This document shows positions 1 through 64,000 of a stretch of 64,000 nucleotides of DNA, piece by piece. Source of the stretch: Bolinopsis microptera (taxonomy: Eukaryota > Ctenophora > Tentaculata > Lobata > Bolinopsidae); assembly GCF_026151205.1 (NCBI RefSeq), contig NC_087084.1, positions 11,127,453-11,191,452 of the forward strand. Direction: 5' to 3'. Under the pieces are notes generated by a model that was not told the origin of the DNA, did not search any database, and saw only the letters and a list, made by a program, of their open reading frames with translations. Numbering within the stretch: position 1 is the first letter of the stretch; each line of letters opens with the position of its first letter. The translations under genes and the position numbers were made by a program.

Positions 1-330
1 GAGAGGTAGTAGTCCTGGAAATATTGACCTCTAATTTGGGCAATAGCCGGACACTGTCCAAGGAAGTGTGAGACAGTTTCCTCTCCGTCGCCGCACATAG
101 GACAAGCACTGGTGTTTGATTTGCAAATGGTGTGAAGGTGTTTGTTTAAGCCACAGTGACCCGTGATGAGGTGAACTGCAGTTCTGTAATCTTGTCTGTT
201 GTTGCTGAGTGTAGTGTTGAGGTTTTTGATGATGTTGGCGTGCTTGTGGCTGAGTGTCAGTTTGGTGTGTCTGGGACCATCAGCTAACCAAGTTTCCTGA
301 TTCAATCTGTTGACTTTGTTGTCGATTTTA
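1..330 (-). pseudogene. LINE reverse transcriptase C-terminal fragment (zinc-knuckle tail)
   Basis: The minus strand reads openly for about 110 codons, from about 330 down to the window edge. The end carries a CPMC(x9)H(x4)C zinc-knuckle pattern: CPMCGDGEETVSHF is followed by LGQCP, preceded by TGHCGLNKHLHTICK. This GHCxLNxHL...CPxC...EETxxHFLxxCP arrangement is the typical C-terminal end of jockey/CR1-type LINE polyproteins after the RNase H or connection region. An in-frame stop lies just upstream at about 340, so the copy appears 5' truncated, as LINE copies often are. The rest may continue beyond the left edge of the window. The family is clear; the exact clade is not. Confidence 0.8.
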
Positions 331-339
331 GAGGTCTAT

Positions 340-617
340 ATGTCACACTAGAAACATTCCTTGTGTTTGATAATAGAGTTTGGGGAAAATGTTACAGATC
401 TACATTACAGATCTACGTTACAAATCTGGTGAAATAAACGTTTAACTTTTAAAATGAATTTGTACGTTAAGTGTTAATTTTTAACTTCAACAATTAATTC
501 TAACTTGATAACATATCGTCACAGTCGCGAGTAAAAACCGCTTTTGAGCACACAACGATAAATCATATCAAAAAATGAACATCAAAATATAGAACTTAAT
601 TAAACCAGTCGTATTAC
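340..617. other. Non-coding, nothing recognised
   Basis: This is AT-rich sequence between the LINE fragment and the exon at 618. It contains a short repeated phrase (TACAGATCTACRTTACA at about 390-425) but no supported gene. Confidence 0.5.
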
Positions 618-779
618 CTGTAGAAAATTAATGAGATATTCATCATTCTGGAGGAAGTTATCGAGACAGTTGAGGTTGGGTCTTGATTCCCGTGGTACAG
701 AACCCTGACGCCGGTAGTGCTCGAATAGTATCCGCGAGATGTCCTCAGGGGTGGGCGGTGTGGTTGCTGTTTGGTTCAT
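618..779 (-). CDS. Coding exon of unrecognised gene (MNQTATTPPTPEDISR...)
   Basis: A 54-codon open block on the minus strand is bounded by a pyrimidine-rich acceptor ending CAG immediately before ATG (779) and by a CTACAG|GTAATA donor at 617. The peptide begins MNQTATTPPTPEDIS and ends NDEYLINFLQ. Its composition looks like real protein. It may be a first coding exon or a further exon of the gene at 2360-4454. The phases do not join directly: exon 2360-2496 ends in phase 2 and this one opens in phase 0, so an exon would be missing between them. I do not recognise the family. No downstream exon was found between it and the LINE fragment. Confidence 0.5.
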
Positions 780-2359
780 CTGAAAAGTGGGAAATATAAT
801 TAAACGGTATGCAAGTTCGTTATCTAATAATGATTAATGGATACCGAATACTCTGTATCATGATTCATCCAGTGCATCTTATTTTATGGCACTTAATTTT
901 AATTGAGATAAGTAATACCACACAGCGTTAATTGTTTATAATTATTTAAACCATTCTGTGTAATGAGTGTTATTGAGGTCTGGCGAGTGGGGGATAATAA
1001 TTGCAATAAAAGAATAAAACTATATAAGAATTAGTCCGAATAATGCACAGTCGCTAATGAGGTGGAATTCTCGATAATTCTTTACCGGTTTACCCTATAT
1101 ATAATTGCTAAAAGTATATAATTACTGAAAGTATTAAATAGACGAAAAATAAAAGGTGGTGTGTTTTGGTTAACAATTCCCACTCATCAGGAGACTCCAT
1201 TAAAATAGTCAATATATTTATATGACCACATGTCTGAGTAATGGTGAGCCATTATATTTACGCAGTGGATGGTGAAGCCGAGTATTTTAGACATTGTGAT
1301 CTGCAATATTTTCTATGAGGGAGGTTTGTTTTCATACTGCAGACTTCTGGCAGACAAGAGCAAATGTAAAGAAATGGAACTTATTATATTGACCATGTTA
1401 CTGATTATATTGTTAACGTTCAATAACAAAAAGCAGAATAAAGTTTGAAGTTGACCACGATATTCATTACTGAGATGATACAGCTTAAAACCCTGATTTA
1501 TCGCAGCTTCTTCCTTTCTTCAAAATCCCGCAGTAAATCGGGGTTTTACTGTACAATTACATTGCAAATGTTTAACTATCCAGGTCCTTATTCTGCACTA
1601 TCAGATTACTCCTCTAGGTAATTGTTCGGCTCAACATTACATTTACAAAAATTTACATTCAATGGGTACTTATCCTTCTTAACATCTAATAAAGTTCTGA
1701 GAGGGCCTTCATCAGTGTTTTGGTGAAATTATCATACCAAAATCATAAAAGGAAACCGTAGATGGAAAACACTACGACGGAAGATTGATAATGATAATTA
1801 GTTGTTAATTAATTAATCAAATTAACAGTTACCGGTAGAGACTCGGAGATGATGGAATTAGAATTACTGTTATCAGAAAATCTCTGTAAAGCGAGGCTGG
1901 GTGAGATTGGAGACACATCGTTACCATTGTTACCATGATTACGGGTGGGGCTGTCCTCGGTATTTTGGTGAAATGCACCGTTTTCTGTCCTGGATAGAGA
2001 AAGTGAGGTTCGTGAACTTGGTTTTTAAGGACAATAGAAACAGCCGTAAGTTAAGTAACGCCCCTAATGTTTGATGGAGGGTTCATAATAGGACTAATTT
2101 TCGTAGAAATTCTGTCGAATCACATGGAATTGAGGCCTCTACTATCTACATTAGAGTCTTCAACTTTGTAGCTCTGTAGCTGAACATGCTGAATTTGTAA
2201 ACGGACACTTTCTTAAAACTATAGTTTGATCTACATTCTGACGAATTTACTCTGAGCCGGATATGCTAATTTCCAAATAAGTCTAATCGTTATAAAGATC
2301 CGCACGATATGAATCTATAGATTCTCTGATAAGTCAGATAAAAAGCAGATATAACTCAC
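780..2359. other. Intronic or intergenic sequence
   Basis: This AT-rich sequence holds no ORF I can support. It lies between the exon at 618-779 and the exon at 2360-2496 of minus-strand genes. If these belong to one gene, a small exon of length 3n+1 should lie here. Confidence 0.5.
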
Positions 2360-4454
2360 AATCTGTAGGCCTCATTTCCGTTCTGGGTGGACCTCTGTCT
2401 TTTCAGCTGTTCCAGCAGCATTGAAATTCTGTCAGGTTGTTTACTGAAGATATCTACCCAAATAGCTTGGGCTTCTGTCATAAACTGGTCGTAATTCTGC
2501 GGGAATTTGCTTATTATAAGTGATAGTTAAGAGTTTTTCTTGGAACTTTCATAAGGAAATAAATGGAGACACTTATTACTGAACTATTAAATAGAATTTA
2601 AATAATCAACTGAAGATGGTAATAATAAGAATATCTTACAGATTTGGCTCCAAGCTGCCATAGTAGGTCCACTACTTGCATATAGTTCTGGATATTTTCA
2701 TCTGCTGTCGAGTCCGTCTCTGTTCTGAAATATTTGTATTAGTCTATAACTTTTATGTTACTGTGTAAGTTATAAAGTGTGTGGATTTCTTGACAATTTA
2801 GCGTTTTCAATAAAATAATTTTCACATTTGGTAAAAACTAAAGTTTCGCAGGCGTCTCAAAATTCAAAGTTGGAATTGAAGAAACAGAGATCCTATAAAT
2901 CGATTGAAACTGACATATTCCGCTAAAGTTTGCCCAGTTCAAGATTTAACCCATGGGGATTCTTCATGAGAATTTATAACAACAAATTCTATCATTATAT
3001 CGAAGTACTGGTAAACTACACCGACACGAATTTGATATTTTTGAAACAAAAATTGTATTGTTACGCGATCGTGATACTAAAGATAATTATTTTCCGTAAA
3101 GGCAGATATAAAATTAAGATCACTATTTCATCTAATTTAAAAAGAGATGAAATCATAATATATTATAATCACCTTAAAGTTTCCATCTTTTTCTCGTGAC
3201 GTTAAACAAATAACAAACAGGAAAACTTCTTTAACAAAACTTGTTTAACTTAGAATGGGATAGGACAAAATTAAGAAATTATCGCACAAAAATGAAGAAA
3301 TGCTTCCCGGTTAGTAAGCAAATATTTGAGTATAATACCGTCTAATCAAAATAACTACAGCCCTGCCCAGTTACAAATTAAACCAAAGAATTTGCTCCCT
3401 CAATCAACAGGGCGCCGTTAATCTTAGCCCAATATATATTTCTTCAATTCCCTCATTGAATACATATCAACTTTGAAATTGTTGTGCTATTGTTGTACTC
3501 GTAAAGTGCTGGCTATTGTTTACCGGAGAAATCTTTGGTACATAAAATTATAACTAAAATTAAACATTGTGTTTTCATTAATGATCTATATTCTTAAGGA
3601 TCCAGATGGAGCCACAAGCAGAGGAAAAATGCAAATAGTGGTTGCTATAGCAATAGAATTCCATCGGCGAAATAACGCGTGCCATGAGTCACAAAGATAT
3701 GAGACGACATCACGCCGTCTTGCTCGCCGTTTGATAAAATACACGGTGGATATGATCACGTGATAAAAGTATAACACAGACACTATGGTAGGGTAGACGA
3801 TTAACTGTTCAGTGGGTAGAGTGTACCTACCCTGTAGGGGCTGTAATTACAGGGGGTTTGTTAATATAAAGTCCAGGAGGGCTCCTCCTCCACTATTTTA
3901 GTTATACACTACAGTAATCAGCAGCAGATAAGTTAGTTAATTGCTTCTTTGTGTGGTGGGAGTAAGGGTAGAGAAATAATAACGCCCCGGGAAGTATAAC
4001 ACTTCATAAATATAACGCAATATTACGTGCCGACTACCCGTGATCAAATGCTCTAAATTCCATTTTATATCAAATTTTAATTTAATTTGTATCACATTAA
4101 AATCGCCATCTTGGCGGATAGATCAAAGTTGGTTACGGAAGTTGAACAATCAACATTCTTTACGTCTTGAAAGCAAAGAAAACTGTCTAAATTTTCCGTA
4201 AAAAAAGCTTTGTGAATCAAATCCAAGTAGTGACCAGAAATCACGTTTGTAGCAGACAAACTTAGCTTTTCAAATGTTTCCTTGCGTTCAAATAGGCAAA
4301 AAATCGTTCAAACAGGGGATACAGATCTTTATTGCTAATAATAAGCTGTTATTCATAGTAATACAAGTGTAAAGGAACTATTAAAAAAGGCCTCACCTCA
4401 CTATTTCTGATTGTAATTGGGTCTGCGCCATCTGTATCAGCTGTTCAAACCTAA
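2360..4454 (-). CDS. Three consecutive exons of an unrecognised minus-strand gene
   Basis: Three exons join with consistent phases: 4454-4397 (donor GTGAGG), 2724-2640 (donor GTAAGA) and 2496-2360 (donor GTGAGT). Each has a CAG acceptor. Joined, they give about 92 residues containing FEQLIQMAQTQLQSEIVR, then NYMQVVDLLWQLGAKS, then AIWVDIFSKQPDRISMLLEQ. The sequence is mostly helical in character, with heptad-like leucine, isoleucine and methionine spacing. The agreement of two phase junctions with open reading is good evidence for a real gene. I do not recognise the family and give no function. Upstream exons, above 4454, were not found. The exon at 618-779 may belong to the same gene. Confidence 0.55.
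2725..4396. other. Probable intron, no recognised content
   Basis: The sequence between two phase-compatible minus-strand exons is AT-rich. Small ORFs at 2930-3199 and 3569-3783 have no protein-like character and I do not annotate them. Confidence 0.5.
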
Positions 4455-5514
4455 CTGAAAAGTGAAAGTGTTAATTTTACGATGATTGCAAAAAATAACG
4501 ATGAACAGTTTTTAAGTTATGGCTAAGCATCAGTAAAAGAGCAAAAGCAAATGAAATGCAAAATGGTGGCGACTCGGAAATTCTAAGTTTGGACGGAACC
4601 TTGCCTATCTAACAGTTGAAAACTGTAAGCGGTACAATTTTGAGGGGTAAAATGATCCTTCACCAAAGCAAAAATGTGAGAAAGAACGTGTCTGAGTTGG
4701 CTTTTCCATCACAACCATGATATTGGCAAAATTAAATTGCTAAATTTTGATAAATTTCAAACTAAGACAATAAGTTGTTACAATTCATTTCTCTGCTGTT
4801 TCTTAGTTTCTTTGTCCAAGAAAATGAGCTATTGTTGGAACAAAGAAATTTAAAGGAACTGTCTGTATTATAAAGGAGTAAGATTGATAAAGGAGTAAGA
4901 TTGTTTTAATTAAAATCTGATCACAGGATAGAATGAACAATTTCTATTGAGTAACGAGAAGGGCGACCAGATTGTCGTTATATACTGAATTTTTATCTGG
5001 AAACTAAATACTCTTATTTCCTGTGAAGTATATCAAATGAATTGCCGGCATGATAATTTTTTGGCTCTCAATATAATATAGCAAGCATGTCAATTTAATA
5101 ACGTACATATTATAGTGATTACTATTAGTAGTTAAATTTCAAACCAATCAGTCAGTCGACAACGTTTTACGAATAGATCTGCTCTGTTTCTGTTAACGAT
5201 TGAATCCTATGATAACCCTTAAATAACAGTATATAATTCTAGTATACGAATAAAAGCTAATACTGTAATAGAAAAAGAGATTTTTCAGATTCCCACATAT
5301 TGCCTGGTAGCTGTCTACCCTTATCTGAACCAATCAGACCACTTTGTCTTACCCGGACCAGTGATAGCCTATAAAACAAGGTCACGTGACATGATTTAAA
5401 AGGTCACGTGACACGCTTTATCGGGCAACTACAAACAAATTATTGCATTTTCATGGCGGATATTCTGAACACAGTTAACTGCACTGAAACTGAGGTTTTT
5501 AATCTTATAATTGG

Positions 5515-5785
5515 CAGCAAGAGTGGTTAAAGCTTACTATAAAACATGGTCACGTGACATGATGCGTTAGCTCTCACTTACCACCGTGTTTCTTTTTTAA
5601 TCGGCTAACTTGTGTGATTATCAAGTTTTATTAGGCTAAGTTCTTAAAGCACTGTTGAAAGTCGATAGGGTTTCAGTCTTCAGATCGGGAATGTTATGTG
5701 AACATGCCATATTATTCAAGAGTGGTTAACTCCTATACTTACCACTGTGTTTATTTTTAAGCGGCAGAGTTGTGTGATTATCTAC
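5515..5785. repeat. Diverged direct duplication of about 175 bases
   Basis: Two copies begin CAAGAGTGGTTAA (about 5518 and 5719). Each runs on to CTTACCAC-GTGTTT and then GTTGTGTGATTATC-type sequence. The second copy lacks the CACGTG palindrome of the first. Confidence 0.5.
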
Positions 5786-5876
5786 AGAAACAGAAAACAT
5801 CGTCTGTACTTATCCTTTTACTAAGATGCTGTTTTTACAGGTTTATTAACGTTTCTACAGATTTCGTTAGGTAGAA

Positions 5877-5981
5877 ATGCAGCCATGTACGATGAAAGAA
5901 CACGAATATGAGGACTCAAATGGAAGTGGCTGCTATTATTGCAGGAAGTCTGTAAAGAATAAAGATGATATCTATTTTTAG
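5877..5981 (+). CDS. Small ORF with CxxC, doubtful
   Basis: A 34-codon ORF runs from ATG at 5877 to TAG at 5979-5981 and contains the phrase GSGCYYCRKSV. Two acceptor-like pyrimidine tracts ending ACAG lie just upstream. It could be a short terminal exon or chance. No partner exon was found. Confidence 0.15.
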   Translation: MQPCTMKEHEYEDSNGSGCYYCRKSVKNKDDIYF

Positions 5982-6503
5982 AAGGTCAACACGCCAGGAA
6001 ATAATCACCGTAAAATACTTTGAAATCAGACGATATCACCATATCAAAATACCACTAAAACTAATACTTGAGAAACCTGGCTTGAAAATTGAAAACTGAT
6101 AAAAAAGACCATTTTATTTAAAAATAATACGTATCTAATATCTTACAGAGGTTTTAATAAATTATTAAAATCTCTGTGTATTATAAATACTTTAATAAAT
6201 ATGTGCCACACGAATTTCTTCCCTTGACCGTTACACTGAAATGGCGACAAGCGACGAAACATGATTACATAATATAATATGCTTGTTTCATCGCGATGAT
6301 ATAGGTTTAACTGAAAAGTGGCACACTAGATGCGATATAATACATGTCACATGCCTATACAGGTTTATATATATCTTGTCATTTTACTTATAACTTTATA
6401 ACCAATCAATAAGATAGCGGGTGAAGCATCTTGTAAGCTGAAGAAAACACGTTGGGATACTGATAAGTTGATTTTTCTGAAGAGAGAAGGAGATTGGTGA
6501 CAA

Positions 6504-6544
6504 GGTGACACGTGACGAGGTGACACGTGACGAGGTGACACGTG
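6504..6544. repeat. 15-base tandem repeat (GAGGTGACACGTGAC)
   Basis: There are nearly three copies of a 15-base unit, each carrying one CACGTG. Confidence 0.8.
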
Positions 6545-6658
6545 TTCCCTGAGCACATATCACTCTGAACATTGAACACGTGATGTGTGTCACGTGAGGT
6601 GTGTTCGGAGGCTAGTGAGGGTAGTTGTGTTAGAAGAGAGTGATATACTTGTAGTGTA

Positions 6659-8836
<2,178 letters not shown>

Positions 8837-9262
8837 TTGAACTAGAGTACGTGCTGAACTAGAGTACGTGTTGAACTAGGGTACGTGTTGAACTAGAGTA
8901 CGTGTTGAACTAGGGCACGTGTTGAACTAGAGTACGTGTTGAACTAGGGTACGTGTTGAACTAAAGTACGTGTTGAACTAGGGTACGTGTTGAACTAGGG
9001 TACGTGTTGAACTAGGGTACGTGTTGAACTAGGGTACGTGTTGAACTAGGGTACGTGTTGAACTAGGGTACGTGTTGAACTAGAGTACGTGTTGAACTAG
9101 GGTACGTGTTGAACTAGGGTACGTGTTGAACTAGAGTACGTGTTGAACTAGAGTACGTGTTGAACTAGGGTACGTGTTGAACTAGGGTACGTGTTGAACT
9201 AGGGTACGTGTTGAACTAGAGTACGTGTTGAACTAGAGTACGTGTTGAACTAAAGTACGTGT
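8837..9262. repeat. 17-base minisatellite, 25 copies
   Basis: The unit TTGAACTAGGGTACGTG repeats with exact 17-base spacing. The chief variants are GGG, GAG and AAG in the middle. The 426 bases make 25 units with no length slippage. In the flank just upstream (8755-8830) diverged half-units using TCGAAC occur, which suggests the source sequence. Confidence 0.97.
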
Positions 9263-9399
9263 ACCAACGGTGATTGACCAATCGAAACCCACAAGTACCA
9301 TCAAGGATCTAGTGGAAGTTGGAACCGCACCAGTGAATCAAAATAATATTTCCGCTGCTAGTTTGGGTCTATGATAGTTTTAGCAGATATTTTACTTAC

Positions 9400-10493
9400 C
9401 AATACCTGCATTACTAATTGAGTAACAAATTGTAAAATGGCTGTTCTTGTCGTTTCCCCCTCCGTCCAATACATTTCCTTTGAAAACTGGGGAAAGTTAG
9501 TCTTATACTTATAGTTATAAACATTATAAGAAAGAATGAATTCTCACCCTTGTTCTGTAGTTCTGTAGTTCTGTAAGGACGATGTATCCAAGAAGTAGTG
9601 CAAGTTGACACAGACCGATTCATCAGCGCTGAACAGTGAAGATACCATACGAGGAGCTGAAATGAACAGTATAATGGTTTGTTAATTTATATTGAAAAAT
9701 AGGCTATTTGTAGTTAATGAATACCTTAGTCGGTAATATTATGGGGGGTATAATTTGGTCCTTTTTGGGCCAAAGAACCATATTTATAAATATAACAGTC
9801 CATATTTTTACCCCCCATAATTTAACCCCCCGAGTCAAATTTTGGTATTCCTTTTGGTATAACAGTCATAATTGATAATATGCTTAACGTTTCTTTCATT
9901 GATCACGTCCAGAAGTATGCTTACGTTATTGTTTGCTGAATTGAAGCTATAGTTCTGGTTCGAAAAGTCCGATTTGTCTACTATTCCCCCATCCTTTCAA
10001 TCTGAGGGGTTTACTAGGGACAATTTCAATTTAAATTTCAGATCAGCAACTTCAGATGAATAATACAAGTTCATGTGGTTATAATTGCGAACAAAATTTG
10101 ACCAATATTTTCGATTTGAGATTTTTTCACGAAAGCAAAATCGTAATTAAAATTGTGGGGGTCAAATTTGGTTCTTTTTTGGCCATAGAACCAAATTTAT
10201 AACAGTCCATATTTTTAACACCCATAATATTACCGACTAAGGTAATCATGTAAGACACAGGAGCTGCTGGAAAAGTAATCTACAAAGGTGGACCAAAATG
10301 CACTTAGTATAGTACAACCTAGGTCTGAATATTTATTGAAGATTCCACGAGAGCGTACCTACTGCTCTCGAAACATGATCATACCTGGTTAGCCAGGGGA
10401 ACCGAGCTAGTACTTACCTCCATCATGTCCTCCTTCAGGTCTCATCAGGGTCTCGGACTCGTAACGTTCCACTAATATAGTGACACCCAACAT
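9400..10493 (-). CDS. Small multi-exon gene model, unrecognised
   Basis: A plausible first coding exon runs 10493-10418. It starts MLGVTILVERYESETLMRPE, has an in-frame stop just upstream, and ends at a GTAAGT donor in phase 1. It joins in phase to 9656-9548, which contains SLFSADESVCVNLHYFLDTS and has a GTGAGA donor. A third exon has its acceptor at 9487-9489, runs 9486-9400 and ends at a strong GTAAGT donor. In the phase-matched frame the third exon hits a stop at 9414, only 14 bases before that donor; the other two frames are open. Exon 2 contains a three-fold 8-base repeat that could have shifted the frame. The product is not recognised. A MITE sits in intron 1. Confidence 0.4.
9722..10244. 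mobile_element. Nonautonomous DNA transposon (MITE), TIR CCTTAGTCGG, TA target
   Basis: Inverted terminal repeats of about 22 bases (CCTTAGTCGGTAATATTA...) at 9724 and ending 10242 are flanked by TA on both sides. The element is about 520 bases and has no ORF. Subterminal sequence of about 75 bases (TTGGTYCTTTTTxGGCC...AACAGTCCATATTTTTA) occurs as a direct repeat near both ends, at about 9752-9825 and 10157-10230. TA flanks fit Tc1/mariner or pogo-type mobilisation; the family is inferred. Confidence 0.75.
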
Positions 10494-10913
10494 CAGTGAA
10501 CCGGTGTGTTAGTTACCCCGCGGTAATATACGTGGAGTCACAAAGACTCTTGTTAACACTTTCAATGATAATTATAGCTCAGGACCGTTCCTGGCTAGTG
10601 ACTCTTTAGATCACATACTTATGCTTTCAAGGCTATCGAAATACGCTTATTTAAGGGGTCAGAATGGCGCTTCTGACATCAAGGTAAATATACTATATAA
10701 TATAGAGTATTGGATACAGACAATAGTTCACGATAGGATATAAATTTAACACGTTGTAATCTATAAGCCTCTCTAGGAGTACTCACCCAGTAGTCGACCC
10801 TCAGAACAGGTAAATATAAGAATAAAAAAAGAAAATAGCATCTGCCTCTTAATTACTTTCCTAGTATAAATATAATCGTCACCACTTTGCAGTCCTTCGG
10901 AATGCGATGAGCT

Positions 10914-11748
10914 TCAGCATTGGTCGCCGCCGACGGCTCGTTCATCAGATCTACCACAACGATTTACGAGTGCATCTGAGAATTTGTTGGCGACCTTCTT
11001 CAGTATTCGGGCTGCGACTTCCTCCGGTCGCATTTCTACGCCGCTTGAACCCACGAAGTTCGTTCCGTCCATGTCGTGTGGATACCCGAAATTCTCGAGG
11101 ACGTCTTGACACAACGCGGCGGACAGACCCATGAACTTCTTCAACTCTCGGATTAAGTCTGCTGCGTTGGTCGCTTGATTTTGTCCCACTTCTTCGGTGG
11201 CGAGGTCGAAAGTCGATTTCGTCGTTGCTCCGAGGAAAATCCCACCAAGGGTCAAATTCAATCGTCTCCTCGTCGTCGGTGTCCTCTTCCAATATGATCG
11301 GTTGTTTCGGCGCCTCCCCCTCCGTCTGGGTGGCGACCTCCACCGTATTTGGTCCCATTAAGGGAACTTTCCTTATCAGGGCGAACAGGGCGCTCATCTC
11401 CTCCTGGCGTCGGTGCGGGAAGTACAGCATAGATCGGGCGGCCCGAATCGCTGTCGCTTGGATGTGTAAGGACCACTCCTCAGGGAGCGCCGTTTCGTCC
11501 AGGACTTGCTTGGTCGCTACCAATATCCTCTCATAGGCATCGAGGGGATCAGCCATGCCCGATAACAATATATTCAGGGGAAGTATTCTTTTGACCAGCG
11601 ACTGGATCAGCTCGACACATTGCTTTTCATTTAGCAGCGTCTTCGGCGTCATGGTATTCATTCTTTGGCCGAGTTGTTCCACCATTTCCCGAAAGCGAGG
11701 TAACGGGATTATGAGACTGTGATTGATTTCCTTCATTGTTGGTAACAT
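10914..11748 (-). CDS. Intronless ORF pair, possible gag-like or retroelement protein, frameshifted
   Basis: Frame A starts at ATG 11748. It gives a helical, protein-like sequence for about 170 residues (for example VELIQSLVKRILPL and LDAYERILVATKQVLDETAL), then an acidic stretch (EEDTDDEETIEFDPWWDF). After about 11205 frame A turns into arginine-rich low-quality reading. The overlapping frame B (ATG 11261 to stop 10914) becomes protein-like there: AADLIRELKKFMGLSAALCQ and PEEVAARILKKVANKFSDAL. A +1 move (skip of one base) near 11200-11230 would connect them. It may be a sequencing or inactivating indel, or genuine frameshifting. The block is clearly more GC-rich than its surroundings and has no introns, which fits a mobile or transferred gene. 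I recognise no motif that fixes the family. Confidence 0.5.
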
Positions 11749-12303
11749 GACTTATATACTAGGAGGGAGAGGAACAATTAGTCATTACCTTATAATTATT
11801 AGATCACGAAGCTTCAGTTTCCAACAATCACAGCAAATTATTAGGTAAAAGATTTCATAAAATTTACGATAAAATCATGTTGGTTTTGGTTTATTAAGAT
11901 GCAGAGCAGGGCAAAATTACTTACTATAGAACATAAATATAATAGAGTAACCCACGAAAAACCGGCCACTATCAAACAATTTTTGAGCTCATTGTTTCAA
12001 TATATATATATATATTTTAAATTTTAATGTAAACGATCAAAATATAGGCACTTGCCGACGTAAAATTCGCAAAAACATTATTTACACTGACGGTATCAAA
12101 ACAGGGCAAGTTTCCATTCGGTACACAATATGTTTACAAGTACAAACCCGGCCTAAATATTTAAAAAAAATTCAGCTTACAGGTTATACCATCAAAAGGA
12201 GTAACCCAGAGAGCTCGAGATCACAGTCTAATCATGGACAATTAATATTAGAGTTAAAGACCATTCGAGGTTATTAATCAAGTTTTCGTGTACACAGCGA
12301 TCG
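11749..12303. other. Non-coding, nothing recognised
   Basis: AT-rich spacer with a short TA microsatellite at about 12000-12016. Confidence 0.5.
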
Positions 12304-12391
12304 CCCTTAGCAATTAAGATAATGTAACCTGAACCATTCTCAGTGTCGACACTGAGAATGGTTCAGGTTACACTATGTTAATTGCTAAGGT
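12304..12391. repeat. Near-perfect palindrome (hairpin), arms about 44 bases
   Basis: The sequence is symmetric about GTC|GAC at 12347/12348. The inner 34 bases of each arm are perfectly complementary (GTAACCTGAACCATTCTC AGTGTC and its complement). The outer part matches with one or two mismatches to CTTAGCAATTAA/TTAATTGCTAAG. There is no spacer, so it can form a cruciform. It could be a foldback MITE remnant. Confidence 0.9.
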
Positions 12392-12519
12392 TCGCTATTT
12401 ACTGCTAGATTCACATATTCGCTCCCACAATTCGCAATTACTGGTGTTTCTCTACTCCGAGCTGCAATGTCACGTGACGGTACTCTACTCAAACGGACGG
12501 TCCTAATGGCTGTTGTACA

Positions 12520-12817
12520 TCACGTGTTCAAGCCCTGCTCAGGGTTTATCGCACAGTGGTTCTCCGTTATTTTCAGGTGATCAATATTGGTGGGAATCCG
12601 TGGTCTCAATGGCTTCTCATCTCTTGTCTCACATGAGACAATTGTGCACTTGACCTCTCTATCATGACGTGATTTACAATGGTGGGAACTGGGAATGACT
12701 CTGTACCCAAGGGGTTCGATACGGCGCATGCAGCGACAGTTTGCTCGAAAAGTGCAAAAGTCCGTAAAGGCGTCAAGAGTGATGTCACTTAAATTAACTG
12801 TACTTAGAGAAAATTCA
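12520..12817 (-). CDS. Cysteine-containing open frame, possible exon
   Basis: A minus-strand frame is open for about 98 codons down to a stop at 12520-12522. It contains FCTFRANCRCMRRIEPLGYR and VKCTIVSCETRDEKPL. The upper boundary could be an acceptor in CTAAGTACAG|TTAATTTAAG. The spacing of cysteines resembles a small secreted module, but I cannot name one, and chance is possible. Confidence 0.2.
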
Positions 12818-12898
12818 CGGTGTTATCTTGAATGTCTGATTGGTGATTAATTAAGTTTCGTGTTAATTAAATTCACGGTGCTATCTTGAATGTCTGAG
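12813..12898. repeat. Short direct repeat, about 27 bases, 58 apart
   Basis: ATTCACGGTGYTATCTTGAA followed by TGTCTGA occurs at 12813 and 12871. Confidence 0.7.
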
Positions 12899-14637
12899 AC
12901 AAGTGAGATTCAAATCATAACGGTAATGGATAAGAACGTGGTTATGTGACGTGATACCTTAACCAATACTTTACCCACAAGACCCAACATTAATGAAGCG
13001 TGGTGGTTAACAACTAACTCCCCTGGAAGAGCTGTATCTTCAACCGGTTGATAGGGGTCGCTATAAGAGGCGGCTGTGAATTTCATCGGGCAGATATGTT
13101 ATTATCACTCACGGTAGTGACGTCAACAAGCAACCCGGTGTGGTTACCCTACACTGGCATCTTGCTCTTCTGCCATCTGGGGTTTCTTACATGGTAATCC
13201 TCCTTATTGTCGCTTGATTAAACAATAAAATCGGGGGTGAGATAAATATTAGTCTCACAGACTAGTAATATTGTTAAGCAGCGATCCCGCACCTTAAATC
13301 ATCATCGCATACCCTCTCTACGTACAGTAACACACGTCACGTACAGTAAACACGCACGTGTGACGTCACGTAGTATACGTCAAAGGCGAAAGGAGAACCT
13401 GAAATACAAAAACCTGAAATATCTTTAAACCCTCGCTGTAAGCTGTTAGGGTTACAAACTATTCTACTATTATGATAAGTAATTACTAAATCTAATGATG
13501 GTGACTTGTTTACATAATGTAGATATTATAGACTAATGGAATGACTGTAGGAAGCACAATCACTTCGCTGATACGTTCCCTTTGGAGCTCTACTCTCTCA
13601 CTGTACAATCGTACACTCAAAGACTGTTATACTAGTCTTTATTTTATTGTATTTTTAGAAAACGTTTCATTCGAAAACTTATTAGACTGGCGACTGGTCA
13701 TTAGTTAAGATTATCATTTCAACAGTCAACAGGAATCATGCTGCCAACAGCTTACAACTGGACCATGATCTTCAACTTTCACATATTTCACATATTTCAT
13801 TAATTGGTGAGCCTTCGTTGTATCAGTCTAACAACTTAACAAGCCAACACTCACGACATTAATCTCATAATATTAGCGGGCCCTGGTCTAGATTACTGAT
13901 CAAATCTCCCTTTTCCGTTTTCATCTCTCAGTACTTGTAGCTGTCACGTTTTGAATCCCAGTTATATATAATTGCTCAATTGTGTGCAGGTATTATTCTA
14001 CATATCTCGGCTACAAAGCTATTGTTAAATCCCCTTGGGTAACTTCACCGATGAAGTCTTTTATACATGTTTATATCAAAACCTCAGCATCTCCCTTTGT
14101 TATAGCGTAGTTTGCGTTTTGTCTCTGTATGTCTAGTGTCTACACACATCCTGGTGTGATAGTTGCTAAGTTGCTTGTTGATACATGATGTAATGGAACC
14201 ACATGTACAATAACATAATGACATTTAACGAGGCTTAAAGGACGATTTACATGATTGGGTTGCACGTGCAAATTGCATCTTAACTTTAACAGCTGAGCAT
14301 TGTCAATAGTAATTGCATACCAATGTTGCGTGAGTAGTTGCCCGGAGAGTTGAGGATGTTTCATGACCTTGGGAGTTGGGATCACTATGATTGCTTTTCA
14401 AACCAGATTTCCTCTTATCTAATTGCAAGAGCTTTTTTTTAAATATTTGCGTACGTCACCTTCTTCGTGTCGCTCTATCTCAAGACCTTATCGATTCATT
14501 TTCATGGATTTTATGAAGACATACATACACTTCAATCCACTTCATGAAGAAATTATTGTTAATTCACTGTTTGTTTATGTAGGTTTAATCTCACACTAAA
14601 TACCTGTTAAGGTTGAAAGATAGTCTGCAGCAGTGTG
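12899..14637. promoter_or_regulatory. Upstream region of the EGF/TSP1 gene with CRE and E-box motifs
   Basis: No gene is supported here. At 13320-13375 there is a dense patch of ACGT-core motifs: ACGTCACGTACAGTAA occurs twice in diverged form, with a CACGTG, a TGACGTCA (CRE octamer) and a TACGTCA. It lies about 1.3 kb upstream of the start codon at 14638, so it may belong to that gene's promoter. This is inference; 5' untranslated exons were not identified. Confidence 0.3.
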
Positions 14638-17600
14638 ATGTTACCATTACTGTTATCTGTACTCTTCCTTCACTCAGTATCTGCTAAACAGGTTAGTCTC
14701 CCAAGTCCCAACTATACGTTAACGGATGATACTTGAAATGAAATGAAATGAAATAATGTGCTTATATCCCGCCCATATGGTTAGCTGCCGGCACAAGTTC
14801 CAGCTACTAACCAAAACAAGGCTGAAAAGGCTCGTGAGCGCATCAGGAAAACCCACCAAAAGAAAATTCAGTTTCATCTCAACAAACAGGGAACAGAAGC
14901 CAACCCTCCTTCTTCAAATTCCAAACGCAAGAAGTGGAGAAAAGCATCTGCCGAAAAGAAGAAGGCCGGGCGCAAACGCTACCAGAAAAACAAGCAGAAC
15001 CGGAAAAAGTTATGGTTGGAACAGAGAGTCAAGGAGATATCGTCCACAGTTGTGAGAAATCTGTCCCATGTAGAAGTCCCCGATATAGCATTTTTGTATC
15101 TGGCCAAAGGCTTGAACTTTGTGGAAAGTAAAAAGGCAAGTAAGGAAGACCTTCAGTATGACACCAAAGAGTTCTTACGTAAAGTTTCATGGAAGGCGTT
15201 CTTTCATGATAACCCAACTGAGAACAATAGTTTCAACGAAGACGAACATCCTGGCTTAAGGATACCTTCAAGAAGGCATCCTGAGTACAGCAACCCGCTC
15301 TTTGATGAAATAAAAACAAAACTGATGGGTTTCGTAAACAGCTTCATGCCTGCTGACCCGAAGTCTAACCTGACACCAGCAGAGAGGAGAGGGAAGAGAT
15401 GGATTTTGAAAAATATAGAAGATGAGAACATCTTTGTCACCAAAGCTGACAAAGGAGGATCTACCTTGATTCTTGACTATAAGGAAGCTGTGGAATGTGT
15501 TCAAAGGAGCTTAGGAGATAGAGAGAACTTTGCTCATTCCCAAATGTCAGTTGAAGAGAAAATGACAGATGTGAAGAATAATGTTAAGGATGCAGTTCTT
15601 CTGGCTTTATCAGAGGGGAAAATCACAGAAAAAGACAAGAAACTCATTACTGGACTTAATGAAAATAATAACCAAATGCATGCACATGTATTCAAACCAG
15701 TAGTCCCTTATGTGTACCCTCTATTTAAGCTGCATAAATTAAGTCCACAACAGATTGAGGGGAAAATAGTTCCCCCTACCAGGCTTGTCCATGCCACTAA
15801 GGAAGGCCCCCTCTACAGGCTTGAAAAGTGGGTTAGCCCATACCTAACAGATGTAAGTAGGATTTATTGCCAACAGGAGTTTCTCCTGGATACACCAGAC
15901 CTTCTCAGTAACATAAAAAACCTTAATGAATCGGCAGATATGTCAAAATATAGCACCATCAACTTGTTTACTTTAGACGTGATCAGTCTGTATCCAAGCA
16001 TAAAACCTGAAATAGCTATGTCTGCATTGGAACATGCCCTGAACGGTAGTACTATGATTGATAAACGAAAGGCTATCCTGAAAACATTCACGGAGATTAT
16101 CTTCACAAACTCCTTTGTCACTTTCCAAGAAAATGTGTACACAGGCAAAAAGGGTATCCCAACTGGAAATTGTATTTCGCGTCAAGTCGCTGATATCATG
16201 CTTCATTGGGTGCTATTCATCAACATCTGGCCTGAAATGATACAGCTATGGAGTCTTATTTTATTCTGGCGACGCTTCATCGACGATGTCTTTGGAATTT
16301 GGAAGGGCTCCAGGAGGCAATTTGATCTTTTTGTGTCGAAACTAAATGAAGCCGCAAAACGATTTGGAATCCAGTTCGGTGATTGTCAGTTTGGCAAATC
16401 AGTTAACTACTTGGATGTAGAACTCTCCCTGGGGGAGAACAACAACATCGACTACAGACTATTTAAGAAAGAGACTGATGCCAGGCTTTACCTTAATACT
16501 GATAGTTTCCACCCAAACCACGTCTTTAAATCAGTAGTATTCTCACAGATGATCCGAGTGATCAAGCGAAATTCGCAGGATCACACATGTGTGGAGGACC
16601 TGGAGGAACTTAAAGAAGACCTAATGAAAAGTGGACACAAGGAGGGGACCTTAACGGAAACAGAGCCTGAAGCAGTCTTGAGATCAATAGAACACGATTT
16701 GTATGAGAGGGAAGATAAGAAGCCAATCACTGACAAAGTTGTCTTTTCAGTGAAATTTTTCAAAGAGGTCACTGAACTTAGGAAGTTGGTACACTCTACT
16801 AGTGAGGACATCAAACAATTATGCGGAGACGTACAGATATTGTTTGCACTACGTAAACAGCCATCTATAGGCAACACAGTAGTGCGCAATAGAAAACTCA
16901 GTTCGTGCTCCGAAACGGATTCTTTCACCGTCAGCCAAAACTGTGGCGGGAGAGGCTGTGCAACCTGTCCCCAACTGTTCAACTCCAACGAAGTTATCAC
17001 TGTCAATGGTTTGGATTTAACTCTGGATTTCCGGTTGACATGTAAGGACAGCAATATAATTTATGTCGCCCAATGCCAAATTTGTAATAAACTTCCCCAG
17101 AGCCTAAAAGACGATACCTATTTCGGCCAAACGGTTTCTCCATTTCATATCAGAATGAACGGACACAGAAACAAGTTTAAAATTGATAATGAATTGTCAT
17201 TTGAGAAGTCGGCACTTTCCATGCATTGTTTTCTAGCGCATAAATCTGATTTCACTATGGGAGTTTTTAAATTAGGTGTAGTAAGAAAAGTCCGACCAAC
17301 AGCACTTGATAGAGAAGAGAGCATTCTTATTTCAAAATTTAGAACTAATATTTTTGGGTTAAATAGGATTGTAGTTACTCGCTGAATAATCTGTTATGCT
17401 CTGTTGTCCATTCTACCTAGCACATTGAGCTCTTTAATAAAGTTTCAGATTAAAATCTGTTTTAAATTTTCAAGTTGTTAACTTTTAAATTGCTTTCATT
17501 AGTCTAACCTAATTTTATTTTTATAGGCTAGTGATGTAAATATACGAAGAATTCACCTATATTTGTGCTGTCTTACTATGTGTCCAAACCAAATTGAGCT

Positions 17601-20600
17601 ACTAACCATGTCAGAGCGGCTCTAAAGGGTGAGTGAAAAAGACAAGCGTGAAAATGAATATGACAATGTCGTAAATAATTTAAATTAGTGTAGGATCTTG
17701 TCCTCACAACAAATAATACCACTTCTGATATAATAGCGTCTATTCAAATCGTCCTTTGCCTTCTGTTTCATTTCCAATACCAGCAGATGGTGTTTGGTTT
17801 GCTCCTCAGGTGAGCGATCCGGAGAAATGAAAACTGTTTTGTGGTGCTGACTCAGTTTCAGTTTTTTCGATTTCAATAATATCTCGTGGACATTGTTGGT
17901 ATTTGAGACCGATATTTTGACAGGTCTGGTCTTGTCGGCTAATCTCCTTCCAATCCTGACAGCTTCATAGCGTGGTTTTACTTCGATTTGTTCAAACAGT
18001 TCGTCTACTTTATCGGATAGTTTCTCATCATCTGTCTCCATTAAACCAAACACGACCAAATTCCTACTGCGGTCCTCTTTCGATACAGCACTCTGAACTA
18101 CCTTTTTCAAACTCTGTTCTGTCAGTGCAGTTTCCGGCGGGACCTTCGAAACAGCTTTACTGTATGACCTGATCTCAGCTTGTACACTTTCCTGAACGGC
18201 AGATTTAACGGTGGTCTGAACAGATTCCAACTGCTTTAATTTGCCCTCAAGAAGTTCACTCTGCAGTTTAATCACCGAATTTTGAGATCGAATAAGAAAG
18301 TTCTTCAACTCCTCCACATCTTCTTTCATTTTGACAGCTTCTCCTACAAATTGTTTCATATGCCTGTACACACTGTACAATAAATTTGATATAACTTTCT
18401 TAGTCGGTTTCCCTGGTTTTTCAAATTGTTCTGCTGAGAACTCTGATTCATCACAGTTTGAGGCTTCTTCAAGTTCTGTAATCCAAGACTGGAAATCCTG
18501 ATGCGTTTCAGTCAAATACACAGAGCGAGCTGACACACGTGTTCTAATAATTCCATATCGTCCATGATGTACTTAACTAATAATTGTATTACAAGGCTAC
18601 ACGGTGAGCGCAGTGTAATTAAACGATTTTACTGATAAGAGAGCAACAGTTATCAACACACAAGCTAAAAGATTATACGATCTATACGATGATACTTGTA
18701 AAATATTTGTTCCAAGACCGTCGACGAGTCCAACCCGGCGCGCGTTTTGGTAGGTTATATAGGTACTGTTATAAACCTGGCACGCCAATATAAACATAGT
18801 ACAAAACCGTACGTAGATCAAAGTACGGTACTTAAGTCTTTAAGTTATTCAACGAAATCTTGAGTGGAATACTAAATGTAAGTAAATAATGATAGACAAG
18901 ATAGTTTCTCAAACTAACTTAATTTACAAAGCTAGAGTTGATAGTCCTAATCAGAATCAAAACCACGTTTAATGTATTATTATTATTATTATAAAACAAG
19001 ATCTTACAGACAAAAATGATTCTTAAAAATACCTTAATGCGGTAAACTGTACATACCCTTGAAAAACATTTTCCCAACATCTGTTGCATGCAGCTATGTT
19101 TCTAATTTCGTTCAATTCATGCAAGTTGTCCATTTGCAAATTTCTACTACTTAAATCACTTCTTAAAACCGATAACAAGTTCATTCTAGGTCTCCCCAAT
19201 CTACCAATAATAAATTATCTGATTCAATAGCAAAAGAGAGAGCCGTTTCGGCTGGGGTGTTCTCCATACTCCTGAGAATGTGTCCAAACATCTTCCACCG
19301 CTGGTGTAGTAATCAATACACTTGGATAACTTTTCAAATTTGCACCTTTCATACAATGCTTTGTTGCTTATCGACAATCGACATACCTTTAGGCCATTTG
19401 ATGTTTAAAATGGACCTGAGGTGTCTACGATAGAGTGTGTCCATTTTCTCTATGGTTGCTTTCTTTGGACTCCAACTATTTGAGTTGTAAATCAATACAG
19501 ATGCAACTTGAGCATCATATAACCTCAGCTTTCTTTTAAGGGAAATTTTCTTACCGGACAACCATACTTTTCCAAAGTTCTTAAAAGCAATGTCAGCTAG
19601 GATTCTCCTTCTTTGAATGTCCTTCTCAGTACAGAGTAAGGAACCTAGTGACTTTACTATATTGATACAAAGAAAACTCCATTTACGGACGTGAGGAGAT
19701 TTAGGACTCCTCCATAAATACATTAAATACATTCCTTCTGTAATGTCCTCAATAAATGTACCTTATCGGACCTTATTTGGACAGACATTAATTGAACGCT
19801 GGAGGCCTTAACGTTCATCTTAATGTCCGTTTAAATAAAGTCCTTTCATTTAAGGTCCGTCTAAATTAAAGTCCGTTGAATTTTTTTCAAAAATTCGAAC
19901 TTTTTGTCCAGAATATGACAACTATGAGAACTTAATTGTGCCGTAAGTTAACGATCACGGAAAGGTTCTCCTTGGTCTGCCGGAGGCACAGAAAACTCTA
20001 ATTGTATATGATGTTTTCAAGGGGCACTTTGCGGAAAAAGTCAATGAAATTATGGCACTCAACAACATAGTTCATGAGCTAGTCCCCGCCAACATTACAA
20101 ACTTGTTCCAGCCTCTACATATATTACGGTAAATCGTGTTGCCAAGGATATTGTCTATTAGACGAGACTAAAGAGTTTCTCCAATATAAAATTGATTTAT
20201 AGATTGCAACGGCCCTAAAGCGCTTGGTACATAGACTTTAATTTAATTTTAAGTTTATAAAATTATCTGAACCAGTGAACCCGGGAATTCAAAACTGCAA
20301 AATCTTGCATTTCCAGGAAATTATATTACCACATTCCACAATGATATCAAAGTTCAGACTACGCAATATGTAATTCAACGAAAATAAATCCCATGGAAAA
20401 AGCGCTCTTGATGAATCGCTAATTAGAGCGGGAACTGGAAAAAGGACAGTCAAGCAAAACCCTTGCAAATCTGATCGAAGATATTCCCTCTAAGAGTTAC
20501 TCCCAAGCTCCCACACTGTAAAACACTAAATCATGTCGAGTCCTAAATAATGGTGATCAGTGCAGACCAAACAGCAAAGCCAAAAAAAAAGAAAAGGGGG

Positions 20601-23600
20601 GACCCCAAACCCATGGCCATACATGTAGGCGTAGCTGAGACACCTCACAGCAAGTAGACCAAAGTGGCTCTTGCTTGTGAAAGGTGTATCAACTCCCCGC
20701 TTGGTTCAGCTAGGCCTGATGGAGTTCTTTTCCAATTATTCAATTATATTTATACAGTTATATATAGTATAGCCTTCTGAAGCAGCCCACAAGTGAGCCA
20801 GAAAGGAGGTTAACTTATTTTATTCCAGCTGTTGTGAGCCTAATGATCATTATGAAAGTCTGGAAATAGAGATCAAGAGTCTAGCTGACTCATTGAAACT
20901 GAAAAGACGTTGAAACTGGGATAAAAAACATTACACGAACGCCCAAAAAGATGAACCAATTGATATGAGCAACGTTTAAAGTTGAACAGCGTTTTAACGT
21001 TGTATTTAATTTTGGATTGTGAATGAAAAGTTCTTAAACGTTTTAATTTTATAGGCCACCGTTGGTTAATTTTAAAGGTTAATTTTTTAACGTTGAACTA
21101 TTTCATGCACGAAAACCCATTTGATGAAGATGATATGCGATATTAAACACTGATCATGTACACTTCTTTAACATTTTTACTGCTAAAAATCATTTTCTGA
21201 AATTAAAAAAACGTTTTAAAAAATGAAAAAAATTCGGATTTTTGATGGGTTTGAGTGCCTTCTAGCGTTCATATTAATGTCCGTTCATAATTATGTCCGT
21301 TTATGTAATGTCCGTCCAAATATTAATAAGGTCCGATAAGGTAATAGATTTGTAGTGTTGTAATTAGTTTAAAACTGACTACCGATCAGTGATCAATGTC
21401 TCAGCGACTCCTCCTTATACTCACAAAATCCTTACCTACTTACCTATAACTCTATTACCCCTGCAGGACTGTATTCCCGACCAGTGGGAGGACTGGAGTT
21501 CCTGTACAACAACTTGCGGTGCTACCGGTACACGGCAGCGGAGTAGGCAAGTGCTTCAATACGTCTAGATCACGTAGTTTAAGTGCCAGCTTTTCGCGGT
21601 TGAGGCGTTAGACTTTTAAGTCCTAGTTTGATCGTATTAATTGACGATGCCATTCTCATTAGGTTCAGTTCTTGGTGCTTTAGTAAATTTAGTTTAGTAA
21701 TGATGAGTGCAACTTGTTGAATTGCTCCTCATGTGTATCATGTGATACAAGTATATAATCGTGGTAGATACTGACAAGTAAATTTCAGGAAAATAGCAAT
21801 ATTACCCACTGTTGACGGTGTACAGTGTAGTTCCCTGGACTTTCTGGAAGTAGAGGGGTGTAACAGGTATCTGAGAGATTTACTTCAAGATTTCTAAAGT
21901 TTCAGCTTCTTTTGATTCCATCAGCTGCCTTGTTATTCGGCTGAATGAACGACAAATAGATATTTGTTTTGGCAAATTACAATGATCACGAAACAAAGCG
22001 TTGTGTTTAGTTACGTAAACCAAAATTTGTCTTTAAATACTCGATTTTCTTCTACAATTTATTTCCCATGACAATAACCGAGCGCATGGTGTATTAAGTT
22101 TTCCAATCACAACCACACAATCTTATTGCTTGTAAAATAACGCGGTATTCAAAAAAATTTACGAATAATTCTTCCCCACGTATATTTATCCACAAAAGTA
22201 TCACATCAAGTGCAGCGACTCTCTTATTGTTATTTACCTTATCGGACTTTAATTTGGACGGACCTTAAATGAACGGACTTTATTTAAACGGACATTAAGA
22301 TGAACGTTAGGGTCTCCAGCGTTCAATTAATGTCCGTCCAAATAAGGTTCGATAAGGTAGTTCTAGTTGAACAGTGCAGCAGTACATCTGAACACAATAA
22401 CACAGCTCCCTTTAATTCCAGGTTTTGCGAGAACGGCGGTATCCTACAATCCACAATGTGTCAGTGTCTCCAGGGGTACTCCGGTTCATGCTGCGAGCTG
22501 GGTAAGTGTCAGTTTAAACTCTAAAAGAGCTGGGTAAGTGTCAGTTTAAACTCTAAAAGAGCTGGGTAGTGGGTTAATTTCAGTTTAAAATCTAAAAGTC
22601 TCAACTCTTCAGCATAATTTCATTAAAGGCTATTACCTTTTTGCTATACACTATAATACAGTTATAATCTGTAGTTGTACTGTATTCTAGAATTTAAAGT
22701 CGGTATCGGAGATTTCAAATGATCAACAAATAATTTAAAAAGTGTTCACCTATATTCAGATGTCGATGAATGCGCTAATGCTAATGGTGGCTGTCAACAT
22801 AAGTGTGTTAACGAGATTGGATCCTTCAAATGCGAGTGTTTCGCCGGATTCGAACTGAACGACATGAACGTTTGTAAAGGTAAAGTTTGTTTTTAGTTTT
22901 AGCATCTTCTTCAGAATCATAAGCTCATAATCTGGCTGTTACTATGGTGAGAGAAATATGTTTTACACAAGTGGCCCGTTTTAAGCAAGGGTTTAAAGGT
23001 GTATACCTTCAGATATTGACGAGTGTAGTGTGGGTAATGGCGGTTGTGACAATTTATGTATGAACTACTACGGTAGCCATGTTTGTGGTTGCATACCTCC
23101 TAAAATATTGGAGATGGACGGACGGTCATGTTCATGTAAGTTCCTTATCGTTATAAATCTCGTTACTTGTGCTACTCTATTTATCTCAACTATATTTAAA
23201 ATAAAATATTCATTATTCGTGCATCTGATGTGGAATATTCTGAATTCGCACGATTTTCATTCCACTCTATACTAAAAATAACCTCTCTCTTTCTCCACAG
23301 ATATGATATAACTAATGCCTGCTAAATTAATTAATTAATGTTAAAGATGTACATTTATATTTACTGTCAGGATACATTTTGTAAATCAATTGTGTTATAA
23401 TTTGTTTGTAATTGATTCATTTTAAAGATTTCAATAAAAACCTCGCTCTCTCTTTCCAGCGGAGAACCACTGTGTCACCGACCCGGACGCTGTTCACTGT
23501 GAACACGGGTGTGTCATCCACAACAACCAGTTTAAGTGTGAATGCCCTGAGGGCTTCACGCTTAACGAGTCTAATTTCGAGTGTGACGGTAAATAATTAT

Positions 23601-26600
23601 AAATGATTATTATGATAGTTATTATTATTTCCTTGAGTACCTGCATAGTTATTGTATATTATTATAACGATAACTTAATTGTGATAAATTTAGCTTTATT
23701 TTCTCCATTGATAGTTTGATGGTCAGCCATGAATTTTATGATAACCCAACCGAGATATTGATGAATGTCAGAGTAACCCCATGTTCTTGTTTCAGATATT
23801 GATGAATGTCAGAGTAACCCCATGTTCTTGTTTCAGATATTGATGAATGTCAGAGTAACCCAATTTTCTTGTTTCAGATATTGATGAGTGTCAGAGTAAC
23901 CCCATGTTCTTGTTTCAGATATTGATCAATGTCAGAGTAACCCCATGTTCTTGTTTCAGATATTGATCAATGTCAGAGTAACCCCATGTTCTTGTTTCAG
24001 ATATTGATGAATGTCAGAGTAACCCAATTTTCTTGTTTCAGATATTGATGAGTGTCAGAGTAACCCCATGTTCTTGTTTCAGATATTGATGAATGTCAGA
24101 GTAACCCCATGTTCTTGTTTCAGATATTGATGAATGTCAGAGTAACCCAATTTTCTTGTTTCAGATATTGATCAGTGTCAGAGTAACCCCATGTTCTTGT
24201 TTCAGATATTGATCAATGTCAGAGTAACCCCATGTTCTTGTTTCAGATATTGATGAATGTCAGAGTAACCCCATGTTCTTGTTTCAGATATTGATGAATG
24301 TCAGAGTAACCCCATGTTCTTGTTTCAGATATTGATGAATGTCAGAGTAACCCAATTTTCTTGTTTCAGATATTGATGAGTGTCAGAGTAACCCCATGTT
24401 CTTGTTTCAGATATTGATCAATGTCAGAGTAACCCCATGTTCTTGTTTCAGATATTGATCAATGTCAGAGTAACCCCATGTTCTTGTTTCAGATATTGAT
24501 GAATGTCAGAGTAACCCAATTTTCTTGTTTCAGATATTGATGAGTGTCAGAGTAACCCCATGTTCTTGTTTCAGATATTGATGAATGTCAGAGTAACCCC
24601 ATGTTCTTGTTTCAGATATTGATGAATGTCAGAGTAACCCAATTTTCTTGTTTCAGATATTGATCAGTGTCAGAGTAACCCCGTGTTCTTGTTTCAGATA
24701 TTGATCAATGTCAGAGTAACCCCATGTTCTTGTTTCAGATATTGATCAATGTCAGAGTAACCCAATTTTCTTGTTTCAGATATTGATGAGTGTCAGAGTA
24801 ACCCCATGTTCTTGTTTCAGATATTGATCAATGTCAGAGTAACCCCATGTTCTTGTTTCAGATATTGATGAGTGTCAGAGTAACCCCATGTTCTTGTTTC
24901 AGATATTGATGAATGTCAGAGTAACCCAATTTTCTTGTTTCAGATATTGATGAGTGTCAGAGTAACCCCATGTTCTTGTTTCAGATATTGATGAATGTCA
25001 GAGTAACCCAATTTTCTTGTTTCAGATATTGATGAGTGTCAGAGTAACCCCATGTTCTTGTTTCAGATATTGATGAATGTCAGAGTAACCTCATGTTCTT
25101 GTTTCAGATATTGATGAATGTCAGAGTAACCCCATGTTCTTGTTTCAGATATTGATGAATGTCAGAGTAACCCCATGTTCTTGTTTCAGATATTGATGAA
25201 TGTCAGAGTAACCCCATGTTCTGTGCTGGGGGTACGTGTATTAGTGGGCGGGGCCCTAACAAGGCTCTTTGTAACTGTGGTATTGGTAGAGGACTAGACT
25301 CAGATGGAGAAAAGTGCATTGGTTAGTGTTTTATTATCAGTTTCAGTTAGTTGGTTAGTGTTTTATTATCAGTTTCAGTCACAATATTGGCTAGTGTTTT
25401 ATTATCAGCTTCAGTCACAATATTAGTTAGTGTTTTATTATCAGTTTCAGTCACAATATTGGTTAGTGTTTTATTATCAGTTTCAGTCACAATATTAGTT
25501 AGTGTTTTATTATCAGTTTCAGCCACAATTATTATATCTTCATTTTTTGACTCCATTATAATACGAGTCTATAATGTAAGTGTATCAAATTGGAGGGTTG
25601 CTATGTTTTGAAACTAGGATCTTACAGATTTCAGCACATATCTATAACCCATCTAACTCGGCAGATGTTGACGAATGTAAGGCAGGGATCAGCCAGTGTA
25701 GTCACACGTGTGTAAATAAGAATGCTGGTCACGTGTGTCTCTGCCCGGCTGGTATGATCATTGGAAAAGACCATAAAACTTGTGAAGGTTAGTAGGACAG
25801 CCTGCTAGGTATAGCACATTCGAATGGCTGGCGCGCGCTACTGCAAGCGCGAGGGCCCTGGTTAGAGCAAAGTAGCACATTGGATCTTATCTTAGATTGT
25901 TTTTAATTTGTAAACTTGCTCTTGAAAATTTTTGTCGTTTGCAGGAGACAGACGATTTTGTAATCTGATGTATATCCTCAAGAATACTAAGCAAAACTAA
26001 TAATGATATCGATTTTATATTATTCTAAACAAATAATTGTTTTATTAAATAATCGATTTATTTAAATTAAAAGAAAAAATTAAAGAATATGTACTGTTCA
26101 GATGAGAATGAGTGTCTGAGGGACCCACCGCCCTGTTCCCACTCTTGCCATGACCTGACAGGGAGCTATGCGTGCGCCTGTCCGGCTAATATGGAACTGG
26201 AACATGATAACAGAACTTGCTGTGAGTTAACATAATATAGTACACTAAAACAATACATCATTTTCTGCATTAAATATCAGTGATACGAAACAATTTATCA
26301 ATTAACGAACTTATATATTAATCAATTAGTTAAAACAGTTAATTACTATAACTGAAACAATTTAGCTGCTCAGCTGTGTCCAAAGAAGTTTCTTCATTAA
26401 AGCATTATCTTACTAACCAGTTTGTCTATAACCACGCTATTCCAGACCCCCTTACCGTCCTTATCTCAGGTGAGATAGGAAAGTGTATAAGACCCCTATC
26501 TGCTGAGGGTAAGACCACCACGTCACAGAAACTAGTTATCGCGGTGTCCGTGCTGGCAGTGGTGATTGTGGGTATTCTAGTGGTAGTAATCTGGAGAATG

Positions 26601-28621
26601 TTGAAGAGGAACCTCAGTACCAGTGAAAAGGTTTGTTGTTCATTAGATTTAAGGTTAATGTTTAGTTGGTGTTGTTAATATGGTGCAGGTTTCGGGCGTG
26701 CAAATCTCGGCTGGGTGCCACCATACCACGCCGATGGATTTACATGTCGGCGAGGTGTCTCGTCGAAATGTAAATTTAGGAAATTTGAGCGTTTCACCGA
26801 TGCTTGCTATGCAAAAATTACCTCGACTTACTTGTAAAAGGAATAAAGAATGCTGGATCATGAATGTGCGAGTGCACAGTTTTACGTTTCGCTAAGTTTA
26901 TAAATAGATTCGACCTCACGTTTCGAGACTGAAGCCCCAAAAATAGGACCAGCGTTCAACCCCACTTAATAAGTTAATACCACAGAAAGTTCTCGTACCC
27001 CGCTTTACCCTGTTCTCGTAGGTGCTAAAAGGTGTGACCATGGCCACATTTTACAATGACCAGGAACATGAGCCCCGAGCTGCTGCGCTGTATTCTGATT
27101 CAGCGTCCCATATTCTTGAGAGAAGAAACTCAGATCAGATCACAGTTCACAGATCAGCTCTGACTTCACAGAGTTGGGGGGATGAGGGTTCAGATCGTGT
27201 TATTTATAAGAAAACAGGTGGCTGAAGTTAGAACATGGTTGAGATGAGTCTGTTTGTTCCACTTTCCAGTTGATTTTTTAATCGGGTGCCAGTCTAATTT
27301 ATTAAATAAACTCCCCAAGATGCAGGCCAACGATATTAAAGATCAGTTAAATTTCAATCACAACAATACTTTAACATTGGAGGTAAAAGTTTATTCAGTT
27401 CAATTATATTGCCAGCTAAAGGAGTTCTTACTTCTTCGCTAACGTACTGCTAGTTGATACGTATCTTAAACAATATTAAATTAGTCGTGCTGACTGATGA
27501 GGTGCCTCTCTAAATTCGGTAACTGCTTTTTTACCCTTTTAAAGTGTAATCTTACACTATAATCTTACCCTTTTTATTTTTCTATCTTACTATTTTCACT
27601 TTTTATCTTATGCTAGAGCTATCGCGTTTAGACTATCGCAAAAGAACCCATTTTAATTTTTCGCTATTGTTAATACTGAACCCACTCTTATACTCTGCTA
27701 AATTCTGATATCAGAGACCAACCAGTCACCAATTAGAAACAAATTAGCAACAACCAATTAGAAACAAATTAGCAACAACCAATTAGAAACAAATTAGCAA
27801 CAACCAATTATTAACTTAAACTCTGTTACATTCTGACAAAATTTGCATTAAATCTAAAAGATAACAAACTCTGCTGACCTTGATAACTCTAAATTCAAAG
27901 CACTTTTATAGTGATCCATTATGATATAGCTAATTAGTAATTGGTACTAACTAATTAATCTCTCAGGTGCTAAGAGCAATAAAGCACGGTGAACCCAGCC
28001 CACCTGACGTTTTCTACAACCCTAACACAGAAAGTAAGTAAATTAAACTGCACCAGTAAGTCATGGTATTTAGCTTTCATTTTAAAAATAAAATAAACAA
28101 GTTGTGTTCTCCTCTGTGAAGTGCCTAGTGACAGTGTCTTGGTCTTACATGGTCTATTGGTCTTGCTTTCCTCTTAGAGACAGAGTGTATTAGACAAACA
28201 AAGAAGTTGGGTTCTCCTCTGTTTTATATGTGCCATCATTTAGATGAGCGTTGAGCATGCAAGTAACAATAAAAACCACGTGTATCACACCTCGGTAACT
28301 AAAACACTAACAGTGATATTCTAACCGATCAGTTTTCATTTTGGAATCATTTAACATTTTTTGTTTGATTACTGAGTTTGTAAATAATAATAAAAAATTC
28401 AGTTTTGATCTGACACATGTGTTAAATTATAAAGATCTTTCTAATTTTCTACTTTTCTACTTTTCTACTTTTCTAATTTTCTAATCTCTGATATTCTCAC
28501 TCTTCTAGGTATGGAGCTGGAAACTAGAGGTATGGGAGTAGCAGATGAGGTATCAAGAGCTGAGCCGTACCAAACATTCCACAGGAAAAATGTTAAGAAT
28601 TATGGTATTACCGAGGAGTAG
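14638..28621 (+). CDS. Single-pass membrane protein: signal peptide, TSP1, EGF/cbEGF repeats, TM, cytoplasmic tail
   Basis: Fifteen exons join in phase to 594 residues: 14638-14691, 21467-21546, 21789-21866, 22422-22501, 22760-22879, 23013-23135, 23460-23588, 25190-25321, 25665-25787, 26102-26221, 26374-26630, 27022-27217, 27270-27382, 27967-28033, 28509-28621. Order: signal peptide (MLPLLLSVLFLHSVSA); TSP1 (about 19-71, WEDWSSCTTTCG...); EGF (FCENGG...); cbEGF modules with DVDEC/DIDEC starts (99-307) and an EGF starting DENEC; membrane helix about 400-420 (LVIAVSVLAVVIVGILVVVI) followed by WRMLKR; tail 433-594. EGF exons are phase 1-1, typical of shuffled modules. Intron 2 uses a GC donor (AG|GCAAGT). 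It is probably a cell-surface adhesion or signalling protein. No orthologue is claimed. AATAAA at about 29183 may end the transcript. Exon 11 has two in-frame acceptors (after 26373 or 26467). Confidence 0.88.
14731..14756. repeat. GAAAT microsatellite before the Penelope frame
   Basis: About four copies of GAAAT/TGAAA lie just 5' of the element's open frame. They may mark the 5' junction. Confidence 0.6.
14785..17385 (+). CDS. Penelope-like element: reverse transcriptase with C-terminal GIY-YIG endonuclease
   Basis: An open frame of 866 codons runs from just after a stop at 14782-14784 to TGA at 17383-17385. The first about 90 residues are Lys/Arg-rich (KKAGRKRYQKNKQNRKKLW). RT signatures follow in order: LDVISLYPSI at about 15973-16002, GIPTGNCISRQVADI, and RFIDDVFGIWKG at about 16275. 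The C-terminus has the GIY-YIG pattern IIYVAQCQICNK...YFGQT...HRNKF with a preceding Cys-rich segment (CGGRGCATCPQ). This is the architecture of endonuclease-containing Penelope-like elements, which retrotranspose by target-primed synthesis. No ATG occurs in frame before the basic N-terminus, so the start is non-ATG, spliced or lost. The frame is unbroken, so the copy is young. It lies in intron 1 of the EGF/TSP1 gene, same strand. AATAAA is at about 17437. Confidence 0.93.
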   Translation: MPAQVPATNQNKAEKARERIRKTHQKKIQFHLNKQGTEANPPSSNSKRKKWRKASAEKKKAGRKRYQKNKQNRKKLWLEQRVKEISSTVVRNLSHVEVPDIAFLYLAKGLNFVESKKASKEDLQYDTKEFLRKVSWKAFFHDNPTENNSFNEDEHPGLRIPSRRHPEYSNPLFDEIKTKLMGFVNSFMPADPKSNLTPAERRGKRWILKNIEDENIFVTKADKGGSTLILDYKEAVECVQRSLGDRENFAHSQMSVEEKMTDVKNNVKDAVLLALSEGKITEKDKKLITGLNENNNQMHAHVFKPVVPYVYPLFKLHKLSPQQIEGKIVPPTRLVHATKEGPLYRLEKWVSPYLTDVSRIYCQQEFLLDTPDLLSNIKNLNESADMSKYSTINLFTLDVISLYPSIKPEIAMSALEHALNGSTMIDKRKAILKTFTEIIFTNSFVTFQENVYTGKKGIPTGNCISRQVADIMLHWVLFINIWPEMIQLWSLILFWRRFIDDVFGIWKGSRRQFDLFVSKLNEAAKRFGIQFGDCQFGKSVNYLDVELSLGENNNIDYRLFKKETDARLYLNTDSFHPNHVFKSVVFSQMIRVIKRNSQDHTCVEDLEELKEDLMKSGHKEGTLTETEPEAVLRSIEHDLYEREDKKPITDKVVFSVKFFKEVTELRKLVHSTSEDIKQLCGDVQILFALRKQPSIGNTVVRNRKLSSCSETDSFTVSQNCGGRGCATCPQLFNSNEVITVNGLDLTLDFRLTCKDSNIIYVAQCQICNKLPQSLKDDTYFGQTVSPFHIRMNGHRNKFKIDNELSFEKSALSMHCFLAHKSDFTMGVFKLGVVRKVRPTALDREESILISKFRTNIFGLNRIVVTR
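17386..17684. other. 3' region of Penelope element and junction with LINE
   Basis: There is no ORF here. AATAAA occurs at about 17437. The phrase AGCTACTAACCA appears here (about 17597) and also at about 14805 inside the element's 5' part, which may reflect partial terminal repetition. I looked for and did not find a convincing hammerhead ribozyme core. Confidence 0.4.
17685..18536 (-). CDS. LINE ORF1 protein (coiled coil plus RRM-like nucleic-acid chaperone)
   Basis: This is a 283-residue uninterrupted frame. Residues about 55-130 form a charged coiled coil (FLIRSQNSVIKLQSELLEGK). The C-terminal half has the conserved ORF1p pattern of CR1/L2/Jockey-type LINEs: SRNLVVFGLMETDDEKLSDK, then EAVRIGRR, RPVKISVSN, VFISPDRSPEEQ and a final RRYYIRSGIICC. 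Such proteins bind element RNA and act as chaperones. No ORF2 follows; downstream the sequence runs into the 3' end of the Penelope-like element after 300 bases, so the LINE is interrupted or 3' truncated. It lies antisense in intron 1 of the EGF/TSP1 gene. Confidence 0.85.
   Translation of the reverse strand: MSARSVYLTETHQDFQSWITELEEASNCDESEFSAEQFEKPGKPTKKVISNLLYSVYRHMKQFVGEAVKMKEDVEELKNFLIRSQNSVIKLQSELLEGKLKQLESVQTTVKSAVQESVQAEIRSYSKAVSKVPPETALTEQSLKKVVQSAVSKEDRSRNLVVFGLMETDDEKLSDKVDELFEQIEVKPRYEAVRIGRRLADKTRPVKISVSNTNNVHEILLKSKKLKLSQHHKTVFISPDRSPEEQTKHHLLVLEMKQKAKDDLNRRYYIRSGIICCEDKILH
18537..19030. other. Non-coding, probably LINE 5' region and intron
   Basis: A short ATT repeat at about 18978-18993 is the only recognisable item. 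Confidence 0.4.
19031..19735 (-). pseudogene. Decayed LINE reverse transcriptase C-terminus (thumb and tail)
   Basis: An open segment of 127 codons (19732-19349) contains LGSLLCTEKDIQRRRILADI, LRLYDAQVASVLIYNSNSW and DTLYRRHLRSILNIKWPKG. These match the conserved post-catalytic region of many LINE RTs (SLRLRLYNALVxSVLLYGSExW...RRxLRxILxIxW). Further down, in other frames, follow RWKMFGHILRSMENTPAETA and then GRLGRPRMNLLSVLRSDL...RNIAACNRCWENV, which are the next conserved blocks. At least two frameshifts separate them. It is a dead fragment of a different LINE from the ORF1 at 17685. Confidence 0.8.
19759..21343. mobile_element. pogo-type DNA transposon relic with CCTTATCGGAC terminal repeats
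   Basis: Terminal inverted repeats CCTTATCGGACCTTAT at 19761 and ATAAGGTCCGATAAGG ending 21341 are flanked by TA. Multiple subterminal AATGTCCGT/ACGGACATT copies lie at both ends. Inside at 19963-20133 (plus) is a transposase remnant: LLGLPEAQKTLIVYDVFKGH, then NNIVHELVPANITNLFQPLH. This is the DDE_1 pattern of pogo/Tigger/CENP-B-type transposases. The rest of the transposase is lost, and a stop follows at 20132. The element is nonfunctional. Confidence 0.85.
22235..22359. mobile_element. MITE of the CCTTATCGGAC family, 125 bases with TA flanks
   Basis: It has the same terminal repeats as the relic at 19759 (CCTTATCGGACTTTAATTT and a matching reverse end GATAAGG), with internal GTCCGT/ACGGAC repeats, in the intron only 63 bases before exon 4 of the EGF/TSP1 gene. 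Confidence 0.88.
22495..22600. repeat. 32-base tandem repeat carrying the exon 4 donor splice site
   Basis: The last coding bases of exon 4 plus the donor (GAGCTGG|GTAAGTG) and following intron are repeated: an exact copy at 22527 and a degraded copy at 22559. Confidence 0.9.
23753..25228. repeat. 41-base minisatellite: 36 copies of the exon 8 acceptor splice site
   Basis: Each unit holds TTCTTGTTTCAG|ATATTGATGAATGTCAG, a complete 3' splice site and the first codons (DIDEC) of a cbEGF exon. From 23753 to 25188 the spacing is exactly 35 x 41 bases. Only the last copy runs into the rest of the exon (25190-25321). Variants (GAATG, GAGTG, CAATG, CAGTG; CCCATG or CCAATT) fall in a higher-order pattern. 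Confidence 0.97.
25321..25530. repeat. 36-base minisatellite: about six copies of the exon 8 donor
   Basis: The array starts at the donor G|GTTAGTGTTTTATTATCAG and repeats about every 36 bases (25321, 25353, 25389, 25425, 25461, 25497), so five further GTTAGT or CTAGTG donor-like sites follow. Confidence 0.93.
27729..27810. repeat. 25-base tandem repeat, about 3.3 copies
   Basis: The unit CCAATTAGAAACAAATTAGC plus AACAA lies in intron 13 of the EGF/TSP1 gene. Confidence 0.9.
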
Positions 28622-29360
28622 TGCAGAGGATGAAGTATGGTAGTGACGCCGTATGGCGGGTGCGCGCTACTGCAAGTGAGGACGACACGACCATTTAACA
28701 ATACGTTAGTCAGCTCTGCAGAGAGCAGTGGCAAGACTGGCTAAAATTAGGATTCCTACTTATCTTAATTTAAACTTAATTATTGATTTTGAAAGGGTCA
28801 TAACTTTTGCGGCCATAACTTGCTCATTATGTTTAAATTATTTCAGGATTACCACCATTGTAAATTGGACAAATGTAATTATCATTTTTTTGGGGTGATA
28901 AAATGCACATAATTGCGGACTTATAACATTTTAATAGTAATTGGTTTATAGATTACTATTGTTTAAAAATGAAACATTTGCGAATCGTGAGAGAAGTTGA
29001 ACAATGAACTTTTACTTACATCTTGGGAATGAGATCTCGATAATGAAACTGCTGAGGATATGCAAGGCTTATAATGATTATTATTTTTGATGATTTTCTT
29101 GTTTGTTGTTGCGAAATGTTTTGGTTTAGTTAAATACACGTCAGATTTATTAAAGAAATAATATCAATCATATTGTGATTAGAATAAAATTTGTTTGTTT
29201 ACTCTTGACTAAACTGAAATAATTTAGTTTACCAAATTTTCCATCATTATTTTTTTATTGCATCAACTTATATTTAGCAATGAAACAAAAAGATTTGTAT
29301 CAAAACGATTTGCGTTAAGAATTTTTTAGTTATTAGAATAAATTAGATAAAAAACGTTTA
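28622..29360 (+). other. 3' untranslated and downstream region of the EGF/TSP1 gene
   Basis: AT-rich, with AATAAA at about 29183. The phrase GCGCGCTACTGCAAG at about 28661 also occurs at about 25833 in intron 9, so a short dispersed repeat is present in both. Confidence 0.4.
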
Positions 29361-29454
29361 TACCTTATCAGACTTTATTTGAACGGTCATTAATTGGACG
29401 CTGGAGGCTATAACGTTCATTTTAATGTCTGTTCAAATAAAGTCCGATAAGGTA
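29361..29454. mobile_element. MITE of the CCTTATCGGAC family, 94 bases
   Basis: TA-flanked inverted ends CCTTATCAGACTTTATTT and AAATAAAGTCCGATAAGG. The internal phrase ATTGGACGCTGGAGG is shared with the relic at 19759. A second loose terminus (ACGTCCGATAAGGTA) follows at 29508-29522. Confidence 0.85.
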
Positions 29455-29526
29455 GTTAAATTAAATACTGATTAGGAATGCTGTCGATCTTATTGTCCGG
29501 TCGAATAACGTCCGATAAGGTAAATA

Positions 29527-29688
29527 ACTAAGCGTCTAAAATTTTGCCACAGTTCCACTAAAACAGAACTGAAAACCAACTTAATTAATAAATTAGACTA
29601 AAAAATGTATAAATAACTAAGTGTCTAAAAGTATGCTACAGTTTCCCCTAAAACAGAACTGAAAACCAACTTAACTAATAGATTAGAT
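29527..29688. repeat. Left part of tandem array related to the SLC28 gene end
   Basis: Two units begin AACTAAGYGTCTAAAA and contain TTTCCCCTAAAACAGAACTG. The array resumes at 33394 on the other side of the foldback element. Confidence 0.85.
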
Positions 29689-31734
29689 ACTCTAGTAGCA
29701 GGGAGGGATTGAGTGTGCACTTCGATGTACAGAGTTTTTTGATACTGAATCGGGTTAATTAGGTCATTGGTAACTCAAATCACCGAGGGGCACATTTCGT
29801 GTCGCTAGTCCCAACCCTGTGGGGGCCACGCCCATATTTCACATTAGGCGCACATATGGGAAATATGTATCTCAGCTTCTGAAGGTCTTAGAGACTCAAA
29901 CTTTGGCTTAAAATGACCGCAATGCACATATTTATATTGACACTATGAAGGGTATAAAGGCCCAAAATGCTTACTTTTGGAAAAAATCCAGAAAAACCGA
30001 TTTTCACTGGGGCGAGAGTGAAAAAATCTACTCTAGAAGCTTATTGACATCGAGTATGCAGTTTGGTGTCTACAACTTTTCTAGAAACCAGGTCTTTTGT
30101 AAGGTAATTCTGGATCAGAATTGATAAGGTACGCAATTTCTATCAGTAATCCCAACCCTAGGGGGAAATTTCTAAATTACCCTCAGGCGCAAATATATGA
30201 CTTTTGTATCTCGGCTTCTGAACGTTGTAGGGGCCTCTCTTTTACCTCAAACTAACTGCAAAGGCCACATTTATTTACAAGCTATAAAGCAACATAGGGT
30301 TTATAGTGCTTAGTTTTGGAGATATTCATTAAAAACTGTTTTAACTTTCGTGCATCCTAAATTAGTAACACATGTACTTAATTTTGGTATCCCGGGCTAA
30401 AAAAGTCTTACAGATACTTCACTTGCAGCACAGCAAAATGTTCAGCATGAAAACATTCAGATAATATTTATGGAGCAACACAATTCAGTTTCAGAAGCTC
30501 CTTCCAGCTATCTTATCTTATCCACAAATGTATACATCTAACCATCTCTCTGGTTACTTCAAACCACTTCAATCCCCAAATTTATACATGAAAATCTAAC
30601 TATCTCGTTATATCTACCACAAGTTGGGCTCTCTCCTGTACTGTTTGGCTGTTATGGCTAATCACCTCCAATCTAACCTCATGATGTAGAATCTCCTTCT
30701 AGCTACCTATAATTCTGCTACTTCCATGTCATGCCTATTCTACACAGCTACCACCAGCACGTTATAATTCTAGCTCTTTCTAGCAACCTCTGAATGCTAC
30801 CTCCTGCTCTATACAGGTACCACCAGTGGGCAGAAACCACCAACTACAGCTCTTTTCACTTACTTTGGCTACATCTATTTAGCTGCTACTGCAAGGCCCC
30901 CTGGCCCCTCCAACCTCTGCTCTTTCTAGCAAACTTAACTTAAGCTACCTCTTGCCTTTTATAACACCACCAGCAACAATTTATTCTGGCTCTTTCAGGC
31001 TGCCTCAGCTGCATTCAACAATTTCTAGTTAATTGAGGAAGAGGAAACCTGCTATTTCTAGCAACCTCTGAATGCTACTTCCTGCTCTATCTAGCTTCCA
31101 CCAACACCCACTAATTGTTGTTACTTGTTAAGCTACCACTAGCACCTGCAAATTATAGCCCTATCCAGCAAACTCAGACTACATTATGCTATATCCAGAT
31201 AGCACAAGCACCTAAAGTTCTAGCTGGAGCCTGGAGGTAGCCTGAATTAGGTAAAACAGATAGAATTTGAGAGTGCTCATTTAGCTGAATAAGGATGGAT
31301 GTAGCCCAAAGTAACTAGAAGAAGCTAAAATTTGTGGGTACCGTTTGCTAGTGTTAGCTGGATAGAGCAGAAAGTAGTCTGAGGTTGCTGGATAGTGCTA
31401 GAATTTGCAGGTGCTGGTGATAGCTGTTTGTTTGTTTGTTTGGGGACCGGTTTTTGGTACACCGGCCAATGAGCTGCAGCTGAACAGAGTAGGAGTAAGT
31501 CTGAGGTGCTGGATAGGGCTAGAATTTGCAGTGCTAGTTGTAGCATAACAACAATTATTGGGTGTTGGTGGAAGCTAGATATAGCAGGAAGTAGCATTCA
31601 GAGATTGCTAGAAAGAGCTAGAATGGAGGTAGCAGAATTGAAGGAAACTAGAAGTAGATTCTACTACATGAGGTTGGATTGGAGGTAATTAGCCATAATA
31701 GCCAAACAGTACTGAAGAGAGCCCAACTTGTGGT

Positions 31735-31840
31735 AAGACCGGGATCCCGGCTTAATCCCGGTCCCGGTCTTAATCCCGGTCCCAGCACTTTTTCCCAGTC
31801 CCGGTCAAAAAAGCAGTCTCGGTCGATCCTTGGCTTTAAC
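31735..31840. repeat. CCCGGT-rich insert on one foldback arm
   Basis: GACCGGGATCCCGG and repeated ATCCCGGTCCCGGTCTTA are present only in the right arm. Confidence 0.7.
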
Positions 31841-31847
31841 GAGATGG

Positions 31848-32560
31848 AAGCAACCAGAGGGATGGTTAGATGTATAAATTTGGGGATTGAAGTGGTTTGA
31901 AGTAACCAGAGAGATGGTTAGATGTATAAATTTGGGGATTGAAGTGGTTTGAAGTAACCAGAGAGATGGTTAGATGTATAAATTTGGGGATTGAAGTGGT
32001 TTGAAGTAACCAGAGAGATGGTTAGATGTATAAATTTGGGGATTGAAGTGGTTTGAAGTAACCAGAGAGATGGTTAGATGTATAAATTTGGGGATTGAAG
32101 TGGTTTGAAGTAACCAGAGAGATGGTTAGATGTATAAATTTGGGGATTGAAGTGGTTTGAAGTAACCAGAGAGATGGTTAGATGTATAAATTTGGGGATT
32201 GAAGTGGTTTGAAGTAACCAGAGAGATGGTTAGATGTATAAATTTGGGGATTGAAGTGGTTTGAAGTAACCAGAGAGATGGTTAGATGTATAAATTTGGG
32301 GATTGAAGTGGTTTGAAGTAACCAGAGAGATGGTTAGATGTATAAATTTGGGGATTGAAGTGGTTTGAAGTAACCAGAGAGATGGTTAGATGTATAAATT
32401 TGGGGATTGAAGTGGTTTGAAGTAACCAGAGAGATGGTTAGATGTATAAATTTGGGGATTGAAGTGGTTTGAAGTAACCAGAGAGATGGTTAGATGTATA
32501 AATTTGGGGTTGAAGTGGTTTGAAGTAACAAGAGAGATGGTTAGATGTATACATTTGTGG
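31848..32560. repeat. 52-base minisatellite, about 13 copies
   Basis: The unit GTGGTTTGAAGTAACCAGAG plus AGATGGTTAGATGTATAAAT plus TTGGGGATTGAA has exact 52-base spacing (for example 31891, 31943). The matching place on the left arm (about 30539-30590) has one copy. Confidence 0.97.
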
Positions 32561-33393
32561 ATAAGATAAGATAGCTGGAAGGATCTTCTGAAACTGAATT
32601 GTGTTGCTCCATAAATATTATCTGAATGTGTTCATGCTGAACATTTTGCTGTGCTGCAAGTGAAGTATCTGTAAGACTTTTTTAGCCCGGGATACCAAAA
32701 TTAAGTACATGTGTTACTAACTTAGGATGCACGAAAGTTAAAACAGTTTTTAATGAATATCTCCAAAACTAAGCACTATAAACCCTATGATGCTTTAAAG
32801 CTTGTAAATAAATGTGGCCTTTGCAGTTAGTTTGAGGTAAAAGAGAGGCCCCTACAACGTTCAGAAGCCGAGATACAAAAGTCATATATTTGCGCCTGAG
32901 GGTAATTTAGAAATGTCCCCCTAGGGTTGGGATTACTGATAGAAATTGCGTACCTTATCAATTCTGATCCAGAATGACCTTACAAAAGACCTGGTTTCTA
33001 GAAAAGTTGTAGACACCAAACTGCATACTCGATGTCAATAAGCTTCTAGAGTAGATTTTTTCACTCTCGCCCCAGTGAAAATCGGTTTTTCTGGCTTTTT
33101 TCCAAAAGTAAGCATTTTGGGCCTTTATACCCTTCATAGTGTCAATATAAATATGTCCATTGCGGTCATTTTAAGCCAAAGTTTGAGTCTCTAAGACCTT
33201 CAGAAGCTGAGATACATATTTCCCATACATGCGCCTAATGTGAAATATGGGCGTGGCCCCCACAGGGTTGGGACTAGCGACACAAAATGTGCCCCTCGGT
33301 GATTTGAGTTACCAATGACCTACTTAACCCGATTCAGTATCAAAAAACTCTGTACATCGAAGTGCACACTCAATCCCTCCCTGCTACTAGAGT

Positions 33394-33680
33394 AAGATTA
33401 AAAGTTTATAAATAACTAAGCGTCTAATAGCATGCCACAGTTTCCCCTAAAAGAGAACTGAAAACCAACTAAGCGTATAATAGTATGCTACAGTTTCCCC
33501 TAAAACAGAACTGAAAACTAACTTTACTAATAAATTAGATTAAAAAGTTTATAAATAACTAAGCGTCTAAAAGTATGCTTCAGTTTCCCCTAAAACAGAA
33601 CTGAAAACCAACTAAGCGTCTATTAGTATGCTACAGTTTCCCCTAAAACAGAACTGAAAACCAACTAAGCGTCTATTAGT
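33394..33680. repeat. 53-base tandem array overlapping the SLC28 stop codon
   Basis: The units AACTAAGCGTCTATTAGTAT plus GCTACAGTTTCCCCTAAAACAG plus AACTGAAAACC are 53 bases, or about 90 with an AT-rich extension. The last unit runs into the coding end of the SLC28 gene at 33665. Confidence 0.9.
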
Positions 33681-34848
33681 ATGCCAGCAATGCACGCAGT
33701 CATCTGGCACGCCACTGTTCCTGCTAACATGGAACTAAACACCAACTTTGCCAAATCAGACTTCCTCTCCGGAGCCATAACAGACAGAGCCCCCAGTTGT
33801 ATCCCCATAGACCCGATATTCCCAAACCCACACAGAGCATATGTCATCAACACGTGGGTTCTCTGAGTAATCAGCCCCGCGCTGACCTTAGCAGAGAGGG
33901 TGGAGTACGCCACGTACTCATTTATGAGAATCTTGGTAGCTAGCAGCTCTCCAGCGTGCTGACACTGGTCCTCTTCTATACCTAGCATCCACGCAAACGG
34001 CACGAAGATATACCCAATCAGCTCTGTGAAGGTGATGTCCCAGTTGACACACAGGGCAAGGTAATGGAACCAGGTTTGGAAGCAAGCGTAGAATGAGATG
34101 AATGCTATCAGGATCACTACTATGTTGAGGCACAACGAGATGGACTTTGATGCTCCGTCCGTTGCTGCCTCGATGAAATTCTTCGAGTTTTCCATTTTCG
34201 GCATTGTAATCTTTTTCCCTGAAGTGTAATTGCTTTGTTCCCTCTCAGGATACACCAGCTTGGAAATAGCCAGAGCAGCAGGACAACTCATCACAGATGC
34301 AGCTATCAGATGTTTGGCAGGCATCCCCATTCCTATGTAAGCTGCCATAACCCCACCTGCTATAGTTGCAAACCCACCCGTCATAACCGCGTGTAACTCA
34401 GACTTTGTCATGTTTGGGATGAACGGTCGGATCATGAGAGGAGCCTCCGTCATCCCCACAAAGATATTTCCAGCTGCTGAGAGAGACTCAACCACGGAGG
34501 TCTGCATTGTGTAGAACATGATTTTACTGATCCCCTGGATGATGACTTGGAGCACTCCCAGGTGGAAGAGAATGGAGACCAGCGCTGAGAAATACACTAA
34601 GACAGGTATAAAGATACTGAAACACCAGATAGCGTACCCCCACCTGTGCTCATCTGGAACATCCCCTTCGTACGCACCATTCATCACAACCTCTCCAAAC
34701 ACAAACACACCCCCTTTCCTTGCGTAGCTCAGGAAAATAGTGGTCTTATCACCCACAAAGTCGAACAGCTGCTGACCAGGACTGGTTTTGAGGATCAACA
34801 TGGCAAACACATACTGCATACCCAAACCCCACAGCACAGACCTCCACC
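33665..34848 (-). CDS. Concentrative nucleoside transporter (SLC28/CNT family), 5' part lost in gap
   Basis: There are about 394 residues without an intron, from the gap edge to TAG at 33665-33667. It begins WRSVLWGLGMQYVFAMLILKT, a CNT signature after the N-terminal helices. It has the conserved core NIFVGMTEAPLMIRPFIPNM, a gating and nucleoside-binding block, and later TKILINEYVAYSTLS with the family's NE(F/Y)VAY motif, then GFGNIGSMGIQLGALS. These transporters sit in the plasma membrane and import nucleosides with sodium or protons. Usual animal length is about 600-700 residues, so about the first third is missing behind the N run. The terminal residues (ILIDA, stop) are encoded by a copy of the adjacent tandem repeat. 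The lack of introns and higher GC contrast with neighbouring genes. Confidence 0.93.
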
Positions 34849-34948
34849 NNNNNNNNNNNNNNNNNNNNNNNNNNNNNNNNNNNNNNNNNNNNNNNNNNNN
34901 NNNNNNNNNNNNNNNNNNNNNNNNNNNNNNNNNNNNNNNNNNNNNNNN
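34849..34948. other. Assembly gap of 100 N
   Basis: A gap of exactly 100 N is the conventional size for an unknown distance. The reading frame to its right (34949-34978) is not shown to belong to the transporter. Confidence 0.99.
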
Positions 34949-37186
34949 CAAGGGGCGTGTTTTCCCCAAAAAAGTCACAAAAAATTTCTAATAACAATTT
35001 TGTAAAAATTTTGCATGGGGGAGCGGCCCAGGGGGGACCTTGTACATTCTTATCGTTACTGGGTGGGTGTTGGGTCAGTTTAGTTGGGCGTGGTAAAAGT
35101 TGTCAGTTATCTGATTAACTGATTAGGCAATTAACTGATTAGGTAAACTTTAAAAAAGGTGGAAGGAACTAATTTAGCAAATTGCAAATTTGTTCTTTGT
35201 ACGGGAAACTTTAACTGGAACCTTATTGTTGAGTTAGCCACCTGGTGGTCACCGTGAACCAACGGTTTCGGGGTCACGGTCCACGTGATCACTGAATTTA
35301 TGCACTATGTATAATTTCTTCTACAATATTATACATATTTTAAAAGATTCTCTAGTATTTTCTAGAAGATTCGTAGGTAAAGTTCCTGAAAAACATGACG
35401 AAAAGGAAACAACTCACCTAGGAAACCGACCCAGATATCCGGTTCTGATTTCGGTCCGGTTTCAAACAATTTTGCCGGATATTTTCTTCAAAAAAAATGT
35501 TATTTCTAAATCTTGAATCGATATTTTTCGTCACATTTTTAACTCAAATCCTTAAAAAATCATAAGTATTTTGACTAGGTGCGGGACTTCGAAAAAACCG
35601 AAAAATATATTTTCGGCTCATAATGAACAGGGCATTAAGATTTTAAGGGGTCTGGTAGGATAATATGCCAATCGCATATTCAATATCATTTCTGATAATA
35701 ACTTGTCTACTCCTTGTATACTTCTTGTTTACTCCTGGCTACCAAACGATACTGCTTGTTGGATTTGATATTTTGACCTATGTCTACTGCTAGGCCCTAA
35801 ACAGCAAAACATCATCGGTGTGGTTTTGTATTGCTCTTAGGAATGCAGAACCTTATAAATTTATAAATTTTTCGGCAAGATCCGGTACATTCCGGCAGCC
35901 TTAATATTTTGCCCTTTTCTAACAACCGGTTCCGGTCCGGCAAAATCCGGCTGACCGGATAAATAGATTGATATCCGGCAGAAATCCGGTTCCAGCAGCC
36001 AAAAGCCCATTCCGGTCGGTTTTCCTAAACTCCCCCCTCCAGTTGAGAGAAGGTGTAGGCGAAACTCAATCAGCAATTCTTAAAACATCAGGTTCTACTC
36101 CTTTTATCTGAATAATTTTCCTGAGACGATGTGATGTTATTGGTGTGACCGTCATAGTTCATACCACGCGCGGCGGGTGTTGATGTCATACTACGTGGGT
36201 ACCAAACTTGATCCATTTATTTTAGGGTCTGAATTATCGTGCGTTCTGCCTGAGCTTCTGGAACTGTTTCCTCATTTTCTCCTTCAATCGCAAAACAAAA
36301 ACGGTAGTTTGAGAGAATTTGTATTTGTTTTTTATGCTTCATACCAGTTTTGAAAAAAAATTTCTAAATTTAATACGTTTTCAACATGTCATGTAAAGCT
36401 TTTTGATTACAAAATATGTTATAAAGCTTGTTTTTGGGAGGGAGATACACGTTGAATTGACTCAAGAGTAAGGGTACTCGACAATAAAGATCCACGAGAC
36501 TATTTTAACATGCCTTTTAACCCGGCCGGATTTCGTTTACAATTGCTTGGCCAAAAATTCCTCTGAAACTGACCTGCTTGCTTTCGCTTCATAGGTCCCG
36601 TGAACATGGCGGCGAAGAAAACTGCTGCAACCGGCTAGTACTACGCGGGTGCGCGGGAACTTGGTGTGTTTCCTACCATCAGAAACAACGTCACACAACA
36701 CACTAGGGGGGGGTGTAAACAAATTAATTAATTAAATTAATTAATAATTAAAATAAATTGTTATTATTGTTTACAAAACTAAAAACCACACTTTTGTCAA
36801 CCACGATAATTTACAAAAGTGTCACAAATTAATTGCTTTTTTGGGACATGATTTATAATTGACTTATCATATCAATTAAAAAAACATTGATCACTTGTTC
36901 TTTCTGAGCTGGTTCTCTTGACGAGGGTAGCAAGCGCGTAATGCTGCGGCCCATAAACTGTAAAACCCATCTCTTTTTTCCTTCGCTGAACTTGTGGCCA
37001 ATGATGTGTTCTCACAAGAAAAGCGTGGTCCAGAAGATGGTGTGTCCGAGGGAATGTGAGTTCCGGAGATGATGAATATCTCAAGGAACGTGCTGGTGCG
37101 CGATCCGTCAGGAAACGCGTAGGTTACCACAGCAAAGACTCGTGACCACTTTGACGGGATCGTTATAGACATTGGGCTGAAATGAT
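34949..37186. other. Non-coding region with CCGG-rich inverted pieces
   Basis: No gene is supported. At 35418-35485 and 35870-36030 CCGG-rich phrases (ATATCCGGTTC, GGTCCGGTTTC, TTTTGCCGGATA) recur in opposite orientation. The outer ends AGGAAACCGACC and GGTCGGTTTTCCT suggest a small inverted-repeat element of about 600 bases. The ORF on the minus strand there is a by-product. Confidence 0.4.
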
Positions 37187-38633
37187 GATTTAAGGGGGGG
37201 GGGTTCACCCCTGATTTTTTGTGATGAAACTTGGTTTCGAGATGCAGTTGACCAACAAAACTAGGACCAGTGACCAAACTTTTGAGGGGGTCCCGGACCC
37301 CCAACCCGCCCAACACGGTGGCACAGCGGGGCAGCCACGCCCATATTCGGTCCAAATCAGGCCCAATTTTAGCCAATACCCTGAACATGCCCAAACAACC
37401 CAGATTTTATGGTGCTCTACTTGTAGCTAGCAGTGGTCCCTGAAACTAGTATATGCAATTTTCATCAAGATTGGACAAAAAACTGACTGAGTTATGAGCA
37501 AAAAAACTATATGCCCATTTTTGGGCATACGCACTAAATTTGATCGATTTTGGCCATAAATTTGGTTTCAAAAAAATCAATATTTTGAATGAAACCTAAC
37601 TTTATATGAAAGGTAAGCCAAAAACTACACATTTCATGATTATCAGCTCAATATCTACCTAACTGGGATTATGTGTTCAAATAATCGAAAAAAAATTAAC
37701 AAAATTCGCCCATATCTCAGTTCGCGATATTTGCAAAAACTGACTTCGCTCAAAACAAATAGAACTCAATAGGGTTTTCATTATTTTTTTCATGAAATTC
37801 AGATCACGTAAGAAATTGTCTCATGACCTTAAGTTTTTGGGACAGAATTTTGAGTTAGGGCCTTTTAAAAAATTTGGAGGCCAAAATTCTGAAAAATGCC
37901 CGGCAAAATTTTTTAAAAATTGGCCGCCAAATTTTTTTAAAAAAAGCCCTAACTCAAAATTCTGTCCCAAAACTTTAAGGTCATGAGAAAAATTTCTACG
38001 TTGATTCTGAAAATTTCAATGAAAAAATATTGGAAACTCAAATTGAGTTTCTATTGTTTTTTGACCCGAAAGTCAGTTTTGCAAATTTTCGCGAACTGAG
38101 ATATGGGCGTTTTTTTTTGTTAATTTTTTGCGATTATTTGAACACAGAACCCAAACAGTTAGGTAGATTATGAGCTGAAAAATCATAGAGAATGTGTTAG
38201 TTTGGCTTACCTTTCAAATATAAAATTTTTAGTTTCATTCAAAAAAATTTGATATTTGGACCAATTTATGGGCCAAAAAATCGATCAATTTAGTGCGTAT
38301 GCCCAATATGGGCATATAGTTTTTAGCTCATAACTCAGTCATTTTTTCCATCTTGATGAAAACTTCATATAACGATTTTTAAAGGGGACCACTAGCTCCC
38401 AAGTTGAGCACCATAACCAGGGTTTTGGGCATGTTCAGGGTATTTGGCTAAATTGGGCCTGATTTGGAACCAAATATGGGCCGTGGCTGCCCCGCGGGGC
38501 ACCTTTTTTGGCGGTTGGGGTCCGGGACCCCCTCAAAAGTTTGGTCACTGGTCCTAGTTTGTTGGTCAAACTGCTATCTCGAAACCAAGTTTCACAAAAA
38601 AATCAGGGTAAACCCCCCCCCCCCCCTTAAATC
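37187..38633. mobile_element. Second foldback element (1.45 kb inverted repeat)
   Basis: The termini GATTTAAGGGGGGG and CCCCCCTTAAATC enclose two arms of about 700 bases that are reverse complements around a centre near 37904. Examples are CCAGTGACCAAACTTTTGAG against CTCAAAAGTTTGGTCACTGG, and CCCTAACTCAAAATTCTGTC against its complement. Arms are visibly more diverged than in the element at 29689. There is no ORF. It ends in poly-C/poly-G tracts. Confidence 0.85.
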
Positions 38634-39881
38634 AAAAACATTTATAAAAAAAGTCAACACTTCATGAAAAATTATCAACAAAATATTTAATAAGACATTC
38701 TACAAAGATACAATTATTGTAATCTAACGATAAAAAAAAAAAATTTTCAAAATGGGTTGGATTTAAATTGTAACAAAAATCTAGAGCTTGTTAATTGCTA
38801 TTTATGATTATTATTATCGTTGATATCTAAAAATACCCTGCAAAACCATAATAGTCGTAATTTTGATTTTTTTCATTTGTGTTTAATGTAAAAAGGTAAA
38901 AAAGTTCCTTGAAACAATCCAAACTTTGAATTCGAGGAACAAGCTTGGAGCAATTAAAAACATTCAGCACAATGTCCCCTTACGTAACTACGGTAAAAAC
39001 TTTATTTTATCTTTTATAGCAGAATTTTCCTATAAGTAGGTTGTGCATCATACCAAGGTCCTATGTAAAGCCCTAATTTTAAGATTTCTGTCAAATTTAA
39101 GTGTCATACAATGGTCACTGCAATTCCGTTTAAATTCTACTAAATGATCAGATAAAACACTATTTCGTGGATGTTCCAGGATTTCTTCCATATTAAACCG
39201 CAGACACAGATAAACTCATCGCTAAATCATAGTTACATTCATTCAGACTAAACTGCCAAAAATAAATGACCTCACCTGAAAATCTATTTCTGTGGCAGTT
39301 TGTTCTTCAAATCTCGAGAAGATTCACGAGAATTTACTCACAAAAAACTTTCAACACTGATAATTACGGAGAGTATTAATACATCATATAGATCTAGCCT
39401 GGGGCAGATATATTCTCAGCTCTGTCTCGGCATCTCGAGTTACCGCAAAGCCGTTTGCTGAGTAGCATAGCAGAAAGAAATCTACCCAATCACGTAAGTT
39501 TGGGTTTTGTGCCAGCCAATCCTAGCCGTTACTAAAGTCACGTGGTTTTATACCCAGGATTAAAGATTAACTCTTTGCCATGGGCTTGATATTCCGTTTA
39601 CTATTGTGTGGTGCGAATTGTTATCATTGCTATTGTTAAAACTGCTGTAAATCGTATATCTCTGTATCGACCTGATGTGACTAGAACTTTTTCCTCAATC
39701 TTCAGTCTTAACCGTTCATTTCGGTTAATTGTGTATTTTAGGTGATCTAAAAGTAGCTGCCTTTAATAAAGGTATATGAAATATTGCTATAATTTTTGTT
39801 GTACTTAAATAGTAAATAGTTCCTTCGTAAATAGTTCCTTCTCCGGTTTGTTCACAGTACCGAATTTCAGTGTAGACAATC
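38634..39881. other. Spacer and presumed upstream region of the PTB adaptor gene
   Basis: No ORF is supported. A CACGTG lies at about 39540. An acceptor-like TTTCAG at 39864-39869, just before the start codon, suggests a 5' untranslated intron. Confidence 0.4.
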
Positions 39882-42028
39882 ATGAGTAGTGAACACGCTT
39901 GGATATCTGGTGGATGTCCTTTTAAAGGCAGGAGGATTGACTCACGAGGCAATATCAAATACAAAGGTAGGAAAATGTAACATTTCATAGGTGAAACGAC
40001 ATTACATTTTAAAAAGGTGAAAGTTTGAAATAAAGTAGCCTACATACTAGATCATATCAGATTACTAATAAGAAAGCTTTTCAAATATGTTTACTTAAGT
40101 TAAATTTGATGGAGTTTATGGAAAATAAAGCAAAGTATATATTTTTTATCTATCAGGTCACATGATAGTTTCAAGCCATGAGCTTCAGTTTGTTTTGGCA
40201 AAGCCCAAAGCAAAGAGTGGAAAAGTCATCGACAAAGAGCTATTTCCGCTGAAGGTTTACTAAATTATGAGTATGATATGTCATTAAAACAAAGTTATCA
40301 GTGAAACAATGTTATCACTTTTATGCTAATTTTATACAGTAATAATGAAAATATCTACAAAGAGAAGCAATTTAAGATAATTTTTGCATACTAGTCATAC
40401 TGCAGATGGACTGATAGTTGACGGGGCAAAGGGGCACTCTTGCTATTCCCTTTCTTGTGCACCACAACAGCAACTATATATATATATGTAGGTCCTCTTA
40501 TGAGTATCAATATTACTATCTTTAAGAATTATGAGATTGCAGGTTAACGGTAAAATGCCTCCCTAGCAGCTTACTGGAGTGTACTTGTCAGGATATTAAG
40601 AGTTATGGATGTCACGAGAACGTGCTGTCAGTGCGATTAGGAGGAGAGTCCGCAGAGATGGGAGAGTCGAACATGGTGTATTTTAAAATGAAAGAAGCAG
40701 TTGTTGTAAAAGAGATTATGGATCAGGTGCAATAAATTATACAGTATATTAGGTGATATATTCCAAAATTTCAAGTGTGATTCAACAGTGTGTGATTCAA
40801 CAGTTCATGTTATTCCTCACCAGTATTTAAGTATATCAACATATCTGGCTTATCAAATGCTAACATTGCAGGTCATTGAAATGAAACGGAAACCAATGCC
40901 TCGAATGCCAAGCTTTGACCACGCTGGAGGATTCTATGACATGTCACCGTATGTGGTTACAGATATATAACTCATTATTTTATTATATATAGTAGACGGC
41001 GAAATGCTTAATAAGATTATACAGCAATTGAGTCTCAAAGTTGAGTGATGACGTTATACCATTCACAAAAATGCTAACTTTCAGGACCGCCTTTAAAGCT
41101 TTCCCTGGACAACAAGACCTCCAGAGAAAACCATCCCTACCACTACCATCATCTATGCAAAATAACATGAGCTATTATGATCCCTCTCAGATGGATCCCA
41201 CTCAGTCGTCGCCACAACAATCTGATAACGTTTTTGATGGGTACAGCAGGTGAGGCTGCTTCAAGATACCTAATGATCATTATTTTTGTTCTGAAATTGT
41301 TTTTAAGGCTCAATTTACTTGTTTATTATTTTGGCGGCAATAGCAAAGTTGTGCAATTTACAAACTATTATTTAAAAGCTAGGAAAGATGAAGAGCATGG
41401 CCATCCTAAAATGTATTATAGACACAACTTATGATGCAAGATATGCTCTAAAGTCTAAAATGCTTATTACATGTTATTACTTATTGTAACAGAAATGAGA
41501 AATCTAAGTTAAGCAACAAAATATGGAATTAATACCAACAAAACAAAGCACTATAACAAGAATGCTTTCAGGGCCAAATTCACGCGATCAACTTCGACTG
41601 GATCTTCAGGTAGCAGCACTGGACCACTCTCAGGAAATTGTATACCTGGACATGAGAACCCAATATTTCAGTTCAGTCCTATTGTGTCACCAGTCCAGTA
41701 TGCTCAAGTGGAGATACCTACTCAAAGACAATTTGTGGATCTGCCCTCCCCTACAGACCCCAGTAATCCAGGTAAAGCACAATTTAACTTGATTTGATAT
41801 TTTGATTCGTGTTAACTATAGTATAAGTGTTGCCAGCTGTCAAGTTGTAGGTTAATGTGATGTATTATGAAAAAAATTCATAAAATTTATAGAACTTACC
41901 CTTAAGGAAAGAAAAAGCGCCCGTTCTTTAAGACAAGATCGCTACCAAAGTTTGGATACACAAAAGTTGATATTGACACAATGGAGGCATTGAGGGAAAT
42001 AGAAAACAAAGAGAAGCAATCTGGGTAA
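39882..42028 (+). CDS. Adaptor with N-terminal IRS-type PTB domain (FRS2/Dok-like)
   Basis: Seven exons join in phase to 293 residues: 39882-39966, 40157-40254, 40592-40726, 40872-40948, 41085-41249, 41572-41771, 41907-42028. TAG is in frame 9 bases before the ATG, which fixes the start. Residues about 28-108 form an IRS-type PTB domain: GHMIVSSHELQFVLAK, then ELFPLKDIKSYGCHENVLSV and MVYFKMKEAVVVKEIMDQ, matching the PTB strand, L-x-x-I-x-x-YG and terminal helix pattern of FRS2 and Dok proteins. These bind phosphotyrosine or receptor tails and recruit signalling partners. The tail is disordered, Ser/Pro-rich, with candidate tyrosines (GGFYDMSP, MSYYDPSQ, FDGYSR, VQYAQVEIP), and ends in a basic GKKKRPFFKTR block. 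Unlike FRS2 it lacks an N-terminal MG myristoylation signal. The orthologue is not fixed. Confidence 0.85.
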
Positions 42029-43130
42029 CACCAGGAGCTTGAGCTGATGGTTCTATTCAGAAAAAAATTAATTGTTTTAAACTGTTTGAGAAAGGATAGA
42101 TTTTTAATTAGGCAGGGTTTTTTAATGATGGTGTCGACCATACTAACTGTGAAGAAACTGAACGAAAACTTCTGTATGAGAATTGACTGATTTTGTGATG
42201 TACATTACATTCTGATTTTGGATCACATATTCTAATATTGAGACATTTTATATTTAAGAGGCTGAAATTTGCACATGCAGACAATGGAAATAATCATATA
42301 TCGTTTTACATAATATCAATACCTTGTGGAAAACAAGAACTTTGGGAGACACTTTTAACAAGCAAATAAGAAAGGTATTGAAAGCCCTAAAAGGTCTGGT
42401 TCAGTGACCAGTGTGACTCCCCATAGTGTGCTCGTTGCATGTAATATTGTGCTTTTGTTTAAACACATTGAATTTTATGTGGAGAACATTTGAGTTAATG
42501 TGTTTTTGAATCATTTTCACTCTTTTGAACTTAATTGATCTGAACAACAATATGAAGTGTTTTGATTAAAGAGTTTGATGAAACTATTTTTAGTCACAAG
42601 TCCTAAAATCCTACAAAGTTATACACATAATTTTGTGATAAAAAGCTAAAAATTACATAATTGATGTCAATAGGATAGGACTATTTAGATTAGACTGCAT
42701 TTTATCGTTAACTTTCCGTTAATTAGACATAAAGAGAGTTTGCATGCAAAGAATGTCTATACATATTTTTACTTTGGGTAAGAAAGAAGATAACATCGCA
42801 GCAGTGGCTTTTCAAACCCTACGGACTTCTGCACTCTAACACTCTACTTTAAATAGTTTGCTAGCTTACACAATATCAGTCAGTGTTTTGATTTCTCTTG
42901 ATTTTTATTGTAAACGATCCTGTGGAAACAAATTCGAAGGACTGTCAGGTACAATTAAGATATTCTGATCCTGCTTCTTCAATCAAAAATCACACAGCCA
43001 TCCAAGCAGTGATTTTCGATCAAAATTCAGTTCGCTAATTTCGGGATACCACGAGGTCGAGCAACTACATGAGGAATAGATAGTATAAAGTTTTTAACCC
43101 GGTTTAAAAAACAGCAAATGTCCTATTATT
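42029..43130 (+). other. 3' untranslated and intergenic sequence
   Basis: Ordinary AT-rich sequence with no further gene. Sequence quality looks normal up to about 43130. Confidence 0.5.
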
Positions 43131-46100
43131 TAAAGATAACTTTTTTTTTATGGGGGGGCCCCTCAACCCATGTTATAGTAAAATCTGGAGACAAAAACCC
43201 CCCCCCCCCCCCCCCCCCCCCACCCCCCATCAAAACTTTTTTTGCCAATTTAAAATGGTTTTCGTTTTAATATAGATTGTTGACCAGGATTTTAAAACAT
43301 TGATACCAAAACTAAAACAACATATCAAAAAATAAAAATTTTTTAAAACCAGAAAGGTGGCGGCTCCGTTGGGAGGCGGCGCCTGGCAAAGTTTTTGTTG
43401 GTGTCCATATCGACGGACTTGTGGAGGGAGGGGGGGGGGACTTGGGGCCCCCGGCCCCCCCCAACTCCCCTCCCCCAAACTACGATTTGTAATTACACAC
43501 CGGCCATGGGCCCCCCCCCCCCCACCTCCCATGTTTGTAATGTTGGGTCACAACTTCGCATGGCCCCCGACAGGCAAACCACAAAAACAAAAAAAACTAA
43601 TAATAATGTTTGTGTAAACAAGACAACCAACAAACTTGTAAAGACGATCACTCCACCCCCCGCCGCTTGTAAAATCCATAACATCCCCGAATAAGTATTT
43701 TTCAAAAATTTTGCCAAAGAGGTCCCAGGAACCGACAAATCATATAAATACCCATGAAGTGGGATTTGCGCCCCTTGATGTGCCATTTGTACCCGTTTTT
43801 ACAAATTAACTATGTTTAAAAACTGGCCCCGCCGGCATTATTTTCGTCAAAACGTACGATTTGGAAAACGACCAAACATCAAAAAATTTTTTTCCAACAA
43901 AAGGGATAATTGCGGTGCCTTTTCATTCGAAAACGTTTGAGTGAATAAAGAGCCCTTCATAGTTGTGCGATAAGAATAATTCGGAAAAACACTATTTACT
44001 AATCACAATTTCCTATTTTTTAAGAGCACCCAGCCACCAAACCAGAAAAAATGGGCGTCCCACAGACGCCCCTGGAACCGCTTTGCCCCCCTCTAACACG
44101 AAATGCCCCCCCACCCTCGCTTTTGTTGGGAAACAAGCGTTCGGTCCCCACGCCAAGTTACGACACGGTAAGACCCCTAACATGGAACGCCCTTCAATGG
44201 CCGCCCCTTCTGTTTTTAAAAACAATAAATTGAATAAAATACCCGGGGGTATGGGGTTATAAAAAAGAAACAATAAAACATAAACACGTCCACCCAAAAA
44301 AAACCTCCTGTAAAACGTTTCCCCAGGGCACTTTTAAATAAAAAAAATCCACCCAAAGCTGCAAAGCGCCCCTCCGATTAAAATTTAACAATTATAAATG
44401 TGTGCCCCATTACAAATGTAAATAAATAATTCATATTTTTTTTACTTTTGCGCGGCGTGGGCCTTTAGTTAAAAAAAAAGTATAAAAGTATTTTCAATGT
44501 TCCAATATTTGGTATTAAAACAATGTACCTTTTTTTTGATACAAATAAACCACAAAAAAAATTTGTATTCCCGATTGCACATAAACCTACGCCATTTTAC
44601 CACTTTTTTATATTTTACCCTTACCTTCATTTGTTCAATTGGTCCACCAGGCAACTATTTGTTATTTATTGAATACGTTTACGTTATTTTTAAGAAGCCC
44701 CCCCCCCGCCCTGAATAGTATCAAAACTGAAATAATTACAAAACTTGGCCAAAACTTTTTTTCCTAATCGCAAGCCTCATTTACCCCTCTAGGTTTTAAT
44801 CAAGGGAACTAATTTGCAAGTAAAATTTCAGTAAAAATAGGTCAGACATGTATATTTAAACTTGTGTGGGGCATTTTATCCCGTTTTTTGTATCAACGTG
44901 GTGGAACCCCCCCCCACAATACCCCTGTAGAGATTCTTTTCGACGATACAGGGAGAAGTGCCCCGCGCACTCGTGCGGCCCGGGGCGGGTCCCACCCAAA
45001 ACAACGTAATGAACAATGCCTTTTCACATGAGATTTAAACTGCACCTGTTTATTCAATAATTAATAAACAGTCAAAAACTTACACTTTTTGCAAGTTGAG
45101 ATCTAAAAAGCCGCACGTATTTTATATCATAGAAAAATAAATTTTGCAACAAACTTAACCTATATCTTATTATAAACATCCAGCCAGCCCCCATGGGTCA
45201 ATTTAGCAAAAATTTATATAAAAAAATAATGATTATTTGGGAAATCAAATTATTTTAAATTTAAAAGCCACTCTACTACAACTCGAACCCTTGTAGCGCC
45301 GGCCCGCGAATCAAACTATTGGCCGCCGGCCCGGCCCTGCGCAATCAAAAAATAAATATTCCTCCTTCGCAACCACCTTTCACCCGTAAAATCGGCCACA
45401 AAAAAGGACTGGGCCCCACCACGCCCAAAGCCTGGGGAATGAATTTTGAACACAAATCGTGGAAAATTTTATCCAAGCACATCACTGACTGATTCCCCCC
45501 CCTCAACTTGAACCCTTTGTTATATAGCGGCCCCCACAATAATGGAAAACAATGCGCGCCAAATCCTATTTTTCGCAGGGCTTCGGCCCGGAACCCCCCA
45601 CCTAATGGTTTTTCCATGCCACCTTAACCCAAGGGTGGTGGCCTTTTCCGCGCCAGTATGGGTTGGGCCGCCGGCTTGTTTTCACAAGTCAAGAAAAGCC
45701 CCGTTAGGCCCCGGTGCGGGGCGCGCCCAACGCAAAATCGCAAGGGCCCACTTTTTTCTTGGGAGAAAAGCCAACTTAATGGTGGCCAAAATTCTTTTGA
45801 CGGATGTTTAACCTCTTTTTAAAATTTTCTTCGAAGTAGCGCGCCGCCGACTACTTTACTCCGAAATGGGGAAAAGTGGGCTTAAAAAGTAGCGCCGTCA
45901 AACCCCGAGGTCCCCCCCAAGAAGACCATAAACCAATGGTCCCCCCCCCCCCAAAATTTCAATCACTTCCACACTCCCCCGACCTATTTGAGTGAATTTT
46001 TAGAGCCCATTAGCGCCGACCGGCCCGATAACCATACAAAAATAAAATTTTTAATAACCCAAATTAACGCCCGCCCACACTGCGCACACCGCAAAAGATT

Positions 46101-49100
46101 ATTTATAAAAATTTTAATGGGTTCCCCACCCAACACGACCTTGACTAAACGGGGTCCCCGAAAATTTAGACCATTGGTTTAATTGAAATTTTCCCCTGGG
46201 CCCCGGCAGGCCTGCGGGCTAAACATTCTCCCGTAGCCACGTGGCCCATAATCGAGAAAGGGGGCCCGTGCCCCATGGGAAAGAAATCGGCGCGCCCGCC
46301 ATACTTCGAAGAAAATTTTAGAACGAGTAACATTTCCGTCCAACGTGCAAAACGGACCAAGAAAAATTGTTGAAGAAACGAATTAACGGTAAATGATTGA
46401 CAACCGACCCCCTTTAAATATGCCCGTATAGTTTTAATTAAGCGATTAAAAAAGCGGTACTTTTTTGAAAATGGATTCAAAAAATAAAAACGCCCCCGCC
46501 CCCCCCCCCCCCCCCCCTAAATTAAGTTCATTTTCCTTTTTTCCTAATCCCTTACCTGGGGAAACCCCCAGGTTTTTTGACCCAATGTTTAATGGGCCCC
46601 CGGGCCTACCTTCGAAGGAAAAATTTAGAAACGACAGATTAAAAAAAAAAACAACATCCGTACCCCCCCCAAGAACCCCCAGGCCTTATTATATTATAAA
46701 GTTTCAATAATCCCGAATAGAGATTAATGGCTGAAAATGAACAGCGAAGCGCCCCGCCCCAGATAAATTTCTAATTGGTCCTTTTCCCCCTTAATAATAA
46801 AGCATTATTATCGGGGTCCTCCGGACGAAGTTTTCCCATTAAAGTCGGTTAAAAAATGGTAAAATACGCTTAAATTTTTACAAAAATTTACACAAGCCTT
46901 TTAACTTCTTCGAACTAAAACGTTTTTTTTTTTTTGTTTATTATCAAATTTAGAACTACTAACACTAGCTCCCTGAGGGCAAAAGCCCCCGGTGGTCCCT
47001 CCCAGTATATAACACAACGGTCAAAAGCCCCCTTATAAATAATACCTTATAATCTATTTATCACTTAAACCTGGTATTTTGTTGGTTAAAAAGTTTTTTA
47101 ATTCAGTAAAAATTATGGTGGCAAAGGATTTGGTTTTTTTGTTGAAAATAATTTTCCTGCCCGTTAAGAAAACCACCTATTTTCCTATCCAAATAGCAAG
47201 GTTTTTTAATAAACAAAAAGAAAAAACTTACTCATAATCAGTACAAGCCCCCCGAATAGTAGAATAAACCAATTTTAATTTTAACTTTTAATTAAAAAAC
47301 AAAGGATACACAAATCGTTTTCTGGACTCTAGAATTTCCAGTTGAAATTGTAAAAAAAAGGGTTTTTACAAAGAAAAAAGACAAAAGAATGGAAGAAAAA
47401 ACCGTACCCCTAATTGTTTGCCCCAAAACAAATCCCTGCTGCTCCTCCCCCGTTCCCCCCCCCACGTCCTCAAATAATTTACTCGCAATTAAAAAAAAAA
47501 TAAAAAAAGCGCACATACTTAAAATTAAGACCCATATATAAAAAAAAGTTGTCTTGAACAGCCAAAATATTAAATTGGTTACCAAACTTTGTTCGCCCCG
47601 GTATAAATTTTAATCCCTTTAAAACCGATTTAAAGCAGCTCAAAGATAATACCCCTTAATTGATAACTAACCCTCACTAAAACAAAACAAGAAAATACAT
47701 GCTACGAACTTAGCTGTAAGTTCAGGAAATTCTATCATGTTGTTTATTTTTTTTATTGATTGAAAAATATGTAGAAAAATTTTGGCTTGATAACGGTTAG
47801 GTTTAAAGCCCCTTGCCTAAATTGTGGTTTTAACAAATGCTAAAAAGCAGGAAAATTTAGACCGGAAATGGATTATTTATTTAGCCTTACAATACCTCGC
47901 CTTAACAAACAAACCATTTTGTATTTTTAGTGTATAAAACAAAAAGCCTCCCTAAAACCAATGATGCCCTAAGGTTTTACGTCCCCCCGCCATAATGGGA
48001 TTCAAACAGGCTAAAAATAACCATGTATTACCATATTAACCTTTAGCGAAAATCAAGTCCTCAATCTCAACCAATACACCTGTATAAAAAGACACAATGA
48101 AATAAATAATCGGGACTTAATTATTATACTATTATAAAATAATTCCCCCCCTCAAACCTTTTAAATACCAAAAATATATAAAGCCAATTGGAAATTAATA
48201 ATTAAACACATATTATACATTAACTTTTTAAACGCAATTGAAAAAATGGTAAAAAAAGACGCCCTTTTGGTTGGGATTTAGTAGCCCAACAGTTTTTTTT
48301 TTTTTAATTAACGTGCCATCAACCTTTTTAAATTATTTGAAAGTCCCACCACCGCTATCGCCCTCTTTAATCTCCACTCTCCGTAAACCTAAGCAAATAT
48401 CAAAAACCTGGAATGTAAAAATGTATAACGCAACTTTACGGAGGAAACTAAAAAAAATTTCGCATAAATTTACTAAAAGTGCGTAATTTTTAATGTAAAA
48501 TTTAAGGTTTAGCACAGAGCCAACAAAATTATTAGTAATTAAAAACAAAACGGAAATCCCTCGCGCTGTAAGTTTCCAACTGCCATTTTATCACAGAAAT
48601 TAAACGGTGGTAATATCCCCCAAACAGCCGGCCTTTGTTTTTCCGGGTCAGTAATGAATAGAAACATTATGTTTTTAGTATTTTCCCAGTTATTTTGAAG
48701 GGCGGCTATTTCAAACAAAACCCCCCCCCCCAGGAAAACCCCGGGGACATTTTCCATTGTGGTTATTTAAAAAAATAATGAACTTTATTATGAAAAACGA
48801 ATTTTTTGTTATTTTGTGCCAAAAACAAATCGAAAGTCCAGTTTTTCATTGAAGAAATCGAAAAACTAGGGCGCCCATAAGAAAAGAATTACCAATAATC
48901 TTATATCCCTAAAAAAAGGAGACGGGTTTTTTATTTTTTTTAAGAAAAAAAACCTCTTTACCCACCACACAAACTGCCATACCATTTTTTCCACATCCCC
49001 TGAAATCTCAACACCAAAAACCCACTCAACCACGACCCCACACCTCGGACACGGAACACCATTAAAACCCCCTGTTTAGAAAAACACACTGAAAAACACT

Positions 49101-52100
49101 ATTCAGTTTATTCACGTGGTAAAATATTTGACCTATGAACCACAATAATTTGGACATAACGTAGACACTATTGCAAAGGGGGCGGGGGGGCCCCGGCCCA
49201 GGGAAAGCGCACACCTCGAAGAAACCCAAAACCCGGTGTGAGAGTAACTTTTTCTTGGTAGATAAAGTTTTACAGTTGTTTTGGTATTAATGCTGGGAAG
49301 CAAGCCCACAGTGCTCCCTTTATCCAATCATACGAAAAGACTACGGTTAAGGGTCCCCTCCTCCCGTGGGTAGCCCTGGAGTAATAGATGCCTGGCAGGT
49401 GAAAGTCCCAGTCCCCTCCCGGTGTTGCCGGAATATTTGCCCGCCATCCGGCGCAAGGAAGGAGCGGCAGCCGCAGCAGCTGTGAGGGGCCCCACCGGAA
49501 AGTGACGTATTTGGTATTCTGCAAGGGAGGAAGTTCCCCCAGAGCGGTAAATCTGTAGGAAAAGGTTGGAAGGTGGTTAAAGAAGGGGAAAATAAGGAAA
49601 AAATAAAAAAAGTTAGGAAAAGGAATTTAGACCCCTAAAAATTAACCTTAATCCACGATAAGTCCCCCCTCCTTGAAAACACATCCCCGTTTTTTTTTTT
49701 AATAACGTAAATATATTTTAATCATTGAGTTTAACTATTAATTACTACAGCTGCCCTCAAACGTAGAAAAATGGGCAATGCAATTACGGGAAGGTAGCTA
49801 TTTCGTGACACAGCGTCTCATTTGGGACCCCTCATGTTTTACAGTTTAATACAATCCAAATATGACAAGGACCTTCCGGCCCATAAAAAGAGATAAATTA
49901 ATCAATGGCTTATGTGGTATTGACCAACCGGAAAAAATCCACCCGTTTTTTTTGTTTGGTAAATACCTTATCCCTCACTGTGTTTCCCCCCTAAATAACC
50001 CCACCATAAACGTTTTTTTTTTTCCACTTACCCTTTTCTTTGAAATAAAAAACCCATCAAACTTAAGTTTTTGTGCCCTTTAGAAAAATGAAAACCCGTG
50101 TCCCCATTTTACAGCCAAGGAATTCCCCGCCTCCAAAAAAATCCCAATATAAAATATGGTAAAAAATTTTTTGCCCACACAAAACCATATGTTAGTTAAA
50201 TTCTGGAAAGGTTTTCAGACATTTTCAAGTGAGAAGGTTTAACCATTTTGAAATATTGGGAATAAGGGTTAACATATGAAGTGAATAAGGGTATTAACCA
50301 ATTTGGAAATGGTAAAAATAAAAGCTTTTTTAAACTAGATTTAATGGTAAGGGGCCAACCACTAAAAACCTTAACAACTGGTAATGGAATTGGCCTAAAG
50401 ACCCCGGTTAACTGCAAATAGAAAATTTTTAAAACACTAATTTTTATGGGAAAACTTAATTTAACCAAATCTATTACAAATCATATTAAATCCAAAGGTG
50501 GTTTTTAATTCAGTCCCCCACGAAAACAACCTGGCTGAAAAGCCTGTGTGGTTAAAACCCCAGGTTAATGTTATACGTTATTAAATTAACTCCGATGGAA
50601 AGAAATCAGTAGTTACATTTTTTAAAACCGCCTTCAGGAACTTAATAATTTCCGAAAAAATCTACCGAAAATCGAGGGAATAAATAATTCCCCCCTTAAC
50701 CCAAAATTGAACTAAATCTTCCTCCCTCTCCACCGGCCCCGATGGTCAGTAACAATCTTCTTATCAGCAAATTAAACCCAACATTTTCCGTAAACCGTTC
50801 TGAAGGGAAGCTTTAAGAGAGAGGCCCAAAATGGGTAAAACATCATACCCTCCTTAAATTCCCCAGCGCAACAGCAAACTCGCTCCATCTTTCCCAAAGT
50901 ATTTGATCCCTGTGTAGGCCGTCCAGTTAGACCCCCCACCGCCCACACGTAATTATGGACAAGGTCCCTACCCCCAGAGGGGGGGGGTTGGGGTATCGTT
51001 TACCCCTGGAAAGGGAAGGGTGGTGGGTTTTTTTATTTCTATACAGGTTTATAACAGGTACGGTCCACACAAAACTTTATAAATTTTAGAAGAGGATGGG
51101 GGGAAATTAAAATTTAGGGAAACCGAAAGGTTTAAACCGGAACCCTTGTTAAAGGCATAACGTAGTTTTAAAAGAGAAAGTTTGGGACCAAATGAAAAAT
51201 GAACCAGTCAGAAAACAGGGGGTTGGGCCGGAAAAAATTGAAAACTGGATAAAAAAAGCCAACTGTGCTTTTACCACCCTCCCATCTTTAGAAAAAAGCG
51301 AGGAATATGGGTCAAAGTAAACCACCCAGCCAAGCTGAAGGTGGGAAAAAGTTTTTTTTTAACGGAAACGATAGTTTCTTTATCGGGTTTTCCCCAAATA
51401 AACCTATCAACCCATTTCCCCCTCACGTGCCAGGTTAAAAGAGGGTGAGTTTATTTATTCCATGGAACAGTATATTTTTCGAATGGTTTCCTGCACCTTG
51501 AGGTGAAAACGTTTGGTGGTGTTTGTAGTAATCCCCGTAAAATGACTTGGTGGCGTGCAAGCACGATCAAGGTTTTATTTCCCCCACCAAAATATTTTGG
51601 AAAGTGTGGGGCGCTATTTTTTTAAATAAACGATAGTTTGTTGTAAAGATTTTTTTGAAGGGATTTCGCCCCTTGCCCGCAAGCCGCCCGCACCACGCCG
51701 CTGGAACCCAATATGGTTGGCCTTATTTTATGCCGGAGAAAACAAAACATATTTTTGACAAAGCCCAATGTTGGCCAGCCATTAAGAGACGACGCCCGCG
51801 CGGAGTTTTCGAACTAATCTAAAGGAGAAAAAAAAAACTAAACGGTCCACCCCCGCCATTCCATAACATGAAGGTTACAAAAAAATCGGCCCCCGTTATT
51901 ATCCCAAAAACTTTCTCCTCCCCACTCCTTCATCCAAAACCGCAACAAGCCCATCAATTGAGAAATACACGCATTTGTTTTCTGTATTATTTTTTTCCCG
52001 CCTTTGAATTTGAACCAGATAAGTCCGTCCCCACAAGGGAAAATGGGACTTCACCCTTTTTCCCCCTCAGATTTTTTCAAAGATATCCTGCGGCCATATT

Positions 52101-53013
52101 CAGGGTGCCGAACATGGGAAAAAATCTGTTTTGTTGGTCCCCCCGCATCCTAACTCCCCCATCCATTACTGTCTTGGTATTTAGGTTCGCCCGCCGGCCC
52201 AAGATTTCCCAGTGAATTCTTTGGATTTTCTTGAAATATAAATCACTCTTAAAAAATATTGACGTGGGAATTTGATTTTTTATAAAATCGAGTGGGGTTT
52301 TGGGAAGAAAATAGAGACCACGCCCCGAAGCCTAGGTCCCCCCCCCCCCCAACAATAGTTAAAAAAGGCTGCAAATGAATCCCATGGAAATATTAGGAAA
52401 GCCAAGTTATACTAAAAAAATGGTTAAATTTTTCAAACCAGGTAAAAGTAAATGTTTTTCTGAAACCATGGAAAGTTAAGAATCGATACCCCTGTAGAAT
52501 CAGGTATCCAGTGGCGATAACTGGGTTTTTGGTGAGAACCAACCAAAATTTCTTTTGGAACCCGTTCCCCCCCTCGGTGCCTTTTTTGGTTGGAATTGCC
52601 TTTGCCATTTTTTATGGTTTCCCCTAAAAAAAACAACAAAGATTTTAATTTATTAAATTTTGCTCCCAGTGTGGGGGGGTAAATGTTTTTTGAAGGTCCC
52701 TTATCTGAATTCGATAGAGGATTTTTTATAAATGCGACCCAAATATCTAGTCAGTTTCAAATTAATTACACTCTCAACCAACTCAAATTATTCCCCCCCC
52801 CGTGGTCCCAGTGGGGAAACTCCCCCAGCAAGCTTTTTGCCGGGTGAGCTAAACAAAAACAAATTTGTTTCGGTAAAAGGGATTGGGCGAAATCCCAAGA
52901 ATAAAACAACCAGCAAATTTTTAAGTAAAAATTAAGGTTGAAAGTTTGGAAATGAAAACTACAATTTTCTGAACAACTCCGAAAACCCACTGCAGGTAAT
53001 ATTAAGGGGGGTT

Positions 53014-53061
<48 letters not shown>

Positions 53062-55100
53062 GGGGGGGGGGGGGGGGGGCCCCAAGTGATAATTTTTGTT
53101 AGATAAATTTTAGAATGGAATAAATCCACCACGAAAAAGTTGGATGGGACATTTCTAAACACAAAATTTTTACATTTATCCCTCCAAAAAAAAATAATCC
53201 CCCAGTAAAAAAATTTCCCTGGGCACAATATTTTGGAAGATTAAACATTTATTTGTAGATAAAAATGTGATAATTTTGGGTAGATTATTTGTCAATGGGA
53301 TAATATCCAACGAAAGAAAAATTCTACAAAATACTACAAAATTTAAATACATTTTAATCTCCAAAAATTTTCATTTCAGTAAGAATAAATTTTCTGGCAA
53401 CATATTTGAGATATACCATTTTATAGTTAGATAAATGTAGATATTTTGAAGATTATTGTTAATGGAAAATAAATTTTTAACGAAAAAAAGGGTGGTAATG
53501 AAACAATATCCAAATTCTAACAAATATCCACTTGGCCCCTGGGGTGGCCGGGCCCCCCCCCCCCCCCCCCCCCCCAAATATAAGTAATGAAAACGGTAAA
53601 TGAAAAAGGTAATAAAAAACTTTACTAAAACCAATCCTTCCTTTGTAATAGTATAATCAATTAGTATTTTAACCAGTTTTGAAGGTAAGGGAGTGGCATG
53701 TAGTGAAAAGTGCATTGAAATGTTAGGAATTAAGTATTTAAGTAAACATAAAAAAAATAAGTTTAATTTCCTAATAAAGAAAAGGGCCCCACTTTACTTC
53801 CCCCCCAGGATTCTAAAAACATTCTCTTCCGAAGATGGGTGGAAAGGCCCCCTGGTTTTTTTGGGGGGGTTCCCTTTGGGTCCCCCCCAAACCTTGCCCT
53901 CCCCTTTTTAATTTGTGGATTCAAGTGCGGTTACATACAGTGCCTTTTCGAGTAAGCGCACTGGTTTGTCTGAGGAAAAAGGGTATGTGATGGGGGGGGT
54001 GTGGAAGTGTATTATCAGCTTTAAAAAACGGTTATTTTGAACCAGTTATATTTGTAAAAGGGGAAACAACACTTGGGACAATGTTATTTTTAAATTTTTA
54101 AAAAGTTTTTTGGGTATTTGAGTCAGGTGTTAGAGTAAGGGAAAGAAAGTCCCATCCCCACTTGTTTTTTAATTTAAATTTTGTTTCAGGTGGTGGGTGG
54201 GCGGCGTAGTAGAGAAGGTCCCCCATCCCAAAAGGTGGGTTTTTTAAAATTTTAAAGTTTTGTTTTTTCCCCAGGTTTTTGAAGGAGAGGTGAGTGCGGG
54301 AGTACCCAATTCCCCCCAAAATTTGGTTTTTATTTTAATTAAGTTTTTTATTCAAGTTTGGACCCACACAAAAGAAAGGAGATTTTTGGGTATAAAACCT
54401 CTTTGAGGGATTCCCCGGGCTTTCTCCCCCAACTAAACAAGTTTGTGGCCATAGCCAAAAAGGTACAAAGCCTAAATTTTTTTTTTACTTATTTTCCTCT
54501 TTTTGATACCTGATAAAAAAATCTTTGTTAAAATGATTTGATTTTATTATCTTTGACCTTTTAGATCTTCAACACCCCATTTTGAGACTTGTATCAAAGC
54601 AAAGTTTTTAAAAGGTGAATAAAAAAAAAAAGATAGTTTTAAAAAGTAAAAAGGTGTCAGGATTTTTAATAAATATCTGCTGGAATAGGGGAAACCTAAG
54701 ATTTAATCTGATAATGGATTAAAATCGTAAAAAGTTAACAAATATTTTACTCGTTTAAACCCAATACAGCTTTTATCACAGCGACAAGTAAAAAAAAAGT
54801 CCAAAAGCAGTGCTACTGCCTTTTGGTTGTGTTTCTCAACAACAATCCACTGAAAACTCCCCCAAGTGTGGGGCCCTCCTACAATATAAAAAAAGAGCGG
54901 ATCGAATTTAATGTTATAAAACTGGATGTACAATCAGATTAAATTCAAACAAGAGACAGTAGGTCACTGGTGAAAAGGTTGGTAATATCTACAAAAATCA
55001 TAAATGAGGTAAAAAGGGGGGGGGGGGCAACAATAATTCATAATGTTTTGGGCGGCATGCATCCCCTAGTAAACTTCGGACTACAGGTTCCCCACACCCA
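43131..55100. other. Low-quality assembly, homopolymer-inflated
   Basis: Beginning with runs such as C at about 43199-43221, homopolymers of 6 to 25 bases appear every few tens of bases. Reading frames break constantly, and no domain or splice pattern survives. Some stretches (49110-49530, 50200-50560) look closer to natural sequence but give no recognisable protein. G and C runs peak at 53019-53080 and 53552-53575. The ORFs here should be treated as noise. Confidence 0.8.
53100..53480. repeat. Degenerate tandem repeat inside low-quality sequence
   Basis: Phrases such as TTAGATAAATTTTAGAATGG, TGTAGATAAAAATGTGATAA and TTAGATAAATGTAGATATTT, each followed by AATGGRATAA and AACGAAA-like text, recur at about 180-base spacing. 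This is consistent with about three noisy copies of one unit. Confidence 0.4.
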
Positions 55101-58100
55101 CTAATATATTAAATCCACCTGTAAGTGGCCGTATTCTTGGGTTTTTTATATATCTGGTGTTTTATTACTTGTTTTGTGATGGGAAAACAATAAACAAATT
55201 TTGAGGAATGAAAATCCAAAAATATATCTATATTTTAGAAAAGAAATCATTGGAAAGAAATCCGTTGGGGGGTTTAAAAGAAAAAACTGGATTATCAATA
55301 AACCATTCAGGGGCCTGTGGGGGTTCCCCCCCAGGGGGGGGGGGGGGGGGGGGGGGGGGGAAAGGAGGGGTTTCCCCCCCCCCGCCCCCTTTTTTTTTTG
55401 AAAGGGTTTTGAACCTAAAATTTTTTTGTCGAAAAATTCCCCTTTTTTATAGAAAAAAAAATATTTTTTTGGGGGGGGGGGCCCCCCCCCCACTTTTTTT
55501 AAAAAAAATTAAAAAAAGGTTTTAAAAACCCCTAATTAATTTTTTAAATTTAAAAATTCCCAGGTTTTAAAAAAGTTTAAAATTTTTTAACAAAAAAATT
55601 TAAAATTTTTTGGGTTTTAAAAAATTGAAAAAATGGAGGGGGAATATTCTAAACTATTTTTTTATTTTTTTAGGCCCCATGCTTTTGGGTATTTTTTTTC
55701 CCATTACCCCCTTTTACGGGGTTTAGGAAAAAATAGGAATGCCCAGACAAGAAAAAAACAGTAAAATAACATAGGTAACAATTTTTAAAAAAAAGATAAA
55801 ATTTTTGACCATTACAATAATAAATTTTAAATTCCCATAGAATTATAAACACAAATTCCCCAAAAAAAATAATTTTTTAAAAAAAAACAGTTTTTCCCTT
55901 TTCCCGGCCCCCCCAACACTGAAAAAATGGGGGCTTTTGATAATCTAAATTTAAAATTTTAAACAGTGGAACAAAAATCTTTTAAAAAAAATTTTAAAAA
56001 ACTGAAAAAAAATTCTAATGAGGGGTTTTTCTAAAAATTTTTATCGTTTTTAAACAAAATTTCCCCCCGTGCCCCCCCCCAAAATTTAAAAAAAAAATTT
56101 TTTACAAAATTTAAAAAATAGTGGTCTAAAAAATTTTTTTCCCATAAAAGTTCCCTCAAAAAAAGAGCCCCCCAAAAAATTTTTTGCCCCACGAAAAAAT
56201 TATATTAAAAAATTTTAAAAAAAGGAGTCACGCCCCCCCCCCCCCAAAAAGATTTTCAATGAAAAAAAGTTATCGCCCCCCAAAACAATTTTTTTTTCCC
56301 CCCAAATAAATTTTAAAAAATAACAAAATTAAAAAACCCCGTGCCCCCAATGAAAGAAAAAAAATTTTACAGGTTGGTTTTATACGGTAATAACGAAAAA
56401 AAAGAATTTTGAGGTTCCCCAATTTTTAAAAATTTTACTTTATATCTTTAAAAACCCCCTGAAAATAAAAAGGCCCCCCTATCAATTAAAAAAATTTTCA
56501 CTAAAAAGTGGCAGCCGAGTCCTTATCGTCCCCGTTCAAAATTATTTTAGAACTTCAAACTGGTAATACAAAATTTTAACACCCCAAAAACGGTTTTTTT
56601 GGGGAAAAATTCCATTAAATAAACAAAACTACATCATTAAATTCAGTAATGAAAAAATGATTTTTTTCCTCAATAAACTTTTTTTCCCCCGGAAACCATT
56701 CCAAAATTGTCCCCAAACAAGGGAGGGCCTTTTTAACCTTTTTAGGGCCAAAAAACAACTGGCTTAAAAAAAGCACAAATCCTTCCCCATACGGGACCCC
56801 CTAAAAAATTCCCCCTGGAACCCCTGGGTCCACTTTAAAAAACGCAACAGCTAAAAAATTGGCCAAATATGAAAAAGAACAAATTTCCCCCAAACAAAAC
56901 CGGGAAAAAAACCCAGGTCAAGACCCCAAACATCAACCCCCCGAGCCCGTAAAAAAATTTTCAAAAAAAGACCCCAGAAATATCAAAAACCCGGGGGCCA
57001 GTGCCGACCCCCCCCCCCGAAGAGGAAAAAACAAACAAAAAAAAACCCGCCCCGGGGAAAAATTTTTTGGGCCCCCTCTAAGATACCGCCAAAGGGGAAA
57101 ATTTTTTTAAAGCCCAAAACCAAAACCCCCCCCAAACCCTGGGCCCTGGGAAAAATCCCCAGGTACAAAAATAGGAGAAGGGGGCGAGGTTTAAAAATTA
57201 AGGAAGTTTTTTTTTGGGAACCCTGTTTTTCAACGCCCCGCTGTTAAACCCTACCCCCTTCCCCGCCCCTTTCCCCTTGACCCCCCATCTAGCCCTTAAC
57301 CAGTCCCCCCCCCCCCCCCCCCCACCGTTTTCCCCAAAAATTTTTAAAAGAAGCCCCCAGAAAAAAACCCCCAAGCCCCCGGGGTAAACCCGGGGGGGTA
57401 TTGAAAATTTTTTCCTGGCAAAAGGTCCATGAAAGCCCCCCTAAAAACAACCCCCCCTTCATGAAAAACCCCTGGCCAAAGGGGTTTTTCAAGGGTTTTC
57501 CCCTTTTCGAAAAAAAACCATTCACAAATTGAAAAGAAAGGAGCAAAAATCCCTCACACCCAACGGCTAAGCCGGTAAAAAAAAACCTCGGGGGCCCCCA
57601 GTTTAATCCGATAACGAAAAATTGCAAATTGACCCGGGCTAAAATTTTTTCCCCCCTAGAAAAAACCCCCGGGGTCCACTGAATGGGGGCCAAACAAAAT
57701 AGAGAGAGCCTGTGGAACAACCCCACCGGCCCTTTTTCCAAGCTTGCCTAAAAAAACGGGAAAAAGGAGCCTTTGGCCCCGACCCTAGTTTGGGCACAGA
57801 CCCCATGCCCCAAATCTTGGTAGTAAAAAAAAAAAAGGTTTTTAAAAAGGGGAAAAAAAAAGGGAGAAATCGACATTCCCCGGGCTGCCCTTAAAAATAA
57901 ACCCAATCCCCGCAGAGGTAAAAAAAATCAACTCCCCAAAGAAGCGGGCAGGATGCCCCCCAGAAGGGCCGACCCCTTTGGGGAAAAAACAAAAACCCTC
58001 CAATGGCTAACACCATCTAGAAAAGCAAAAGGGGGGGGTTTTTTTAAACTGACTAAAAGAATGTTTCCCCATTTCAACTTTAGGACCCCCCCCCAAGGAA

Positions 58101-61100
58101 AAAACCAGAAACAGTTTTGGAAAAAAATTTTTTACCCCCCAATCCTAGGGGAAAGCGTAAGTGGAAAACATAAAAAAAAGAAAAGTCCCCCCCCCCCCCC
58201 CCCCAAAAACCCCCCCCCAAAACCCCCCCCCGAAACCCCAGCCCCTTTTTAAAATTTCCCCCCCGGCCCCTTTTATTCAAAAACATTTAAGGGGGGAAAA
58301 TTTGGGAAGAAAAGGGGGAGGAAGTTTTACGGGATATCTTTTCAGACTCCAAAAAAATATTCTCAGGGGAAAGGAAGTTCCCCCCCCCCTTTGTCAATGA
58401 AAAAAAAGACAAATTTTTTTACCAGGGGTTAAAATTTAGAAGAAGTTGGGGGTGGGGCCCGGGTTGACAAAGGGGTGGGGAAAAAAATAAAACAAAGGAA
58501 AAGAGGAAAGGGGGGGAAAAAAAGAGACCCCCTTTTCTTGGAAAACAATTTTTGGATCCAAAACCCCGGGAAATTTTTAAAATAAAAAAAAAAAAGCAAA
58601 CCCCCCTGCCCCTTCGGGGGCCCCTTTTTTAAACCAACTGGGGGTCCCCCCAGGGAATCAAAAGGGGAATCAAAAAAACCTGGAAAAAGAAAAAAGGGGA
58701 AAAAAACTCTACAAACCACTAGTATTTTAAACCATTTGCTCCTGAAAAAAAACCCCTTGCCCCCTTTGGGGCCCCGAAACCTCAGCATTTTTTTCTAGAG
58801 TCCCCCTGTAATGTTTTTTCCAAGGGGGAACCCACCTCAAGCCCCACCAAACCATAATTTTTGGCCCCTAGCTAAAAAAACCCTAACAAGGCCCCCCCCT
58901 CAAAACCTTTTCGAAACCCCCAGAAAACCCCCCCCTTTTTCCCGAAAAGTGGAAAAAAAGGCACGGTGGCCCCCAATGCTAGGCCCCATTTTTTTCTACC
59001 CCCAATGACAACCGAAAACACCTCCCCCCTACCAAGCCCCCTCTTTTTATTTTGCTACACTGGGAAAAGCCCCAAAAACTAAAAAGGGACCCGAGTGGGA
59101 AAAGACCCCCCCAGGAAACTAATTTGGTAGAAAAAATTTTTGGGGAAAAAAAAAACCATTTAAGGACAAAAAAATTTTAAAAAAAATGAAAATGATTTTT
59201 TAAACCTTTAGGGGGAACTTACAAGAGAAAAGGGGGAAAAAAAAATGGAGGGGTTTTTTTATTTTTAAAATTTTACTTTGAACAAAAAGAAACAAAATTT
59301 CCCCCCCCCCCCCGTAAGCGAAAAAAATCCCCCAGAAAAATTTGCTGAGCCCCCCTTTAGGTGCCCTTTTGGGGGTTTTTATAGAGTTTATTAAAAATAA
59401 ATAAAACGGCTTAAATGGCTCTTTTTTAGATTAATGGACATCTTATTTTTTTAAAAACAAAAAAAACTTCGATCTGGTTTTTTTTTTTAAACTTTCCAAA
59501 AAAACCCCCAAATGGGTTTTTTTCTTTTTACCTCCCCTTTTTAAAAGACTTCGGGGGACTTCCCATTTTCAATACCCCCCCCCCCTAAAAAATTTTTACT
59601 TTTTAGAATTTTTTTTGAATCCTGTTTATTTTTAATATCATTCCCGATCATCCCAACAATTTTTTCCCCTCAACGACAAAACTTTTTTCAAAGGCCTTTA
59701 AACCTATTTCATTTTACCCCCTGCATTAAAACCCGAAATTTTTTGGAAAAAATAAAGGCAAAAAAATGTTTCCCCCCCTGTCCATTTGGAGGGACCAAAA
59801 TTAGAAAAAAACAGTTTTTTCCCCTTGAAATTTTTTTTTGGAATAAAAATTTTGAATTTTTTTCCGAAAACAAGAAATTGGTTTTTCAACTCTACCCTTT
59901 TGGGCCTGGTTTTGATGCAAAGTTTTTTGCAACCACAAAAAATCAAAAAAAAACCTTTTTTTTTTTCCCAAAATTTTACATTCCCGGGGTGGTAAAAATA
60001 CTCATCATCCGACGCCCCGCCCCCCTTTTTTCAGATTTTAGCCCCCCTTAAAAAACCCCCGCTTTCCATGGTTCGCAAAATTGAATAAGTAAGGGAAAAC
60101 CATTTTTTTTTTTCCCCCGAAAAAAAGGGGAAAATAATTTTCCCCGTAGGCAACCCTTCCCCCTCCCTTAAAGAACCCCCCAAACCCCCCTGAAAAAAAA
60201 AACCCGGCACTTTTGGGCCCCCCTTGATTAATCGGGGGGCCCGGGTACCATGGGTTTTTCCCACTTCCCACAATTCCAATTTTTTCCCAAAATTCGCCCC
60301 CTTTCCCCAAAAAATCTATTTTTTTAAACTTTTTTTCGGCATCGGGGCGGCCTTTTTTTTTTCCCCGGATTTTTCCCCCCTTACAAAGTTTTTTTTTTTT
60401 TTTCCCCCCCCCGGGGGGAAAGTGGCCCTTTTCCCCCCTTTTTGGGGCAAAAATTTCTTGAAAAAAAATTTTTGGTTTTTTAAAACAGTCCTTTTTTTTT
60501 TTTTCCCCAAAAATCACAGGCTTATCCCCACCTTTTTTTCCCCATCGGGGGTACTTCAGTCCCTAATTGTTTACCAGAGAAAACTTGTTTGGGGAGGAGA
60601 AAATTTTTCTAAGGTTAAAAATTTTTTTCCCCCAAAATTTTTTCCCCTGCTTAAATTTCCTCATTCTTAAATTTGCAAATTTTTTTCCCACCAAAAAGGG
60701 GAGTCCGGTAGAAAAAAATTTGGGGTTTTAAGTGCTGTTTTTTTTTCCCCTTTAAATTTTAACACTTTTCCCCTTGCTGCGTTTTTTTTATCAACAAAAA
60801 TTGGTCCCCCCCCCAATTTTAAAAATTTTTTTAGAATTGCCCCCCCCCTTTAACTTGGGGGAAAAGTTCTCGGGGGGTTTTTTAAAAATCAGTTTTTTAA
60901 GCCCGGGCAAATCCCCTCCCTTTCCCTTCTTAAAGACCCGCCCCGAGAAAAATTTTTATCCTAATCGCCCCAATTTGCTTTGCAACCCCCCCCCGGTTTT
61001 TTTTCCCTTAACCCTTTTGGAACCCCCTAAAAATAGGGAAAAAGTTTTCCCCCCTTGAATGATTTTTTGGGCCTTTTTTTTTACGCATAGGGGGAAAAAC

Positions 61101-62900
61101 ATCAGAATTTAAAATTGGGTCCCTTCAAAAAATCATTTTGGAGTTTTAGTTTTTTTGATGAAACCAGCAGCCCCTTTTGAAGTTTTGGGGAAAAACAAAC
61201 GATACCCCCCCCCCTCAATTTAAAATGGGTTTCCGGGTACGGGGGGATTTACAGCTGGGGAAGCTCCCCGGAGTAATAAAACCTGATGATTGTTTCCCCC
61301 CCCCCCTCAAAAAGGGGTTTTTGGGGTACGGGTTTTAAAAGCTACAGGAAAAAAACCCCCTTCAAGCGAAATGAGCGAATCCCCCCCTAAATTTTCCCTT
61401 CCCGCTAAATTCCAAAAACGTAAACCCCCCCCAAAATTGGACTTTCCAAAAAACCCCTTCCCCCCGCACTTACCCAAACCCGCCCCCCCCAAATTTTTTT
61501 TTTTTTTCGTACAGGGGGGGGAAACCAAAAAATTCAGGGGGTGAAAAAAACTTTTTTGGGTCTTTAAAACCCCTCCCCCCCCCGTTTTTTTTTAAATTTA
61601 AAAAGAGCTGTTTTGCTTTTGCAGATGGGCATACTTTTAAACTTACGGGTTTCGAGTTCCCCCGCCGCCCCCAAAAAATTTAAAAAAAATTCGAAAATTT
61701 TTTAGACCACGCCCCCCCCCCCCAAATATAAAAACACCTTATATTTTTTTTCCTCAAAACATGCCGGGGCCCCCCCCCCTAATTTTTTTTCAGAGACGGT
61801 AAAAAAAATTTTTTTTATTATTGAAATCTGAAAAAAAAGAGGCCCAAACGGATTTAAAAAAAATGAACCGAATTTTTACCCAAGCAATTTTGGGGGGTAC
61901 TTTTTTTAAAAAAAAATACTGGGTGAATTGTGAACCCACCGGACAAAAACCCACCTTTAAAAATTGGGGCCCACCCTTAACAATTCCCCCAAAAATTTTT
62001 TTTAAGGGGTTAAATTTTTTAACGGGGAAAAACCTTTTATTCACGGGGGGGTTTAAGGGTAAACCAATAAAACCTTTAAAAAAAACCCGTAAAATGAAAA
62101 AAACTCTTTTTTATGTTTTTCATACCCTTGGCCCCCAAATTTTTGAAAAAGCTAACAGTTTTTTTAATTCCCTTTTTTCAAGGACAAAAACGAATTCAAA
62201 AAATGGCCAAAACAAAATTCCAATAACTTTTTAAGCTTGACCCCAAAACTATTCCCCAAACTATCAAAAAAATGTGAAAAAAGGGAAAAACCTCCATTTT
62301 GAAAAATAATTAACGCGAAAAAATTTTTTTTCGAAGTTGAACAAATTCCCCTGAACCCATGGTGGTTAAAGCCCCCCCCATACCAAAAAGGAAAAGTTTT
62401 TCAATTGGGGGCCCCCTCAGGGGGGGACTGACTTTTTTGGGGGAAAAAACTTTTTTTGCCAAAAACTGCCTTTTTGGGCCCCCCCACCCCGTTATTATAA
62501 AAAAATATTTAAAAATTTAAATAAATAAAACAATTAAATGTGAAAAATATGAACAAGGTGTTTTTTTTTTTTTTTGGGGGTTTTTTATCAAATCATTTTT
62601 ACAAAACAGAAAAAACTTTTTCAAAAGCGGGGGGTAACTACTAGTACAAAAAAGGGTCCAACACCTCACAAATTGAGTTTAATTTGGGGTAAATTATGGT
62701 TAAAATTTGAACCGATAAGGTTCCCCCCCCCAGAGCCCAATAAAATTCCCCCCTGATTTTTTAATTAAATGTTATTTAAAAAAAGTATAAAAAAATTATT
62801 CAAGTTACTTAAATTGTTTATTTTTAAATTCCCAAAAATCCCCCATCGAATCCTTAGAAATTTTAAACTTTTTTTTTAACGTGGGGAAAACTCCCCCCCT
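55101..62900. other. Extreme homopolymer sequence, almost certainly artefactual
   Basis: The text consists mainly of short runs of A, T, C and G (AAAA, TTTT, CCCC, GGGG) on both strands with little else. Open frames here translate to Phe/Lys/Pro/Gly strings. No biological feature can be supported. Confidence 0.85.
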
Positions 62901-63029
62901 TGTTTTTTTAGAATGTTTTAGTCCATTATTGAGTTAAAGAAAAAGCGGCCAAAGAAATTTCAAATAATGGGAAAAAAAGAGGGAAAAAAGGCCCTAAAGT
63001 ATCTAACTTTGAATCTAGTATATCTTCAG

Positions 63030-63153
63030 GTACAAACCAATGTTTAGAATGGACCTGGATGATTATGCCTCTTTGGGCCAAATCCTAGGCCCAGAACAAA
63101 TAAAGTTATTTGTCCAGAAATTTTTTCCACTAATGGACCCCAACGGTGTGTAA
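63030..63153 (+). CDS. Possible terminal coding exon inside poor sequence
   Basis: After an acceptor-like TATCTTCAG, a frame reads YKPMFRMDLDDYASLGQILG and then PEQIKLFVQKFFPLMD before TAA at 63151-63153. The composition is protein-like, unlike everything else in the surrounding 20 kb. It is not recognised and may be chance. Confidence 0.25.
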
Positions 63154-64000
63154 ATCAACCCCTGGGTCCTGAACCTCTGTAATGAAAAAATATCCCCTTC
63201 AGTCCAATTGGCCTTTTATTAGCAATATACTTCAAATAATTTCCGTCCCCAACAAAAATTTTCCGGGGGGGGCCTTTGTGCGCCCCCGGGTCCCCCACGT
63301 GCCCGCCGCCTGCCGCTGTCGCGTCGCGGCCCCGGTAGCACCCTCCGGAGCCGGCGTGCTTGGGCCGACACCCTCTCGCCCCCTACCCCCCTTCAAAAAA
63401 AACCCGGGGTGCACGCCCCCCTGGATAACAATTCTTACAAGAACCAAAACAAACCTCACAAACTTACGTTGGTGGATAAATCTTCCCACGGAAAAGCAAC
63501 GAAATCCGTTTTTTTGTTACATTGGTTTTTTTTTTGATGGGGGGTCCCCCGGGAGAAAATTTATAACTACGTTTCGGCTGGTTATTCCGGCCATTGGTAA
63601 AAAATCCTTTTTGTTAGCCTGAGGAGTGGAAAGGAGTTATTTAAGCCAATAGTCCCCCCCCCCCCCCCCCCTTCTAACAAGTTATCATACTGTGAACGTA
63701 TTTTTTTTAATTTAAGTTTTTCCATTTTAATGTTTGTTATTAAAATATTCAAGTATGCTGGTGTTGGCTAACCTGCATGGGTTCCGAGTCCGCTTGTTTT
63801 TTTATTATGGAAAAATATATTATTTAAAAACTTAAATCAATAAAATCATTTCCCCTACCACAAAATTGGGTCAGCCTTCGACATGTTTGAATAAACCCTG
63901 TAATTAAAAAAACCCATAAACTACTTAGTAAATTAATTAAATTTACTCCAACACCGAACCCACCAACAGCAAATAGCGGGCCCTATCCCCCCCTGGGAGG
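63154..64000. other. Low-quality tail with a short GC-rich patch
   Basis: At 63270-63410 there is a GC-rich stretch (GCCGCCTGCCGCTGTCGCG and similar) unlike the AT-rich surroundings. C-runs (63653-63671) recur, and no gene is supported. Confidence 0.5.

What the first reader, a model, noticed from the sequence alone, without database searches (positions are those of the whole stretch)
23753..25321. A 3' splice site and EGF exon start amplified 36 times in a row
The 41-base unit contains a full acceptor (pyrimidine tract plus CAG) and the first codons (DIDEC) of a cbEGF exon. Thirty-five exact 41-base steps lead to the one copy that continues into the complete exon. The spliceosome thus faces 36 near-identical acceptors for one exon. 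Choosing any upstream copy would add 41n bases and mostly shift the frame, unless n is a multiple of three. Each unit also contains CAGA|GTAACC, a weak donor that could define an 18-base in-phase micro-exon. This could be a source of isoform diversity, or a copy-number-variable slippery splice region that must be strictly handled.
Basis: seen in the sequence. Interest (0 to 1): 0.8.

Follow-up and report, generated by a model that had tools for sequence, protein, structure and literature searches.

The report
Splice-acceptor minisatellite ("mirage") in comb jelly
In a comb-jelly-like genome the start of one gene segment, together with the signal that tells the cell where to cut the RNA, is repeated about 36 times in a row; most likely it is a tolerated DNA stutter in which only the last copy can give an intact protein, and similar stutters sit on other genes of the same genome.

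Summary
In detail: 36 copies of a 41-bp unit, no indels, at 23753-25222; the last copy runs into a 132-nt EGF-like exon (25190-25321). Thirty-five copies carry a full acceptor; copy 1 has only a bare AG. None of the 34 upstream acceptors gives an open frame: 'n a multiple of three' also meets a TGA. The micro-exon donor is weak. The structure matches a described class, 'mirages': minisatellites spanning intron-exon boundaries, reported in amphioxus. It is not unique here. The same exon's donor lies in a 36-bp x 6 array, and unrelated genes carry acceptor arrays: 41 bp x 46 (with a 44-bp donor array of at least 98.7 copies), about 40 bp x 18, and 54 bp x 2. In a domain-anchored survey 3 of 54 acceptors and 0 of 52 donors lay in short-period arrays; in its EGF/LDLa part 3 of 34 and 0 of 32, against 80 of 660 intronic probes, so junctions are not preferred targets. 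Most likely these are near-neutral minisatellites; the exon-proximal site makes the protein and mis-splices end in premature stops. The genome fits Bolinopsis microptera. Copy number rests on one assembly; no RNA evidence was available.

The parts
23753..25222 (+). 41-bp x 36 tandem array; each unit = AG + 33 nt of exon start + 6 nt of intron tail, so an 8-nt TGTTTCAG bridges one exon piece to the next
23753..24244 (+). first 12-unit block, 491 of 492 identical to 24245-24736 (recent 492-bp duplication, or an assembly effect)
24245..24736 (+). second 12-unit block
25167..25189 (+). terminal acceptor GTAACCCCATGTTCTTGTTTCAG; the TAAC and most of the pyrimidine tract are copied coding sequence of the exon
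   Evidence: branch-site role inferred
25190..25321 (+). EGF-like exon, 132 nt, phase 1-1, six cysteines
25318..25529 (+). 36-bp x 6 array spanning the donor of the same exon; TTG|GTTAGT kept in three copies (after 25321, 25353, 25461)
22495..22568 (+). 32-bp x 2.3 array spanning the donor GAGCTGG|GTAAGTG of an upstream EGF-like exon
23460..23588 (+). upstream EGF-like exon, phase 1-1
25665..25787 (+). downstream EGF exon, phase 1-1
21473..21547 (+). TSP1-like exon of the same gene
26446..26631 (+). exon with a transmembrane-like stretch (IAVSVLAVVIVGILVVVIW): type I membrane protein (by eye)

Best explanation
This is a mirage: a minisatellite that started as a tandem duplication across an intron-exon boundary and grew by unequal exchange or slippage in a genome whose introns are rich in minisatellites. 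Shown: the unit joins 33 nt of coding exon to 8 nt of intron tail, so each copy has TAAC, a pyrimidine tract and AG, and most of that acceptor, including the terminal one, is built from copied coding sequence. Shown: only the terminal acceptor gives an open frame. Inferred: the spliceosome uses the copy next to the exon body often enough, because exon definition pairs it with the downstream donor; use of an upstream copy gives a premature stop and presumably decay; skipping the symmetric exon is harmless to the frame. The array is then near-neutral and persists. The donor-side array would follow the same rule in mirror image.
For: Array and unit anatomy. 0 of 34 upstream acceptors open in frame here, 0 of 42 exact-motif acceptors in the array upstream of the C8 exon, 0 of 16 in L070. 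Donor arrays in the same gene. Acceptor arrays in independent genes: L026/L049 41 bp x 46, L070 about 40 bp x 18, L029 54 bp x 2. Survey, EGF/LDLa part: 3 of 34 acceptors and 0 of 32 donors (two probe placements each) against 80 of 660 intronic and 0 of 105 exon-interior probes; TSP1 part: no short-period array in the 20 acceptors and 20 donors. Mirages in amphioxus Adh3, globin, TnC and PGBD5 genes are reported or suggested to leave splicing regular (PMC3087553, PMC3902484, passages). TRF repeats are 13% of another ctenophore genome (PMC8527503, passage).
Against: No RNA data: use of the terminal acceptor, decay of mis-splices and even expression of the gene are untested. All 35 acceptors are of about equal strength, so the sequence itself does not say why the last should win. 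The exon scores weakly as EGF and has the weakest of five donors scored in the gene (0.98), so it may be decaying. Three long acceptor arrays (window, C8, C7) with complete 3' splice sites and periods of 40-41 might point to something beyond neutrality. The donor side is less general: 0 of 52 surveyed donors; donor arrays were seen only in the window gene and the C8 gene.
Confidence: 0.72

Rival explanations
1. Functional splice switch: array length tunes how often the exon is made correctly, skipped, or sent to decay, giving an unproductive-splicing control on the membrane protein.
For: Near-equal acceptors; every upstream choice gives a premature stop; symmetric skippable exon; arrays on both sides of it. 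An intronic minisatellite is enriched near exons with multiple alternative splicing in C. elegans (PMC4039745, passages).
Against: Premature stops are expected by chance with a 41-bp unit (inference); junction arrays are not more frequent than intronic ones; folding of three units is ordinary, z -0.58 to -1.18; no RNA evidence.
Confidence: 0.1
2. Copy number is wrong: a real but smaller array, inflated or homogenised by assembly and short-read polishing.
For: The assembly that fits was built with wtdbg2, gap-filled and Pilon-polished (PMC10232365, passages); units 1-24 are two blocks 491 of 492 identical; the window contains an N gap and an error-like stretch.
Against: Nine unit types in a non-trivial order; homopolymer load at 22-26 kb is like the rest of the first 34 kb; comparable arrays at other loci.
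Confidence: 0.1
3. The exon is being lost: it is now always skipped, and both flanking arrays grew because its splice sites no longer matter.
For: Weak EGF score (E 0.022), weakest of five donors scored in the gene, phase 1-1 exon, junction arrays on both sides.
Against: The 132-nt frame is open with six cysteines in EGF spacing; the C8 gene has an acceptor array at an exon that scores well as EGF_CA (35.5 bits).
Confidence: 0.08

Closest known systems
'Mirages' of amphioxus (Adh3, BflGb6, BflGb9; also TnC and PGBD5)
   Different: Other phylum if the assignment holds; far more copies (36, 46, at least 98.7 here, against 3-6 in BflGb6); both borders of one exon; acceptor built from copied coding sequence. 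Regular splicing not tested here.
Human IFI6 (6-16) minisatellite giving multiple splice donors (Turri, Cuin and Porter 1995)
   Same: A minisatellite whose units each carry a splice site.
   Different: Donors of an interferon-induced transcript; the window array repeats acceptors with no RNA evidence. Only the title was seen, in a reference list; the paper is not held and the rest, first author included, is recalled.
Internal tandem repeats at exon-intron boundaries of human segmental-duplication genes (PMC2812944; authors De Grassi and Ciccarelli, recalled)
   Same: Boundary minisatellites that can change splicing and form introns (passages).
   Different: On average 30-bp units repeated 4 times over the variable repeats of that study, with transcript support; 36 copies and no transcripts here.

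Membership tests
Mirage (minisatellite spanning an intron-exon boundary) | Tandem units that contain both exon and intron sequence across a splice junction | tested here: met
   33 nt exon + 8 nt intron tail per unit; last copy continues into the exon. Junction predicted from sequence, not from cDNA
Mirage (minisatellite spanning an intron-exon boundary) | Splice signal repeated in the units | tested here: met
   35 acceptors scoring 3.5-4.3
Mirage (minisatellite spanning an intron-exon boundary) | Concerted homogenisation of units with a divergent cluster edge | tested here: met
   12-unit blocks 491/492 identical; left-edge AG degenerate; polishing could contribute
Mirage (minisatellite spanning an intron-exon boundary) | Copy-number instability between alleles or cells | not testable with these tools
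   single assembly; one locus only
Mirage (minisatellite spanning an intron-exon boundary) | Regular mRNA splicing despite the repeats | not testable with these tools
   no transcript data held
Alternative tandem acceptors / micro-exon cassette | Alternative acceptor gives an open frame | tested here: not met
   0 of 34 open in frame
Alternative tandem acceptors / micro-exon cassette | Micro-exon has a credible donor | tested here: not met
   score -2.43; 3 of 52 assigned donors lower, so weak rather than impossible

The most novel reading that the evidence does not exclude
Ctenophores carry out spliced-leader trans-splicing (PMC8527503, passages). A run of 35 acceptors facing one donor could be an internal trans-splicing hub: upstream copies take a spliced leader and start 5'-truncated mRNAs, while the terminal copy takes the cis exon, so array length would set the balance between full-length and truncated products. 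If general, splice-acceptor mirages in this genome (3 of 54 surveyed acceptors) would be heritable, length-tunable switches between cis- and trans-splicing.
Probability: 0.04. Interest if true: 0.9.

Novelty: new member of a known kind. Interest (0 to 1): 0.48.

Why it matters
How the spliceosome picks one of many equal 3' splice sites is normally studied with artificial duplications. Here nature offers dozens of near-identical acceptors before one exon, in several genes of one animal, in which only the last gives protein. Long-read cDNA would show directly whether exon proximity, first-come use or scanning decides. It also suggests that boundary minisatellites, discussed as a source of new introns in amphioxus, are not a cephalochordate peculiarity.

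Tried and rejected
Multiple-of-three rescue: rejected. Micro-exons: weak donor. Hairpins hiding upstream acceptors: z -0.58 to -1.18, ordinary. Splice junctions as hotspots for array birth: not supported; in the EGF/LDLa set 3 of 34 acceptors and 0 of 32 donors, each probed at two placements, against 80 of 660 intronic probes at one placement.

The TSP1 sample is different: local copies, at any distance, in 8 of 20 acceptors, 9 of 20 donors, 35 of 80 exon-interior and 135 of 360 intronic probes. The junction offsets printed are all 320 bp or more (one of nine at L094 was not printed), and 9 of the 11 loci concerned also show exon-interior copies: these are mostly whole-exon duplications, so I did not count them as short-period arrays.

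Rows dropped before counting: of 30 EGF_CA loci, 19 used (L024 is the window gene; 10 long open frames or unclear ends); of 30 LDLa loci, 16 used; of 150 TSP1 matches listed, 20 taken for short open frames. Several exons belong to the same gene or are paralogues, so they are not independent. Junctions were assigned by hand from script candidates, with splice-score weights recalled from human consensus. Random 200-kb samples of the genome could not be had. A related-species comparison was not made: the genome search says this genome has no relatives held.

Full report
OBSERVATION. The region 23753-25222 is a tandem array of a 41-bp unit, 35.9 copies by TRF, no indels. Sixty order-1 Markov simulations of the first 42 kb gave no TRF score above 59, against 2660 for the array. 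Read in phase there are 36 units in nine sequence types, in the order AABCDDBCABED AABCDDBCABFD GCDCBCBCHAAI. Units 1-12 and 13-24 are 491 of 492 identical: a recent block duplication, or an effect of assembly or polishing. An exact 30-mer of the unit has 9 hits in the 264.65-Mb genome, all here.

ANATOMY. The last unit continues into an open, phase 1-1, 132-nt exon at 25190-25321 with six EGF-spaced cysteines. Unit 36 departs from the consensus only from its 36th base on, so a unit is AG plus 33 nt of exon start plus 6 nt of intron tail. In the array an exon piece ending ...CCCCATGTTCT is followed by TGTTTCAG and the next exon piece. The TAAC and most of the pyrimidine tract of each acceptor, including the one that serves the intact exon, are therefore copied coding sequence. 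TAAC or TAAT lies 10-40 nt before 20 of 34 surveyed acceptors, against 265 of 770 control windows, so GTAAC at 20 nt is a plausible branch site, no more. The AG before unit 1 has no usable tract (score -10.7; the other copies 3.5 to 4.3): the acceptor function now sits at the far end of the array (inference). The gene, on the + strand, has a TSP1-like exon, several EGF-like exons and a transmembrane-like exon. The exon next to the array is the weakest EGF match of the seven scanned (PF14670, E 0.022, under the cut-off); 4 of the other 6 pass some family's cut-off.

BOTH ENDS OF THE EXON. The donor of the same exon lies in a 36-bp x 6 array (25318-25529), with the donor TTG|GTTAGT kept in three copies. 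Another donor of the gene lies in a 32-bp x 2.3 array at 22495-22568.

WHAT SPLICING COULD DO. For n = 1 to 35 upstream starts I read the joined exons. n=1 meets a stop 146 nt into the exon, every larger n meets TGA after 86 nt; 0 of 34 full upstream acceptors is open in frame. The same test gave 0 of 42 in the array upstream of the C8 exon and 0 of 16 in L070 (exact acceptor motifs only). Such stops are expected by chance in arrays of this kind (inference); they show only that upstream use is unproductive. The proposed micro-exon donor scores -2.43, with 3 of 52 hand-assigned donors lower. RNA folding of three units is ordinary (z -0.58 to -1.18).

NOT ALONE. Searching this genome for EGF_CA, LDLa and TSP1 domains gave exons chosen without regard to repeats. 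On C8, a gene with EGF and PSI-like stretches (MEGF8-like by eye) has, in 10 kb read in gene direction (L049), a 41-bp x 46 array whose unit holds CACACTAACATGCTCTGTCAG|GGTAACTTTGA and whose last copy enters an EGF exon; a 44-bp array of at least 98.7 copies that runs off the fetched piece and starts at the end of the next exon (TCTCAG|GTTTAA); a 42-bp x 3.2 donor array; and a 31-bp x 15.8 array over a donor-like site. On C7 an LDLa exon (L070) is preceded by about 18 copies of a 40-bp unit ending TTTAACAAATAACTTTGCAG|AGAAGATC. On C13 another EGF exon (L029) has a two-copy, 54-bp version.

SURVEY. Among the EGF/LDLa exons outside the window gene, 3 of 34 acceptors (the three just named) and 0 of 32 donors have local copies, each probed at two placements; 80 of 660 intronic and 0 of 105 exon-interior probes do, at one placement. 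In the TSP1 set no short-period array sits on any of 20 acceptors or 20 donors; the copies seen there (8 acceptors, 9 donors, 35 of 80 exon-interior, 135 of 360 intronic probes) lie about 320 bp or more away and are mostly whole-exon duplications. Together: 3 of 54 acceptors and 0 of 52 donors in short-period arrays. Acceptors are thus hit no more often than introns, and donor arrays were seen only in the window gene and the C8 gene. These arrays look like overflow of intronic minisatellites that selection tolerates at acceptors. Samples are small, hand-assigned and partly paralogous.

ORGANISM. Total size 264.65 Mb and contigs C1 to C13 of 15.2 to 26.2 Mb that add up to about 258.1 Mb, 97.5% of the total (lengths), match the published Bolinopsis microptera assembly: 265 Mb, 13 chromosomes, largest 26.2 Mb (PMC11797021, passage), with 97.23% of bases in 13 scaffolds (PMC10232365, passage). 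The scaffold count differs (346 against 232), so this is a strong inference, not proof. That assembly used wtdbg2, gap filling and Pilon (PMC10232365, passages); the exact copy number and the near-identity of units deserve caution.

COMPARISON WITH WHAT IS KNOWN. [quoted passage not shown] PMC3902484, passage). Human boundary repeats can create introns (PMC2812944, passages), and the IFI6 minisatellite offers multiple donors (title seen, otherwise recalled). The window array meets the structural definition of a mirage; instability and regular splicing could not be tested. A library search for 'ctenophore' with 'minisatellite' gave two papers whose titles are unrelated. The listings (20 of 983 shown; 8 of 8; 2 of 2; 7 of 7; 15 of 32 shown) hold no title on splice-junction arrays in ctenophores. 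Passages of the two ctenophore genome papers searched for 'minisatellite' and 'splic' mention none. The library lacks most subscription papers, so this is weak evidence of absence.

VERDICT. Real and striking, best read as a very long mirage in what is probably a ctenophore, one of several in the genome, with the exon-proximal acceptor as the only productive site. Function beyond tolerance is possible but unsupported.

Noticed in passing
window 42000-64000: Homopolymer-laden sequence: runs of 4 or more make up 22-53% of bases per 2 kb, against 6-12% in the first 34 kb; looks like unpolished long-read sequence.
   Followed up: partly
window 34849-34948: 100-N scaffold gap inside an open frame on the minus strand that looks like a nucleoside transporter (by eye).
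   Followed up: no
L065 (C10:5855281) and over 60 of the 150 LDLa matches listed: LDLa repeats in long open frames of about 500-2800 aa; the one read (L065) ends in a seven-helix GPCR-like part (by eye): perhaps a large, apparently intronless LDLa-GPCR family.
   Followed up: partly
L094, L096, L095 (TSP1 loci): Whole TSP1 exons tandemly duplicated together with their introns at about 320-620 bp spacing.
   Followed up: partly
L026 / L049 array unit (C8): The unit reads TGTCAG|G|GTAACT: an acceptor followed after one base by a fair donor (score 2.19), a possible dual-use splice site repeated about 46 times.
   Followed up: no
window 14785-17385: 866-aa open frame that looks like a reverse transcriptase of a Penelope-like element by eye, but no Pfam family matched at E 0.001.
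   Followed up: partly
window 8837-9262 and 31847-32562: Two further minisatellites (17 bp x 25, 52 bp x 13.8); no exon junction was recognised at their edges by eye.
   Followed up: partly
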